DNA of 54,201 nt from Bacillota bacterium (lineage in GTDB: Bacteria; Bacillota; Sulfobacillia; Sulfobacillales; JAIMBI01). A program made the translations under genes and the position numbers. The number at the start of each line of letters is the position of its first letter. Within the stretch, counting starts at the first letter, position 1. Where the stretch lies: NCBI GenBank assembly GCA_021846505.1, contig JAJZWV010000018.1, forward strand, positions 1-54,201, read 5' to 3'. Positions 1 through 54,201 of this stretch are shown here, piece by piece. Below the pieces are notes generated by a model. It searched no databases. It saw only the letters and a list, made by a program, of their open reading frames with translations, and had not been told where the DNA came from.

Positions 1-158
1 GTGGGGAGCGGGATCCCCAGGGTCCGCGCAATGGCGGGACAGCTGGCGCCGTCGGCATACGCCGTCAGCACCCGGGCCCGGGCTACAGCCCGGGCGGGCG
101 CCGTGCGCGACCGCGCGAGGCGATCCACGTAGGTACGGTCCTCGGCGCTGACGGTCAC
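1..158 (-). CDS. Partial IS630-like transposase N-terminus (runs off left edge)
   Basis: Reading leftwards from a GTG at 158, 52 codons stay open to the window edge, and an in-frame TAG lies just upstream of that GTG. The translation contains RAVARARVLTAYADG followed by PAIARTLGIP, which resembles the homeodomain-like helix-turn-helix that opens IS630-family transposases. Only the DNA-binding part is in the window, so the catalytic DDE domain cannot be checked. It could also be another HTH protein. No terminal inverted repeat was recognised to its right. Confidence 0.45.
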   Translation of the reverse strand, partial: MTVSAEDRTYVDRLARSRTAPARAVARARVLTAYADGASCPAIARTLGIPLP

Positions 159-979
159 CGGTGGATAAGAATGGATCTACTAGGTCGCGGCTCTAGGGCG
201 ACTTACGATGGCGAGACAGTTTCTGGGATAAACTCGAGGATGCGCACGCAAAGGAGTTTCGGTGCCAAAGTTAGGAGGACGCCCCTCAAAATGGGGCTCG
301 GCAAAGACCCATCAAGACGAGCTGTGACGGCGTGATCGCGCATGACGAACGGGGGGACAAGATCCGGACGACCCTCGTGGACGCCGTGGCTGCGGCGATC
401 GCACCCTTGGCCGGGCAGCTGGCCGCCAGGCGACCCAGATCCAGGCGCCGCTATGGCGGACCATCGTGCCGCAGGACAGCGAGGGCCCCAGAGGCCGGGG
501 TCTCGGCGGTGGGCGGACAGCGCATCCGGCAGGGTGACGCAGGCCCCGACGGTCAGATCGGCAACGGCCATCGGGCTCACCTCGCTAACGTGGGGGAAGG
601 GGGAGGGGCCAGGGGCACGACTGGGGCGCCGCGCGCCAGCCACAGGTCGTAGGGCTCGGGCATGTAGCCCGCGGGGCAGCCCCGGCCGTGCCCGAAGTCG
701 CCGTGCGCGAGTGCGACCAGGCCCGCGGTGGGAATCGCGGCGACGCCCTCGCCGAAGACGCTTTGGCCAGAACTGTCCCCTATGGTGGCCACATGGGGCG
801 CCTCCGGCCGATAGTTCACCCGGAGCGCGTGCGCGGCCGCCGGGAGCGCCGCCCCGGCGGCGGGCAATGTCTCCGGAAAGTCCATGAAACGAATCAAATG
901 TGGGGCATGGGGGCGCCTCGCTCCGTAAGCGCCCGCCAGGCTCCCCGCCTCACGGCTCCTTAAGGCTCTTTACGGCTCT
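159..979. other. Stretch without a confident gene
   Basis: Several short open frames cross this stretch on both strands, but none has a recognisable domain or a convincing start together with even composition. The most protein-like is a 106-codon leftward frame at 577-897. Its stop overlaps a possible Shine-Dalgarno (GAGGTG) for a second leftward frame starting at ATG 571. A rightward frame near 332-425 also reads plausibly (TTLVDAVAAAIAPLAGQLAA) before it degenerates. The mixture suggests decayed mobile or phage DNA, but that is inference. Confidence 0.4.
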
Positions 980-1531
980 TTACGGCTGATGCTGCCCCAC
1001 CCATGCCGCCAGAGCCGCCATCTGCTGGTCAAATCGCTGGATGCCTGCAGGCGGCAGGGTGCTGGCGGCGGCGGCCCGCTCGGCCGGCAGCAATTCGGCC
1101 TGCAGCACGTAGGCCACGTGGGCCGCCCACGCCCGCCCGGTGGGCCCACTGGGAGCGGGGCCCTGGGTGGCCAGCGCCAGCTCCAAGTCTGCGGTGTCAA
1201 GAGCGGTCAAGCCCGCCGCCAGAGCAGGCGGCGTCACGGAATGGTTGCCGCGCCACACGTAGCGGTCTAGTCCCGCGTGGGACAGGGTGTCTGCCAAGGT
1301 GGACGCCTGCAGCCACAGCGCATCGGCGCTAGGCCCCGCAGTGCCGTTGGCAATCGAGCGGAAGTCGAGTGCCATCGTGGCCTCATCCTGCAGCACCGTG
1401 CTCCCAATGTCCCCGCCGGGCGCCGGCACTGGGCCCGGCGCCCCGCCGCGGATGAGATATCCCGCGGCGCCGCCCACCAGCAGCGACCCCACCAGCCCCA
1501 GCAGGCGGCCGAGCCGCCGCCTACGGGCCAT
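980..1531 (-). CDS. Hypothetical membrane-anchored protein, 183 aa
   Basis: A basic N-terminus (MARRRRLGRLLG) leads into one hydrophobic segment (about residues 9-28), and the rest is a mainly helical, Ala-rich domain predicted outside the membrane. There is no lipobox and no family was recognised. The C-terminal half has an amphipathic pattern and ends AAWVGQHQP. It is the last gene of the leftward ileS-lspA-rluD group, and its start overlaps the end of the small open frame upstream by 11 bases, suggesting coupling. Frame composition resembles the flanking real genes, so I regard it as genuine but of unknown function. Confidence 0.6.
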   Translation of the reverse strand: MARRRRLGRLLGLVGSLLVGGAAGYLIRGGAPGPVPAPGGDIGSTVLQDEATMALDFRSIANGTAGPSADALWLQASTLADTLSHAGLDRYVWRGNHSVTPPALAAGLTALDTADLELALATQGPAPSGPTGRAWAAHVAYVLQAELLPAERAAAASTLPPAGIQRFDQQMAALAAWVGQHQP

Positions 1532-1832
1532 GAGGGCCCGCCGAGCGAGGGCGCCAGCAAATCAAACCCGGGGCGGCCCCCAGGCCGTTCGCGGCTAGAG
1601 CTGACCAGATGTGCCGCGCCCGCGCGCGGCCAAGCCAGCCACCTTCGGAGTGCAGCACCGCGACGGGCGCCGCCACATCCATCGCAAGGCCCGCCGTGGG
1701 CCCCACCACCGTGCTCTCTGACGGCGGCTCGGCGCAGCGCTGCCAATCCAGGCGCGCTCCGGCGCCCCCAGCCGCCTGGCACACCAAAAGCCGGCGCTGG
1801 ACTCGACTTGCATCCGGTGCTGCCACACGCAC
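1521..1832 (-). CDS. Hypothetical small protein, 103 aa (doubtful)
   Basis: A GTG at 1832 opens a frame that ends 11 bases inside the next gene. The product is alanine- and glycine-rich with three cysteines and shows no recognised domain. A different frame just upstream (about 1830-1900) reads like a secretion signal (LLGCAAVIAGGC), and the two frames meet at a run of six G. A single-base shift could therefore join them into one exported protein. As it stands the start is weak, and the entry could be a broken gene or a chance frame. Confidence 0.33.
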   Translation of the reverse strand: MRVAAPDASRVQRRLLVCQAAGGAGARLDWQRCAEPPSESTVVGPTAGLAMDVAAPVAVLHSEGGWLGRARARHIWSALAANGLGAAPGLICWRPRSAGPHGP

Positions 1833-1919
1833 CCCCCGGCAATCACGGCCGCACAGCCGAGGAGCTCACCGCTCCCCCTTGCCGCTAGTGTGCGCGTCGG
1901 CTGACGGGAGCGCAAATTT

Positions 1920-2906
1920 TTACGTGGCCATACCCTTTACAGCGGACACCGCGGCGGCGCCGGCACAGCGGGGTGGGATGCAGCCGTCGATCGGCGGCCC
2001 CAGCGCATCTAAGGCGCGTTCCCAGGCCTGGGGCCACGGCTCCACCACCGTTACCTGCCGGTGCGGGTGCGCCGGGTGGCCAAACGACAGCGCATACGCA
2101 AACAGCGCCTGGTGCGGCTGGCCCAGGGCGGGCCCCGATCCATACACCCCATCCCCCAGCACGGGGTGGCCCAGAGCCGCCAGATGGACCCGCACCTGGT
2201 GGGTGCGGCCGGTTTCCAGCTCCAGCGCCACCCAGCTGTGGCGCGGCCAGCGCGCCACCGTCCGATACCTTGTGGCCGCCGGCCGCCCAGCGCTGGCGAC
2301 CGCCATGCGGGTGCGGTGGCGCGGGTCGCGCCCGATGGGCGCCTCGATGCGCCCGTCCGGGGGATCCAGGTGGCCCTCCACCAGCGCCCAGTACCGGCGA
2401 TGCACATCCCGGCGGGCCAGCGCTGCACTGAGCGCCATGCGGGCCGACTGCGTGCGGGCCAGCATCATGAGCCCGGCGGTGTCGCGGTCCAGCCGGTGGA
2501 CCACGCCGGCGCGGCCGGCCTCTCCCCCGGCCGCCGCCACCTCCGGCCACAGGGCCTGCACCAGCGTGCCGTGCGCATGGCCCGCGCTGGGATGCACCAC
2601 CACCCCTGCGGGCTTGCACACCACCACCACCACGTCGTCGCGATAGCGAATCGGAATCTCGACGTCGAGCGGCTCATGCTGAAGCGGCACGACCGGCGGA
2701 AGCTCCGCGGGCAAATCGGCGGCGACCACGTCCCCCAGCGCCAGCAGCTGGCCGGCGCGTACTGCAGGGCGGCCGTTTACCTGCACTTGCCCGTCCGCGA
2801 TGGCGGTCTGCCAGCGCGTGCGCGACCACGTGGGCCAATGGGCCACCAGGACGCGGTCCAGCCGCGCGCCCGCCTCCAGCGGCCCGGCGGCAAACTGCTC
2901 CGTCAC
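1920..2906 (-). CDS. RluD-family 23S rRNA pseudouridine synthase (YlyB-like)
   Basis: Converts uridines in large-subunit rRNA to pseudouridine. The 328-residue protein has an N-terminal S4 RNA-binding domain (about 14-75) followed by the RluA/RluD catalytic domain. The catalytic motif HRLDRDTAGL around residue 140 supplies the nucleophilic aspartate, and GRTHQVRVHLAALGHPVLGD lies further on. The start is a GTG overlapping the lspA stop (GTGA), showing translational coupling. In Bacillus the same order ileS, lspA, ylyB is found, so this is the YlyB position. The exact target uridines cannot be read from sequence. Confidence 0.93.
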   Translation of the reverse strand: MTEQFAAGPLEAGARLDRVLVAHWPTWSRTRWQTAIADGQVQVNGRPAVRAGQLLALGDVVAADLPAELPPVVPLQHEPLDVEIPIRYRDDVVVVVCKPAGVVVHPSAGHAHGTLVQALWPEVAAAGGEAGRAGVVHRLDRDTAGLMMLARTQSARMALSAALARRDVHRRYWALVEGHLDPPDGRIEAPIGRDPRHRTRMAVASAGRPAATRYRTVARWPRHSWVALELETGRTHQVRVHLAALGHPVLGDGVYGSGPALGQPHQALFAYALSFGHPAHPHRQVTVVEPWPQAWERALDALGPPIDGCIPPRCAGAAAVSAVKGMAT

Positions 2907-3370
2907 CGGCTGGCGGGCGCCCGGTCGTGGCGCCAGGCCTCCACGGCTAGGAGAGCCATTCCGACCACAATGGCGCTGTCCGCCAAGTTAAACACCGGCC
3001 ACGGCCCAATCGAGACATAGTCCACCACTCGGCCGCTGACCCATCGGTCCCACAAATTGCCGACGGCGCCGCCCAACAAGAGGCCCAGCCCCCACACGAC
3101 CGCGCCGCGCGCCTCGGGGTGGCGCACCAGCCACCCCAGCCCGCCCGCCACCACCAGGACCCCAACCACGGCCAGCCAGGCGCTGCCGCCTTGGAACAGC
3201 CCAAACGCCGCCCCCGTATTTTCGGTCAGCATCAGGTGAACGCCGGGCAGCACCGCCACCGGCACACCCGGGGTGAGCCGGCTCAGCACCAATCCCTGCA
3301 CCCACCGGTCGGCCGCAAACACCGCCACGGCCAGCAGCAAGGGACCGGCCAGCCGGCCCCCGGGCCTCAT
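2903..3370 (-). CDS. lspA: Lipoprotein signal peptidase II
   Basis: Cleaves signal peptides from diacylglyceryl-modified prolipoproteins in the membrane. The 155-residue protein has four hydrophobic segments, and the family's two catalytic aspartates are visible in GNLWDRW and FNLADSAIVVG. An in-frame ATG lies further upstream, but the ATG at 3370 overlaps the ileS stop (ATGA) and gives the usual family length, so it is preferred. Its own stop overlaps the GTG of the pseudouridine synthase gene. The tight ileS-lspA-rluD chain indicates one transcript under the ileS T-box. Its likely clients include the solute-binding lipoprotein encoded nearby. Confidence 0.95.
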   Translation of the reverse strand: MRPGGRLAGPLLLAVAVFAADRWVQGLVLSRLTPGVPVAVLPGVHLMLTENTGAAFGLFQGGSAWLAVVGVLVVAGGLGWLVRHPEARGAVVWGLGLLLGGAVGNLWDRWVSGRVVDYVSIGPWPVFNLADSAIVVGMALLAVEAWRHDRAPASR

Positions 3371-6111
3371 CGAGGAGCCGCCGCGAGGGCTTCCTGGCAT
3401 CGCGAGCACACCCCCTCCGACAGCGTCGGCACCTGCCGCCAGCACCGCGGGCACTTCGGCCACGGCGACAGGGTGGCTTCACCCCGCCACTCCGCACCTT
3501 CTCCCGGGACGACGGTGACGGTGGCCGTCATCAGGAGGGTCTGGAGCAGGTCCGCGTCCTCCGCTGCGCTTACGACGTCCACCCCCCGGGGCGCCTCGAG
3601 CTTCAGGTCGGCCGCCCCTGCACCGCCCATGACGCCGGCCTGGCGCGCCTGCTCCAGAGCCCGCAAGCCCGCCTCGCGGGCTGGGAGCAGCGCCTGCACA
3701 CGAGCGAAGCCCGGCAAATCGGCCGCGCCCTCCGGCAGCGCTGGCCATACCATGTCCCAGGCCGCCGCGCGCAAGCCGCGGTGCTCCGCAATCTCATCGG
3801 CGGTGAACGGGCACAGCGGCATCAGGACCGCCTGCAGCACATTCAACACATGCCACAGCACCGTCTCGACCGCCCGCCGGGCAGGGTTCCCCACCGCCAG
3901 GGTGTATAAGGGGTCTTTGACCACGTCCAAGTAAAACGTCGACAGACTGACGACTGCCAGCCGCGTGAGCTCCTGCACCACCTGGTGAAACTCGTACGCC
4001 TCGTACGCGGCCCGCATCTTGGCGAGGCTCTGCGCCAGCTCCGCCATGGCCCACTGCTCCAGCGGCGGCAGCTCGCCGAGCGGGACGGCCTGGCTCGGAT
4101 CAAAGTGGGACAGGTTGCCCAGCAGGAAGCGGGCCGTGTTGCGCAGCTTGCGGTACGCCTCCGCGACGCGGGCCATCTGGTCGTCCGACACCCGCACATC
4201 GCCGCGGAAGTCAGTGGACGCGACCCAGAGGCGCACCACATCCGCTCCGTAGCGGTCCACCAGCCCAGAGGGGCTGACCACGTTGCCCAGCGACTTGTGC
4301 ATCGGCCGCCCTTCGCCATCCAGCACCCAGCCATGGGTCACCACACCGCGGTACGGCACCGCGCCACGCCAGGCCACGCCTTCGGTCAGCAGCGAGTTGA
4401 ACCAGCCCCGAAACTGGTCCCCGCCCTCCAGCACCAAGTCTGCGGGCCACTCCAACTCCGAGCGCCGCACCAGCACGGTCTGCGTGGCGCCCGAGTCAAA
4501 CCAGACATCAAACACATTCCACTCTCGCTCCAGCCGAGTGCTGCCACAGGTACATACGGGACGCGGATCGGGCAGCAGCTGCTCGACGTCCCACTCCCAC
4601 CAAATGGTCGAGCCGTGCTCGGCTACCAAGCTGGCTAGGTGCCGCACGATGGGGGCGGTCAGCAGCGGCGTGCCGCAGTCCTGGCAGGCGAAGGCTGGCA
4701 GGGGCAACCCCCAAGACCGCTGCCGCGACAGGCACCAGTCGCGGCGGTCCACTACCATGAGCCGCATGCGCTCCTGGCCCCAAGCGGGCGTCCACTGCAC
4801 CGCCTGAATCGCGTCCAGCAGCTGGGCGCGCACGGGTTGCAGCCGGAAAAACCACTGCGAGGTCGCGCGGAAAATCACGGGATACTTGCACCTCCAGCAG
4901 TGCGGGTATTGGTGCACCAGCGGCCGCTCCATGAGGAGCGCGCCGGCGGCCTCCAGCACCGCCACCACCACCGCCTCCGCCTGATCGTAGGCGAGGCCGG
5001 CCACCTCCGGCGTGCCCGCCACAAACCGCCCGGCGCTGTCCAGGGGCTGCACTACGGGCAAATCCCAGGCCCGGCCCAAGTCGAAGTCCTCGATGCCGTG
5101 GCCGGGCGCCGTGTGCACCAGCCCCGTGCCCTGATCGGCGGTCACGTGCCGCCCCGGCACCAGCGGCACGCGGTGCCCCAAGTACGGATGGCGGGCGGCG
5201 ACGCCGGCCAGCGCCGCCCCCGCCACCTCGGCCAAGATGCCCTCGCTCTCCAAGCCCACGTCGGCCAGAAACCTGGCCGTGAGCTCGGCTGCCACCAGCA
5301 GCGGCCCGCGCTGGGTGGCCAGCACCATGTAGCGAAAATCGGGATGGTACGCGATGGCCACGTTGGCGGGAATCGTCCAGGGGGTCGTGGTCCAAATCAC
5401 GGCGCGGGTGCCTTCCGGCAGCCCGCCCCGCTCCTCGGACATGACGTCAAACGCCACCCAAATCCCGCGCGAGGTTTTTTCCCGGTACTCCAGCTCCGCC
5501 TCGGCCAGCGCCGTTTCGCAGTGCGGGCACCAGTGCACCGACTTTAAGTCCTTGTACACTAGGCCGGCCTCCACGATGTCGGCAAACAGCCGCAGCTCGT
5601 CGGCCTCAAAGCCGGGGTCCAGCGTGGCGTACGGGTGATCCCAGTCCCCCATGATGCCGAGGCGCTGAAACTGGCGCGTCATATCCGCGACATAGCGGGC
5701 GGCCGTCTGCGCCGATTGGCGCCGCAGCTCGAGCGGTGAGATTTCGCGCTGCCCGACACCCAGCTCTTTTAACACCTGCATTTCAATCGGCAGGCCGTGG
5801 GTGTCCCATCCCGGCACGTACTGCACATCCTTGCCGCTCAGCACCTCGCGCCGGTTGATGATGTCTTTCAAGACTTTGTTCAGCACCGTGCCCATGTGGA
5901 TGTCCCCATTGGCATAGGGCGGCCCGTCGTGGAGGACATACCGTGGCTGCCCGACGCGTCGGCGCGCCAGCACTTCGTTAGCGCCCTCCGCCTGCCAGCG
6001 CGCGAGCCGCCGCGGCTCCTCCACCGGCAAGTTGCCCCGCATCGGAAACGTCGTGGTTGGCAGATTCAGGGTCGCTCGCCACGCTGACCCGCTGCCGCGC
6101 TCCTCCACCAT
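3367..6111 (-). CDS. ileS: Isoleucyl-tRNA synthetase
   Basis: Charges tRNA-Ile and edits misactivated valine. The 914-residue class I synthetase has the HIGH-equivalent HMGT (about 72-75, in YANGDIHMGT). The KMSKS-equivalent is present as MHKSLGN, and the editing domain lies between them. The last 30 residues hold a zinc knuckle of two CxxC pairs (CPRCW, CSRCQ). The ATG at 6111 was chosen over a longer in-frame start because the extension lies inside the T-box terminator; a GAGGTG Shine-Dalgarno sits just upstream. It is controlled by the Ile T-box leader and coupled to lspA. Confidence 0.96.
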   Translation of the reverse strand: MVEERGSGSAWRATLNLPTTTFPMRGNLPVEEPRRLARWQAEGANEVLARRRVGQPRYVLHDGPPYANGDIHMGTVLNKVLKDIINRREVLSGKDVQYVPGWDTHGLPIEMQVLKELGVGQREISPLELRRQSAQTAARYVADMTRQFQRLGIMGDWDHPYATLDPGFEADELRLFADIVEAGLVYKDLKSVHWCPHCETALAEAELEYREKTSRGIWVAFDVMSEERGGLPEGTRAVIWTTTPWTIPANVAIAYHPDFRYMVLATQRGPLLVAAELTARFLADVGLESEGILAEVAGAALAGVAARHPYLGHRVPLVPGRHVTADQGTGLVHTAPGHGIEDFDLGRAWDLPVVQPLDSAGRFVAGTPEVAGLAYDQAEAVVVAVLEAAGALLMERPLVHQYPHCWRCKYPVIFRATSQWFFRLQPVRAQLLDAIQAVQWTPAWGQERMRLMVVDRRDWCLSRQRSWGLPLPAFACQDCGTPLLTAPIVRHLASLVAEHGSTIWWEWDVEQLLPDPRPVCTCGSTRLEREWNVFDVWFDSGATQTVLVRRSELEWPADLVLEGGDQFRGWFNSLLTEGVAWRGAVPYRGVVTHGWVLDGEGRPMHKSLGNVVSPSGLVDRYGADVVRLWVASTDFRGDVRVSDDQMARVAEAYRKLRNTARFLLGNLSHFDPSQAVPLGELPPLEQWAMAELAQSLAKMRAAYEAYEFHQVVQELTRLAVVSLSTFYLDVVKDPLYTLAVGNPARRAVETVLWHVLNVLQAVLMPLCPFTADEIAEHRGLRAAAWDMVWPALPEGAADLPGFARVQALLPAREAGLRALEQARQAGVMGGAGAADLKLEAPRGVDVVSAAEDADLLQTLLMTATVTVVPGEGAEWRGEATLSPWPKCPRCWRQVPTLSEGVCSRCQEALAAAPR

Positions 6112-6400
6112 ATATCCGCACCTCACTCTACATGATGATTCTGCGGCGCGCCGGCTCCACAAAAAAATCGCCCCCAAGGGGCGACCATGCCGCGCTACCA
6201 CCCTCGATCCGCCGGCCATCCAGCGCTCGTGTGACCGCTAACGAGGTCAACCGGCCTGGCTACTCCATTCGCCAAGGCACTCCTGGGTGATGTCCGCAGC
6301 GTCTGCCACCGGCTCGCACCCACCGCCGGCTCTCTGAAGCTTCGCGCCGCTTCGGTCCCGCTCATCGCGCTGTCGCTATGTCCCTAGTCAGGGATGTGAT
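6112..6400 (-). promoter_or_regulatory. T-box riboswitch leader of ileS
   Basis: Read leftwards, the leader contains a Stem I core with AGAGAG (about 6331-6336) and a GGTGGGTG loop, then a candidate ATC isoleucine specifier at 6289-6291. It ends with the T-box element GGTGGTAGCGCGG (about 6190-6203). A GC-rich hairpin followed by seven T (6160-6186) is the intrinsic terminator that would form when tRNA-Ile is charged. Uncharged tRNA pairing to the T-box should stabilise the antiterminator and allow ileS transcription. The specifier assignment is by position and codon match; I have not folded the RNA. Confidence 0.88.
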
Positions 6401-6404
6401 GCGT

Positions 6405-6433
6405 ATGATAGCGCGGCGCGGCTGAATGCACAA
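6405..6433 (-). promoter_or_regulatory. Promoter of ileS operon
   Basis: On the minus strand TTGTGC (6433-6428) and TATCAT (6410-6405) are separated by 17 bases, a good sigma-A type pair. Transcription would begin a few bases before the T-box Stem I. Confidence 0.6.
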
Positions 6434-6637
6434 GCGCGGCGAACGCTAACCCACCGTTGACGAGCGGCCGGCGGCTCATGGTCGGGTGCGACGCGGCCCG
6501 AGGCCCCTGACGGTGAGGATGCGGCGGCTGAGTCACCCAAACTTGCTCCGGGCGGCCGTGCGCCACATCGTTGGGACCGGGCCGCCCATCGCCCACCATT
6601 ATACGGATAGCGTTCGGTCCGCTCGGGAGTGGGGTCG
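6434..6637. other. Intergenic stretch, no gene seen
   Basis: Between the ileS promoter and the terminator of the solute-binding gene no open frame with convincing composition or domain was found. A rightward frame at 6486-6692 would run through the terminator hairpin and is arginine-rich, so it was not accepted. Confidence 0.5.
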
Positions 6638-6678
6638 CAAAAAAATGAGCAGCACGGCGAGGGCGCCGTGCTGCTCGG
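6638..6678 (-). terminator. Intrinsic terminator after solute-binding protein gene
   Basis: A perfect 13-bp stem (6647-6659 with 6664-6676) is followed on the minus strand by an A and then a run of seven T. It lies just past the stop of the ABC solute-binding protein fragment. Confidence 0.9.
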
Positions 6679-6681
6679 GGT

Positions 6682-8310
6682 CTAGCCCTTGAAGGAGACC
6701 CGGTTCAGTGGCGTATACCCCTGGATGGGCCTGTGGTTGCTCCGGAAGCCCTTGACGAAGGTGCGCACTTCCGACAGGGAGTAGGCCGGCGTGGGCACAA
6801 ACAGCCCCGGCAAGTTCTGCGCCGCGTACACCTGATAGGCATTAAAGCGCCGCGTCACTTGGCTCCTGGTGCCATCTTTGTAGGTGGCCGCAATCAGGCG
6901 GTTCATCGTGGAGCTGTTGTACGCACCGAGGTTGAACCCGGCGGTCGGGAGAAACAAACTCCCGCCCGACGGGTAGAAGTCGGGGACGTAGCCCCCGGCA
7001 AACCCGCCAGCCATCGCCCACTTGTTGGACTGTGAGGCGCTGCCGATGATATCGCCGAACGCCTGGCTGCCAATCGGCTGGAGGCTCACGTCGATGGCCT
7101 CGCGGGCCCAGTCCTGCTTCAACAGCTGGGCCATGTCGTTAAGCGTGGCCGACCCCGTCGAGTACACCAGGTTGAAGGCGAGCTTCTGGCTGCCTTTGGT
7201 CATGACACCGTTGACAAGGCTCCACCCGTTCTTCTCCAAGAACTTCTTGCCTGCGGCGGGATTGTACGGGTAGGGGTTCTTGAGCGCCTTATCGTAGTAC
7301 GCGTTGGGCGGCTTCGCCGGCACCGGGCCTATGGTCGGCACAGCGTACCCATGGTACATGCTCTGGATGATGGCCGGTTGGTTCATGCCCATCTGCAGCG
7401 CCTGGCGCAAGTACAGGTTGTTGAACAGGCCCCCGATGCCATACGCGTTGGTCCGGAAGTTGAGAGGCAGGTAGAAGAACTCCATCGCGGTGCGGGCCGT
7501 CAGGTGGTACCCGGTCAGCTGGTTCTTGGACCTGTAGAGCGAGAACGGTAGGTAGCCCACGTCCACTTTGTGCGTCCGCATCTGGGCAAATTCGGCCGAC
7601 GTTGACGTCTCATAGAGATACGTCACAGTCTTGATCTGGGCCGGATGCGCCCCGGAATATTTCGGATTGGCCACGAACGTGTAGTACTGGTTGGTGACCG
7701 CCTTCTGGATTCGGTACGGCCCGTCCACCACTCGGTAGATGGGGTCGTTCGGGGAGTTGGCCACGCTCTTGATGAACGCGAGCTCTTTTTGGACATTGCT
7801 GTGCTTGTCCCACGTGGACTTCGGCACCGGGACGAGCTGGCTCAAGCCGTTGTGCTCAAACCACACCGGGTTGACGGACTTGTTGAGCGTGACGACTACC
7901 GTGTGGGATCCGGCCGCCACCACACTCTTGAAGTCCGCCGGCACGCCGCCGGACCCGGAAAAACAGTACGGGAATGGGGAATTTGAGGCGCTGGCCCCGT
8001 GGATAAGGGTCCAGTCGTAGACGACATCCTGCGCGGTGATCGGCTGGCCGTTGGACCAGCGCCACTTCGGGTTCATGGTGATGGTGTACCGCGAGTACTG
8101 CTTGCTGACCGCAATCCCGGAGGCAATCGAGCGCGAATCCTCGATTTGGTCCGTGCGGCTGAGCCACAGGAGCGCCATGTACATGCGCGGTCCTCCGACG
8201 CCGCCGCCGGTCAGTGTACTGCAGTCCGTAGACGATACAATCGGGGGCCACCAATTGAGGTTGCTGGCTGCGCTCAGCGCAATCGTAAGGGTGTAGCTGC
8301 CGCCCCTATC
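6682..8310 (-). pseudogene. 3' part of family-5 ABC solute-binding protein gene, interrupted by a transposon
   Basis: About 542 residues match a peptide/nickel-type (SBP_bac_5) extracellular binding protein: it begins GGSYTLTIALS and continues through the family's ligand-binding lobes. Motifs include WRWSNGQPITAQDVVYDW near the start and LRQALQMGMNQPAII in the middle. It has no signal peptide; upstream codons come from transposon DNA. The missing lipoprotein signal is found 3.4 kb away at 11766-11918 in the same orientation, so the gene was split by the mobile element. No permease or ATPase genes lie beside it. If expressed from the internal start it would stay cytoplasmic and be useless for import. 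Confidence 0.85.
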
Positions 8311-8327
8311 TGACCGAAACCTGACGG
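8311..8327. repeat. Left terminal inverted repeat of transposon
   Basis: TGACCGAAACCTGACGG here is matched in inverted orientation at 11749-11765 (TGGCCGAAAGTTGACGG), 14 of 17 positions identical. A further CCCCTA two to three bases outside each end is also shared in inverted orientation. Confidence 0.75.
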
Positions 8328-8379
8328 GCTCGGGTGTTCGGGAGTTGCTGGGAGCGGTGGCCACGGCGGGGACGACAAG

Positions 8380-8416
8380 GAAAAGACCCGCAGCGGGGTC
8401 CGGCCCCGGCTGCGGG
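8380..8416 (-). terminator. Terminator at the end of the transposon operon
   Basis: On the minus strand CCCGCAGC-rich and GCTGCGGG arms form a strong GC hairpin, followed by TCTTTTCCTT. It lies between the last transposon gene and the left inverted repeat. Confidence 0.7.
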
Positions 8417-8433
8417 CCGTGGGGACGGGGGAG

Positions 8434-8868
8434 TTAGTCCAGCGGGGGCAACAGCGACGCCACCCAGCGGCGGCGATCGGCCGGGCCGGTGGGGAACGGT
8501 TGCCAGGGCACCGTCCGCCGCCAATGCCAGAACGCATAGGCCCGGTGCGGCGTCGCCATGGCCCGGTGGACCGCCAGCCGCGCCGCCCGGTCCGGGGTCG
8601 GCCCCGCGAGCGCCAGCCCATACGCGGTCCACACGCCGAGATCCTCTGCGGGCCAGGTCCGTCCCTGGACGGCCAACCAGGTGGCCGCCTGGATCAACTC
8701 CCGCGCTTCGTGCGCCACGTGCCGGGGCGGCTGGTCCTGCCAGGCCACGAACTGGAGGTAGTCGTTCAGCCATTCGGGAAACCCGTCGCCGTCGTAGACC
8801 TGAACCCAGGGCCGGGATCCGGCGCGGTGGGCCCGGTAGGGCGGCGCGGTCGCGCGCGCCGCCCTCAT
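8434..8868 (-). CDS. Transposon-encoded protein of unknown function, 144 aa
   Basis: The ATG overlaps the stop of the ATPase gene (ATGA), so it is translationally coupled and belongs to the element. The product is rich in tryptophan and aromatic residues, with segments such as WVQVYDGDGFPEWLNDYLQF and YAFWHWRRTVPWQPF. No domain was recognised, and there are no membrane segments or signal. Its fixed place behind the transposition ATPase suggests an accessory role in transposition or target choice, but that is inference only. Confidence 0.7.
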   Translation of the reverse strand: MRAARATAPPYRAHRAGSRPWVQVYDGDGFPEWLNDYLQFVAWQDQPPRHVAHEARELIQAATWLAVQGRTWPAEDLGVWTAYGLALAGPTPDRAARLAVHRAMATPHRAYAFWHWRRTVPWQPFPTGPADRRRWVASLLPPLD

Positions 8869-9665
8869 GCCAGTTCTCCTTGGATGACCCGCGTCACCAG
8901 CGGCTCGTCCAGCACGCGGTGCCCATTTTGGGCCCCGTACAGCAAGGCGTGCGTCGCCACCTGGTTAATGAGGCGGGCCGCGCCGCTGGAGTACCGGTAG
9001 ATCGCGTCCAGGGCACTGTCCGCGAAAATCGCCTGCGTCGTGCCGGCGTAGGCGAGGGGCGTCTGCACATAGGCGGCCGTTTGCGCCCGGTCGAGATACG
9101 GGACCCGGCACTGCAGGTCGATACGCTGGCGGATGGCCTTGTAGGCCTGGCGGCTCAGCCGGTCCCACAACTCCGTTTGGCCCACGAGAATGAGCGCCAG
9201 CGGGCTCGCCGAGTCCATCTCCACGTTGAGCAAAAAGCGGCCCTCCTCCAGCATCTCCCGGTCCAGCAGGTGCGCCTCGTCAACAATGGCCACCGGACGG
9301 AGCCGGTGGACGCCGCGCAGGACGGCGATTTCCCGGTGGAGCTGCCGTTTGGCGTCCCCCCGGTAGAACGGCGCCTCGCACCCGAGTTGCGCCAGCAGCG
9401 CTTTGTAGAAGTGACGCGGCGTGAGTTTGGAGTCCGCCACGTACAGGACCTGGTAGGTCGCCGGGTCGAGCTGCGTGTGCAAGCGCCGGATGGCGGTGCT
9501 TTTCCCGGTCCCGCAATCCCCGGTCACCACCGCGAACCACTGGCGTTCGGCGGCATAGCGCAGTCGGCTGCCGAGTTCCTCCCCCTCGGCCGAGGCATAC
9601 AACGCATCGGGGGGCAGATCCCGCGTGAAGGGGGTGTGCATCATCCCGTAGAACGCTTCAAACAT
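8865..9665 (-). CDS. Transposition AAA ATPase (ExeA/TniB-like)
   Basis: The 266-residue AAA ATPase shows Walker A GDCGTGKST (about residues 49-57) and Walker B VAIVDEAHLL, followed by LILVGQTELWDRL, typical of the ExeA/TniB/IstB-like group. In related elements the partner ATPase binds DNA and directs the DDE transposase to targets. The start at 9665 overlaps the transposase stop and begins MFEAFYGMMHTPF, the usual opening of this family. A longer in-frame extension upstream lies inside the transposase gene and was rejected. All core motifs are intact. Confidence 0.9.
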   Translation of the reverse strand: MFEAFYGMMHTPFTRDLPPDALYASAEGEELGSRLRYAAERQWFAVVTGDCGTGKSTAIRRLHTQLDPATYQVLYVADSKLTPRHFYKALLAQLGCEAPFYRGDAKRQLHREIAVLRGVHRLRPVAIVDEAHLLDREMLEEGRFLLNVEMDSASPLALILVGQTELWDRLSRQAYKAIRQRIDLQCRVPYLDRAQTAAYVQTPLAYAGTTQAIFADSALDAIYRYSSGAARLINQVATHALLYGAQNGHRVLDEPLVTRVIQGELA

Positions 9666-11058
9666 CCCCGCGCCCCCCTTCGCCGGGGGCGCCGTCCGCC
9701 GCGGCCGCCGACGGGGCGGCGGCTGGCGTGAGCCCCCGGAAGAAGACGGCCGGGGGGGCGGCCGCCGCCCGGGCGGCGTGCCGCTGCCGGGCGCCCGCCA
9801 GCACCCACGAGTGCGTCGGGGCCGTGGCCCCCAGGTGGGCGGGGAGCGGGGGCCGAGGCCCGGTGTGGGCGCCCACCACCACCGGGTGCGCGGTCCAGGG
9901 CACCGTCCCCGGCGCCTCCAGGGTGATGGTCGACACGTCCACCGGGTCGTCCACGACCTCCAGCGTCTGCCCAAACCACAGGAGTCCGACCTCATAGGGT
10001 TCGCCGCGGAAGCTCACGCAGCCGGTCTTGTCCCCCTGGCGTCGCTCCACCCGCCGACACGCCGCGGCCAGGGTCTCGACGTCGACGAGCCGCAGCGGCT
10101 CCGGGTCGCCCCGATAAGCCGCCTCGGGGTGCAGACCGTTGGGCAGGGCCCGGTGGAGTTTCGTCTGGTAACACTCCACCAGCCACACGTCCCAGGCGGC
10201 GTTGAATGCCGCCAACGTGGTGGGCCGGTCCAGCCGCACTTCCGCCAGAAACGCATCCACCACCCGGTTGAAGCGCTCAATTTTCCCCTTCGACTCGGGC
10301 GCGTAGGGCTTCGTATAGACGCGGCGCATCCCGAGCTGCGCGGCCATCCGGGTGAGGTGGCGCGACCGGTACTGTTTGCCATTATCCATGGACCAGGCGC
10401 TGCGGGACCCCATACCGCCGGATGGCGGTCCGCAGGCTGTCGACGACCACGGGTTCCTCTTGCGTGGGATACCACGCCGCGTGGGACCACGAAGCGCGTG
10501 GCATCATCAATAATGGCCGACAGGTACGTGGGTTGGGGCGCCTGCCCGGGCCCCCCGGGCAGGCGGGGACCATATTTGAGATCGGTTTGCCAGAGGGCGT
10601 TGCGGTGCGGCCGCTGAAAGCGGCGCGCGGCCACGCCCGCCGCGGTGTACTGCCGCATCTGGCGGGCACTGTACCCCCCGGGTGGTCAACTGTTCCTGTA
10701 GCGTGCTCCGTTTGAGCGTGCCGGGGGCCACCTGGCCTTCCCACTCGAGCACCTGAATGATTTGGCGCACGCTCCGGTGCGGCGCTTCCCGGCGCAGCTG
10801 ACTGGCGGCGTCCAACACCGCCGGCGTAATGGCCACGGGGCCGGCCGCCGGACGCCCCGGCGGGCGCAGGCCGGCTAAGCCCGCCGCCTGGTACGCCGTG
10901 ACCCACCAGCGCAGCGTCCGGGCCGACAGGCCGGTCTGGTCCACAATGTGGGTCGTCACCTGGGGGCGCTGGGCCGCATCGGTCGCCTCATCCACGAGGG
11001 GCGCAATGATCTGGAGCCGTTCCGTCGCGATCGCCTCGGCGTGGTCGCGGGTCGTCAT
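9658..11058 (-). pseudogene. DDE (rve-type) transposase with three apparent frameshifts
   Basis: From ATG 11058 an N-terminal HTH (TGLSARTLRWWVTAYQAAG) and linker run to about 10680. The rest is in other frames: NALWQTDLKYGP (first Asp) to about 10490, then PVVVDSLRTAIRRYGVPQRL to about 10400. MDNGKQYRSRH (second Asp) and PESKGKIERFNR (Glu) follow. Each change behaves like one surplus base in a G or C run (near 10671, 10486 and 10390), and together they restore the original frame. Without them the protein would be a complete DDE transposase of about 465 residues with a Mu-transposase-like C-terminal extension. Either the gene is decaying or the sequence has indel errors. Confidence 0.85.
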
Positions 11059-11108
11059 GGGCAACACCCACCTTTAGTGCGGGGTCGCCTCATCGTGGAT
11101 CGCGGCGG

Positions 11109-11573
11109 CTAGGCCAACCAGGCCGAACGGGTCTGTCCCCACGCCGCGTGGTGGACGAGCCGATGGACCACGACCGCCAGCCAGCCCGGCGGGGCGGCCA
11201 GCCACGGCGGAGGACCCTGGAGCGCGACCGGCCACGGATCCCCCGGGTCCGTGGCCGCCCACCAGCGGCGCGCCGCCACCACACAGGACGTGAGCCAGTG
11301 CCCCCAGCGCGTCACCGTCCCCTCATCCACCGCCACCGCCGCCGCGCGGCCCTGGGCCGCCACGGCCTCCCAGCTCGCCACGTCGTAGCGCTTGTAGGGC
11401 ACGAGACACGCGGGCAGTTCATGGTGGAGGCGGCGGCAGGCGGCGCAGTACAGCCGCCGAATCACCAGCACCTGGCGCGTGCCGTCGGCCGTCCGCCGCG
11501 TCCGCCGCCGACTGCCCACCACCACCAACCGGCCGGCACACACCGGGCACGGGCTCTCGGTCGTACTCCGCAC
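11109..11573 (-). CDS. DUF6431-like zinc-finger protein of the transposon
   Basis: The 154-residue protein opens CPVCAGRLVVVG and continues RLYCAACRRLHHELP with VPYKRYDVASWEAV, a CxxC...CxxC zinc site of the DUF6431 type that accompanies transposases in Bacillota. The rest is Trp-rich helical sequence. It is the first gene of the element, starting at GTG 11573, about 50 bases ahead of the transposase ATG. It probably binds DNA, perhaps at the element ends, but its role is unproven. The alternative is a regulator of transposase expression. Confidence 0.72.
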   Translation of the reverse strand: MRSTTESPCPVCAGRLVVVGSRRRTRRTADGTRQVLVIRRLYCAACRRLHHELPACLVPYKRYDVASWEAVAAQGRAAAVAVDEGTVTRWGHWLTSCVVAARRWWAATDPGDPWPVALQGPPPWLAAPPGWLAVVVHRLVHHAAWGQTRSAWLA

Positions 11574-11642
11574 ATAAAAAGGTTCAGCTCGGCGCTCGGC
11601 TCCAGCGTGTAATCTGCTATACTAACCATGTTGTGGACCCAC

Positions 11643-11688
11643 GCGCCCGGGGAACTGCTGTGACCAAGCAGTCATACACCCCGGGCGC
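11643..11688. repeat. Nested inverted repeat near right end of transposon
   Basis: Outer arms GCGCCCGGGG and CCCCGGGCGC (10 bp, 11643-11652 with 11679-11688) enclose inner arms ACTGCT and AGCAGT (11654-11659 with 11667-11672). On the plus strand a TATACT at 11618-11623 precedes it and TTCCTTTCC follows. It could be a terminator blocking read-through or a short structured RNA. Confidence 0.6.
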
Positions 11689-11748
11689 TTCCTTTCCCCC
11701 CACAGGGTTTCCCGGCCAGTCTAAGCCAGCAAACGACGGCGGGCAACG

Positions 11749-11765
11749 CCGTCAACTTTCGGCCA
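11749..11765. repeat. Right terminal inverted repeat of transposon
   Basis: On the minus strand this reads TGGCCGAAAGTTGACGG and matches the left end at 8311-8327. A 7-bp hairpin (GACGGCG with CGCCGTC, about 11735-11753) overlaps it. Confidence 0.75.
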
Positions 11766-11918
11766 TTTTAGGGGAGCGAAAACAGTAAGGGCGCTCGGCG
11801 TGCTGGCATTGGACGACGGGCTGGCGCCACATGCCGCCAGGGTCGCCAGCATGACCGCGCCCGCGGCAACCCCGGCCGCTCGCCGCCACCTGCGCGGGCG
11901 ACGCTCGATACCAAACAA
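11766..11918 (-). pseudogene. 5' part of the interrupted solute-binding lipoprotein gene
   Basis: A TTG at 11918 preceded by a strong GAGGAGGTG Shine-Dalgarno starts a classic lipoprotein signal: a basic region (RRPRRWRR), a hydrophobic core and the lipobox LAAC followed by GASPSSNASTPSA. After about 51 codons the frame enters transposon DNA and soon stops. The mature binding-protein body, lacking a signal, resumes on the far side of the element (6682-8310). The two parts together would give a normal family-5 binding lipoprotein of roughly 590 residues. Confidence 0.82.
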
Positions 11919-12330
11919 GAGAAACACCTCCTCGGAATGTTTGTGCGAGGTCACGTCCGGATTCGCAGTGAAATAGGCGGGGTTCCGCCGACGCCATCAG
12001 ACCTCCCGCTTCCAATTGCCGTGTGCGGAAGGTCTGGAAACAAGGGTCGGGGCAACAGCAAGAGGTCGAACCCATCGGTGAAAAATCCACCCTCAGCTGG
12101 GGCAGCGATGTCACCCTCGCGCCGATGCAGGGGGCTCCAGATCACTTCAGGAGCGGAACGGCGCGCACCCATGTCCACACGCCTGTCTACCATCTGACTG
12201 CGAGACGCACACGGGGTTCCGGTTACCGCTGTCTTCACCCTCACATGTCGACTGTTTCTCTTAGGAGTTCACGCATGGGACTTAGCTTTTTCATATATGA
12301 ATATTGACTTGATTTCGTAGAGTCTGTCAA
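11919..12330 (-). promoter_or_regulatory. Untranslated leader and likely promoter region of the solute-binding gene
   Basis: No convincing gene is seen in these 400 bases. At the far end a minus-strand TTGACA (12330-12325) begins an AT-rich patch unlike its surroundings, including the 12-bp palindrome TTCATATATGAA (12290-12301). A -10 box at standard spacing is weak. The long leader between this patch and the TTG start contains small hairpins, but no known riboswitch motif was recognised. Confidence 0.4.
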
Positions 12331-12360
12331 GGCTCTGCAGACTCTAATGTTGCAACCTGT

Positions 12361-12396
12361 GGGAAGGGCCGCCAGGCGACAAGCGGCCGCCCTTCC
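12361..12396. repeat. Imperfect inverted repeat, 13-bp arms
   Basis: GGGAAGGGCCGCC (12361-12373) pairs with GGCCGCCCTTCCC (12384-12396) with one mismatch. No T-run follows on either strand. Confidence 0.5.
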
Positions 12397-12418
12397 CCTC
12401 CTTGAAAAGTGACGCTAA

Positions 12419-12472
12419 ATGAAGATAAGTGAAGATAGTTGAAGTCAGTGAAGTCAGCGGCGTCAGCGAAGT
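12419..12472. repeat. Short degenerate tandem repeats (GAAGWYARY-type, 9-10 bp)
   Basis: Units GAAGATAAGT, GAAGATAGTT, GAAGTCAGT, GAAGTCAGCG, GCGTCAGC and GAAGTAGG follow one another. This is a local low-complexity patch of no known function beside the ISL3 remnant. Confidence 0.5.
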
Positions 12473-13070
12473 AGGGCGCGCCCGCTGTGGAGGAGTGTTG
12501 CGCGGAGTTGACGGGGGTGCTGGCATGCGCGCGGTCGTCCCGATCGCCACGGGGGGACGGTGCCGGTCCAGAGTCCGCGGCCAGCGGCGTGTCTCGGGTG
12601 CTGCGGCGCGCGGCGACGCCGCCAGGGCACGCGGAACTGGCGGACAGGCCCGTCTCGGTGCCGCTGGACAATGATACGTCGTAGCCCTAGCCGGGCGACG
12701 TGGTGCTAGCCATGGATGACGTGTCCTTTCGGGGGACGAACAATGCATAGCGATGGTCTCGCTGGCTCCACGCCCACCTGCCGCCGATCATAGGCGATGA
12801 CGGGATGGGCCCGCGGGACGGGTGGTTCGCCCTCCTCCCCGCGAATGTCCGGTCGCAGATTTGCGGGTGCGGCACCAGGCAGGAGAGGCGATCTACCGAA
12901 AGGCCATCCCACGCGCCTGTCCCCGAGCCCAGGTCGTCGCGAACCGCTTCCCCCTTGTGAAGCACGGCACTCACCGGCTCGATGAGGCCCGGCGCGACGA
13001 GCCAGACAGCCAGCACAACCATTCGGCGGTGGCCGCTCATCAAGGGCGTCGAAGACCGGCGCCCGTTGTT

Positions 13071-13670
13071 GCAGGCGCCGGAGCGGGCGCGCCGGCGGCC
13101 CAACTCTCGCGCGCCGTTAGGGTGCGGCAGAGCGCCGACTCGCTGGGCCCGGCGTACTGGCCGGGGGACGGAGACCGAAACGGCCCGAGCCGCTGGCGGG
13201 TGGCAGCGCCGCCGCGTACACCGCCGCCGTCAACTGCGCTGGACCTACCGACGTTTCCGCCAGCACCACCGGGTGGCCTACACGGGTGAGCGCCACCACA
13301 CGCGACCCCACATTGGGCCCACGGCGGTCCCGCCGAATCCAACAGCCCGTTCGGCGCCGCACCGCGATGGCGCCGGCGTCCCATGATGGCGCCATCGCGG
13401 AGCGTTTCGCCGACCAGACTCGTGAGCCCCAAGTGGCGATGCTGGCGAATGAGCGCGTCTCGCTGCGCGGTCTTCGCCCGCTCGCGCACCAAGCGCACCA
13501 AACGGCGGGCCAGCTCAGAGGCCCTCCACGCCGCCCCGGAGCGGGTTGTCCTGCCGTGTGTGATGCCCCACCCTCCCAGCAGCACCGCGCAAGGATCATC
13601 GCGGCCCGCGCCCGGCACGCTGCCGCCCCGGCCACGCACTTTGACACACTCCTGCAAGCGCGCCCGGCTG
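13071..13670. other. Gene-poor stretch, probably decayed mobile DNA
   Basis: Long open frames here are arginine- and glycine-rich, overlap on both strands and show no domain. A leftward frame around 13380-13540 (LARRLVRLVRERAKTAQRDALIRQ) has some protein character but no credible start or end. The stretch lies between an ISL3 remnant and an intact gene and is best seen as eroded insertion DNA. Confidence 0.4.
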
Positions 13671-13673
13671 CCC

Positions 13674-14441
13674 TCACGCGCCAACCGCCAGTGCGAGCGC
13701 CGCCAGCAGAAGCAGGACGCTCGCAGCCGAGGCCGCGAGGCGTTGGCCGGGGACCACCCGGGGAGGAGGGGCGGCATGGGCGGCGCGGTCGTGCACCGGA
13801 GCGGGCGCGGTGCTCATTAAGCCGTGCTTCAGCTGGTGGGCCACCAGCCACCAATTGAGCGGATAGGCGACCAAGGCTCCCGTCGCCAGTGCCAGCGACA
13901 TCAGAAACCAGAAGGTGGGGCGGCTGGGGCTGGCAGTCGCCGCCCCGCGCATTCCCAGCACCATCACCGAGCCCATGCCCGCCATAACCCCATTCATGGA
14001 CAGCCACTCGGGAAACAGCATCTGAACCACTGCTCGGCCGTAGCTCCCGCCAGCCATGTCCTTCATGAACAGCGACTGGAACACCAGCCAGCCCACCAAA
14101 AAGCCCGCCGCGTACTCTATCAAAAGTTCCCACACCATGGGGATGCGGACAAGCCTCACCAGCACGGCCGCGCCCACAATGCCCACGCTGTCGCCGGCGA
14201 CACAGTGCAAGGTGGATCCCACGGCCTGCTTCCACCGTGCGCGGATGTAGCGGCGGTGCATCCCCGGAAGCGGCTCCCGGGCGGCCAGCAAGTACAGCAC
14301 CAGCCCGAGAGGGCCCAGGAACGCCGTCACCAGCACGAATCCGGCGTGCATCGTGAGGTCTAGCGGCGCCTGCCGCCAGTCTGCCAGCAAAAACGCGATC
14401 GACAGCCCTGAGAGGACCCACCACAACACCGGCGCCGTCAC
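13674..14441 (-). CDS. DUF4396 multi-spanning membrane protein
   Basis: About 255 residues with some seven hydrophobic segments. The conserved core reads HCVAGDSVGIVGAAV, EYAAGFLVGWLVFQ and SLFMKDMAGGSYGRA, continuing to FPEWLSMNGVMAGMG, as in DUF4396 proteins. NWWLVAHQLKHGLM follows further on. Function is unknown; some relatives sit beside metal-handling genes, but nothing here supports that. The GTG at 14441 is preferred because CAGGGGG precedes it by seven bases; another GTG at 14486 is possible. It stands between divIVA and the insertion remnants and is part of the DNA that separates divIVA from ileS. Confidence 0.8.
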   Translation of the reverse strand: MTAPVLWWVLSGLSIAFLLADWRQAPLDLTMHAGFVLVTAFLGPLGLVLYLLAAREPLPGMHRRYIRARWKQAVGSTLHCVAGDSVGIVGAAVLVRLVRIPMVWELLIEYAAGFLVGWLVFQSLFMKDMAGGSYGRAVVQMLFPEWLSMNGVMAGMGSVMVLGMRGAATASPSRPTFWFLMSLALATGALVAYPLNWWLVAHQLKHGLMSTAPAPVHDRAAHAAPPPRVVPGQRLAASAASVLLLLAALALAVGA

Positions 14442-14614
14442 GGCAGTGCCCCCTGGATTGGTGCCTGACCTCTCGGCTTGTTCCACATGGTCTAGGTGTG
14501 CCCAATGTTGGCGGCCACCTTCCCGGCGAGGGATCTTCCCCGGGAAGACCCCCAGGCGCCCGCTGTTAGCGCCCCGCCCCCAACCTGCCTTGGATGCAGA
14601 GTCAGGCCCCGGAG

Positions 14615-15073
14615 CTAGTCCACCTCGCCGGGCTGCGCCTCGTCCAGCAGCGACAGCTGGCCCTGGAGCATTCCTCGCATGCGCGCTCGAAAGGTGTCCC
14701 AGTCCCGCCGCATGCCCGCCAGCTGCTCTTGGAAGTCGTGAAGCCGTCGCTGCGCTTGGCCGACAATCTCTTCTGCCCGGGTATTGGCGTCCCGCAGCAC
14801 CGACTCGGCGTCGCGCTCGGCGGCCGCCCGCACTTCATCCGCGGCGTTTTGGGCCACGACCAACACGTTTTTGAGCGTCTCCTCCAGCTTGCGGTACTGC
14901 TCGATGCGCTCACCGATGCCTGACATCTGCTGGCGCAGCTCCTCGTTCTCCTTCAAGGCCGCCTCAAAATCCCGAACCACGTGGTCCAAAAATTCATTGA
15001 CTTCTTCTTCCACGTATCCCCGAAACCCGCGCTTAAACTCCTTGTTGTAAATGTCCACTGGGGTCAGGGGCAT
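14615..15073 (-). CDS. divIVA: Cell-division initiation protein DivIVA
   Basis: Binds negatively curved membrane at septa and poles and recruits partners, including the chromosome-anchoring system in sporulation. The 152-residue protein starts MPLTPVDIYNKEFKRGFRGY with VEEEVNEFLDHVV, the conserved membrane-binding head (residues 1-35). It continues as a long coiled coil rich in Glu, Arg and Ala, with a break near residue 60. A GGAGGAGG Shine-Dalgarno precedes the ATG. It is the last gene of the leftward cluster; in Bacillus ileS would follow directly. Confidence 0.95.
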   Translation of the reverse strand: MPLTPVDIYNKEFKRGFRGYVEEEVNEFLDHVVRDFEAALKENEELRQQMSGIGERIEQYRKLEETLKNVLVVAQNAADEVRAAAERDAESVLRDANTRAEEIVGQAQRRLHDFQEQLAGMRRDWDTFRARMRGMLQGQLSLLDEAQPGEVD

Positions 15074-15109
15074 AACACGGCCTCCTCCGCATGAATAGTC
15101 TCACCCGTC

Positions 15110-15403
15110 TCAGACATGCTGTGATGCCCACACCAGCAAGTACCCAACGAGCCCGCCCAAAATATCTGCCAGCAGCAGCGCCACCACAGGGGACAGGTCC
15201 ATGCCCCCCCACAGCGGCAAAAACCGGCGCACGGGACGCAAGATCGGATCGGTCAGCTCAGCGACAACCTCCGTGACGCTCTGCCACCACCCGGGCTGCC
15301 GCGGCGGCACAAATGAGGCGATCACACGAACCAGCAGCACGACGTACACGAACCGCAGCAGCCACTTCAGGGAAAACACCAAGTTGACCAGCACTAAGGA
15401 CAC
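15110..15403 (-). CDS. ylmG: YggT family membrane protein (YlmG)
   Basis: A 97-residue protein with two hydrophobic hairpins: residues about 5-30 (SLKWLLRFVYVVLLVRVIAS) and 68-92. They are linked by the family motif LTDPILRPVRRFLP. YggT/YlmG proteins are linked to division and membrane organisation, but their biochemical role is unsettled. It starts at GTG with AGGAGG seven bases upstream. The sepF-ylmG-divIVA order is the conserved Bacillota order. Confidence 0.92.
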   Translation of the reverse strand: MSLVLVNLVFSLKWLLRFVYVVLLVRVIASFVPPRQPGWWQSVTEVVAELTDPILRPVRRFLPLWGGMDLSPVVALLLADILGGLVGYLLVWASQHV

Positions 15404-15414
15404 CCACGCGCCTC

Positions 15415-15846
15415 CTACTTGCCGAAGGCGCGCACCCAGTTGCTGTCATCCTGATCGTCTCCCGCCACCTCTACGTTGCTCGGGGTTGCGAGAAAAATCC
15501 CGTCGCCCACCTTGCGCAAGCTGCCGTCCAGCGCGTACACCACGCCCGACAGGAAGTTCAACAGCCGCTGGCCCGCCCGCTCGTCCGCCAAATCCAGGTT
15601 CACGATCACGGGGCGGCGGCCCTTCACCTGATCCGCAATCGTTTGGCCATCTTCCAGAGACTTCGGATGCATGACCACCACGCGCACACCAGCACCCCGG
15701 GCTCCGCCTGCCAAACTCACGACGGGAGGCTTCTTCGGCTTCTTGGCCACCTCCGGCTCCCACTCCGGGTCCTTGCTGTCCTGGTACTCGTCAATTTCTT
15801 CAATCCCGACAAAGTTCAACAGCTTCTGCACCACCGTGCTGGTCAC
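15415..15846 (-). CDS. sepF: Cell-division protein SepF
   Basis: Bundles FtsZ filaments and tethers them to the membrane with FtsA. The 143-residue protein has an N-terminal segment (TSTVVQKLLNFVG) that can form the amphipathic membrane helix, then an acidic linker. The globular DUF552 domain contains VVVMHPKSLEDGQTIADQVK, VIVNLDLAD and FLSGVVYALDGSLRKVG. The position immediately after yggS/ylmE is conserved. Translation starts at GTG. Confidence 0.95.
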   Translation of the reverse strand: MTSTVVQKLLNFVGIEEIDEYQDSKDPEWEPEVAKKPKKPPVVSLAGGARGAGVRVVVMHPKSLEDGQTIADQVKGRRPVIVNLDLADERAGQRLLNFLSGVVYALDGSLRKVGDGIFLATPSNVEVAGDDQDDSNWVRAFGK

Positions 15847-15867
15847 GTGCGGCTTCCCCCTTTTGTC

Positions 15868-16587
15868 CTACGCCTGCGCCGGAAGCGGCCGAGGGCCGAA
15901 CAGCGCGGTCCCAATCCGCACTTCCGTGCTGCCGTGGCGAATCGCCATCTCAAAGTCCTCGCTCATGCCCATCGAAAGAGTCTCACAGGGTGCCCACGGC
16001 CACTCTTCCTCTCGCACCGCCAGAAAGGTTCGCCGCGCCTCGGCCATTACGCCCTCCAGCTCCCGCCGGCCCACCCGGGGAAGAACCGCCATCAAGCCCA
16101 CCACGCGCACCCCCGGATACTGCCCGAGCGCTTCCATGAACGGCCGGACGGCATCGGGCCAGAGTCCATGCTTTTGAGGCTCGCGCCCCGCATTCACCTC
16201 CACCATGATGGGGCGCGGGGCGCCGGAATCGGCCTGCAAGGCTGCTGCCAAATTGATCCGGTCCACACTCTGGATCAATTGGAAGTAATCCCGGGCCAAT
16301 TTTACCTTGTTGGACTGCAGGTGTCCAATCAGATGGAGCCTAATATCCTGAATCCACGCGGGCTGGGCTCCTGGCGCCCCATATTTTCCCCGTGCTTCCT
16401 GCACGCGATTCTCACCAAAGTCCCGAAACCCCAAGTCGTAAAGGGCGCGGACGGCCTCCAGTGGGTGTCCCTTGGCCACCGCCAGCACGCGCACCGCGTC
16501 CGGGGGGCGCCCCGCCTGCCGCGCGGCCGCCGCCACCCGCTGCCGCACGGCGGCGGCGCGGTCCTCCCCAGCGCCGTCGGGCGTCAT
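15868..16587 (-). CDS. YggS family pyridoxal-phosphate homeostasis protein (YlmE)
   Basis: A PLP-binding TIM-barrel protein that buffers pyridoxal phosphate and affects amino-acid and keto-acid balance. The 239-residue sequence shows the PLP lysine region VLAVAKGHPLEAV, then FGENRVQEA, HLIGHLQSNK, SVDRINLA and LSMGMSEDFEMAI with STEVRIGTALFG. The ATG at 16587 overlaps the stop of the pgeF gene (ATGA), deciding the start over a longer frame. Usual lysine context is VSKTKP, here VAKGHP, a mild deviation. Confidence 0.93.
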   Translation of the reverse strand: MTPDGAGEDRAAAVRQRVAAAARQAGRPPDAVRVLAVAKGHPLEAVRALYDLGFRDFGENRVQEARGKYGAPGAQPAWIQDIRLHLIGHLQSNKVKLARDYFQLIQSVDRINLAAALQADSGAPRPIMVEVNAGREPQKHGLWPDAVRPFMEALGQYPGVRVVGLMAVLPRVGRRELEGVMAEARRTFLAVREEEWPWAPCETLSMGMSEDFEMAIRHGSTEVRIGTALFGPRPLPAQA

Positions 16588-17375
16588 GCGGGTGCCTCCA
16601 GTCGGATGAAGCCGCCGTTGCGCCCCGTGCGGCCGCCGTCGCGCCGGTGGGAGAAAAACCACTGCGCATGGCATGCGGTGCAAAGCTCCGTCGCCACAAT
16701 GTGGCCCTCCGGCACTCCGGCGCGCTCCAACAGGCGCCGATTGGTTTGCCACAGGTCCAAGTGGCGCCGCCCATCCACCAGCCCGGGACCCAGCTCCAGC
16801 GCCTCCACCTCAGCGGCCACCGCCGGCCCCACCTCATAGCAGCAGGGCCCGATGGACGGCCCAATCACCGCCCACAGGCTCTCAGGCCGCACCCCGCCGC
16901 CGGCCAGAGCCGCGACCCCCTCCCGAGCAATGTTGTGCACGGTGCCCCGCCAGCCCGCGTGCAGGAGTCCTGCCACCCGGGGCTCGGCCGCGCCCAGCCA
17001 GATGGGCACGCAGTCCGCAAACGTCATGGCCACCGTCAGGCCGGGGCGTGCGGTCAGCAAGCCATCGGCCACGGGGCCGGGCCCCACCGCCGCCTCCGGG
17101 CCCAGCCACACCACGTTGGTGCCGTGGATCAGCCGGCCCCACACCGCACCCGCGGTGGGTGCGCCGCGCATCGCGGCACGACGGCGATTTTCGGCGACGG
17201 CCGCGGGCAAATCCTTCACGGCGCGCGACACATTGAGGGTGTCAAAGGGCGGCGGGCTCACGCCGCCCTGGCGCCCAGTAAACCAAATTTGAGCCCCGGC
17301 CACCTGACCGACCCAAAATCCGGTCGATTCCGCGGACCAAGACACGGAGGCCGCCGCGGCATTCATGTTCGCCAT
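16584..17375 (-). CDS. pgeF: PgeF/YlmD family protein (polyphenol-oxidase/laccase domain)
   Basis: Members remove mis-incorporated L-serine intermediates in peptidoglycan precursor synthesis and have purine-nucleoside activities. The 263-residue protein carries the metal-site motifs FADCVPIWLG, LHAGWRGTVHNIA and GPSIGPCCYEVG, and ends with ELCTACHAQWFFSHRRDGG. These cover the conserved Cys/His ligands. It lies between ylmC and ylmE as in Bacillus. Link to cell-wall quality control fits its place in this cluster. Confidence 0.92.
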   Translation of the reverse strand: MANMNAAAASVSWSAESTGFWVGQVAGAQIWFTGRQGGVSPPPFDTLNVSRAVKDLPAAVAENRRRAAMRGAPTAGAVWGRLIHGTNVVWLGPEAAVGPGPVADGLLTARPGLTVAMTFADCVPIWLGAAEPRVAGLLHAGWRGTVHNIAREGVAALAGGGVRPESLWAVIGPSIGPCCYEVGPAVAAEVEALELGPGLVDGRRHLDLWQTNRRLLERAGVPEGHIVATELCTACHAQWFFSHRRDGGRTGRNGGFIRLEAPA

Positions 17376-17455
17376 GCCCGAAAACTTCGCGGTGAGGGCC
17401 TCACTTCCTGCAGCGGCGGCCGGAATTTTTGCGCCCGCGAGCTCACGGCACCCGC

Positions 17456-17710
17456 TTACCCGGCGTTCAAGGTTTCCGGCGCGATCTCCACCAGGATAAC
17501 ATCTTCGCCAATTTTATGAATCTGCATCCAGGGAATCACCATATCCTTGTCCTTGCCAAAGAATCCAAACATCCGCGCGGAGCCCGACACCACCAGCGCC
17601 GTTACCGCCCCCTGCTCCAAGTCAATCTCCAAGTCGCCGATGACACCGAGCCGCCGGCCGTCCGAGATGTTGATGATGTCCTTTTGCCGCAGCTCCGAGG
17701 TTTTGACCAT
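17456..17710 (-). CDS. ylmC: YlmC/YmxH family PRC-barrel protein
   Basis: An 84-residue PRC-barrel protein: KTSELRQKDIINISDGRRLG, IGDLEIDLEQGAVTALVV, and IPWMQIHKIGEDVILVEI. The family occurs in spore-formers and is expressed during sporulation, function unknown. It follows sigG, as in Bacillus, and precedes pgeF. Length and motifs are normal. Confidence 0.9.
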   Translation of the reverse strand: MVKTSELRQKDIINISDGRRLGVIGDLEIDLEQGAVTALVVSGSARMFGFFGKDKDMVIPWMQIHKIGEDVILVEIAPETLNAG

Positions 17711-17774
17711 CCGGCGCCCCTCCTCTCCGCCTGCCTGCCGGAGTCAGGCACCAGAGTGTATGCCACACGGCGCT

Positions 17775-17978
17775 TCACGAGACGGAAAGCCACTGGCGAA
17801 CAAAGCCGGGCAGCCACCACACCACCCGCACCGGGCGGCTGGCGTTGGGCCATTGAAATTGCGTGACGACCGCTCCCGCTGGCGCCGGGGGCACCGCGGC
17901 CGGTGCCGGCAGAGGGACCGCCACCACCTGGACGTGGGCGGCTGCGGCATGCCCCACGGCGGCACACTCCATCATCAC
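17775..17978 (-). CDS. Small hypothetical protein after sigG, 67 aa
   Basis: A short frame opens at ATG 17978, just three bases past the sigG stop, and ends before ylmC. The product is Val/Pro/Ala-rich (VVAVPLPAPAAVPPAPAGAV) with a C-terminal aromatic tail (VRVVWWLPGFVRQWL). No family was recognised. The tight spacing behind sigG supports a real, perhaps forespore-expressed gene, but composition alone cannot exclude a chance frame. Confidence 0.35.
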   Translation of the reverse strand: MMMECAAVGHAAAAHVQVVAVPLPAPAAVPPAPAGAVVTQFQWPNASRPVRVVWWLPGFVRQWLSVS

Positions 17979-17981
17979 GGC

Positions 17982-18755
17982 TTACACATACTTTCGCATG
18001 TGGCCCAGCGCCGCCTTCTCCAGGCGCGACACCTGTGCCTGAGAGATGCCGATTTCCTCCGCCACTTCCATCTGCGTCTTCCCGTCGAAAAACCGCATGC
18101 GCAAAATTAGGCGCTCGCGGTCATTCAGACGCTTTAGGGCTTCTTTAATCGCGATCGTCTCCAGCCAGCGCTGGTCATCCACCGCATCATCCGCCACCTG
18201 GTCCATGACGAAAATGGGGTCACCCCCGTCGTGGTAAATCGGCTCAAACAGCGACAGCGGCTCCTGAATCGCGTCTAGCGCGTACAGCACTTCTTCGCGC
18301 GGCAGCGACAGCTCCTCCGCGATTTCCGAGAGTGACGGCTCCTTGCTGAAGCGGTGCACCAGCGCATCCCGCACCTGCAGCGCCCGGTACGCCACATCTC
18401 GCAGCGACCGGCTGACGCGGATCGGGTTGTTGTCCCGAAGGTACCGGCGGATTTCGCCGATAATCATGGGCACCGCATAGGTGGAGAACTTGACGTTTTG
18501 GCCTAGGTCAAAATTGTCGATGGCCTTGATAAGGCCAACGCAGCCCACTTGAAACAGGTCGTCGCCGTTTTCGCCGCGGTTGGCAAACCGCTGAATGACC
18601 GACAGCACTAGCCGCAGATTGCCCGAAATCAGCTCCTCGCGCGCCGCCCGATCGCCCGCCTGCATGGCCGCAAACAGCTGGCGCATCTTCACGTTCGTCA
18701 GCACGGGCAGCTTGGACGTGTTGACCCCTGGGATATCGACTTTGTTGACCGGCAT
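17982..18755 (-). CDS. sigG: Forespore sigma factor SigG
   Basis: Late forespore-specific RNA polymerase sigma factor. The 257-residue protein begins MPVNKVDIPGVNTSKLPVLT, the SigG-specific start. Region 2 includes NGDDLFQVGCVGLIKAIDNF and VKFSTYAVPMIIGEIRRYLRD; region 4 includes MEVAEEIGISQAQVSRLEK. It sits downstream of spoIIGA-sigE as in all endospore-formers. No clear own promoter could be read in the upstream 80 bases. Confidence 0.97.
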   Translation of the reverse strand: MPVNKVDIPGVNTSKLPVLTNVKMRQLFAAMQAGDRAAREELISGNLRLVLSVIQRFANRGENGDDLFQVGCVGLIKAIDNFDLGQNVKFSTYAVPMIIGEIRRYLRDNNPIRVSRSLRDVAYRALQVRDALVHRFSKEPSLSEIAEELSLPREEVLYALDAIQEPLSLFEPIYHDGGDPIFVMDQVADDAVDDQRWLETIAIKEALKRLNDRERLILRMRFFDGKTQMEVAEEIGISQAQVSRLEKAALGHMRKYV

Positions 18756-18802
18756 AAACCGCCCCCCCGCATCGAGGGTCAGTATTCCCGCCGGCCGTCA
18801 CT

Positions 18803-19267
18803 TCATCCCTGATTTTGGCAGTTGTTGGAGATGGGCACGCGGGGCAGCCGCCGCACTGGGCCAGAGACTGTCGGTGGAGGGCGGCCATCGGTCAGGTTCA
18901 GCACCTCAGCCCGGCCCACGTGGCCCCGGGGACCGAGCATATTTTCTGCGGCGGTGGAAACCAGGTGGCGTGCCCCACCGACACGCTCACCCCCTAGGCG
19001 CTCCACAACGCGGCAAGCCTCGCGAGCGGCACCGTGAGGGAGGGCGCGCGAAGCCTCACGCTCCGCCCTGACTGGGTCCGTCTGCTGCGCCTGCTCCACT
19101 GTCGCCAGCGAAAATTGAGGCGCGGCCCCGCCCAAAACGCGCCTGGTGGGAGCGAGCTGGCCGCTCGGGCAGGATGGCCCCTGATTGAAAGTCACAGGGG
19201 GTCCAAGCGCCCCCAACACGCCGAGGATGGCAATCACCACAGAGCCTACCCGGCGCCACGGCTTCAC
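18803..19267 (-). CDS. Hypothetical secreted protein between sigE and sigG, 154 aa
   Basis: The N-terminus MKPWRRVGSVVIAILGVLG is a credible signal or anchor, followed by a 120-residue soluble part with no recognised domain. In Bacillus no gene lies between sigE and sigG. The long perfect hairpin after sigE precedes this frame, so it may have its own promoter. Composition of the mature part is less convincing than the signal; it could be a lineage-specific sporulation protein or a partly spurious frame. Confidence 0.42.
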   Translation of the reverse strand: MKPWRRVGSVVIAILGVLGALGPPVTFNQGPSCPSGQLAPTRRVLGGAAPQFSLATVEQAQQTDPVRAEREASRALPHGAAREACRVVERLGGERVGGARHLVSTAAENMLGPRGHVGRAEVLNLTDGRPPPTVSGPVRRLPRVPISNNCQNQG

Positions 19268-19334
19268 CGTGTGCGCTCCCTCGATCTGATGAGCTGTTTG
19301 GCTCGGCTGAGCGCTTCGGTACTCGGCGGATCCT

Positions 19335-19390
19335 GCCTCATCCTACAGGGGGGCGCGGCACCATGGCCGCGCCCCCCTGTAGGATGAGGC
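19335..19390. repeat. Perfect 25-bp inverted repeat just after sigE
   Basis: Arms 19335-19359 and 19366-19390 are perfectly complementary with a six-base loop (ACCATG). The hairpin begins two bases beyond the sigE stop. There is no T-run on the minus strand, so it is not a textbook intrinsic terminator. It could act as a terminator or mRNA 3'-end stabiliser separating sigE from sigG expression. Confidence 0.9.
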
Positions 19391-19392
19391 CG

Positions 19393-20103
19393 CTACTGCA
19401 TCCGCGTCATCTCGCGCTTGAGTCGCCGAATAATCCTCTTCTCCAACCGCGAAATGTAGGACTGGCTGATGCCCAGGGAATCTGCCACTTCCTTCTGCGT
19501 GCGCTCCTGCCCGTCGCCCAGCCCGAAGCGCAGCGTGACAATGCGCTGCTCGCGACCGGTGAGCCCGGCCAGTGCCCCACGGAGCAGCGTGCGGTCCACT
19601 TCGTCCTCGATGCCCTTGGAGATAAGGTCGCCCTCGGTGCCCAGCACATCAGACAGCAGCAACTCGTTGCCGTCCCAGTCCACGTTGAGGGGCTCATCCA
19701 GCGACACCTCGCTGCGCAGGCGGCTGTTGCGGCGGAGAAACATGAGAATTTCGTTCTCGATACACTTAGACGCATAAGTGGCCAGTTTGATGCGGCGCTC
19801 CACGTTAAACGTGTTCACGGCCTTGATGAGGCCGATGGTCCCGATGGACACCAGATCCTCGATGCCGACACCGGTGTTCTCAAACTTGCGCGCGATGTAC
19901 ACCACCAGGCGCAGGTTGCGCTCAATCAGCGGCGCCCGGGCGGGCAGATAGCCCGCCTTGAGGCGCAACAGCAAATCCACCTCTTCTTCCTGTGTAAGGG
20001 GCGGGGGCAGCGCCTCGCTGGAGCCCACATAGTGCGTCCAGCCTGGGACGGCAACCCCCAGTGCCATCAGCCAGCGCCACAGCGCGGCCCGGCTGCGGGC
20101 CAC
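19393..20103 (-). CDS. sigE: Mother-cell sigma factor SigE (pro-form)
   Basis: Early mother-cell sporulation sigma factor made as an inactive precursor and cleaved by SpoIIGA. The 236-residue protein has an N-terminal hydrophobic/amphipathic pro-segment ([16 protein letters not shown]) and the marker [13 protein letters not shown]. Region 2 contains [19 protein letters not shown] and [16 protein letters not shown]; region 4 contains [16 protein letters not shown]. The GTG at 20103 gives the family length and lies five bases after the spoIIGA stop. A longer frame upstream overlaps spoIIGA and was rejected. Confidence 0.95.
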
Positions 20104-20108
20104 CAGCG

Positions 20109-20897
20109 TCAGGCGCCCTGCTGATGCGTCCGCGGATGCAAGCGAGCCGGCAGCAGGGCCTGAAACGAGCCATCGAGTGCCAATGCCCGCGCCGAGACGG
20201 CGACGCCGAGCGAAGGCAGTGTGCGCCATGTTCCGTCCACCTCCACTTCTGCATGCGGGCAGGGGAGCACCGCGAGCCAGGCCAGGCCCGCCGCCGTGAT
20301 GACGGCCATTCGCCTGGGACTTGCTCCGCGCTGGCCCCACCCTACCCCCAGGGCCTCGGCTGCCAGCACGACGAGGGGCCGGCCCGTCGCCGGGTCCTGG
20401 AGCCGCGTGCCTGTATCCACCAGTGCCTGCACGTCGATGACCGCGCCTTCCACCCAGAGGCGCACGCGCACCAGCCCCAGGCGCACTGCCCAAGGCCGCT
20501 GCGCTTCACGGGCGAGCCACCGCGATCCGCCCCACACCACCGCCGCCGTAGCTGCCATCGCCGCGGTCGCCTCCACGCCCAGACTCATCAAGACAATCAG
20601 CAATCCGGCCAGTGCCACCAACACGGCATAAGTCCACAGCACGACCCGCACCCAGCGCGCCCGCCCCAAATGGGGAAACGCCACGACGCACATGGCCGGC
20701 GGAACCGCCAGCATCCACAGCGCCGATGCCGCGAGCGCACCGGTCAGCAGAAGCACCAGCGCCCCCGTGCCCACCAGCGCGGCCAAGAGGCCGCGCCCGG
20801 GGCGCCAGGGCGTGCCAGGGATGCAATGGGAGGCGGTGCGCAGGGCCAGATAGCTCAGCGCCGCCGCGCCCGCGGTCACCGCGTCTCCGTTCAGCAC
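20109..20897 (-). CDS. spoIIGA: Pro-SigE processing aspartic protease SpoIIGA
   Basis: Membrane aspartic protease that activates pro-SigE in the mother cell when signalled by the forespore. The 262-residue protein has an N-terminal half with about five hydrophobic segments. The C-terminal protease half contains the catalytic motif [20 protein letters not shown]. The GTG at 20897 follows a GGGAGGGGG Shine-Dalgarno and fits the family; an upstream ATG would add a basic, non-membrane tail. It directly precedes sigE as in other spore-formers. Sequence is divergent and shorter than the Bacillus protein (309 aa). Confidence 0.88.
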
Positions 20898-21035
20898 GTC
20901 TCGCCCCCTCCCTCGCCGGACCACCCAGCGTCCCCGAGATGGATCGTAGGAGCTTTGCTGCTCAGGATGTGTCGGGTTCCGAAGGGCCCGCCCACAGATG
21001 TCCGACAGGAGGCGCGGCCTTCCGCCTGCCCGCGC

Positions 21036-21067
21036 AAAGCAAGACGGGGGCAACTCTGCCCCCGTCT
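21036..21067 (-). terminator. Terminator after ftsZ
   Basis: An 11-bp perfect stem (21042-21052 with 21057-21067, loop ACTC) is followed on the minus strand by TTGCTTT. It separates ftsZ from spoIIGA, agreeing with separate sporulation control of the latter. Confidence 0.75.
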
Positions 21068-21081
21068 GCCGCTGCTATCCG

Positions 21082-22152
21082 CTAGCTGCGCCGCCGCAGG
21101 AACGCGGGAATATCCAGCTCGTCGCTGGAAAACGCCTTGACTTCGACCTCGGGGGCATCGCGGCGCTCCGCCGGGTATTCCTGGGCCCGCGCCCCGCGCT
21201 CTCCCGAGAATCCCGTCGCAATGACCGTCACCCGCACCTCATCGCGGAGCGAATCATCGATGACGGCCCCAAAAATAATATTGGCTTCGGGGTCGGCGGC
21301 CTGAATTACAATTTCCGCCGCTTCATTCACCTCGTACAGCGACAGATCCGCACCGCCGGTGATGTTCAGCAGCACACCCCGGGCGCCATCGATCGACGTT
21401 TCCAGCAGAGGGCTGGAAATCGCGGCCTTGGCCGCTACCTGGGACCGATTTTCTCCCTGGGCCACGCCCACGCCCATGAGCGCGGACCCCATATCTGACA
21501 TGATGGTCTTGACGTCGGCAAAGTCCAGGTTGATGAGCCCAGGCACCGCAATCAGGTCCGAAATCCCCTGGACGCCCTGCCTCAGCACGTCGTCCGCAAT
21601 GCGGAACGCATCCATGATGCTGGTGCGGCGCTCTACCACCTGCAGCAGGCGGTCATTGGGAATCGTGATGAGCGTGTCCACCTTGCTTTTCAAGTTGCCG
21701 GCGCCAGCGTCCGCATACTGGGCCCGGCGCAAGCCCTCGAACGTAAACGGCTTGGTCACCACACCCACGGACAGCGCACCTACTTCCTTGGCCACCTCGG
21801 CCACCACCGGGGCCGCCCCCGTGCCCGTGCCGCCGCCCATCCCGGCGGTGACAAACACCATGTCGGCGCCGCGCAGCATCTCTGCCAGCTGGTCCCGGCT
21901 CTCCTCAGCGGCTTTGTTCCCAATGTCGGGATTCGCGCCTGCGCCGAGGCCCTTGGTCAACTTGGAGCCAATTTGCAGCCGCGAGGCGGCTTGGGATAGG
22001 GCCAGCGCCTGGGCATCGGTGTTGATCGCTATAAACTCCACACCTTTCAGCCCGGCCTGAATCATCCGGTTGACAGCGTTGGTTCCGCCGCCCCCGACGC
22101 CCACAACCTTGATGACGGCAAAATTCTCGGCCGACTGATCAAACTCCAGCAT
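21082..22152 (-). CDS. ftsZ: Cell-division GTPase FtsZ
   Basis: Tubulin-like GTPase forming the division ring. The 356-residue protein has [14 protein letters not shown] near the start, the tubulin signature [16 protein letters not shown] (about 105-120) and the T7 loop region [18 protein letters not shown] variable linker leads to the conserved C-terminal peptide [11 protein letters not shown] that binds FtsA and SepF. It follows ftsA closely and is followed by a terminator. Confidence 0.98.
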
Positions 22153-22176
22153 TCCGGCGTCCTCCCTCGCTCGGGC

Positions 22177-23373
22177 TTAGCCCCACGTTCGAAACCATGC
22201 CTGCATCAGCCGCGACCACAATGTCTCGCGCCCGAATCCCAAGCCATCCTGCAGGCCCACCCGGGCCAGTCCCACCACCACCGCATGGCCGGGGCTTTTT
22301 GCCAGGTCCGACAGCCCCGCCAATCCCGTTGGAGCGCCGAGCCGGACCGGCCATCCCCACGCCCGCTCAATGCGGTGGGGCAGTCCCCGCAGCAGCGAGC
22401 TGCCTCCCACCAGCACCACACCGCCCGGCGGGCCCTTGGACCAAGAAATCTCGGCCAGCCGCCGCTCCACCAGCCCCATCCACTCGTCCATCCGCGCTGA
22501 GACGATTTCGCCAATCTCGGATTCCTGAATAAGCTTAACGGCCTGTCCGTTGACCGACTTCAACTCCACCATACCATTGCTCTCTTCGCCGAGGCGGGCC
22601 CGCTCAACTTTCAGGCGCTCCGCTTGGCCCGCCACGATACCCAAGCCCTGCGCCAGGTCCGAGGTCACCAGCTCACCGCCTACTGGGATAACGGCCAAGT
22701 GGCGCGGAACACCCTGGCGCCACACCACCACCTGAGTGGTGCCCCCGCCGACGTCCAGCAGCACCACCCCCAGCTGCTGCTCGTCCTCCGACAGCGCGGC
22801 CACGGAAGCCGCCAGCCCCGCAGGGACCCACCGGATGTGCGACATCCCGGCCATCTGCAGCGTTCGCCGGAGGTTCCGCAAAACCTGGACCTGCGCACTC
22901 ACGACCAGCGCATCCACGGACAGCTCCTGCACCGACAGCCCCACCGGACTGCCGCGGGACATCAAGCCGTCCAGCTGATACGCGCCGCGAATGAGGCGAA
23001 TCACCTCCTGGCCTGACGCCTGCGAGGCACGCGCCAGCCGAGCGGTCAGGGCATCCAGGTCCGTCTCATGCACGGAGCGCCCGCGCACTTCCACCGACGC
23101 CCGGCTCTCCATCCCCTGCAAATGGTCGCCGTTGACCGACGCCACCACGTCGACCGGCTCCACCCCGGCCATCGACACGGCCCGGTTGACGGCGTCCCGG
23201 ACCGACTGGGCGGCGCGCTCCGCATCCACAACCAAGCCTCGCCGCACGCCCATAATGGGCGTCGCCGAAATACCCAATACCGACAGATCCGCGTCGGAGC
23301 GAGCCTCGGCCACGAGCGCAGCGGCCTTGGTGGACCCCACGTCCACCGCCAACACAATCTGGCGCCTCGGCAT
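22177..23373 (-). CDS. ftsA: Cell-division protein FtsA
   Basis: Actin-like membrane anchor for FtsZ. The 398-residue protein shows the ATPase motifs VLAVDVGSTKAAALVAE, VVLLDVGGGTTQVVVW and GGVVLVGGSSLLRGLP, and domain 1C lies at about 85-165. It ends in an amphipathic helix (ETLWSRLMQAWFRTWG) suited to membrane binding. It precedes ftsZ by about 24 bases. The sequence is divergent from Bacillus FtsA, but motifs are complete. Confidence 0.93.
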   Translation of the reverse strand: MPRRQIVLAVDVGSTKAAALVAEARSDADLSVLGISATPIMGVRRGLVVDAERAAQSVRDAVNRAVSMAGVEPVDVVASVNGDHLQGMESRASVEVRGRSVHETDLDALTARLARASQASGQEVIRLIRGAYQLDGLMSRGSPVGLSVQELSVDALVVSAQVQVLRNLRRTLQMAGMSHIRWVPAGLAASVAALSEDEQQLGVVLLDVGGGTTQVVVWRQGVPRHLAVIPVGGELVTSDLAQGLGIVAGQAERLKVERARLGEESNGMVELKSVNGQAVKLIQESEIGEIVSARMDEWMGLVERRLAEISWSKGPPGGVVLVGGSSLLRGLPHRIERAWGWPVRLGAPTGLAGLSDLAKSPGHAVVVGLARVGLQDGLGFGRETLWSRLMQAWFRTWG

Positions 23374-23467
23374 ATCGGCCTCCTCCCGCTTCCCCGCTTG
23401 ACTTCGCGGCCCCGGCCATGATTCCCTGCCCAGCCGGCCATGGGAAAATTGGAAACGCCCGTCCGCG

Positions 23468-23842
23468 TCAGGAACCCGACATCGTGCGCTCGGCCGGGTG
23501 CCGGGAGCGCCACCGATCCTGCAGCAAATGGCGGATCGCCCCTAGATTCTGAAAGATCCGAAAGCCCAACGCAAACAGCGCGGCATAATATAGCGGCACG
23601 CCCAACTTATCACCGACATACGTCAGGCCCGCAGCCAAGATGGCGTTGGATACCAGCCCGGTGATAAAAATCACTGCATCAAAGCGGTGCTCCAAGCTGC
23701 CGCGCAGGCCACCAAACACCGAGTCGAGGGCGGCCAGCAATGCGATGGACAGGTAGTGGGCAAAGGCGCCGGGCAGCACGACCGGAAACGCCAGCCCGAC
23801 CAGCATCCCCAGACCCAGGCCCACTAAGACAATCCATATCAT
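23468..23842 (-). CDS. sbp: Small basic protein Sbp (DUF1290)
   Basis: A 124-residue membrane protein of the DUF1290 family with three to four hydrophobic segments and the motif AALDSVFGGLRGSLEHRFD. LPVYYAALFALG-like sequence (LGVPLYYAALFALGFRIFQN) follows. Family members lie upstream of ftsA in many Bacillota; function is unknown but associated with division. Here it follows the DUF881 gene, the same pairing seen in Clostridia. Confidence 0.9.
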   Translation of the reverse strand: MIWIVLVGLGLGMLVGLAFPVVLPGAFAHYLSIALLAALDSVFGGLRGSLEHRFDAVIFITGLVSNAILAAGLTYVGDKLGVPLYYAALFALGFRIFQNLGAIRHLLQDRWRSRHPAERTMSGS

Positions 23843-23893
23843 GCGGCGCCGCCTCCTCCTGCTTGCCTGCCTACTCCCGGCGCGCCGCTTGGC

Positions 23894-24724
23894 TCATCGC
23901 GCCGGTGGCCCCGTGCGCGTGGGTAGCCGGCCGCCCGGCACCAGCCACGAGAGCACCGGGGCGGCTGACAGGGCGGGGACCACCACCAACGGCGCCGGCC
24001 GGAACTGAATGCTTACCAACTGACTCCACCCCTGCACATCGGGGTCGCCCGCCAGCGCCGCCAGCAAAGCCGTGGGCTGGCCCACCGCGCGGATGACAAA
24101 GGGCGACCCGGTGGTCACGCCGTTCACGCTAATGGTGGGCCCCGCACAGTAAATCGCCGTGGTGCCCACGTAGCGCTGACCCGCGATGGAGATAGCGCGG
24201 GCTCCGGCTGCCGCCAGCAGCCCGACGATGTGCAGCACATACTGGTCGTGGACCAGCTCCAGCTGGGCGGGCTCGCCGGGAAACGCAGGGCGCGCCGCAT
24301 CACGCAGCACCACCGTCACGCCAGGGCCGGACGCCGCCGCCAAGCCGGCGTGGACCTGCGCCGCGCGCACGCGCTGGTGCAGTTGCTGGAGCGGCGGCGA
24401 GGGGGCGGCAGCCGCGTCTTGCCGCACCGTGGCCAGCCGGGCCTGCAGTGCCGCATCCTGCGCCAGGCTCGCCTGCACCAGCTGCGTGAGAGAGGCCGCC
24501 TCACGCGCCGCCGCCGTCTGCTGAATGAGGTTTTGGAGCCGCCACTGCTGCACAAACCAAAACGCCAGCACCCCCATCAGGAGCGCCATCACGCCGGCGA
24601 GCGCACGCGACGGGCCGCACGCGGCGCGCGCTCCCTGGGCATCCGGGGCGAAACCCCGCCCCTGCCCAGGCGATGCGGTGGATGTGGGCGCTGGCCCGGT
24701 CGGCGGAACCACGTGTAGATACAC
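23894..24724 (-). CDS. DUF881 family protein in the divIB position
   Basis: About 276 residues: a cytoplasmic N-terminus, one transmembrane segment (ALAGVMALLMGVLAFWFVQQ) and a coiled-coil stretch. The DUF881 domain follows, with GPGVTVVLRDA, LVHDQYVLHIVGLLAAAG and AISIAGQRYVGTTAIYCAGP. These proteins sit next to sbp and ftsA in many Bacillota and are thought to be division-associated. The start at GTG 24724 has GGAAG seven bases upstream; GTG 24712 is also possible. No FtsQ/DivIB POTRA-type gene was found beside it. Confidence 0.85.
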   Translation of the reverse strand: MYLHVVPPTGPAPTSTASPGQGRGFAPDAQGARAACGPSRALAGVMALLMGVLAFWFVQQWRLQNLIQQTAAAREAASLTQLVQASLAQDAALQARLATVRQDAAAAPSPPLQQLHQRVRAAQVHAGLAAASGPGVTVVLRDAARPAFPGEPAQLELVHDQYVLHIVGLLAAAGARAISIAGQRYVGTTAIYCAGPTISVNGVTTGSPFVIRAVGQPTALLAALAGDPDVQGWSQLVSIQFRPAPLVVVPALSAAPVLSWLVPGGRLPTRTGPPAR

Positions 24725-24773
24725 TCCCAAGCTTCCCGGCTGGAAGGAGTATAGCATGGCGACCCGCGGCCGA

Positions 24774-26033
24774 TTAAGGGTCGAGGATAACGTCGGCCCC
24801 CAGCGCCGACAGCCGCTCGGCCCAGCGTTCGTAGCCGCGGGCCACATTGTCGGCGCCTAGAACCACCGTAGTGCCGCGGGCCGCCAGCCCCGCTACGATC
24901 AAGGCGGCCCCGGCGCGCAGGTCGGTCGCCTCCACCACGGCTCCGTCCAGTGGGGTCGGCCCATAAATCACTGCCATGCGGCCATCGGTCAGCACATTAG
25001 CCCCCATCCTGCGCATTTCCAGCGCGTGGCGCAGCCGATTTTCAAACACGGTCTCGACCAGGGTGCTGCAACCCGCCGCCTGAGTCATCAGCGCCAGCAT
25101 CAGCGGCTGCAGATCGGTGGGAAAGCCGGGGTGCGGCCCGGTGCGCAGCGACGCCGCCGCCAGGTCGCCTGAGGCCGACACCCGCATCCCCTCCGCTGAC
25201 GGCCGCACCTCCACGCCCATGTCGGTAAGTTTGCGCCAGAGCGGGGTGAGATGCTCGGGAATCACATGCGCTAAGGTGACGTCGCCCCCCGTCACGGCTG
25301 CGGCAATGGCCACTGTCCCCGCTTCGATCCGGTCCGGAATCAACTCATAGCATCCCCCGTGGAGTGGCAGCTGCCCCCGGATCCACACGCGATCGGTGCC
25401 CGCCCCATGCACCTCCGCCCCCATGGCATTCAGAAACTGCGCCAAATCCACCACCTCGGGCTCTCGCGCGGCGTTTTCGATTACGGTCTCGCCGGCAGCC
25501 ATCACTGCCGCCATCATCACGTTTTCCGTGGCGCCCACGCTGGGGAAGTCCAGGTATATGACCGCGCCGCGCAAGGAAGCGCCGCCCCCTTCGATGCGGC
25601 CGCCTGGCCGGTCGTCAAACCGCACCGACAGCGCGGCCAGGCCCTTCAAGTGCATGTCAATCGGGCGTGGGCCAATGTTGCAGCCGCCCGGGCGCGACAC
25701 CGTCACGCGGCCCAGCCGCCCCAGCAGTGGCCCCATGAGAAAGACCGACGCGCGCATAGCCCGCGTGTACTGCTCAGGCAGGACCGACGACAGCGGGCCG
25801 CTGGCATCAACAGTAACGCGACTGGGGCTGGCCGGCGCCACCCTCACTCCCAACTCGCGCAGCATCGCCAGCATGTGCTGGACGTCCGACAGGCCCAGCG
25901 GAACCCCCTTGAGGGTCACAGGGGCGGCCACCAGGGTGGTGGCCGCCAGAATGGGAAGCGCCGCATTTTTGGAGCCGGACACCTCAAACGCCCCCGCTAA
26001 GCGCCGCCCGCCGGCAACCACAAATTGTCCCAC
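24774..26033 (-). CDS. murA: UDP-GlcNAc enolpyruvyl transferase MurA
   Basis: First committed step of peptidoglycan synthesis: transfers enolpyruvate from PEP to UDP-GlcNAc. The 419-residue protein has GSKNAALPILAATTL at the start and the catalytic cysteine in RPGGCNIGPRPIDMHL. PEHLTPLWRKLTDMG and GPHPGFPTDLQPLMLAL lie further on. The active-site Cys rather than Asp predicts fosfomycin sensitivity, by analogy. The GTG at 26033 overlaps the murB 3' end by 37 bases. Placement after murB inside the cluster occurs in some Clostridia. Confidence 0.96.
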   Translation of the reverse strand: MGQFVVAGGRRLAGAFEVSGSKNAALPILAATTLVAAPVTLKGVPLGLSDVQHMLAMLRELGVRVAPASPSRVTVDASGPLSSVLPEQYTRAMRASVFLMGPLLGRLGRVTVSRPGGCNIGPRPIDMHLKGLAALSVRFDDRPGGRIEGGGASLRGAVIYLDFPSVGATENVMMAAVMAAGETVIENAAREPEVVDLAQFLNAMGAEVHGAGTDRVWIRGQLPLHGGCYELIPDRIEAGTVAIAAAVTGGDVTLAHVIPEHLTPLWRKLTDMGVEVRPSAEGMRVSASGDLAAASLRTGPHPGFPTDLQPLMLALMTQAAGCSTLVETVFENRLRHALEMRRMGANVLTDGRMAVIYGPTPLDGAVVEATDLRAGAALIVAGLAARGTTVVLGADNVARGYERWAERLSALGADVILDP

Positions 26034-26989
26034 GTTGTGCCGTCCTCTCCCTCCGGGGGGCCCACCCATCGCACCTCAGGAGTCAGTGCGACGCCGAACC
26101 GCTCTTGTACCGCCGCGCGCACCCGCCGCATCAGCGTCAGTACGTCGTCGGCGCTGGCCGTACCGTCATTCGCAATAAAGTTCGCGTGCAGCGTCGAGAC
26201 GCCGGCTCCTCCCACCTGCCACCCCTTAGCCCCCACCGCTTCAATCAGACGGGCGGCAAAGTCACCCGGAGGATTCTTGAACATGCTGCCGGCATTCTTC
26301 TCCCCCACCGGCTGGGTCGCCCGCCGGTGATCCATGTGGCGGCGCATGGCGTCCTGAATCGCGGCCGTGGAAGCGGACTCGAGGTGGAACCACGCGTCCA
26401 GCGCCACCCAGGGCTCCTGCTGCAGACGGCTCTCCCGGTACGCGTACTGCATCTCATCCGCTTGCAGCACCACCGCGCCGCGGCAGGGATCCCACACGCG
26501 CACCCGGCTGACCACGTCGGCCGTGCTGCGCCCATGGGCGCCAGCATTCATCGCCACCGCCCCGCCCACCGTGCCCGGAATGCTTACCGCAAACTCCAAC
26601 CCCGATAGACCGTGGCGCATAGCGGTGTGCGCCGCCTTCGCCAGCGAAACCCCCGCCCCGGCCGCCAGCAGGCCGCCCGGCTCGACCGCCACCTGGCGGT
26701 GCGCCCGAGCCAGCGACAGCACCAGGCCGGCAAAGCCGCGGTCGGACACCAGCAGGTTGGATCCCAGCCCCATCACCAGCACTGGAGCGCCCAGGTCGCG
26801 CGCCGCTTCCAGCACGGCCAGCGTCTCCTGGTCATCTTGCGGCTCCACAAAGCACTCGGCCGGGCCCCCAATCTTGAACGACGTGTGCCGGGCTAGCCGC
26901 TCGCCAGGGCGCGAACTTACCCCCAGCCTACTCACCGCCACGGCGATGGGTGCCAGCGAACCGGCGTCTGGGGTCAGAGGCTGGCTCAT
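25997..26989 (-). CDS. murB: UDP-N-acetylenolpyruvoylglucosamine reductase MurB
   Basis: FAD enzyme making UDP-MurNAc with NADPH. The 330-residue protein has an FAD-binding block TSFKIGGPAECFVEP and VMGLGSNLLVSDRGF. SIPGTVGGAVAMNAGAHG follows, and the proton-donor serine is in NAGSMFKNPPGDFAARLIE. It is of the type II class, lacking the extra loop. Its start overlaps the murG stop, and its end overlaps murA. Confidence 0.96.
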   Translation of the reverse strand: MSQPLTPDAGSLAPIAVAVSRLGVSSRPGERLARHTSFKIGGPAECFVEPQDDQETLAVLEAARDLGAPVLVMGLGSNLLVSDRGFAGLVLSLARAHRQVAVEPGGLLAAGAGVSLAKAAHTAMRHGLSGLEFAVSIPGTVGGAVAMNAGAHGRSTADVVSRVRVWDPCRGAVVLQADEMQYAYRESRLQQEPWVALDAWFHLESASTAAIQDAMRRHMDHRRATQPVGEKNAGSMFKNPPGDFAARLIEAVGAKGWQVGGAGVSTLHANFIANDGTASADDVLTLMRRVRAAVQERFGVALTPEVRWVGPPEGEDGTTWDNLWLPAGGA

Positions 26990-28116
26990 CCGCGCCCCCC
27001 CCGGGCCGCGGCCTCACGGACCGCCGCAGCAATGCGGTCCAGGGCCGCCGCGTGGTGCATTTCGTGGGCACGCCCCCCCATGGTGCGCCGCGCTCGCTCA
27101 TCATCCATGAGCGCCGCCACGACCGCCGGTCCGGTGCGGGATGCCTCCGACTCCGGCACAATCAGCGCGGCGCCGCGCTCCGACCACGCTGCGGCATTTT
27201 TCTCTTGATGATGCTCAGAGACATGCGGGGATGGCACCAGCACCAGGGGCAGCGCCCGCGCGGCCGCCTCCGCCAGGGTGCCCGCTCCGGCACGGCCCAC
27301 CACCACGTCCGCCGCAGCCAGCACCACGTCCAGGTCATACAGATAAGGCGTCACCCGCAGCCGATCCGAAGCATCCCGGTCCAGACCCGCCACCGCCGCG
27401 TCAAAGCGCCGCGGCCCAGTGGCCCACACCACCGACCAGTTGGGCTGTGCCAGCGCCAGCGGCCACAGCCCGCGCATCAGCGCATTCACCGCCGGCGCCC
27501 CCTGGCTGCCCCCCGTGGCCGCCACCACCACCCACTCCACGGACAGGCCCAGCTGCCGCCGGGCCTCTTCGCGCTGCGCTTCCGCCACCGAGGGCCGCAC
27601 CGGATATCCCGAGACGCGCACGGGGATTCCGTCCGGCAAGTGCCGGGCGGTTTCGGCGTACGTGGTCAGCACCAGCTGGGCGCGCCGGGCCAGCAGGCGG
27701 TTTGTGAGGCCCGGCCACACATTCTGCTCATGCACCAGCAGCGGAATCTTGAGCCACGACGCGGCCAGGCCGACCGGCCCGGTCACGTATCCCCCGGTAG
27801 TCAGCACCACATCGGGTCGGACGCGAGACAGCAGGCGCCAGGCATCCCAGGTGCCGCGGCCGGTGTGCCACGCGCCCATCACCTTAGCCACCAGCCCAGG
27901 CTTCAGCCACGCGGCCGCGTGAATGGGCGCAAACGGCACGCCGGCCCGCGGCACCAAATCCGCCTCGAGCCCGGACGCGACTCCAAGGTAAGTCACCTCC
28001 GCGGGGGAGGGCCCCTCCTGGAGGCGCGCCGCCACCGCCAGCGCCGGGTAGACGTGGCCGCCGCTGCCGCCTCCCGAGAGCGCGACGCGGATTGGGCGCC
28101 CGGCCACTGTCGACAT
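26986..28116 (-). CDS. murG: Lipid II synthase (GlcNAc transferase) MurG
   Basis: Peripheral membrane glycosyltransferase that adds GlcNAc to lipid I. The 376-residue GT-B protein shows the G-loops LSGGGSGGHVYPALAVA and TTGGYVTGPVG, then HEQNVWPGLTNRLLA. The UDP-GlcNAc site follows with TGGSQGAPAVN and GRAGAGTLAEAAARALP. The ATG at 28116 has GGGGAAG upstream and is preferred to a longer frame with an unlikely charged leader. It overlaps murB by four bases. Confidence 0.96.
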   Translation of the reverse strand: MSTVAGRPIRVALSGGGSGGHVYPALAVAARLQEGPSPAEVTYLGVASGLEADLVPRAGVPFAPIHAAAWLKPGLVAKVMGAWHTGRGTWDAWRLLSRVRPDVVLTTGGYVTGPVGLAASWLKIPLLVHEQNVWPGLTNRLLARRAQLVLTTYAETARHLPDGIPVRVSGYPVRPSVAEAQREEARRQLGLSVEWVVVAATGGSQGAPAVNALMRGLWPLALAQPNWSVVWATGPRRFDAAVAGLDRDASDRLRVTPYLYDLDVVLAAADVVVGRAGAGTLAEAAARALPLVLVPSPHVSEHHQEKNAAAWSERGAALIVPESEASRTGPAVVAALMDDERARRTMGGRAHEMHHAAALDRIAAAVREAAARGGRG

Positions 28117-28201
28117 GGCTTCCCCGCTCACCTCGCCCTCACGTACTTCGCCACGATCCCAGCGCCAGACTCTGCATACGCGACCGGACATTGGCTGCTG
28201 C

Positions 28202-29350
28202 TTACGTGGTGTGCCGGCTGATGTTCAGCAAAATTCCAATGTCCACCAGGCTCAGCAGCAGCGACGAGCCTCCATAGCTGATGAACGGCAGCGTGATGCC
28301 CGTGACCGGCAGCGTGGCGGTCACCACCCCGAGGTTAATGGCGGCCTGGCCCACAATCAGGGTGGTGAGGCCCAGCGCCATCAGCGCAGAAAACGTGTCC
28401 GGCGCTTTCATAGCGATCCGGTAGCCCCGCCAAGCCACGACGGCAAACAAGCCGATGACCAGGCACGCCCCAATCAGTCCCAACTCCTCGCCGATGATGG
28501 CGAAGATAAAGTCCGTGTAATCCTCCGGCAAGTATCCGAATGCTTGCAGTGAGTGCCCCAGCCCGACGCCCAAAATGCCGCCGGATCCCAGCGCCAACAG
28601 CCCCTGAATGGTATGAAAGCCCGTGCTGAGCGGGTGCTTCCACGGGTCCAAAAACGCCAGCACCCTCTGGCGGCGATAGGCTTTCCCCAAAGCCGCCCAT
28701 GCCAGTGTCGGCACGGTCACCGCCGCCAATCCGGCCATGTGCCGCCCCCGAATGCCAGCGGCGAACAGCATAACCGCGAACGTAGAACCCACCACCACGG
28801 TGGTCCCGAGGTCGGGCTCGGCCAGAATCAGCACCAACACGACGGATGCCAGCGCCACGTGCGGCACCACGCCGTGCCAAAAGTCCTGAATCCGGTCCTG
28901 GTGCTTGGACAAGAGCCAGGCAAACAGCACCACCATAGCCAGCTTGGCCAACTCCGACGGCTGCACCGCCAACGGGCCCACTTTAACCCACCGCCGAGCC
29001 CCATTGATATCCAGACCGACGTGGGGCACCAGCACCGCCAACAGCGCCGCCACGCTGGCGCCGTAGAGCCACATGCCGTACTTGGACCACTTCCAATAGG
29101 GGAAGCGCCCCACCAGCACCAGGGCCACTAGGCCGAGCAAGATCCACAGCATCTGCCGCTCGAAGAAGTAATAGGGGCTTTGGTGCTGGGCCAGCGCTTC
29201 GGACGCGCTCGCGGACAGCACCATCACCCCGCCGACCACCAGCAGCGCCAGCACGGCGCCGAGCAGAATGTAGTCCGGCTCGCCCCGCACCACGCTGGCC
29301 GCAGGGCGGCGCATCGGATGGCCCGGGGTGGGTGTGGATCGCGTCGTCAT
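28202..29350 (-). CDS. ftsW: SEDS glycosyltransferase FtsW/SpoVE
   Basis: Polymerises lipid II with its partner class B PBP at the septum. The 382-residue protein has about ten hydrophobic segments. SEDS motifs include NGARRWVKVGPLAVQPSELAK, split across the large loop, and PEDYTDFIFAIIGEELGLIG with LPFISYGGSSLLLSL. The ATG at 29350 lies seven bases after the mraY stop, leaving no room for murD. In Bacillus this slot is spoVE. Whether it serves vegetative division, spore cortex or both cannot be told. Confidence 0.94.
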   Translation of the reverse strand: MTTRSTPTPGHPMRRPAASVVRGEPDYILLGAVLALLVVGGVMVLSASASEALAQHQSPYYFFERQMLWILLGLVALVLVGRFPYWKWSKYGMWLYGASVAALLAVLVPHVGLDINGARRWVKVGPLAVQPSELAKLAMVVLFAWLLSKHQDRIQDFWHGVVPHVALASVVLVLILAEPDLGTTVVVGSTFAVMLFAAGIRGRHMAGLAAVTVPTLAWAALGKAYRRQRVLAFLDPWKHPLSTGFHTIQGLLALGSGGILGVGLGHSLQAFGYLPEDYTDFIFAIIGEELGLIGACLVIGLFAVVAWRGYRIAMKAPDTFSALMALGLTTLIVGQAAINLGVVTATLPVTGITLPFISYGGSSLLLSLVDIGILLNISRHTT

Positions 29351-29357
29351 GGCCCGA

Positions 29358-30293
29358 TCATACCCACGCCAACACCGCAAAGGCTAGGGCCGCCAGCCAA
29401 AATGTCCCCACCACGCGCTCTTCGGACCATCCCTCCAATTCAAAATGATGGTGCAGGGGCGACATCCGAAACACGCGCCGCCCGGTGAGCCGGAAGCTCA
29501 CCACCTGGATAATGACCGACAGCGTTTCCAACACAAACACACCCCCGACGACTGGCAGCAGCAGCGGCGCATGGGTGGCAATCGCCAGCGCTCCGAGCGC
29601 GGCCCCCAGCGCCATGGACCCCGTGTCCCCCATGATGACGCGGGCAGGATAGAGGTTATACCGCAGAAAGCCCACCACCGACGCGGCCAGCACCAGCGCG
29701 TAGGAAGACGAAGCGGCCCTTCCACGCGCGGCGGCGAACAGCGCAAAGAAGCCCAGCGCCACCACGGAGGTGCCGCCTGCCAAGCCATCGAGCCCATCCG
29801 TCTCGTTGACGGCGTTCGCGGCACCGACCAACACCAAGAGGCCCAGGGGATAGTACCAGCCGCCGGGGGAGACGGCGCCCCCCCACGGAAGCGGCCAGAG
29901 CCCCGCCGCGCCCAGGCGCTGGCCTGCAAACCACAGAAACAAGGCCGACCACACGAGCTGCACTAAAAGCTTTTCGCGCGCCCGCAGGCCCAGCGCGCGG
30001 CGGCGCACGACTTTGACGTAGTCGTCCCAAAATCCCAGTGCCGCGAATCCCAGCGTGAACACCACCAGCGCCCACACCGTGGCTGAGGCGCGAAAGACCA
30101 CCAAACTCACGGCCGCCGCGGGCAGGAGAAAAATCAGGCCGCCCATCGTCGGGGTCCCCTGCTTCGCCAGGTGCGTGGCCGGCCCCGTGGCGCGAATGGT
30201 CTGCCCTGCGCCGAGCCGCTTCAGCGCGGGCACCAGCACGGCGCCCAGCGCCAGTGCCAGCGCCAGCGCCGCCAGCGCTGCCCCGGGACTCAT
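29358..30293 (-). CDS. mraY: Phospho-MurNAc-pentapeptide transferase MraY
   Basis: Makes lipid I from UDP-MurNAc-pentapeptide and undecaprenyl phosphate. The 311-residue protein has about ten membrane segments and the catalytic Asp/His motifs GFWDDYVKVVRRR, TDGLDGLAGG, MGDTGSMALG and SPLHHHFELEGWSEERVV. The usual NLTDGLDG reads NETDGLDG, an unusual substitution next to the catalytic region. The start overlaps the murF stop (ATGA). Confidence 0.95.
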   Translation of the reverse strand: MSPGAALAALALALALGAVLVPALKRLGAGQTIRATGPATHLAKQGTPTMGGLIFLLPAAAVSLVVFRASATVWALVVFTLGFAALGFWDDYVKVVRRRALGLRAREKLLVQLVWSALFLWFAGQRLGAAGLWPLPWGGAVSPGGWYYPLGLLVLVGAANAVNETDGLDGLAGGTSVVALGFFALFAAARGRAASSSYALVLAASVVGFLRYNLYPARVIMGDTGSMALGAALGALAIATHAPLLLPVVGGVFVLETLSVIIQVVSFRLTGRRVFRMSPLHHHFELEGWSEERVVGTFWLAALAFAVLAWV

Positions 30294-31645
30294 GCTGGAT
30301 CCTCCATCAGCCGCGCGGCCAGGCGGTCCAGGCCCACCGCACGGCTCGCCTTTAGGTACACCGCGTCCCCTGCGGCCAGCGCCCGTGGCAGGGCCTCGGC
30401 CAACTCCGCCACCGTGTCAAACATCTCGGCGGCCGCCCCGGCGCCCCGGGCCGCTTCCGCGACCCAGCGTCCGCGCCGGCCCAGCCCCCATACGACATCC
30501 GCACAGCGCGCCGCCGTGGCGCCCACCTCCCGATGCAATCTCTCTTCCTCCGGACCCAGTTCCAGCATGTCCCCGATCACCGCGATGCGGTGCCCCCCTT
30601 CGGCGCCCAGCACCGCGAGCCCCGCCAGCGCGGAGGCCGGACTGGCGTTGTAGGTGTCATCCAAAATGGTGATGCCCCGCACCACCCGCCGCCGGAAGTG
30701 ACTGTCATCGCTGCTGGAGTGCGACAGCCCCTCGGCCACCGCTTGGAGCGAGAGCCCCAAGGCCCATCCCACAGCCGCCGCCGCGCCGGCGTTGGCCGCG
30801 TGATGCACGCCGTCCCAGGCCATGCGGACTGGCGCGGCGTCGGCGCCCATGCGCAGCTGAAAGCTCACCGCACCCGGCTCTGCCCGCACGTCCTCCACCC
30901 CTACCTCGGCATCAGACGTGCCGAACCACACGATGCGGGCCCGCACGCGATCCGCCAAGGCGGCCACGCGCGGATCGGCCCGGTTCAGCACCGCCACGCC
31001 GCCGGGAGCCAAGCCCGCCAAAATCTCCGCCTTCGCTTCCGCCACCGCTTCGATGCTCCCCAGCTGGCCGACATGCGCGTAGCCAATATTGGTGACCACC
31101 GCCACCTCGGGGGGCGCAATGGCCGTGAGCCGCCTGATTTCCCCCGGACCGCGCATCGCCATTTCCGCCACAAACCAATCCAAGGGCACCGGCTGCTCGA
31201 CCAGCGCCATCGGCAGGCCAATAGCCGTGTTGAGGTTGCCGGGGGTGGCCCCCACGCGGAAGGCGCGGCGCAGGACGGCGTGCACCAGCGATCGGGTGGT
31301 CGACTTACCCACGCTTCCCGTGATGCCCACGACGCGCGCGCCGCACTGCTCCAAGGCCCAGCGCCCGACCTGCCCCAGGGCGCCAAGTGGGTCCCCATGG
31401 ACCCACACCCGGGCCGGGTCCACCTCGGGGGGCAGCGGCCCCGCCATGAGGACGGCAGCACCCGCTCCCAGCGCCGCCGGCACAAAGTGGCGGCCGTGCG
31501 TCCGTGTGCCCGGCAGCGCGACAAACAGGGAGTCCGGGCCGGCCTGGCGGCTGTCCACCACGACGCGGCCAAATCGCGCCTCCTGCGCCGCCGAGCCCAG
31601 CACGCCGCCGGCCCGGGCAGCGGCCTCCCGCACCGAAAGCTTCAT
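30290..31645 (-). CDS. murF: UDP-MurNAc-tripeptide D-Ala-D-Ala ligase MurF
   Basis: Adds D-Ala-D-Ala to the precursor. The 451-residue Mur ligase has the P-loop GITGSVGKSTTRSL (usually GKTTT), then NLNTAIGLPMALVE and NIGYAHVGQLGS. LDDTYNASPASALAGL and GDMLELGPEEERLHREVG follow. It is coupled to murE upstream and mraY downstream by short overlaps. Confidence 0.95.
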   Translation of the reverse strand: MKLSVREAAARAGGVLGSAAQEARFGRVVVDSRQAGPDSLFVALPGTRTHGRHFVPAALGAGAAVLMAGPLPPEVDPARVWVHGDPLGALGQVGRWALEQCGARVVGITGSVGKSTTRSLVHAVLRRAFRVGATPGNLNTAIGLPMALVEQPVPLDWFVAEMAMRGPGEIRRLTAIAPPEVAVVTNIGYAHVGQLGSIEAVAEAKAEILAGLAPGGVAVLNRADPRVAALADRVRARIVWFGTSDAEVGVEDVRAEPGAVSFQLRMGADAAPVRMAWDGVHHAANAGAAAAVGWALGLSLQAVAEGLSHSSSDDSHFRRRVVRGITILDDTYNASPASALAGLAVLGAEGGHRIAVIGDMLELGPEEERLHREVGATAARCADVVWGLGRRGRWVAEAARGAGAAAEMFDTVAELAEALPRALAAGDAVYLKASRAVGLDRLAARLMEDPA

Positions 31646-33159
31646 GGCTGGTAGCCCAAGCTGGCGAGCGCGTCCCGCGCCACCTGGCGGTCGTCGAATC
31701 GCACCACGCGATCAGCAAACACTTGGAACGCCTCATGGCCCTTGCCCAAAATCATGACCACATCGCCCGGCTTGGCTGCCCGGCACGCCTCATAGATGGC
31801 TTGCCGGCGATCCACAATGAGCGTCGGCTGGCCCCCCGCCTGCGCCACCCCCGCGGCCACATCCTGTAGGATCGCTGCGGGATCCTCGCCGCGGGGGTTG
31901 TCCGACGTGATGATGGGCCATTCGGCCAGCCGCCCGACCACTTCACCCATCAGCGGCCGCTTCGACCGATCCCGGTCTCCGCCAGCGCCAAACACCGCCA
32001 CGAGGCGGCCGGCGGTGAGCTCGCGCGCCGTGCTGAGCACATTCATCAATCCGTCCGGACTGTGGGCGTAATCCACCACCACCGAGAAAGGCTGGCCCTG
32101 GTCAATGCGCTCAAAGCGCCCTGGCACGCCGGGCACCGACGCCAGTGCCTCCACCATGCGATCCAGGGGCACGCCCGCGAGCCGGCCCACAGCCAGCGCC
32201 GCCAGGGTGTTGGACACATTGAAGCGTCCGCCGAGCGGCACCGCCACGGGAGTCGGATTCTCGTCCGCCAGCCGCAGCATGAAGCGGCTGCCCCAGGTGC
32301 CAATCTCCACGGCCTCGGCCCGCACGTCGGCGGACGGTGCAAAGCCATAGCTCAGAATGGGCACCGTGGTCAGCCCCACCAGCCGCCCAGCCCAAGGGTC
32401 ATCCGCATTCAGCACAGCCCGCTGTGGGCCCTTGGACACTCGGTGGCCCAGCCCCTCGAACAGCAGTGCCTTCGCCGCAAAGTATTCTTCCATGTCCTGA
32501 TGAAAGTCCAAGTGGTCCTGCGTCAAGTTGGTAAATACTCCGACATCATACTGAACCCCTTCCACCCGGTGGAGAGCCAGCGAGTGAGACGACACCTCCA
32601 TTGCCACCGCTTGCTCCCCGGCCTCCACCATGTACCGGAGCGTCGCCTGCAAATCTGGCGCTTCCGGCGTGGTTCGCTCCGACGGCAGTGTCTCGGATCC
32701 CACCATGGTATAAACCGTTCCAATCACGCCACATCGGATGCCGCCGGCCAACAGCACTCGGCGAATTAAATGCGTGGAGGTGGTTTTCCCGTTGGTCCCC
32801 GTGACGCCCACCATCCACAGCTGGCGGCTGGGGTCGGCAAACAGCTCACGCGCTGCGTGGGCAATGCCGATGCGCGAGTGGGGCACCACCAGGGCGGGGC
32901 AGCCCTGCGGCACCACGTCCACCCGCTCCACCAGCAGCGCCGCCGCGCCGCGCGCGCGCGCCTCCGCGATGTACCGATGGCCATCGGTCCTGAAGCCGGG
33001 AATGGCGCAAAACAAATCTCCCGGCTCCACCAGCCGGCTGTCGTACGTAATCCCGGTCACCGTTGCAGTCCCGCGGACGCGTGCGCCCACTGCTTGGCCT
33101 AGCTGCGCCAAATCCATCGGGGTCGGGTGCCAGAGCCGCCCGCCGTGCTTGGGTGTCAT
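31642..33159 (-). CDS. murE: UDP-MurNAc-L-Ala-D-Glu:meso-DAP ligase MurE
   Basis: Adds the third amino acid of the stem peptide. The 505-residue protein has VTGTNGKTTSTHLIRRVL as ATP site, MEVSSHSLALHRV, FTNLTQDHLDFH and the specificity motif SDNPRGEDP. DNPR indicates meso-diaminopimelate rather than lysine. The ATG at 33159 has a weak GAGG upstream; an internal ATG at 33117 is an alternative. Overlaps murF by four bases. Confidence 0.96.
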   Translation of the reverse strand: MTPKHGGRLWHPTPMDLAQLGQAVGARVRGTATVTGITYDSRLVEPGDLFCAIPGFRTDGHRYIAEARARGAAALLVERVDVVPQGCPALVVPHSRIGIAHAARELFADPSRQLWMVGVTGTNGKTTSTHLIRRVLLAGGIRCGVIGTVYTMVGSETLPSERTTPEAPDLQATLRYMVEAGEQAVAMEVSSHSLALHRVEGVQYDVGVFTNLTQDHLDFHQDMEEYFAAKALLFEGLGHRVSKGPQRAVLNADDPWAGRLVGLTTVPILSYGFAPSADVRAEAVEIGTWGSRFMLRLADENPTPVAVPLGGRFNVSNTLAALAVGRLAGVPLDRMVEALASVPGVPGRFERIDQGQPFSVVVDYAHSPDGLMNVLSTARELTAGRLVAVFGAGGDRDRSKRPLMGEVVGRLAEWPIITSDNPRGEDPAAILQDVAAGVAQAGGQPTLIVDRRQAIYEACRAAKPGDVVMILGKGHEAFQVFADRVVRFDDRQVARDALASLGYQP

Positions 33160-33203
33160 TCGCGCATTAGCCTCACTTTTTCACCTCGCCGCGAGGGCAA
33201 CCA

Positions 33204-35294
33204 TCACCCGGCCACCACCGGCATGGTGGCACCGGCGCGGACCTCTTGGTTCGCGGGCCACTGCTGCCACTGTACACGACCGTCCAGGTTCCCTTCTACA
33301 TGAAGATTGATCCCCATGTCAAAGGCGATGCTCCGCGCCTCAGCCACCGGCAGCCCCACCACCGCCGGGACCGCCACCCAGTCCAAATATATGCGCGCGC
33401 GGCTGCCTAGCGTCAGAGTGAGGGCTGAACCCGCTGGCCGGTACCCGCCATATTCCACGGACTGGTCCACGACCGTCGATCCCCGCCCGCGAAACACCGG
33501 GCGAAACCCGAACCACTCGGCGTCATGGCTCGCATCGTCGGGTGACAAGTTCACGAGATTGGGCACGAAGGCCGCCTGCCCCACCGGCACCCGCTTGGGC
33601 CGCTCGGTCGCCGGCACCTTCCAGTACGCCAGGATTTGGCGCAGCAGGCGGCCTACGACCGGGGCCGCCACCTGCCCCCCATAGTACGCACCCTGGGGCT
33701 CGTCAATCGAACACAAAATCAACACCCGTGGCGACGGCACAGGCGCGAATCCCACAAACGACGAGAGGTAAACCCCCTCGACCACCCGCCCATCCAGCAC
33801 CTTCTGGGCCGTTCCGGTCTTGCCGGCCACACCATACCCGGGCACCTGCGCATTTTTGCCTGTACCCTCACTCACGACACGCACCATCATCTGCTGCACC
33901 AGATGCGCGACCTCGGGGCTGACGACCCGGCGCACGGCGCGGCGGCGGATATCCCGCACCAATTGGCCCCCGGGCGCCACCAGGCGCGCCCCCACATGCG
34001 GCACCATCAGCTCCCCGCCGTTGGCCAGCGAGGCAACCGCAGTGGCCAGCGCGATGGGCGTGGTCGTGAGCGTCTGCCCAAACGCCATCACGGCCAAGTC
34101 CAGCGCGGTGGCCCGCCGCTCCGCCGGCTTGATGCCCCGCCCCTCCCCGGGCAGGTCGATGTGCGACGGGCCCAGCACCTGAAACTGGCTCAGATAGCGA
34201 TAAAACCGGTCCCGCCCGATGGCCAGCCCCAGTTCCATAAATCCTACATTGCAGGAGTTTTTCACCACGTCGGCCAGCGTCTCGGCGCCGTGCCCTCCCC
34301 GCCGCCAGCAATTCACCCGGCGGCCCAGCACCATCTTGTAGCCCGGGCAAAAGTACCCGCTGGACGGGCGCGCCGCCCCCGACTGCAGCGCTGCAGCCAG
34401 CGTGACCGGCTTGAAAATTGACCCCGGGGGGATGGCATCCGACACCACGTAGTCCCGGTCCGCCCGCGGCTCCTCGGGCCGTCGATTGGGATTGTACCCG
34501 GGGCGGTTGGCCAAAGCCAGAATGCCGCCGGTGGACGGATCCATCGCGACCACCATCACCCGCTTCGCCCCATGCTGCACCAGGGCCTCGTCCGCGGCAT
34601 GCTCCGCCATCCACTGGATCGTTTCGTCCAGCGTGGTCCAGAGCGTGCTGCCGCGCGTCGGCGCATCGATGCGCGTGGCGCCGCCAGGAATCGGCTGGCC
34701 GGTCGCCGCGTATTCCCGCAGGATCCATCCCCGCTTGCCCTCCAGCGCCCGGTTGTACGTCCACTCCAGTCCCGCCAGTCCTTGGTTGTCTACGCCGGTA
34801 AATCCGAGCACCTGGCCCGCGAATTCTCCCTCCGGATAGTACCGGGTCGACTCGGGAACCAAGTGCACTCCCGGCAGCGCCGCCGCCTGGGCGCGAAGAG
34901 CCCCCACCTCGTCGGCGGAGAGCCGACGGTGCACCCATACAAATCCCAGCCGACGGCTCAACCGCCGCCGCAGACCCTCCACTGGCACGTGCAGGAGTGC
35001 GGCCAAAATCTCGGCCTCCACGGCCGGATCTTGGACCTGCCCCGGCACAGCATAGGCTGAATACCGGCTCTCGCTTCCTGCCAGCACCCGGCCGTTCCGG
35101 TCAAGAATATCCCCTCGCAGCGGAGCCAGCGGAACCCCGCGGAGATGGGCACTGTCCGCCAGCTGCCGGAGATGAGGGGACCACGCCCCCTGGAGCATCA
35201 CTAGCCGCGCGGCAAGCCACAGGTCAAACAGCCCCACCCCGCCCAGCACCAGCAAAGTGCGGCGGCTCATTGTATAGCCTGGACGCTGCTGCAT
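33204..35294 (-). CDS. Class B penicillin-binding protein with PASTA repeats (PBP2B/SpoVD)
   Basis: Transpeptidase of the septum or spore cortex. About 696 residues: short cytoplasmic tail, one membrane anchor (TLLVLGGVGLFDLWLAARLV) and a dimerisation region with RGDILDRNGRVLA. The catalytic domain has the nucleophile Ser near residue 292 in PGSIFKP, SxN in KNSCNVGF and KTG in GKTGTAQK. Two C-terminal PASTA-like domains follow. Two PASTA domains favour a PBP2B-like role, while the neighbouring ftsW would also fit SpoVD. ATG 35294 has AGGAAG upstream; ATG 35270 is possible. Confidence 0.94.
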   Translation of the reverse strand: MQQRPGYTMSRRTLLVLGGVGLFDLWLAARLVMLQGAWSPHLRQLADSAHLRGVPLAPLRGDILDRNGRVLAGSESRYSAYAVPGQVQDPAVEAEILAALLHVPVEGLRRRLSRRLGFVWVHRRLSADEVGALRAQAAALPGVHLVPESTRYYPEGEFAGQVLGFTGVDNQGLAGLEWTYNRALEGKRGWILREYAATGQPIPGGATRIDAPTRGSTLWTTLDETIQWMAEHAADEALVQHGAKRVMVVAMDPSTGGILALANRPGYNPNRRPEEPRADRDYVVSDAIPPGSIFKPVTLAAALQSGAARPSSGYFCPGYKMVLGRRVNCWRRGGHGAETLADVVKNSCNVGFMELGLAIGRDRFYRYLSQFQVLGPSHIDLPGEGRGIKPAERRATALDLAVMAFGQTLTTTPIALATAVASLANGGELMVPHVGARLVAPGGQLVRDIRRRAVRRVVSPEVAHLVQQMMVRVVSEGTGKNAQVPGYGVAGKTGTAQKVLDGRVVEGVYLSSFVGFAPVPSPRVLILCSIDEPQGAYYGGQVAAPVVGRLLRQILAYWKVPATERPKRVPVGQAAFVPNLVNLSPDDASHDAEWFGFRPVFRGRGSTVVDQSVEYGGYRPAGSALTLTLGSRARIYLDWVAVPAVVGLPVAEARSIAFDMGINLHVEGNLDGRVQWQQWPANQEVRAGATMPVVAG

Positions 35295-35435
35295 CGTGTG
35301 CGTACTTCCTTTGGCGCCCCGGGGGCCGGCCGAGGCCGGCGGCCCCCTTGGTGCACCCGCCGGTGCCGGGCTGCACCCAGCACGCCCCACACGACTTCAG
35401 CCGATGGGAACGCCAGGGCGGTACTTCACCCTACG

Positions 35436-35945
35436 CTATGTCCGAGCCCGGTGGCCAGAACGTCCGGCGGTCGCACCGTGCCCCGCCTGCACGCCGCGGA
35501 TTTTGGCGAGCCAGGCCGACAACGTTCCCGCAACGCGGCTCCAGAGACTCGCCGCGGGGCGCGCGGGAGGGCGGGCGGCGGCCGGCAAAGCCCCGGGTGA
35601 GGGTGGCCGCGTCAGGACGAGGGGAGTCAGCGGCACCCCCAAGCGCTGAGCCTCATAAGCCAAGTGCGGGGTCGACGTCAGGCTCACCACCTGGTCCTGC
35701 AGCGCCTGCCTTGCGCGCTGGGCGCTGGTGAGCTGCGACTGCAGCTGGTCCACTTGAAACCCGGTCCGGGCCAGCATGGTGCCACTCAGAGCGGTGCCCA
35801 CCGCCATGACGAACACCGCGGCCAGCACCAGCGCGGTGGGCACCCACCGCTTCAGGCGGCGCCGCGGGCGCGGGCGCGGGCGAAGAGGCGCGGCCGGACG
35901 GGGCTCTGCCCGTGCCTCGCGCCTCAGTTCAGATGCCGTAGCCAT
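35436..35945 (-). CDS. ftsL: FtsL/DivIC-like septum protein
   Basis: A 169-residue bitopic protein: an Arg/Pro-rich cytoplasmic N-terminus and one transmembrane segment (WVPTALVLAAVFVMAVGTAL). A short coiled coil follows (QVDQLQSQLTSAQRARQALQ) with the FtsL-like motif LAYEAQRLGVPLTPL. The Pro/Ala-rich tail is longer than usual. It overlaps the end of rsmH, and the order mraZ-rsmH-ftsL-pbp is universal. Expected partner of the PBP and FtsW. Confidence 0.88.
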   Translation of the reverse strand: MATASELRREARAEPRPAAPLRPRPRPRRRLKRWVPTALVLAAVFVMAVGTALSGTMLARTGFQVDQLQSQLTSAQRARQALQDQVVSLTSTPHLAYEAQRLGVPLTPLVLTRPPSPGALPAAARPPARPAASLWSRVAGTLSAWLAKIRGVQAGHGATAGRSGHRART

Positions 35946-36894
35946 GTCGCTGATTCACTCCTTGATAGTCATGCGTGGAGCGGGCTGCGGGGGCTAGCTG
36001 GCTCTGGGCCGCCACTTCGAAGGCCCGCAGCTTCGCACTGTGGCAGCGCGGGTTGTGCTCGACTTCCTCGGGGCTCGCCACCAGGGGGCGGCGCGTCAGC
36101 ACCGTTCCCCGCTCGGCATCCGCCCAGGCGCGGAATCGCCGCTTGACCATGCGGTCTTCGAGGGAGTGAAAGCTCAGCACCACCACCCGGCCGCCCGGTC
36201 CCACCAGCCGCCCCGCGGCCTCCAGCCCCTCATCCAAGGCGTCCAGCTCCTCGTTGACCCAGATCCGCAGTGCTTGGAAGGTGCGTCGGGCAGGGTGCCC
36301 GCCGGTCCGGCGGGCTGCCGCCGGGATGGCGTCCTTGATAACCTCGACCAGCTGACCAGTCGTGCGGATGGGCTGCCGGCGGCGGGCCTCGGCGATAAAT
36401 CGGGCAATGCGGCTGGCCCAGCGCTCTTCGCCATATTCGCGCAGCACGCGCGTCAGCTCGGCCACATCACCCATGTTGACCAGACGAAAAGCCGTGCGGT
36501 CTGACTCCGGATCCATCCGCATGTCCAGCACCGCGTCGCTGTGGTAGCTAAACCCCCGCTCGTCTTCATCCAGCTGCGGCGAGGACACCCCGAGATCCAG
36601 CAAGACTCCCGCGCAGGGCTGCCAAGCCGGCGGCAGAAACGCGTCCAGATGTCGGAAGTTCCCTTGGACGAGCCGCACCCGATCGCCAAACGGGGCCAGC
36701 CGCTCCCGTGCGGCCGCCAGCGCCGCTGGATCCCGGTCGATGCCCACCAGGCGGGCGTGGGGCAACATCGTCAGGAGTTGGCTGGCATGACCGCCTCCAC
36801 CCACGGTTCCATCGACGTACGCGGTGCCCGAGCCTGCCGCCAGCAGGGCGGTGGCCGAGTCCCGCATGACCGTGACATGTTCAAAACTGGTCAT
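35929..36894 (-). CDS. rsmH: 16S rRNA (cytosine-1402-N4) methyltransferase RsmH
   Basis: Methylates C1402 of 16S rRNA. The 321-residue SAM enzyme shows YVDGTVGGGGHASQLL (SAM site), LVGIDRDPAAL, LDLGVSSPQLDEDERGFSY and, near the end, LSFHSLEDRMVKRRFR. It overlaps mraZ by four bases and ftsL by about 17. Confidence 0.97.
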   Translation of the reverse strand: MTSFEHVTVMRDSATALLAAGSGTAYVDGTVGGGGHASQLLTMLPHARLVGIDRDPAALAAARERLAPFGDRVRLVQGNFRHLDAFLPPAWQPCAGVLLDLGVSSPQLDEDERGFSYHSDAVLDMRMDPESDRTAFRLVNMGDVAELTRVLREYGEERWASRIARFIAEARRRQPIRTTGQLVEVIKDAIPAAARRTGGHPARRTFQALRIWVNEELDALDEGLEAAGRLVGPGGRVVVLSFHSLEDRMVKRRFRAWADAERGTVLTRRPLVASPEEVEHNPRCHSAKLRAFEVAAQSQLAPAARSTHDYQGVNQRHGYGI

Positions 36895-37316
36895 AGGCTA
36901 AAATCCACCAACTTTTCTGCCGTCTGCTCAAAGCTGTCATGCACCGACTCCTGATAAGCGTTCCACCGATCGGCCGCCCAAATTTCAAGGCGCGAGCCGA
37001 CACCCACTAACAGGGCGTCCGAGGCTATGCCGGCTTCCTGCCGCAGGCGCGGCGGGATGAGGATGCGCCCTTGCTTGTCAAGTTCCACCTCGGTGGCGCC
37101 GGCCAGCAGCAGCCGAATGAACGCGCGTGCGTCTCGATTGGTCATGGGCAAGTCTTTCAGTCGGTCGGTCAGCCTCTCCCACTCCGAAGCCGCATAGCCC
37201 GCCAGACAGCCGTCCAGCCCCACCGTGACCACAAAGCGGTCCCCCAGTGCCTCGCGAAAGCGAGCGGGGATCGTGAGACGCCCTTTGTCGTCCAATGTGT
37301 GGCCGTACTGGCCCAT
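36891..37316 (-). CDS. mraZ: Transcriptional regulator MraZ
   Basis: DNA-binding AbrB-fold protein that autoregulates the dcw cluster. The 141-residue protein has two SpoVT-AbrB-like repeats, each with DxxGR: HTLDDKGRLTIPARFREAL and VELDKQGRILIPPRLRQEA. The ATG at 37316 follows GGGGAG; a longer upstream frame lacks this. It is the first gene of the cluster, and three MraZ-box repeats lie just upstream. Confidence 0.97.
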   Translation of the reverse strand: MGQYGHTLDDKGRLTIPARFREALGDRFVVTVGLDGCLAGYAASEWERLTDRLKDLPMTNRDARAFIRLLLAGATEVELDKQGRILIPPRLRQEAGIASDALLVGVGSRLEIWAADRWNAYQESVHDSFEQTAEKLVDFSL

Positions 37317-37342
37317 CAACACGCTCCCCGCCCCCTTTCGCA

Positions 37343-37368
37343 CCACTTTACCCCACTCTCACCCACTT
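37343..37368 (-). promoter_or_regulatory. MraZ-box direct repeats upstream of mraZ
   Basis: On the minus strand AAGTGG, GAGTGG and AAGTGG occur at exact 10-bp steps (plus-strand CCACTT 37343-37348, CCACTC 37353-37358, CCACTT 37363-37368). This matches the tandem GTGG-type boxes bound by MraZ octamers in other bacteria. They lie 27 bases ahead of the mraZ ATG, consistent with autoregulation. Confidence 0.8.
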
Positions 37369-37452
37369 TGTTCGGTGCGCGGGCCAACTTCCCTGCTTGC
37401 TCGTCGGTTTTTTTTCGCGCGCCGGCGAGCGGGCCGTGCCCGCCGGCGCCCA

Positions 37453-37481
37453 TTGACGGTCGGCCCGCGCTTGGGTACCAT
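37453..37481 (+). promoter_or_regulatory. Promoter of tRNA-Ala
   Basis: TTGACG (37453-37458) and TACCAT (37476-37481) are 17 bases apart, about 43 bases before the tRNA. Confidence 0.65.
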
Positions 37482-37523
37482 GGCCATGTGCCGCGCAGTC
37501 GCCGCACCGTTACCGTTAATGTG

Positions 37524-37598
37524 GGGATGTAGCTCAGCTGGTAGAGCGCCGCGTTCGCAACGCGGAGGTCACGGGTTCGAATCCCGTCGTCTCCACCA
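37524..37598 (+). tRNA. tRNA-Ala (anticodon CGC)
   Basis: A full cloverleaf can be drawn: acceptor GGGGATG with CGTCTCC, D-arm GCTCAGCTGGTAGAGC, anticodon arm CCGCGTTCGCAACGCGG with CGC, and T-arm CGGGTTCGAATCCCG. The acceptor carries G3:U70, the alanine identity pair, and CCA is encoded. It reads GCG codons, which suits this GC-rich genome. Confidence 0.96.
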
Positions 37599-37693
37599 TT
37601 TGTTTGCCTTTAGGCTGGTGAGCTGTTGCCGCGATCCTCGCCAGCACCCTTCATGCCCGAACCCGGCCACCGCCCCACCGGTCGCCCACAGCG

Positions 37694-37725
37694 AAAGGCC
37701 AAGCCGGGGGGCCGGCTTGGCCTTT
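37694..37725. terminator. Bidirectional terminator between tRNA-Ala and malic enzyme
   Basis: Fourteen-bp perfect arms (AAAGGCCAAGCCGG and its complement) with a GGGG loop, ending TTT on both strands. It can end the rightward tRNA transcript and the leftward malic-enzyme transcript. Confidence 0.8.
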
Positions 37726-37744
37726 ATGAGCGGCGCTGCTTCGC

Positions 37745-39172
37745 CTAGTGGCTTCCGATGTTGGCTGGTGTCCGCCGCGCCACTCCCGCCGCGTCGGCCG
37801 CATGCACCACGGCTTCCGCTACGGCGTCCACCACCCGGCGGTTGAACACGCTGGGAATAATGTAGTCGCGCGCCAGTTCCTCGGGGGCCACCACCCCTGC
37901 CAGCGCGCGGGCTGCGGCCAGCTTCATCTCCACCGTCACCGCCCGCGCACGGCAGTCGAGCACCCCGCGAAACAAGCCGGGAAAGCACAGCACGTTGTTG
38001 ACCTGGTTCGGATAGTCGGAGCGCCCGGTGGCCACCACGGCGGCATATTGCAGCGCACCGTCGGGGTCCACCTCGGGGGTGGGATTCGCCATGGCGAACA
38101 CAATCGGGTCTTTGGCCATCGCCTGCAGCTGCGGCGGCTCCAGCAAGTTGCCGGAAGACACCCCAATAAACGCGTCCGCGCCGGCCAGCACATCCACCAA
38201 GCTGCCCTGCCGATCCTGGGGATTGGTCATCTGGGCATAGCGCGTCCACGAGGGCCGCTCGGGATACACTTGGTTTCTGCGGATGGCCCCGTCCCGATCT
38301 ACACCGACGATATCGTGGATGCCAGCCGCCAGCAGCAATTCCGTCGTCGCCGTGCCGGCGGCTCCCACGCCCGACACCACGACCCGTAGTTGCTCCAGCG
38401 GCTTGCCCACCACCCGCGCCGCGTTCATCAGGCCGGCGAGGATGACCACGGCGGTGCCATGCTGGTCATCATGAAACACCGGGATATCCAGGCGCTCGGA
38501 CAGACGCGCCTCCACCTCAAAGCACCTCGGGGCCGCGATATCCTCCAGGTTGATGCCACCAAAAGACGGCGCCAGGCGCTCAATGGTGTCAACCAGCTGG
38601 TCCACGTGCTGCGTCGCGAGGCAAATCGGGAACGCATCCACGCCCGCCAGCGCTTTAAACAGCACCGCCTTGCCTTCCATAACCGGCAGCGCGGCCAGCG
38701 GCCCCAGGTTTCCCAATCCCAAAATGGCGCTGCCGTCGGTCACGATGGCCACGGTATTGCGCTTCAGGGTCAGCTGAAACGCCTTCTGGGGGTCTTCGGC
38801 AATGGCTTGCACGACGCGGGCCACGCCGGGCGTGTATACGTGCGACAAGTCCTCACGATTTTTCACCTGCACACGGGGCTGCACCTCGATTTTGCCGCCC
38901 AAATGCATGAGAAAGGTTCGGTCCGACACGTTGTCCACATGGACCCCGGGCAGAGCGCCCAGCGCCGTGCGCAGCGGTGCCAGCGCCTCGCTGGCTGGCA
39001 GCACCACGGTCAAGTCACGCACGGTGTTGTGCTCGTCACTTCTCACCAAGTCCAGCGCGACTACGTCGCCGCCGTGCGCTTCCACGGCCCGCAGCAACTG
39101 CCCAAACCCAGCTACGTCGCGCTCAAGCGACAGCCGGAACACAAACTGAATCCCTGACGTTGGCACACCCAC
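37745..39172 (-). CDS. NAD-dependent malic enzyme with N-terminal ACT-like domain
   Basis: Oxidative decarboxylation of malate to pyruvate. The 475-residue protein starts with an ACT-like regulatory domain (about 1-80). The malic domain has VYTPGVARV, VTDGSAILGLGNLG, EDIAAPRCFEVE and HDDQHGTAVVILAG. The NAD fold reads VVVSGVGAAGTATTELL. The GTG at 39172 has AGGGAGGT six bases upstream, deciding the start. It is a single transcription unit. An ACT domain suggests allosteric control by an amino acid, ligand unknown. Confidence 0.92.
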   Translation of the reverse strand: MGVPTSGIQFVFRLSLERDVAGFGQLLRAVEAHGGDVVALDLVRSDEHNTVRDLTVVLPASEALAPLRTALGALPGVHVDNVSDRTFLMHLGGKIEVQPRVQVKNREDLSHVYTPGVARVVQAIAEDPQKAFQLTLKRNTVAIVTDGSAILGLGNLGPLAALPVMEGKAVLFKALAGVDAFPICLATQHVDQLVDTIERLAPSFGGINLEDIAAPRCFEVEARLSERLDIPVFHDDQHGTAVVILAGLMNAARVVGKPLEQLRVVVSGVGAAGTATTELLLAAGIHDIVGVDRDGAIRRNQVYPERPSWTRYAQMTNPQDRQGSLVDVLAGADAFIGVSSGNLLEPPQLQAMAKDPIVFAMANPTPEVDPDGALQYAAVVATGRSDYPNQVNNVLCFPGLFRGVLDCRARAVTVEMKLAAARALAGVVAPEELARDYIIPSVFNRRVVDAVAEAVVHAADAAGVARRTPANIGSH

Positions 39173-39428
39173 ACAACGACCTCCCTTGCGCATGCCTACA
39201 AAAGATATCACATGGTCCTAAGTTCGGTGAGCCGAATTGAAATCTCGGCCGCCTTTACAAACACGGCACTGCGGTTTATTCTTATATCGAACGTCTGTTC
39301 CTTTCCGGCCGCAGAGCCAACGCGCAGTCCTGCGGTGCGTGTAATGTCGAAGAAGAGACGGACCAACCGAGTCACGAAGCCGCGATGCCACGAGGCGGCG
39401 GCCGTTATGAGGAAAGGAAGTGGCCGGC
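39173..39428. other. Intergenic region upstream of malic enzyme
   Basis: Part is less GC-rich than the surroundings (about 39200-39350) and probably holds the divergent promoters, but no clear -35/-10 pair was identified. Confidence 0.4.
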
Positions 39429-39662
39429 ATGCTGAACCGCCCGCACCACGGAGGAGGGCTGGAGGCGCCGGCGCGCCGTCGGGCGGGAGCCCTGAGCGCG
39501 CCGCGCGTCATTTCGCTGGCCGCCCGCCGCGCGCGGCGCCAAGGGCCCGTCCTGCACTGGGGGCAGCGCCACTTTCGGGTCGTGAATCCGCGGCTCCAGC
39601 CGCTGGGCCGCTGGGTGGCTCGCGCAGGATGGCTGGACTGGTTTTACGAGCCTGGCCCCTAG
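39429..39662 (+). CDS. Small basic hypothetical protein, 77 aa
   Basis: ATG 39429 is preceded by AAAGGAAG at a good distance. The product is Arg-rich (RVISLAARRARRQG) and ends GRWVARAGWLDWFYEPGP, giving a strongly basic protein with several tryptophans. No family recognised. It lies alone between two leftward genes and ends shortly before the 3' end of the oxidoreductase gene, so the two converge. Confidence 0.5.
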   Translation: MLNRPHHGGGLEAPARRRAGALSAPRVISLAARRARRQGPVLHWGQRHFRVVNPRLQPLGRWVARAGWLDWFYEPGP

Positions 39663-39696
39663 AACGCGATGCTGGGCGCTTCGAGCTTCCCGGCAG

Positions 39697-40710
39697 TCAC
39701 GGTGCCTCCACCTCCAGCACCACCTTGCCAAACTGCTCTCCATCCCACAGATACTGCTGGGCCTCGCGCACGGCTGCCAGCAGATACACGCGGTCCACGA
39801 TGGGGCGAATGTGATGGTGCTGGCAAAAGTCCAGCATGCGGGCAAAGTCCCGTGGGCTACCCATAGAGGTTCCGCGGAGGTCCAAGTGCTTGAGGAAAAT
39901 CCGCGGCAGCACCACTTCCGGCACGGGGCCAGCCGTGGCGCCCACCAGCACCAGGCGGCCGCCTGGGCGCGCTAAGGACACTAAGTCCCCAAATTTCTCG
40001 CCGCCTAGGGTGTCCACGATGAGATCATATCCTCCGGGAGCGGCCGCCCGCAGATCCTTGACGTAATCAGGATGGCGGTAGTTGGCCACGGCCACGGCTC
40101 CCAGCGCCCGAGCCCGCGCCAGCTTGTCGTCGTGCGACGAGGTGACCGCCACTCGGGCCCCAGCCGCCTCTGCCATCAGCAGGAGCATCGTAGCCAGCCC
40201 GCCCCCGACTCCGGGAATCAGCACCGTGTCGCCGGCCGCGAGCGCCCCTCGGGTGAAGAGGCAGCGGTATGCCGTCAAACCCACGAGCGGCAGGGCGCCG
40301 GCCTCCGGCCCTGTGAGGTATCCCGGCTTAGGGAATACGCTCGTGGCGGGCACCACAATTTTTTCGGCGTAGGTGCCGTCCGTGGGAATCCCTAAAATCT
40401 CAAAGTCGCGGCTGGGGGCGCGCTCATCAGCCCCCCAGTGCAGGGCCGGGTAAATGACGACCGGGTCGCCAGGCGACAGGGCATCCACCCCCTCGCCCAC
40501 GGCGTCCACCAGCCCCACGCCGTCAGATCCAGGGATCGCGGGGAAGCGCACCCGGGGGTACTGGCCCATCCGGGCATACAAGTCGCGCCGGTTCAGCCCC
40601 GCATACTGGATCTGCACGCTGACCATCCCGGGGCCAGCGACTGGATCTGCCACCTCTTCATATCTCAGCTGCTCGAGCCCGCCTGCCTCGTGCACCACTA
40701 CTGCCTTCAT
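39697..40710 (-). CDS. Zinc-type/quinone-oxidoreductase-like alcohol dehydrogenase (MDR)
   Basis: The 337-residue medium-chain dehydrogenase/reductase has a GroES-like N-domain (YAGLNRRDLYARMGQYP, IPGSDGVGLVDAVGEGV) and a Rossmann C-domain (VLIPGVGGGLATMLLLMAEA). It lacks the usual catalytic and structural zinc cysteines, so quinone- or enone-reductase chemistry with NADPH is more likely than alcohol oxidation. Substrate unknown. It lies just downstream of the sulfite-oxidase-like gene and may share its transcript. Confidence 0.85.
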   Translation of the reverse strand: MKAVVVHEAGGLEQLRYEEVADPVAGPGMVSVQIQYAGLNRRDLYARMGQYPRVRFPAIPGSDGVGLVDAVGEGVDALSPGDPVVIYPALHWGADERAPSRDFEILGIPTDGTYAEKIVVPATSVFPKPGYLTGPEAGALPLVGLTAYRCLFTRGALAAGDTVLIPGVGGGLATMLLLMAEAAGARVAVTSSHDDKLARARALGAVAVANYRHPDYVKDLRAAAPGGYDLIVDTLGGEKFGDLVSLARPGGRLVLVGATAGPVPEVVLPRIFLKHLDLRGTSMGSPRDFARMLDFCQHHHIRPIVDRVYLLAAVREAQQYLWDGEQFGKVVLEVEAP

Positions 40711-40738
40711 ACGTGCCTCCTTGCCCTTCGCTGCCCGG

Positions 40739-41884
40739 TCAAATGCCAGAGTAAGATCCGTAGTAGGCGTTTTCGGGATAGCCTCGCTGCTCCCAAAAGC
40801 CGATTTCCTCCCGGCTCGACACCTCGACGCGGTTCAGCCACTTGATGGATTTGTATCCGTACATCCGCGGGACATACAGCCGCATGGGGAATCCCTGCGC
40901 CACCGGCAGCAGCTGGCCATCCATGGTGGTGGCCAAAATCGGCTGGTGCTGGCGGATTTGGGCGGCGCTCAGGGACTCAGTGTACACGCCATCGGCCGAG
41001 AAGAAGTTGACCCATGGGTGCTCCGCCGGCTTCCACCCATGATGAAGCAGCCAGGCTTCCAAGTTCACCCCGCCAAATCGGACGTCTGGCACCACCCATC
41101 CGGTCACGCACCGGAAGTTGACCGTGAGATGCTGCATGGACTCCCGCTGCCACTCCTGCCACGTCCATCGGTGCGACGGACCTAAGCCGTCCAGCTCCAG
41201 CCGCCACGTGGCTAAGTCCACGTGCGGAAAGCCATTGACCACCGTGTAGGGCACAAAGCCCGACCTCGCTCCGCTGTCGCTCCCGCCGGACGCCCCCAAG
41301 AGGCGCCCCCCCACCATGCCCAGCAGAGTCGGCGTGGCCGCCACCAGCGGCACCGCCAGTGCCGCGCCGCCCATCCAGCGCAGTAGCGCGCGCCGGGGAA
41401 TGCCCGGCTTTGCGTCGCGCGCGCGCGGGGCGGGCTCTGGCGCCCCTGGCCGCGCATTCCCTGCGGGCGTGGCGTCGCGCGGGGCGGGACTGACGCGCGG
41501 CCGGTGGGCCAGCAGATGCCACACCGTCCAAATCACCAGTGCGGCCGCAAACGCCGCATGGCCCACCGTGGCGATGGCCCGGGTCAGCGATGGGCCCACC
41601 AGGAGACCTACCCCGGTGACCGCAAGCCCCGCAATCAGGAAAAACCCAAACTGCGTGAACCCGGGTGCCCCGGCGGCGCGGCGGGCGGGCCAGGGGTACA
41701 GCCGACCCGACCACCCCACCACGGCGGCGCCATAGAGAATGCCGCCAAACTCATGAACATCCTGCGCGACGGGCAGGAGGGGCCCCAGCGCTGACCGCCA
41801 GGTGGTGAGGTACAAGGCGAAGCCGGTGAACACGACTAAGCCCAGCCACCAGGCGTGCCGCCAGTGCCGCTGGCGGAAACTCAC
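40739..41884 (-). CDS. Membrane-fused sulfite-oxidase-like molybdopterin oxidoreductase
   Basis: 381 residues. The first 125 hold four hydrophobic segments with His residues (VHEFGGI, VGHAAF, VWHLLAH), resembling a cytochrome-b-like membrane module. A second twin-arginine-like signal follows (IPRRALLRWMGGAALA, about 163-190), then an oxidoreductase molybdopterin-binding domain with the Mo-ligand cysteine near residue 259 in FRCVTGW. The domain architecture suggests direct electron transfer from the Mo site to a heme or quinone in the membrane. Relatives include YedY/MsrP-MsrQ as separate subunits; here they look fused. Substrate unknown. Confidence 0.82.
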   Translation of the reverse strand: MSFRQRHWRHAWWLGLVVFTGFALYLTTWRSALGPLLPVAQDVHEFGGILYGAAVVGWSGRLYPWPARRAAGAPGFTQFGFFLIAGLAVTGVGLLVGPSLTRAIATVGHAAFAAALVIWTVWHLLAHRPRVSPAPRDATPAGNARPGAPEPAPRARDAKPGIPRRALLRWMGGAALAVPLVAATPTLLGMVGGRLLGASGGSDSGARSGFVPYTVVNGFPHVDLATWRLELDGLGPSHRWTWQEWQRESMQHLTVNFRCVTGWVVPDVRFGGVNLEAWLLHHGWKPAEHPWVNFFSADGVYTESLSAAQIRQHQPILATTMDGQLLPVAQGFPMRLYVPRMYGYKSIKWLNRVEVSSREEIGFWEQRGYPENAYYGSYSGI

Positions 41885-41949
41885 GATGTCACCCCCGCAT
41901 CTCCTTCCGGGGTGCCTCCCCGCGACCGATGCACCCGGCGGGCGGCGAT

Positions 41950-43398
41950 TTACCGGGGGAGCTTCGGCACCAGCCGCGCCTGGGTGCCCTGCTCATACGC
42001 AAACGCCATCGCCAAGAGGTGCGCTTCACTCCACGCGGTGCCCGTAAATGTCAGCCCCAGCGGCTCACCTTCGGCGGTCGCGCCGGCCGGCACCGTGACC
42101 GACGGATAGCCGGCTTTAGCCGCAATGCCGGCCCCCATCGCTCCGACAAACACCAGCGCGTCCAGCTGTTCGGCCGCCAGCGCCCGGTCAATGCCCTCGG
42201 TGCGGGAGCACCGCAAGTCGTCTCGCCGGGCCGCCCAGTACGCTTGCTCCGTCAAATCGCCCCGCGTACCCTCCGACGCCAGCAGGACGGCCTGCCCGTG
42301 TGCCAGAGCCGTGGCGGCATGCGCGCGGTTGAACCGAATCACCTCGGCCAGGGAGTGGGTGGGCACTTCGGGCCGCCGCGCCAAGTAGGCATTCAGCGCG
42401 GGCTTGAATTCGTAGCGCAGCACCTCCAGGCCAGGCATGTCATCCCATGTCGGCAGGTCGACGTCCACCAGCGTGGCCCCCAACTTCTCCGCCGCCGCCA
42501 GCGCTTGCTCAGCCGCCGCGCGCCGCGAACCGGACAGGCACTCCCAATACCCCCGCCGCGGCACACCCAGCCGACGGCCGACCAGCGCGTCCCGCGCCAG
42601 CCCGGCCGTGTAGCTCGGCACGGGCGGCGCCGCCCACGTCGCCTGGTCACCGCGGTCGCGGCCAGCCAGCACCTCCAGCAGGCGCGCCGCATCTTCCACC
42701 GTGCGGGTCATGGGCCCAGCCGTATCCTGACTCCAGGAAATCGGTGCAATCCCTCGCCGGCTAATGAGGCCCACCGTTGGCTTGACGCCCACGATGCCGT
42801 TGCTGCTGGCGGGGCTCAGGATAGATCCTGACGTTTCGGTTCCCACGGCCAGCGTCGCTAAGCCCGCCGCCACCGCCGCCCCGCTGCCGGAGCTGGAGCC
42901 GCCAACGTCCCAGAGGCCAGGCCCGTGCGGATTCATTACCTGGCCGCCCACACTGGAGTACCCATTGGGCATGTGGTGGGCCATCCAGTTGGCCCACTCC
43001 GTCAGATTAGCTTTGCCCAGCAGCACCACCCCGGCGCGCCGCAGCCGCCGCACCAAAGCGGCATCGGCGGGGGCACGGCACCCTGCGAGCGCAAGGGCTC
43101 CGGCCGTGGTGGGCATTTGGTCACCCGTGTTGATGTTGTCTTTGACCAATAGCGGGATGCCGTCCAGCGGGCTCAACAGCCGCCCTGCCCGCTGGCGGTG
43201 ATCCGAAGCTTCTGCCATGGCCCACGCTTCCGGATTGAGCGTGGCCACCGCATTCACGCCGCTGGCGTTCACACGCTCCACGGACGCGAGCAAGAGCGCC
43301 TGGGCCGTCAGGCGCCCTTCGGCCCGCAGCACCTGCAGCGCCTGACTGTCCAGCTGAGAAATGTCGTCCGCCCAAGTTTCGTGCCGCTCCGTCGCCAA
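41950..43398 (-). CDS. Amidase signature family amidohydrolase
   Basis: The 482-residue protein has the Ser-cisSer-Lys triad: Lys86 in LLVKDNINTG, the Gly/Ser motif DVGGSSSGSGAAVAAGL (about 164-180) and the nucleophile Ser192 in GTETSGSI. The C-terminal half has GYPSVTVPAGATAEGEPLGL and FAYEQGTQARL. No GatB/GatC genes are nearby, so it is probably a stand-alone amidase rather than the tRNA amidotransferase subunit. Amide substrate unknown. Confidence 0.9.
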   Translation of the reverse strand: MATERHETWADDISQLDSQALQVLRAEGRLTAQALLLASVERVNASGVNAVATLNPEAWAMAEASDHRQRAGRLLSPLDGIPLLVKDNINTGDQMPTTAGALALAGCRAPADAALVRRLRRAGVVLLGKANLTEWANWMAHHMPNGYSSVGGQVMNPHGPGLWDVGGSSSGSGAAVAAGLATLAVGTETSGSILSPASSNGIVGVKPTVGLISRRGIAPISWSQDTAGPMTRTVEDAARLLEVLAGRDRGDQATWAAPPVPSYTAGLARDALVGRRLGVPRRGYWECLSGSRRAAAEQALAAAEKLGATLVDVDLPTWDDMPGLEVLRYEFKPALNAYLARRPEVPTHSLAEVIRFNRAHAATALAHGQAVLLASEGTRGDLTEQAYWAARRDDLRCSRTEGIDRALAAEQLDALVFVGAMGAGIAAKAGYPSVTVPAGATAEGEPLGLTFTGTAWSEAHLLAMAFAYEQGTQARLVPKLPR

Positions 43399-43431
43399 CG
43401 CCCCCCGTGTGTCAAACCTAAGTCGCCCCCA

Positions 43432-43845
43432 CTAACCCGTATCAGGTCCAGCCAAGCGGGGAGGCTCGCCCTCCCACTGCACCGCCGCCACCCAGCGCGG
43501 GCCGGCGGGCCGGGTCCAATCCAGCGGGCGGGGGCTCCTCGGCCCCTCACGAGCCAGCACCACCCATCCTCGGCGGGGCGGGATGCCCAGGGCCCGCTGC
43601 TGCATGCGGCCAAATCGCTGGGCCAGCTCCTCGCGGGGCGTCGCTGCCACCACATCGCGAATTTCGGCCACTTCGTCAAGATACTGGTTTGCCAGCGCTT
43701 CGTCATCTGTCCCCTGGTAAAACCGCACGGCGGCCACATGAGGGGCCGCCGTGTCGGCGGGCGTCCACTGCCGGAGCGCGTCCTGCACCAAGCCGGCCGC
43801 GTCACCCGAAGACGCTGCCCCCACCACCCACTGCTGCTCCCACAT
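43432..43845 (-). CDS. Hypothetical protein, 137 aa
   Basis: ATG 43845 follows GGGAGGG. The product starts MWEQQWVVGAASSGDAAG and contains VAAVRFYQGTDDEALANQYLDEV and PPRRGWVVLARE. No signal or membrane segment. I do not recognise the family. It may share a transcript with the amidase downstream (33-base gap) and is divergent from the thioesterase gene. Confidence 0.7.
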   Translation of the reverse strand: MWEQQWVVGAASSGDAAGLVQDALRQWTPADTAAPHVAAVRFYQGTDDEALANQYLDEVAEIRDVVAATPREELAQRFGRMQQRALGIPPRRGWVVLAREGPRSPRPLDWTRPAGPRWVAAVQWEGEPPRLAGPDTG

Positions 43846-43952
43846 CGCCCGTCCCTCCCCGGCCGCCTGGCCGGCTGGCCCGCTGTTCGCTATAGTGGCG
43901 GGCGGAGCCCGCCCCATGTTGTACTGGCCCACGCGGCCGAAGGAGGCCGACT

Positions 43953-44408
43953 ATGAGCGACGAGCGGCATGACATTGACCCCGCACTGCTGGCCGGCGGC
44001 ATTCACGACACCCTGGGCATCACTTTTAGAGAGTGTACGCCTGACCGTGTGGTGGCCACCATGCCCGTGACCCCGCAGGTGCATCAGCCCTTTGGCCTGC
44101 TGCATGGCGGCGCATCGGTGGTGCTGGCCGAGTCCGCCGCGTCGCTCGGCACCTGGCTCAACTGCGACCCCGCCACCGAGCGTGCGGTGGGCTTGGAAAT
44201 CAACGCCAACCACGTGCGCGCGAAGCGCGATGGCACCCTCACGGCCGAAGCTGTGCCGTTGCACCGCGGCCGAACTACCATGGTGTGGGATATTCGCGTC
44301 CGCGATGAGCACGAGCGCCTGGTGTGCGTGGCGCGGTGCACGGTCGCCCGGGTGGCGGTGCCTCACCCCACCAGCGGGCGGCCCGACAGCCGTGACACCT
44401 CGGCGTAA
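43953..44408 (+). CDS. Hotdog-fold thioesterase (PaaI/YdiI-like)
   Basis: Hydrolyses acyl- or aryl-CoA thioesters. The 151-residue protein has the family active-site stretch QPFGLLHGGASVVLAESAAS (about 50-69) and GLEINANHVRAKRDGTLTAEA with TTMVWDIRVRDEHERLVCVA. Substrate may be an aromatic acyl-CoA or a menaquinone precursor, as in MenI; context does not decide. Its last 46 bases overlap tail-to-tail with the HAD hydrolase gene on the other strand. Confidence 0.88.
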   Translation: MSDERHDIDPALLAGGIHDTLGITFRECTPDRVVATMPVTPQVHQPFGLLHGGASVVLAESAASLGTWLNCDPATERAVGLEINANHVRAKRDGTLTAEAVPLHRGRTTMVWDIRVRDEHERLVCVARCTVARVAVPHPTSGRPDSRDTSA

Positions 44409-45067
44409 AAGGCCCGCGGGTCCTGCAGCGAAGGCAGCACCGCGTCGGCACCCGCCGCTTGGAGCGCGGGCACGTCATATCGCCCTGTGGCCACGGCAAT
44501 GCAGCGGACGCCCAGCGCACGCGCGGCATTCACATCGCGGGGCGTGTCGCCCACGGTGACTGCCGGGGCGTTCGGCGCGGCATAGTAAGCGCGGGTGCGA
44601 TCCAGCGCGACCCTCAGCATGGCTTCGCGCGACTCCCCGTCACTGCCGTAGCCTCCGACGGGAAGCAGGCCCGCCAATCCGGCCGCCGCCAGCTTGATGG
44701 CCGCGCCCTCCTCCACGTTGCCCGTTCCCACACCAAGGCCGACGCGAGGGTCTCGGGCCAGCTGCCGGAGGAGAGCGGGCACGCCCGGCAGGGCTTGGGT
44801 CGCGCCGGCCGTGGCCTGGAGCGCGGCCACAAAGGCCCGGAGCAGGCGGGGCCACTGCTCCGCGGAAATCGTGATGCCCAGCCGCTCGGCCGCCAAATGC
44901 AGCATGGCCGGGTCGGTTCGCCCGGCGAAGTCGAGGTGGCTAAATTCGCCGGGCTGGCCCACCACCTCGCGAAAAGCGCGCTCCATCGCGGCATGCCCGG
45001 CTCCGTGCCCGTCCAGGACCGTGCCGTCCAAGTCAAAGATAATCAGGTGAGTGGGATGCGGCGACAC
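44363..45067 (-). CDS. HAD-superfamily hydrolase (phosphoglycolate-phosphatase-like)
   Basis: The 234-residue protein has HAD motif I IIFDLDGTVLDG near residue 10, a helical cap, motif II VGTGNVEEGAA and motif III/IV VGDTPRDVNAARALGVR. Likely a sugar- or glycolate-phosphatase. GTG 45067 with AAGGGGG upstream was chosen; an upstream ATG would add a long unrelated tail. The gene converges on the thioesterase gene and is divergent from the MarR gene. Confidence 0.85.
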   Translation of the reverse strand: MSPHPTHLIIFDLDGTVLDGHGAGHAAMERAFREVVGQPGEFSHLDFAGRTDPAMLHLAAERLGITISAEQWPRLLRAFVAALQATAGATQALPGVPALLRQLARDPRVGLGVGTGNVEEGAAIKLAAAGLAGLLPVGGYGSDGESREAMLRVALDRTRAYYAAPNAPAVTVGDTPRDVNAARALGVRCIAVATGRYDVPALQAAGADAVLPSLQDPRAFYAEVSRLSGRPLVG

Positions 45068-45158
45068 GCGCAGGCCCCCTTCTATATAAGAGCGCTCCAC
45101 AAGGGGCGAGCGACTCACCCCTGATGATACCAGCATGCTGCCGGCGTCCCCAGCCGAC

Positions 45159-45206
45159 TTGCCGTTTGCTTGATAGCCATTATAATATTGTCCTAACGAC
45201 ACGCAC
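45159..45206 (+). promoter_or_regulatory. Promoter and candidate operator of the MarR gene
   Basis: TTGCCG (45159-45164) and TATAAT (45181-45186) are 16 bases apart. Immediately downstream TGTC-cta-acGACA (about 45190-45202) is a short inverted repeat at the expected start point, a plausible autoregulatory operator. Confidence 0.65.
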
Positions 45207-45233
45207 TTGAAAGGTCCTCGGGAGGTGCAGACA

Positions 45234-45716
45234 GTGCCAGACGCTCCGCCATCCACCGGATCCGCACCGACGGTGGCCGACACCACCCGCCTGGTGCTGG
45301 CCGTGGTGAGTCAGGCCGAGCCGCTGCTGTTTGAATTGTGGCAGGCGCACTCGCTCACGCTGACCCAGTTGCACTGCCTGAAGAAGTTGCAGCAGGAGTC
45401 CCTCACGGCCGGCGAGCTGGCCCGGCGCCTGGGCATCCAGGCCGCATCCCTGACGCGCGTGCTGGGGCGCCTGGAGTCGCAGGGCTTGGTGGTGCGCGCT
45501 ACCGGCCAGGAGGACCGGCGCACCGTGGTGGTGGCCCTCACCGCCGCGGGCCGCGATACCCTTGGGACACTGAACCTCGGCCTGGAGAACCCGCTGTTTC
45601 GGGGCATTCGCGAGATGGACGCAGACGCCCGGCGCGATTTGCACGCGGGGCTCAAGGCGCTGGTGGCGCAAGTGCGCCAGCTCGCCAACGCCGATCCCTC
45701 AGAGGGCGCACCCTAG
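45234..45716 (+). CDS. MarR-family transcriptional regulator
   Basis: The 160-residue protein has the winged-helix core: LTAGELARRLGIQAASLTRV as HTH and LGRLESQGLVVRATGQEDRR as wing, followed by VVALTAAGRDTL. GTG 45234 follows GGGAGGTG. It precedes an MFS exporter by about 60 bases on the same strand, a classic arrangement in which a MarR repressor controls an efflux pump and itself. The inducer is unknown. Confidence 0.9.
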   Translation: MPDAPPSTGSAPTVADTTRLVLAVVSQAEPLLFELWQAHSLTLTQLHCLKKLQQESLTAGELARRLGIQAASLTRVLGRLESQGLVVRATGQEDRRTVVVALTAAGRDTLGTLNLGLENPLFRGIREMDADARRDLHAGLKALVAQVRQLANADPSEGAP

Positions 45717-45776
45717 GCCGCTGCAGCCTCGCTGGGCGTACCTGGTGATGGGTTGGTGCGAAAGGAGCGCAGCATT

Positions 45777-47620
45777 TTGTCCCGTCAATCGATATCTCCG
45801 CCATCGCCCACAGCGGATAGCGCTTGGCACCACCGCGTGGACTACAAGTGGATCGCCCTGTCGAACACCACGCTGGGCATCTTGATGGCCGCCATCAACG
45901 GGACCATCCTGATAATTTCGCTGCCGGCGATATTCCGGGGGCTGCACGTGAATCCGCTGCAGACCAGTCAAACCAGCTTGCTGCTGTGGATTCTGCTGGG
46001 CTTCAACGTGGCCACCACCATTTTGCTGGTGTCCTTCGGGCGCCTGTCCGATGCCCACGGACGCGTGAAGCTGTACAACATGGGCTTCGCGGTCTTTACC
46101 TTCGGATCCATTCTCCTATTCTTGACGCCGGGCGTGGGCGTAGCGGGAGAGTGGGAGCTCACGATTTTTCGATTCATCCAAGGCATTGGCGGCGCCTTTC
46201 TCTTTGCCAACAGTGCGGCAATTTTGACCGATGCCTTCCCCGTCGAGGAGCGTGGACTTGCCCTGGGGCTGAATCAGATTGCCGCTATCGGCGGCGGCAT
46301 CATTGGCCTCGTGGTGGGGGGACTGCTATCGGTAGTCGACTGGCGGCTGGTGTTCCTGGTCAGCGTCCCGGTCGGCCTGGCCGGCACCATTTGGGCCTAC
46401 GTCGCGCTCCGGGAGACGGCGGTCGCGCGACAGTCCAGGCGCATCGACTGGCCTGGCAACATCACGTTTGGGCTGGGCCTGCTGGGCGTGCTCATTGGCC
46501 TCACGTACAGCATCTTGCCTTATGGCCCGCACGCCACCGGGTGGTCCAACCCACTTGTCATAGGGTCGCTCATCAGCGGTGTGGCGCTGTTGGTGGCGTT
46601 TATGGTCATCGAGTCGCAGGTGCCGGATCCGATGTTTCGCCTCAACCTGTTTCGCAATCGCGCCTTCGCTGCCGGCAACATCAGCGGCCTGCTGGCGGCG
46701 GTGGCTCGCGGAGGCCTGCAGTTCATGGTCATCGTCTGGCTGCAGGGCATCTGGCTGCCACTCCACGGTGTGTCCTTTGCCAACACGCCGCTGGATGCGG
46801 GGATCGACACCATCCCGCAGATGGTCGGCTTTTTCGTGGCGGGCCCCATTTCCGGGCGGCTGTCCGACCGGTACGGCTCCCGCTGGTTTGCCACCGTCGG
46901 CATGGTGGTCAGTGCCGCCGGCTTCGTTGCGCTCAGCACCCTGCACGCCGACTTCAGCTACTGGGTGTTCGCGCTTTACATATTCATGGTGGGGATCGGC
47001 ATGGGCTTGTTTGCCTCGCCCAACAGCTCGTCCATCATGAGCGCAGTACCCGCTCGCTACAGAGGGGTGGCCTCCGGCACGCTCGCGACGTTTATGAACG
47101 CCGGCATGATGCTGTCGATGGGTGCCTTCTTCACCATCGTCATCACCAACATGGCCACGCACTTGCCGGGCGCCCTGACGTCCGGGTTGATGCACGCCGG
47201 ACTGCCCACGGCTGTGGCGGCCAAGCTATCCCACTTGCCGCCCATGGAGGTGCTGTTTTCGGCCCTGCTGGGCTTCAATCCCTTGGCAAAGGTCATCCCT
47301 GCGCCGGTGCTGTCACACCTGCCGGCTGCGGCCCGGTCCACGCTGCTGTCGGTGCACTTCTTTCCCACGCTCATTTCCGGCGCCTTCATGGCCTCGCTGC
47401 GCGTCGTGTTCCTGTTTGCCGCCGCCATGAGCGGCGTGGCGACTCTTGCCTCCGCACTGCGAGGCAAGCAGTATATTTATGATGACGCGGCGGAGGCCGC
47501 CGCCCTGGCCCAATCCCAAGGCGCCCCGCCGGCGCACACGGACCGGTGCCCCACAGAAAGGCGCGGGGCGAGGCCGAGGGCGACGAGCACGAGGATACCG
47601 GCACCGAGCACCCGGACTGA
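45777..47620 (+). CDS. DHA2-type MFS drug exporter (apparent frameshift near 3' end)
   Basis: About 610 residues with 14 membrane segments typical of the EmrB/QacA group: NGTILIISLPAIFRGL in TM1, VSFGRLSDAHGRVKLYNMG loop, FRFIQGIGGAFLFANSAAIL motif C. TTG 45777 follows AAAGGAG. Near 47525 the frame stops looking protein-like. One base earlier-shifted frame gives a coherent acidic tail (HRKARGEAEGDEHEDTG) ending at TGA 47618-47620. In the given frame the gene would instead run on into the next gene. It follows MarR, suggesting regulated efflux. Confidence 0.85.
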
Positions 47621-47666
47621 TCCGACGCGCACGGCCTTGCCAGGCCGACGAAGGGAGGACACCAAC

Positions 47667-48053
47667 ATGGCGCTGCCACCACAGCGGCGAGGCAGCCCGT
47701 GGCCCATGGCCAGCGCGGTTCTGATGGGATGGGCCGCCCTGGCTTTGCTGGCCGCCCCGTTTTGGCTGAGATACCAACCCGCCGGCGCCCCTTGGGTGCC
47801 GGCGACGGATGGGAGCGTCTGGATGGGAGCCGCCACGGCCGCCTGGTCCATTTTCACGGGCATCGCTACCCTCCACCGCCGCCGCCCCGCTCCTCTGGCG
47901 GCGGGAGTGCGGACCCTTGTCCACACGGAGCGGGCGGCCGCGCCGCAAGACTCCCCCGCCCCCCTGGACCGGGCCCGGCAGCTGGAGCAGCTGGCGCGCC
48001 ACACCCTGGACGAGCTGGGCATCGCCCCGGCGGACCCCAGGAGCCCGCGGTGA
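47667..48053 (+). CDS. Small membrane protein downstream of MFS exporter, 128 aa
   Basis: ATG 47667 has GGGAGGAC upstream. The product has two hydrophobic segments (SAVLMGWAALALLAAPFWL and GAATAAWSIFTGIATL) and a soluble C-terminus with a helical end DRARQLEQLARHTLDELGIAP. No family recognised. It is in the same frame as the exporter in this sequence, but its own ribosome site argues it is separate. It probably belongs to the MarR-MFS operon. Confidence 0.65.
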   Translation: MALPPQRRGSPWPMASAVLMGWAALALLAAPFWLRYQPAGAPWVPATDGSVWMGAATAAWSIFTGIATLHRRRPAPLAAGVRTLVHTERAAAPQDSPAPLDRARQLEQLARHTLDELGIAPADPRSPR

Positions 48054-48241
48054 TGCGCTGGATCTTAGCCATCGCGATGGCCGGGGGGATGGCTGTCGCC
48101 CTCTCGCCGCTGTGGGCTGGCTGGCTGCCATCTCGCGGCAATCCCTGGGCGGCCCCTCTCCTAGTGCCAGTGCTGGCGGGAGCACTGATTAGCTTGGCCG
48201 CGCTCGCCGGCTGGATCGGCGATCACGCGTCCGAACGCTGA
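48053..48241 (+). CDS. Very small membrane protein, 62 aa
   Basis: ATG overlaps the upstream stop (TGATG), indicating coupling. Sequence MRWILAIAMAGGMAVALSPL and LLVPVLAGALISLAALAGWI gives two hydrophobic segments. No family recognised. It ends at the operon terminator, so it is the last gene of the MarR-MFS group; perhaps an accessory subunit of the exporter. Confidence 0.6.
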   Translation: MRWILAIAMAGGMAVALSPLWAGWLPSRGNPWAAPLLVPVLAGALISLAALAGWIGDHASER

Positions 48242-48278
48242 GCGGCGCCCCCACCTAAAAGGGGCGCCGCTGCCTTTT
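48241..48278 (+). terminator. Terminator of the MarR-MFS operon
   Basis: An 11-bp stem (AGCGGCGCCCC with GGGGCGCCGCT, nine-base loop) is followed by GCCTTTT. The first base overlaps the preceding stop codon. Confidence 0.85.
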
Positions 48279-48289
48279 CGACGGGAGCA

Positions 48290-50542
48290 CTATTGGGCCG
48301 CCAGGACCCGCTCGGGCGTGATGGGCAGGGTGGCCACTCTCCGGCCCGTGGCCGCCGCGACGGCGTTGGCGACGGCCGCCGCACCTGGAATGGCGGGAGG
48401 CTCCCCCACCCCTTTGGCCCCGTAGGGGCCTTGCTCGGCGGGCACTTCCACCAGGACAATGTCCACCCGCGGCACATCGTGAAACGTCGGCATCTGATAG
48501 TCCAAGAAGCTGGTGGACACTGGCTGGCCCGTGCTGTCATAGGCCAAGTCCTCGTACAGCGCGCGCCCGATGCCCTGCGCCACCCCACCGAGAATCTGCC
48601 CCTCGACTTCCTTTGGATTCAGCGCCCGGCCTACATCCTGCACCGCGAGGTAGCCGGTGACCCGCACCTCGCCTGTGTCGGGATCCACGGCCACGCGTGC
48701 CGCGTGCACTGCAAATCCGGGCGCGCTCTTGGTCACCGCACTGCGCCCCTCGGCAATCAAGGGAGCCGTGCGCCCGCCAAACCGGGCCGTGTCGCGCGCA
48801 ATCTCAGCCAGGGTCACCGATCGGCCCGGCACGCCCTTCACATGCACGGCGCCGTCGGCCATGTCCAAATCTTCCACGGCGGCCTCCAGCCGCTCGGCGG
48901 CAATTTCCAGCACTTGCTTGCGCACCGCCTTGGCGGCCTCGGCCACGGCCAAGCCCACCGTGTAGGTCGTTTTGCTGCCGCCGGCCATGCCAGCATATGG
49001 CGCGTGGGCGGTGTCTGCAAACTGGACATGCACCTCATCCGGGGACAAGCCCAGCTCTTCCGCCGCAATCAGGGCAAATGTGGTATTGGTGCCCGTGATG
49101 TCAATGGACCCCACCTGCACCACCAGCCGCCCCTCTGAGGTCACCTGACAGGCCGCCGCCGCTGGCTCCAAGCCCCCGCCCCAGCCGCCGGCCGCCACGC
49201 CGATGCCTTCATTCGGCCCCAGCGGCTCCTCGAAAAACGGGTGGGCCGCCGCTGCCCGCAGGCACTCCAGGAGACCAATCCGCGGCCACGTGCGGCCGTC
49301 CGGCCGATCGTCCCCCTCCTGCACCGCATTCTTTAGCCGCAGCTGCAGTGGATCCATGTGCAGGGTGCCCGCCAGCTCGTCCATGGCGGACTCCAGGGCA
49401 AAGTACCCCTGGGGGGCTCCCGGGGCTCGATACGCGCCGATGGGGACTTTGTGGGTCATCACGTCGTAGCCCAGCACGTCCAGATTGGGGCAGCGATAGG
49501 TGCCCGCCAGCATGAGGCACGCAATGCCGGCCGAGCCTCCCCGCTCTGCGCCGTTGTCAAAGACGAGCCGCGCCTCAATGGCTACCAGGGTGCCATCCGA
49601 CCGCGCCGACAGCGTGACCTCGATGTCCGCCGCTGGTCCCGGATTGTTGACCAAAATGTCTTGCTGGCGATCCAGGAGCATGGCCACCGGCCGCCCCAGC
49701 CGCTGAGACAGCGTGGCCACCAGCGGCTCCAGCAGCACGCCCTTCCCGCCAAACCCACCACCCACCGTGGCTCCCACGACCCGCACGCGATAGTCAGGCA
49801 ACTTCAGCAGCCGCTTGACCGCGTTGCGCACCATGAACTGCCCCTGCGTCGTGGTCCAAATCGTGGTTTCGCCGGTCCGCTCTGCGTGGGCGCTGGACCC
49901 ATGCGTCTCCAAAAATCCTTGATACAGCGGCGGCAGATGGTAGCGCCGGGTCACGGACACGTCCGCCTCGGCGCGCGCCGCCTCCGCATCACCCCGCCGA
50001 TACTTCACGACCGCCGACACATTGTTCGGCCGCTCCTCCGTTTTGGCACTGCCGCCGGCCGCGTCCCCGTGGGCCCCGGCATCGGCACGCCCGGCTGTGT
50101 CCTCCAGCTGCCGGACCAAGGGCGCGTCGGGCCGCATGGCGGCCTCGGCGTCCACCACCGCCGGGAGCACGTCATAGTCCACCTCCACCAGCTCGGCGGC
50201 ATCCTCCGCGACCGCCGGATCGTCGGCCACCACGACCGCGACCGGCTCCCCGGCATAAAACACTTCGCTCTCAGCCAGCAAGTCGGCCTCCGGGAGCGCA
50301 TCGCCCAGGTAGACTGCCTTCACCCCAGCGACGGCAGCGGCGGCCCGCGTATCAACGCCGCGGATGCGGGCATGAGGGTGGGGGCTGAGCACCAAATGGG
50401 CGTACCAGCTGCCCGCAGGGTCCAGGTCCGCGACGTAGCCGCCGGCCCCCACCAGCTTCGCCGGTCCATCTTCGCGGTGGCGCGACTTTCCTATGTAAGT
50501 GAAGGCCGCTTCGGAGCGGTCGCTTGGGTTAGCACTGGCCAT
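48290..50542 (-). CDS. Xanthine-dehydrogenase-family molybdopterin-binding large subunit
   Basis: A 750-residue Mo-cofactor protein: the N-terminal domain a/b hammerhead (about 30-130), then Mo-binding parts with TTQGQFMVRNAVKRLL, GATVGGGFGGKG and VPIGAYRAPGAPQGYFALE. The active-site Glu region is YGAKGVGEPPAIPG. The loop reads AYRAPG, not the CoxL AYRCSFR, so it is not a carbon-monoxide dehydrogenase; an aldehyde, purine or N-heterocycle is likely. No FAD or Fe-S subunit genes are adjacent. It is divergent from an aldehyde dehydrogenase gene. Confidence 0.9.
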   Translation of the reverse strand: MASANPSDRSEAAFTYIGKSRHREDGPAKLVGAGGYVADLDPAGSWYAHLVLSPHPHARIRGVDTRAAAAVAGVKAVYLGDALPEADLLAESEVFYAGEPVAVVVADDPAVAEDAAELVEVDYDVLPAVVDAEAAMRPDAPLVRQLEDTAGRADAGAHGDAAGGSAKTEERPNNVSAVVKYRRGDAEAARAEADVSVTRRYHLPPLYQGFLETHGSSAHAERTGETTIWTTTQGQFMVRNAVKRLLKLPDYRVRVVGATVGGGFGGKGVLLEPLVATLSQRLGRPVAMLLDRQQDILVNNPGPAADIEVTLSARSDGTLVAIEARLVFDNGAERGGSAGIACLMLAGTYRCPNLDVLGYDVMTHKVPIGAYRAPGAPQGYFALESAMDELAGTLHMDPLQLRLKNAVQEGDDRPDGRTWPRIGLLECLRAAAAHPFFEEPLGPNEGIGVAAGGWGGGLEPAAAACQVTSEGRLVVQVGSIDITGTNTTFALIAAEELGLSPDEVHVQFADTAHAPYAGMAGGSKTTYTVGLAVAEAAKAVRKQVLEIAAERLEAAVEDLDMADGAVHVKGVPGRSVTLAEIARDTARFGGRTAPLIAEGRSAVTKSAPGFAVHAARVAVDPDTGEVRVTGYLAVQDVGRALNPKEVEGQILGGVAQGIGRALYEDLAYDSTGQPVSTSFLDYQMPTFHDVPRVDIVLVEVPAEQGPYGAKGVGEPPAIPGAAAVANAVAAATGRRVATLPITPERVLAAQ

Positions 50543-50703
50543 TGAGCGGTCCCCTCTCCCTGTGTATGTTTCGGATCCAGCGGCCCTATGTTACCGCATT
50601 CGCCCCCTCCGCAAGTGGCTCGGCCAGGGCCGTCCCGCACAGGTACAATGGCGGAGAGACCCGGGGGAGACCTAGCGGCCACCGGGCGTCAGGAGGCGAT
50701 CGA
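50543..50703. promoter_or_regulatory. Divergent promoter region between XDH-type gene and aldehyde dehydrogenase
   Basis: About 160 bases with TACAAT at 50644-50649 as a possible rightward -10 box, but no clear -35. An AGGAGG Shine-Dalgarno for the aldehyde dehydrogenase lies at 50691-50696. Confidence 0.4.
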
Positions 50704-52179
50704 GTGAGCGACTCAGCAACCGGCCTTTATGTGAACGGGCAGTGGGAAGCCAGCAGCGCTCAAGTTTTGGTCCGCGACAAATTTACCGGCGCCGAACTCC
50801 GCTCCTTGGCCGGGGCCAAAGCGGCGGATGTGGACCGCGCGGCGGCCGCAGCCCGGGCGGCGGCCGCGACCCCCCTTCCCCCGCGGCAGCGGGCCGCCAT
50901 CCTGGAGCACGTGGCCGTGAGCCTCGCCCGAGATGGCGATGCCCTCGCGCGGCTGATCGTGCAGGAGAGCGGCAAGCCCTTCAAAGACGCGCGGGCCGAG
51001 GTGGACCGTGCGGTGGAGACGGTGCGCCTGTCTGGGCACGCCGCGCTGGCGCTCCATGGCGAAACCGTGCCCCTCGACGCCTCTCCCGGCGGCGAGCACC
51101 GTGTGGGCCTCTACCTGCGCGTCCCGGTGGGGGTGGTGGCGGCCATTACGCCGTTCAACTTTCCGCTGAACCTGGTGTGCCACAAAGTGGCGCCCGCAAT
51201 CGCCGCCGGCAATGCGGTCGTGCTGAAGCCCGCCACCACCACGCCGCTGTCGGCGGTGGCACTGGTGGAGCGCTTTGCCGCTGCCGGCCTGCCAGCGGGG
51301 TGGCTCAACCTCGTCGTGGGGTCCGGAGCCGAGGTGGGCGACGCCTTAGTGCGGAATCCACACGTCAACTTCATTACGTTTACAGGTAGCCCCCCGGTAG
51401 GATTCGCCATCAAAGCGGCATCGGGTCAAAAGCGCGTCACGCTGGAGTTGGGCAACAACTCCGGCAACATTGTGCACCAAGACGCCAACTTGCCGGCAGC
51501 CGCCCAGCTGCTGGCTCGCCGGGCCTTTGCGCAGGCCGGCCAGTCCTGCATCTCGGTTCAGCGCATCTACGTTCACGCGCCGGTGTTTGACCGGTTTCAG
51601 CATCTCATCGCGGAAGCCACCGCCGGTTTGGTGGTCGGCAACCCGCTGGATCCCGACACCGACGTGGGGCCGCTCATCAGCGAGGCGGAGGCTGAGCGCG
51701 TCGAGGCGTGGGTGCAGGAAGCCCTGGCGGGCGGGGCCCAGCTGGTGGCGGGCGGCACCCGGGCCGGCGCCATGATGGCGCCGACGCTGCTCACCGGCAC
51801 CGCCCCCACGATGCGGGTGGTGTCTGACGAGGTGTTTGGCCCGGTGGCCGTGCTGATGCCCTACGCGCGCTTCGAGGAAGCCGTCGCCATGGTCAACCAG
51901 TCCGAATACGGACTGCAGGCGGGAGTGTTTACCCAAGACCTCCACCGAGCGTGGCACGCGGTCCGCCACCTGTCCGTCGGCGGCGTGGTGATCAACGACA
52001 CGTCGTCGTATCGGGCCGACTTAATGCCCTACGGCGGCGTGGGCAAGAGTGGGCAGGGCCGCGAGGGCCCTCGCTTTGCCGTGGAGGAGATGACCGAGCT
52101 GCGCATGGCCGTCTTTAACCTGGACCCCGCGGCCCTTGCGGCCGCGAAAACTTCCGACGAAGGGGAGGGCACAAAATGA
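50704..52179 (+). CDS. NAD(P)-dependent aldehyde dehydrogenase
   Basis: The 491-residue protein has the cofactor motif TPFNFPLNLVCHKVAPAIAAG, FTGSPPVGF, general-base Glu near residue 248 in TLELGNNSGNIV and catalytic Cys near 282 in AGQSCISVQR. GGVVINDTSSYRADLMPYGG follows near the end. The family usually has ELGGNSP; ELGNNSGN is a variant. GTG 50704 is set by the AGGAGG site. It overlaps the amidohydrolase gene by four bases, so they form an operon. Confidence 0.93.
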   Translation: MSDSATGLYVNGQWEASSAQVLVRDKFTGAELRSLAGAKAADVDRAAAAARAAAATPLPPRQRAAILEHVAVSLARDGDALARLIVQESGKPFKDARAEVDRAVETVRLSGHAALALHGETVPLDASPGGEHRVGLYLRVPVGVVAAITPFNFPLNLVCHKVAPAIAAGNAVVLKPATTTPLSAVALVERFAAAGLPAGWLNLVVGSGAEVGDALVRNPHVNFITFTGSPPVGFAIKAASGQKRVTLELGNNSGNIVHQDANLPAAAQLLARRAFAQAGQSCISVQRIYVHAPVFDRFQHLIAEATAGLVVGNPLDPDTDVGPLISEAEAERVEAWVQEALAGGAQLVAGGTRAGAMMAPTLLTGTAPTMRVVSDEVFGPVAVLMPYARFEEAVAMVNQSEYGLQAGVFTQDLHRAWHAVRHLSVGGVVINDTSSYRADLMPYGGVGKSGQGREGPRFAVEEMTELRMAVFNLDPAALAAAKTSDEGEGTK

Positions 52180-53057
52180 GGGCGGCCAACGCTGTCGATC
52201 TGAAGCACCGCGAGCAGCTCCGGGCCATTGACGCGCACGTGCACCTGGCCACCGAAGAGTGGGTGCAGGCCTCCATGGGGCCATACCAAGCATCGGTGGA
52301 GCGCTACTTTCGCACAACACTGGCCGCCAGTCCGCTGGAGGCCATGGTGGACACATATCGGTCCGCGCGAGTGCACGGTATGCTGCTGGCTTGGGATGCA
52401 GAGCGCTTCACCGGGCGGCCGCCGCTCACCAACGAGCGCGTCGCGGAAATTGCCGCCAACTATCCCGATGTGTTTACAGGCTTCGGCAGCGTCGATCCTG
52501 CCCGTCCCGATGCGCTGGCCCGCCTCCACCAGATGGCGCGCCTCGGACTTTCCGGGCTGAAGCTGCATCCCACCATGCAGGGGTTCCTGCCCGACGAGGA
52601 GCGCTGGGAGCCGTTTTTCGGCACAGCCGCGGAGCTGGGTTTCCCCATCATCGTGCATACGGGCACGAGCGGCGTTGGCGCGGGCATGCCCGGTGGCCAA
52701 GGACTGCCGCTCGACGCGGCCCGGCCGATGCGGCTGGACGCCTGGGCCGCAAAGTTTCCCACGCTCCGCGTGATTTTGGCCCACGTGGGGTGGCCGTGGC
52801 ATCTGGAGGCGCTGGCCATGGCGCTGCATAAGTCCAACGTATACATTGACATCTCGGGATGGCGTGTCCGCTACCTGCCGGACGAGGTGCTGCGGGAGTT
52901 GCGCACCCGCCTTTCTCATCAGTTCCTGTTTGGCACCGACTTCCCCATGTTCAATTTGATGCGCCAGCTGGACGACTTCGACGCGCTGGAGCTGCCCGAT
53001 CCGGTTCGCCGCCAAGTGCTGGTAGACAATGCGGCACACCTGCTGTGGAGCGAGTGA
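52176..53057 (+). CDS. Amidohydrolase-2 family metal-dependent hydrolase/decarboxylase
   Basis: The 293-residue TIM-barrel protein has DAHVHL near the start, GLSGLKLHPTMQGF, IIVHTGTSG, ILAHVGWPWHLEAL and LFGTDFPMFN, the metal and active-site residues of the ACMSD/amidohydrolase-2 group. Family members decarboxylate aromatic acids or open lactones. Coupled to the aldehyde dehydrogenase by an ATGA overlap, it may act in the same short catabolic route, perhaps of an aromatic or heterocyclic compound together with the Mo-enzyme next door. Confidence 0.88.
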   Translation: MRAANAVDLKHREQLRAIDAHVHLATEEWVQASMGPYQASVERYFRTTLAASPLEAMVDTYRSARVHGMLLAWDAERFTGRPPLTNERVAEIAANYPDVFTGFGSVDPARPDALARLHQMARLGLSGLKLHPTMQGFLPDEERWEPFFGTAAELGFPIIVHTGTSGVGAGMPGGQGLPLDAARPMRLDAWAAKFPTLRVILAHVGWPWHLEALAMALHKSNVYIDISGWRVRYLPDEVLRELRTRLSHQFLFGTDFPMFNLMRQLDDFDALELPDPVRRQVLVDNAAHLLWSE

Positions 53058-53109
53058 CGCTGGTGGAAAAACGTTCTCAGCATACTCCCAGCGCCCTCCC
53101 AGCCACACC

Positions 53110-53140
53110 TTGATTGCGCGGAGGCGATTCGTGGTATAAA
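53110..53140 (+). promoter_or_regulatory. Promoter of BI-1 family gene
   Basis: TTGATT (53110-53115) and TATAAA (53135-53140) are 19 bases apart; alternatively TTGCGC with TAAATA at 17. A GAGGAGG site follows at 53165-53171. Confidence 0.5.
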
Positions 53141-53180
53141 TAGCGAGAGAACGAGCCTTTTTTTGAGGAGGCGGTTGGAT

Positions 53181-53933
53181 ATGGCATGGAGGTCGCCGGG
53201 CCGCTCTCGGCCCATGAGCCCCAGCCAGGCGCGCGGGTACTACTTTGCGCAGAATGGCTCGACTTGGTCCCTGACGGGCAGCCTCATGGGCTCCACCTTG
53301 CTATACATGGCCCTTTACCTGCTCGTGGCGGCCGCAGGGGCGTTTGCGACGATTGCGACGGGATTTTACAGCGTCATGGCCAGCTCCGGGTCGATTGCCT
53401 GGCTGCCGATGCTGGTGCTGGTATTTGTCCTGTCGGCAGCGCTCAACCGCGCGATCGGCAACGTCAAGAAGGAGCTGCTGCTGGGCGGCGTGATGATGCT
53501 CGTCGTCAGCCCCTTTCTGGGCCTGGCGCTGGCGTACGGCCTCACCGTCTCACCGCCGGCCGTGCTTTCGGCCGTTGTGGCCGTTGCCGGGTCACTGGTG
53601 GTCACGGCCGCCATTGCGTACGTAAGCCCGTGGGACTTGAGCAAGCTGTCGGGTCTGGCGTTCGTCGCGCTGATGGGCCTCTTGATCACCCAGGTGCTGG
53701 CGATGTTTGTGGGGTCGGCCACCGGGCTGGTCACCTCGCCGCTGTGGTCGCTGATTGGCATCGGGGTATTTGAGCTGTATCTGGTCGTGGACCTGAGCCG
53801 CATGCGGCAGGCGATGGCATACGGGCCCAATGATGGACTAGCGGCCTATCTGGGCCTGGGGCTGGCACTGGACGTGGTCAACCTGTTCATGTACTTCCTG
53901 ATGCTGTTTCTGGGCGGCGCCCGCCGCCGCTAG
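53181..53933 (+). CDS. Bax inhibitor-1 (YccA/BI-1) family membrane protein
   Basis: The 250-residue protein has seven hydrophobic segments and the family's ending (AYLGLGLALDVVNLFMYFLM). A central stretch FELYLVVDLSRMRQAM holds conserved acidic residues near TM6. BI-1 proteins are pH-sensitive calcium-leak channels or interact with FtsH. ATG 53181 follows GAGGAGG. It stands alone with its own promoter and terminator. Confidence 0.88.
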   Translation: MAWRSPGRSRPMSPSQARGYYFAQNGSTWSLTGSLMGSTLLYMALYLLVAAAGAFATIATGFYSVMASSGSIAWLPMLVLVFVLSAALNRAIGNVKKELLLGGVMMLVVSPFLGLALAYGLTVSPPAVLSAVVAVAGSLVVTAAIAYVSPWDLSKLSGLAFVALMGLLITQVLAMFVGSATGLVTSPLWSLIGIGVFELYLVVDLSRMRQAMAYGPNDGLAAYLGLGLALDVVNLFMYFLMLFLGGARRR

Positions 53934-53943
53934 CCCCCCATTC

Positions 53944-53975
53944 AAGAAGTCCGCGCCATGGCGCGGGCTTCTTTT
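53944..53975. terminator. Terminator after BI-1 family gene
   Basis: A long stem (AAGAAG-CCGCGCC with GGCGCGG-CTTCTT, one mismatch) ends with TTTT on the plus strand; it may also act leftwards. Confidence 0.8.
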
Positions 53976-53978
53976 CGG

Positions 53979-54201
53979 CTACAGCACGCCCGCCGCCACC
54001 ACGGCGACGGCCGCGCGATCCCTGCCGCGGCCAGACCCCAGCCCACCGCGCGGGCCGCGGCTGCCATTGCCTCGCGCGACCACCGCCCGCGGCGCCGGGC
54101 TGCTGCTGCCACCGCCAGCGGCAGCAGCAGCCCGGCGGGCGAAAACAGCGCACAGGCCGCCCATGCCGCCATCCCCCATCCCCCAAGCGCCACCAGCGAG
54201 C
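53979..54201 (-). CDS. Hypothetical membrane protein, runs off right edge (possible frameshift)
   Basis: Reading leftwards, one frame gives AAWAACALFSPAGLLLPLAV and EAMAAAARAVGWGLAAAG, a membrane-hairpin-like protein. Another frame ends coherently with RAAVAVVAAGVL and a TAG at 53979. The two would join if one base were gained or lost near 54030, inside GC-rich DNA. The start is beyond or near the window edge. No family recognised; the entry is tentative. Confidence 0.4.
   Translation of the reverse strand, partial: LAGGAWGMGDGGMGGLCAVFARRAAAAAGGGSSSPAPRAVVARGNGSRGPRGGLGSGRGRDRAAVAVVAAGVL

Follow-up and report, generated by a model that had tools for sequence, protein, structure and literature searches.

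A compact TnsB/TnsC-type transposon family of Firmicutes with a DUF6431 protein and a variable gene position after the ATPase

Several described transposition systems resemble the locus analysed here. The type V-K CAST (ShCAST) is Tn7-like, has a TnsC-like ATPase and TGT...ACA ends, and lacks TnsA. IS21 has a small two-gene core consisting of a DDE transposase and an AAA+ helper (IstA/IstB), and phage Mu uses the pair MuA/MuB. IS481 elements have a single gene, without ATPase or DUF6431. Their ends are of the TGT/ACA type (PMC11406308). In Tn6022, a transposon of the TnsB/TnsC type, TnsF is derived from a tyrosine recombinase and has lost catalysis; it has zinc fingers as well as a catalytic domain that has been inactivated, and its target is comM (Faure et al. 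2023, PMC10293859).

The stretch of DNA analysed (the window; 54,201 nucleotides of a Bacillota genome, contig JAJZWV010000018.1) contains a member of a broad Firmicutes family, whose elements encode DUF6431, a DDE transposase and a MuB/TnsC-like ATPase, are 3.0-3.6 kb long and generate 6-7-bp duplications. This family shares the features of ShCAST named above, and ShCAST TnsB is the nearest solved relative of its transposase, but it has no TniQ, no CRISPR part and no long cargo, and differs further in the 6-7-bp duplication, the size of 3.0-3.6 kb and the added DUF6431. The element of the window fits the family by its DUF6431-transposase-ATPase order, ATGTTTGA overlap, TGT ends and 6-7-bp duplication, its transposase being frameshifted. 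The source genome otherwise carries just fragments of related elements. The four genes proposed in the initial annotation (DUF6431, DDE transposase, AAA ATPase and a 144-aa ORF) were found in the claimed order, all on the minus strand; DUF6431, the ATPase and the fourth gene are open frames. The features are as follows.

6682..8291, minus strand: 3′ part of an SBP_bac_5 (oligopeptide-binding) lipoprotein gene (PF00496, E 2e-52; uninterrupted orthologues)
8285..8291, no strand: left copy of the target-site duplication GTAAGGG, an exact 7-bp repeat abutting the family-defined ends (empty site in G002 and G003)
8292..11784, minus strand: whole transposon, 3493 bp, with ends TGTAGC.../...CGAAAACA (family-end alignment and profiles)
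8292..8340, no strand: fourth-gene-side terminus, TGTAGCTGCCGCCCCTATC with the inner repeat TGACCGAAACCTGACGG, initially supposed to be the end (family-end alignment; end-profile score 15.8)
8434..8868, minus strand: fourth gene, 144 aa, its own ATG sharing a 4-nt ATGA overlap with the ATPase stop; resembles a tyrosine-recombinase core-binding (SAM-like) domain
8865..9665, minus strand: MuB/TnsC-like AAA ATPase (AAA_22, E 8e-23), with an 8-nt overlap with the transposase stop (ATGTTTGA)
9658..11067, minus strand: DDE transposase with HTH, rve and Mu-type C-terminal domain (domains identified in an intact relative); frame broken at three places, near 10675, 10484 and 10405
11109..11573, minus strand: DUF6431 protein, N-terminal zinc ribbon and helical C-terminus (PF20020, E 4e-24)
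11735..11784, no strand: DUF6431-side terminus, TGTTTTCGCTCCCCTAAAATGGCCGAAAGTTGACGGCGTTGCC (reverse strand), fitting the family consensus (end-profile score 32.8)
11785..11791, no strand: right copy of the target-site duplication, the same exact 7-bp repeat
11792..11954, minus strand: 5′ part of the SBP_bac_5 lipoprotein gene, with the lipoprotein signal peptide (ORF list; uninterrupted orthologues)

The transposon thus interrupts an SBP_bac_5 lipoprotein gene whose orthologues are intact in two genomes of the same genus (G002 and G003), and the locus minus the element and one 7-bp copy is as long as the empty site of both. GTAAGGG fits either a duplication of 7 bp or one of 6 bp plus an additional G at one of the ends. 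The extent of the unit was defined directly from genomes with multiple copies, namely the complete chromosome of Tumebacillus avium (n = 10), Halalkalibacterium halodurans (n = 4) and an Aneurinibacillus (n = 2). These units start with TGTT and finish with AACA, and most have duplications of 6 bp. End profiles built from these copies were then used to place the window element, and the family-wide comparison set its outermost letters at TGTAGC... from 8292 and ...GAAAACA up to 11784. The TGRCCGAAA-type sequences TGACCGAAA/TTTCGGCCA, previously taken as termini at 8311 and 11765, were excluded by this comparison, as the family termini lie about 20 bp further out. TGRCCGAAA is instead an inner repeat at both ends, about 20 bp inward from the termini, and is probably a second transposase site. 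The family consensus is TGTTt..GCtaa...aaAAtg.CC.AAAGcTGAcGg.ATTGCCTGtCC for the DUF6431-side end and TGTTActGcca...tAta.TGtCC.gaaaTtGACGgtgT.agtTGTCC for the other, and in the window the end-profile score is lower on the fourth-gene side (15.8) than on the DUF6431 side (32.8). Both ends were recognised by the profiles in 56 database copies, and among the 42 of these with flanks on both sides, 28 showed a perfect target duplication of 6 or 7 bp, more than chance would produce.

The proposal of a "distinct group" of Mu/Tn7-like elements is right; its members are of the TnsB/TnsC type, with a conserved DUF6431-transposase-ATPase order. When the transposase family profile was searched against the PDB, the profile aligned over nearly its full length to the best match, ShCAST TnsB (E 1.7e-19), and IS21 IstA was the second-best solved relative. 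Relatives of the transposase have an HTH, an rve and a Mu-type C-terminal domain, with Mu-transpos_C above cut-off. The best solved relatives of the ATPase are MuB (E 1e-6) and VchTnsC (E 1.6e-4). MuB and the Mu-type C-terminal domain are what the window element shares with phage Mu; it is not itself a phage. The likeness to IS21 lies in the two-gene core and in IstA; it differs in that the ATPase is closest to MuB/TnsC rather than IstB, and DUF6431 and the fourth slot are extra. The 8 nt shared by the transposase gene and the ATPase gene are the exact octamer ATGTTTGA, which opens 82 of 90 ATPase genes; this overlap also accounts for the valine that invariably ends the transposase. TniQ (PF06527) was not found across the genome of the window.

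It is highly improbable that the locus represents a plain insertion sequence of the IS481 or IS21 family beside hypothetical genes. IS481 is the closest curated transposase family and the best NCBIfam match, and TGT/ACA ends are common to IS481 elements (PMC11406308), but the two relatives scored (198 and 221 bits) fall below the cut-off of 224. Moreover, the element encodes an ATPase like MuB/TnsC, its transposase ends in a Mu-type domain, and the duplicated unit includes two or three partner genes, giving three or four genes per unit where IS481 has one. For the IS21 helper model NF038214, one distant relative of the ATPase obtained 12.3 bits, where the cut-off is 200, and the model was unlisted for another. 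A literature search found no description of the family; ISfinder and most older IS papers lay outside this search, so it may already have been described.

The initial annotation had treated DUF6431 as a feature of the element, and it is indeed present in nearly every copy. Such a transposase adjoins DUF6431 in 42 of 59 sampled loci (20/30 in closer relatives and 22/29 across the phylum), and several of the remaining loci belong to decayed copies or sit at the end of a contig. This result indicates that DUF6431 is a core component of the transposon family. Across the phylum, 48 of 199 sampled genomes carry DUF6431, and weaker matches in elements of Mycobacterium and Thermobacillus suggest that it is spread wider still. 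A structure model of a DUF6431 relative matched the zinc ribbon of NrdR (Z 5.0), and the zinc ribbons of several transposases are similar as well; Foldseek with DUF6431 gave nothing significant. DUF6431 as a TniQ homologue was rejected, TniQ being absent among the families listed for DUF6431 members. In the literature searched, DUF6431 appeared in one paper, and there solely as a gene-table entry. The results give this orphan family a definite setting within a transposition machinery.

The 144-residue gene fared differently. When genome contigs were scanned with the ATPase profile, 325 relatives appeared and 80 were retained; this sample is skewed to relatives of the Alicyclobacillus dauci ATPase, and some of its copies are nearly identical. 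The slot behind the ATPase was classified in these copies as follows.

Empty, with about 96-150 bp from ATPase to end: 35/80 copies
DUF5348-like proteins: 27/80 copies
80-aa family with the sequence EYFLKTGFYDLLP: 6/80 copies
DUF6618-like proteins (weak): 6/80 copies
Window type (144-residue protein): 4/80 copies
TIGR04540: 1/80 copies
Unplaced 79-aa protein: 1/80 copies

The 144-residue gene is therefore absent from most copies, an outcome that the initial annotation had itself named as counting against it; the slot is either empty or, in most other copies, holds a dissimilar gene. Small proteins of at least five mutually dissimilar kinds occupy it, and their labels on the ATPase tree are clustered yet require 14 changes. 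Elements without a fourth gene multiply well, with 10 copies in Tumebacillus avium, and the fourth gene is therefore dispensable. Such variety and frequent absence would also fit a landing place for passengers that rely on the operon for their expression and benefit the host or some other element (in anti-defence, for instance), with no role in transposition. We regard this as unlikely: PHROGs and PADLOC, applied to all fourth-slot types, gave no matches, defence models included, the SAM-like family persists with diverged ATPase lineages inside one order, and SAM-like groups pair in parallel with ATPases, as judged by inspection.

The window-type fourth protein was found in 22 of 46 related genomes searched, all in the window's own order, and at most loci checked the ATPase lies directly 5′ of its gene. 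It accompanies ATPases from both sides of the ATPase tree, where well-supported branches force at least two label changes for this type. A complete genome (G017) has two 3.8-kb copies that are 99.95% identical, and since this repeated unit contains the fourth gene, the gene travels with the element. A dN/dS of 0.24-0.41 shows purifying selection.

The 144-aa protein is quite likely a tyrosine-recombinase core-binding domain without the catalytic domain, as judged from profile comparison and a structure model. The profile of the family retrieves the N-domains of two full tyrosine recombinases, and hhalign of the family versus recombinase N-domains gave a probability of 95% (E 2.7e-8; 0.1% for a DUF6431 control), the two recombinases being those originally retrieved with the family's own profile. 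The AlphaFold model, of low confidence (pLDDT 67; 4 sequences), is a four-helix bundle that matches the XerA N-domain with Z 10.0 (next best 2.7), in a range, below about 13, where the tool warns of possible chance arrangements in helical bundles. In all 16 aligned members the ORF stops past the N-domain, so the catalytic domain is absent. Pfam integrase models did not match the protein, Pfam and NCBIfam searches with the 144-aa sequence gave sub-threshold matches only, Foldseek with the model gave no significant match, and the expanded profile retrieved nothing from the PDB sequences.

Tn6022 is comparable in that a catalysis-lacking, recombinase-derived protein is carried by a TnsB/TnsC-type transposon, but TnsF is larger, whereas here the core-binding domain stands alone and a common target was not seen. 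For the fourth gene, the core-binding-domain likeness (cf. TnsF) lends some support to the proposal that the additional genes act in target choice or in regulating transposition. A single attachment site for elements with the fourth gene was considered and rejected, because their flanks differ; as these copies sit at different sites, a fixed attachment site, and hence a selector of the TnsD/TnsF kind, is unsupported.

Regulators encoded by insertion sequences are common, and the fourth gene could by that precedent be a small DNA-binding self-regulator acting near the right end or promoter, which limits or stabilises transposition and has no role in target choice. The likely DNA-binding fold and the position of the gene, 142 bp from the right end, agree with this. 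We consider it rather unlikely, since the gene is coupled to the ATPase gene in most copies and is not on the promoter side, and since dissimilar proteins in one slot suggest a common partner rather than a common binding site.

The explanation that we favour, at a probability a little above even, is a transposon of the TnsB/TnsC type (AAA+-assisted DDE) that has neither TnsA nor TniQ and in which the fourth gene encodes an exchangeable DNA-binding adaptor for the ATPase. We infer the adaptor role by analogy, because of the position after the ATPase, the likely DNA-binding fold and the precedent of TnsF (PMC10293859). The transposase would bind repeats in each end, namely the terminal TGT block and the inner block about 24 bp inward, while the MuB/TnsC-like ATPase would assemble on target DNA and activate strand transfer with a 6-7-bp stagger. 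DUF6431, through its zinc ribbon, would serve as an obligatory accessory factor for DNA binding or assembly. The product of the fourth slot, translated directly after the ATPase, would be an optional, swappable adaptor, and in the window's order it would most likely grip DNA and load or bias the ATPase, like TniQ and TnsF in Tn7-like elements. With TnsA absent, donor cleavage may be one-stranded and lead to a cointegrate or a copy-out circle.

A broader reading can be put forward only tentatively: one branch of the Tn7-like elements, lacking TniQ, may use the position after the ATPase as a general slot for adaptors, into which dissimilar small proteins were recruited that steer the ATPase. The window's protein would then be a minimal target selector, consisting of nothing but the core-binding domain of a tyrosine recombinase, and DUF6431 would be a core factor of transposition that had so far gone unrecognised. 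If the slot does hold target adaptors, the family provides a natural adaptor series alongside TniQ, TnsE and TnsF. Compact 3-kb TnsB/TnsC-type elements with and without the fourth gene make the role of an ATPase-adjacent accessory testable, and the swappable gene may reveal how such transposons change partner proteins.

Individual copies also show signs of alteration. Compared with the intact homologue of Alicyclobacillus dauci, the transposase of the window runs through frames 2, 3, 1 and 2 in succession, and the catalytic D, D and E stretches remain legible despite the frameshifts, which are either real decay or assembly error. The window copy can probably move only with the help of a transposase acting in trans. 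At another locus (L228), a single frame spans DUF6431 and the ATPase, and this fusion looks like an internal deletion.

When we examined the genome that carries the window element (G000), pieces of several relatives of this element, with DNA identity of 71-81%, were found on contigs C16, C9, C3, C34, C80 and C83 (loci L011-L016). The presence of related fragments on six contigs indicates that the element family was once active in this genome and has since decayed.

On contig C24 of genome G110, a single open frame covers both DUF6431 and the ATPase (L228, 1452-2226), a layout that resembles the product of an internal deletion in which the transposase was lost. A copy in Tumebacillus avium (L122, 1388-6911) is 5.5 kb long; roughly 2.5 kb of its internal sequence is absent from other copies and is probably a nested insertion.

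On contig C38 of genome G035 (L159, 4623-7100), a full tyrosine recombinase gene comes immediately after a DUF6431 gene and the first half of the transposase. The N-domain of this recombinase is similar to the fourth protein of the window, and the arrangement is a possible clue to the origin of that protein. The target duplications of two copies with the fourth gene, each in the orientation in which it was read, are GTAAGGG (window, 8285-8291) and CCAAGGG (flanks of L211, 1661-5448); AAGGG is common to both, but a preference cannot be established from two cases.

Extra genes beside the ATPase were found at two other loci. In an actinobacterial relative on the Streptomyces plasmid NZ_CP109461, a 76-aa gene (L168, 3762-3992) lies between the transposase and the ATPase, overlapping both neighbours, and this position is perhaps a second variable slot. 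The Sulfobacillus acidophilus plasmid CP003180 (L047, 2864-6142) encodes an ATPase that belongs to the family (71% identity) and is coupled to a 98-aa gene; neither a matching transposase nor DUF6431 lies alongside, and group II intron reverse transcriptases are found next to it.
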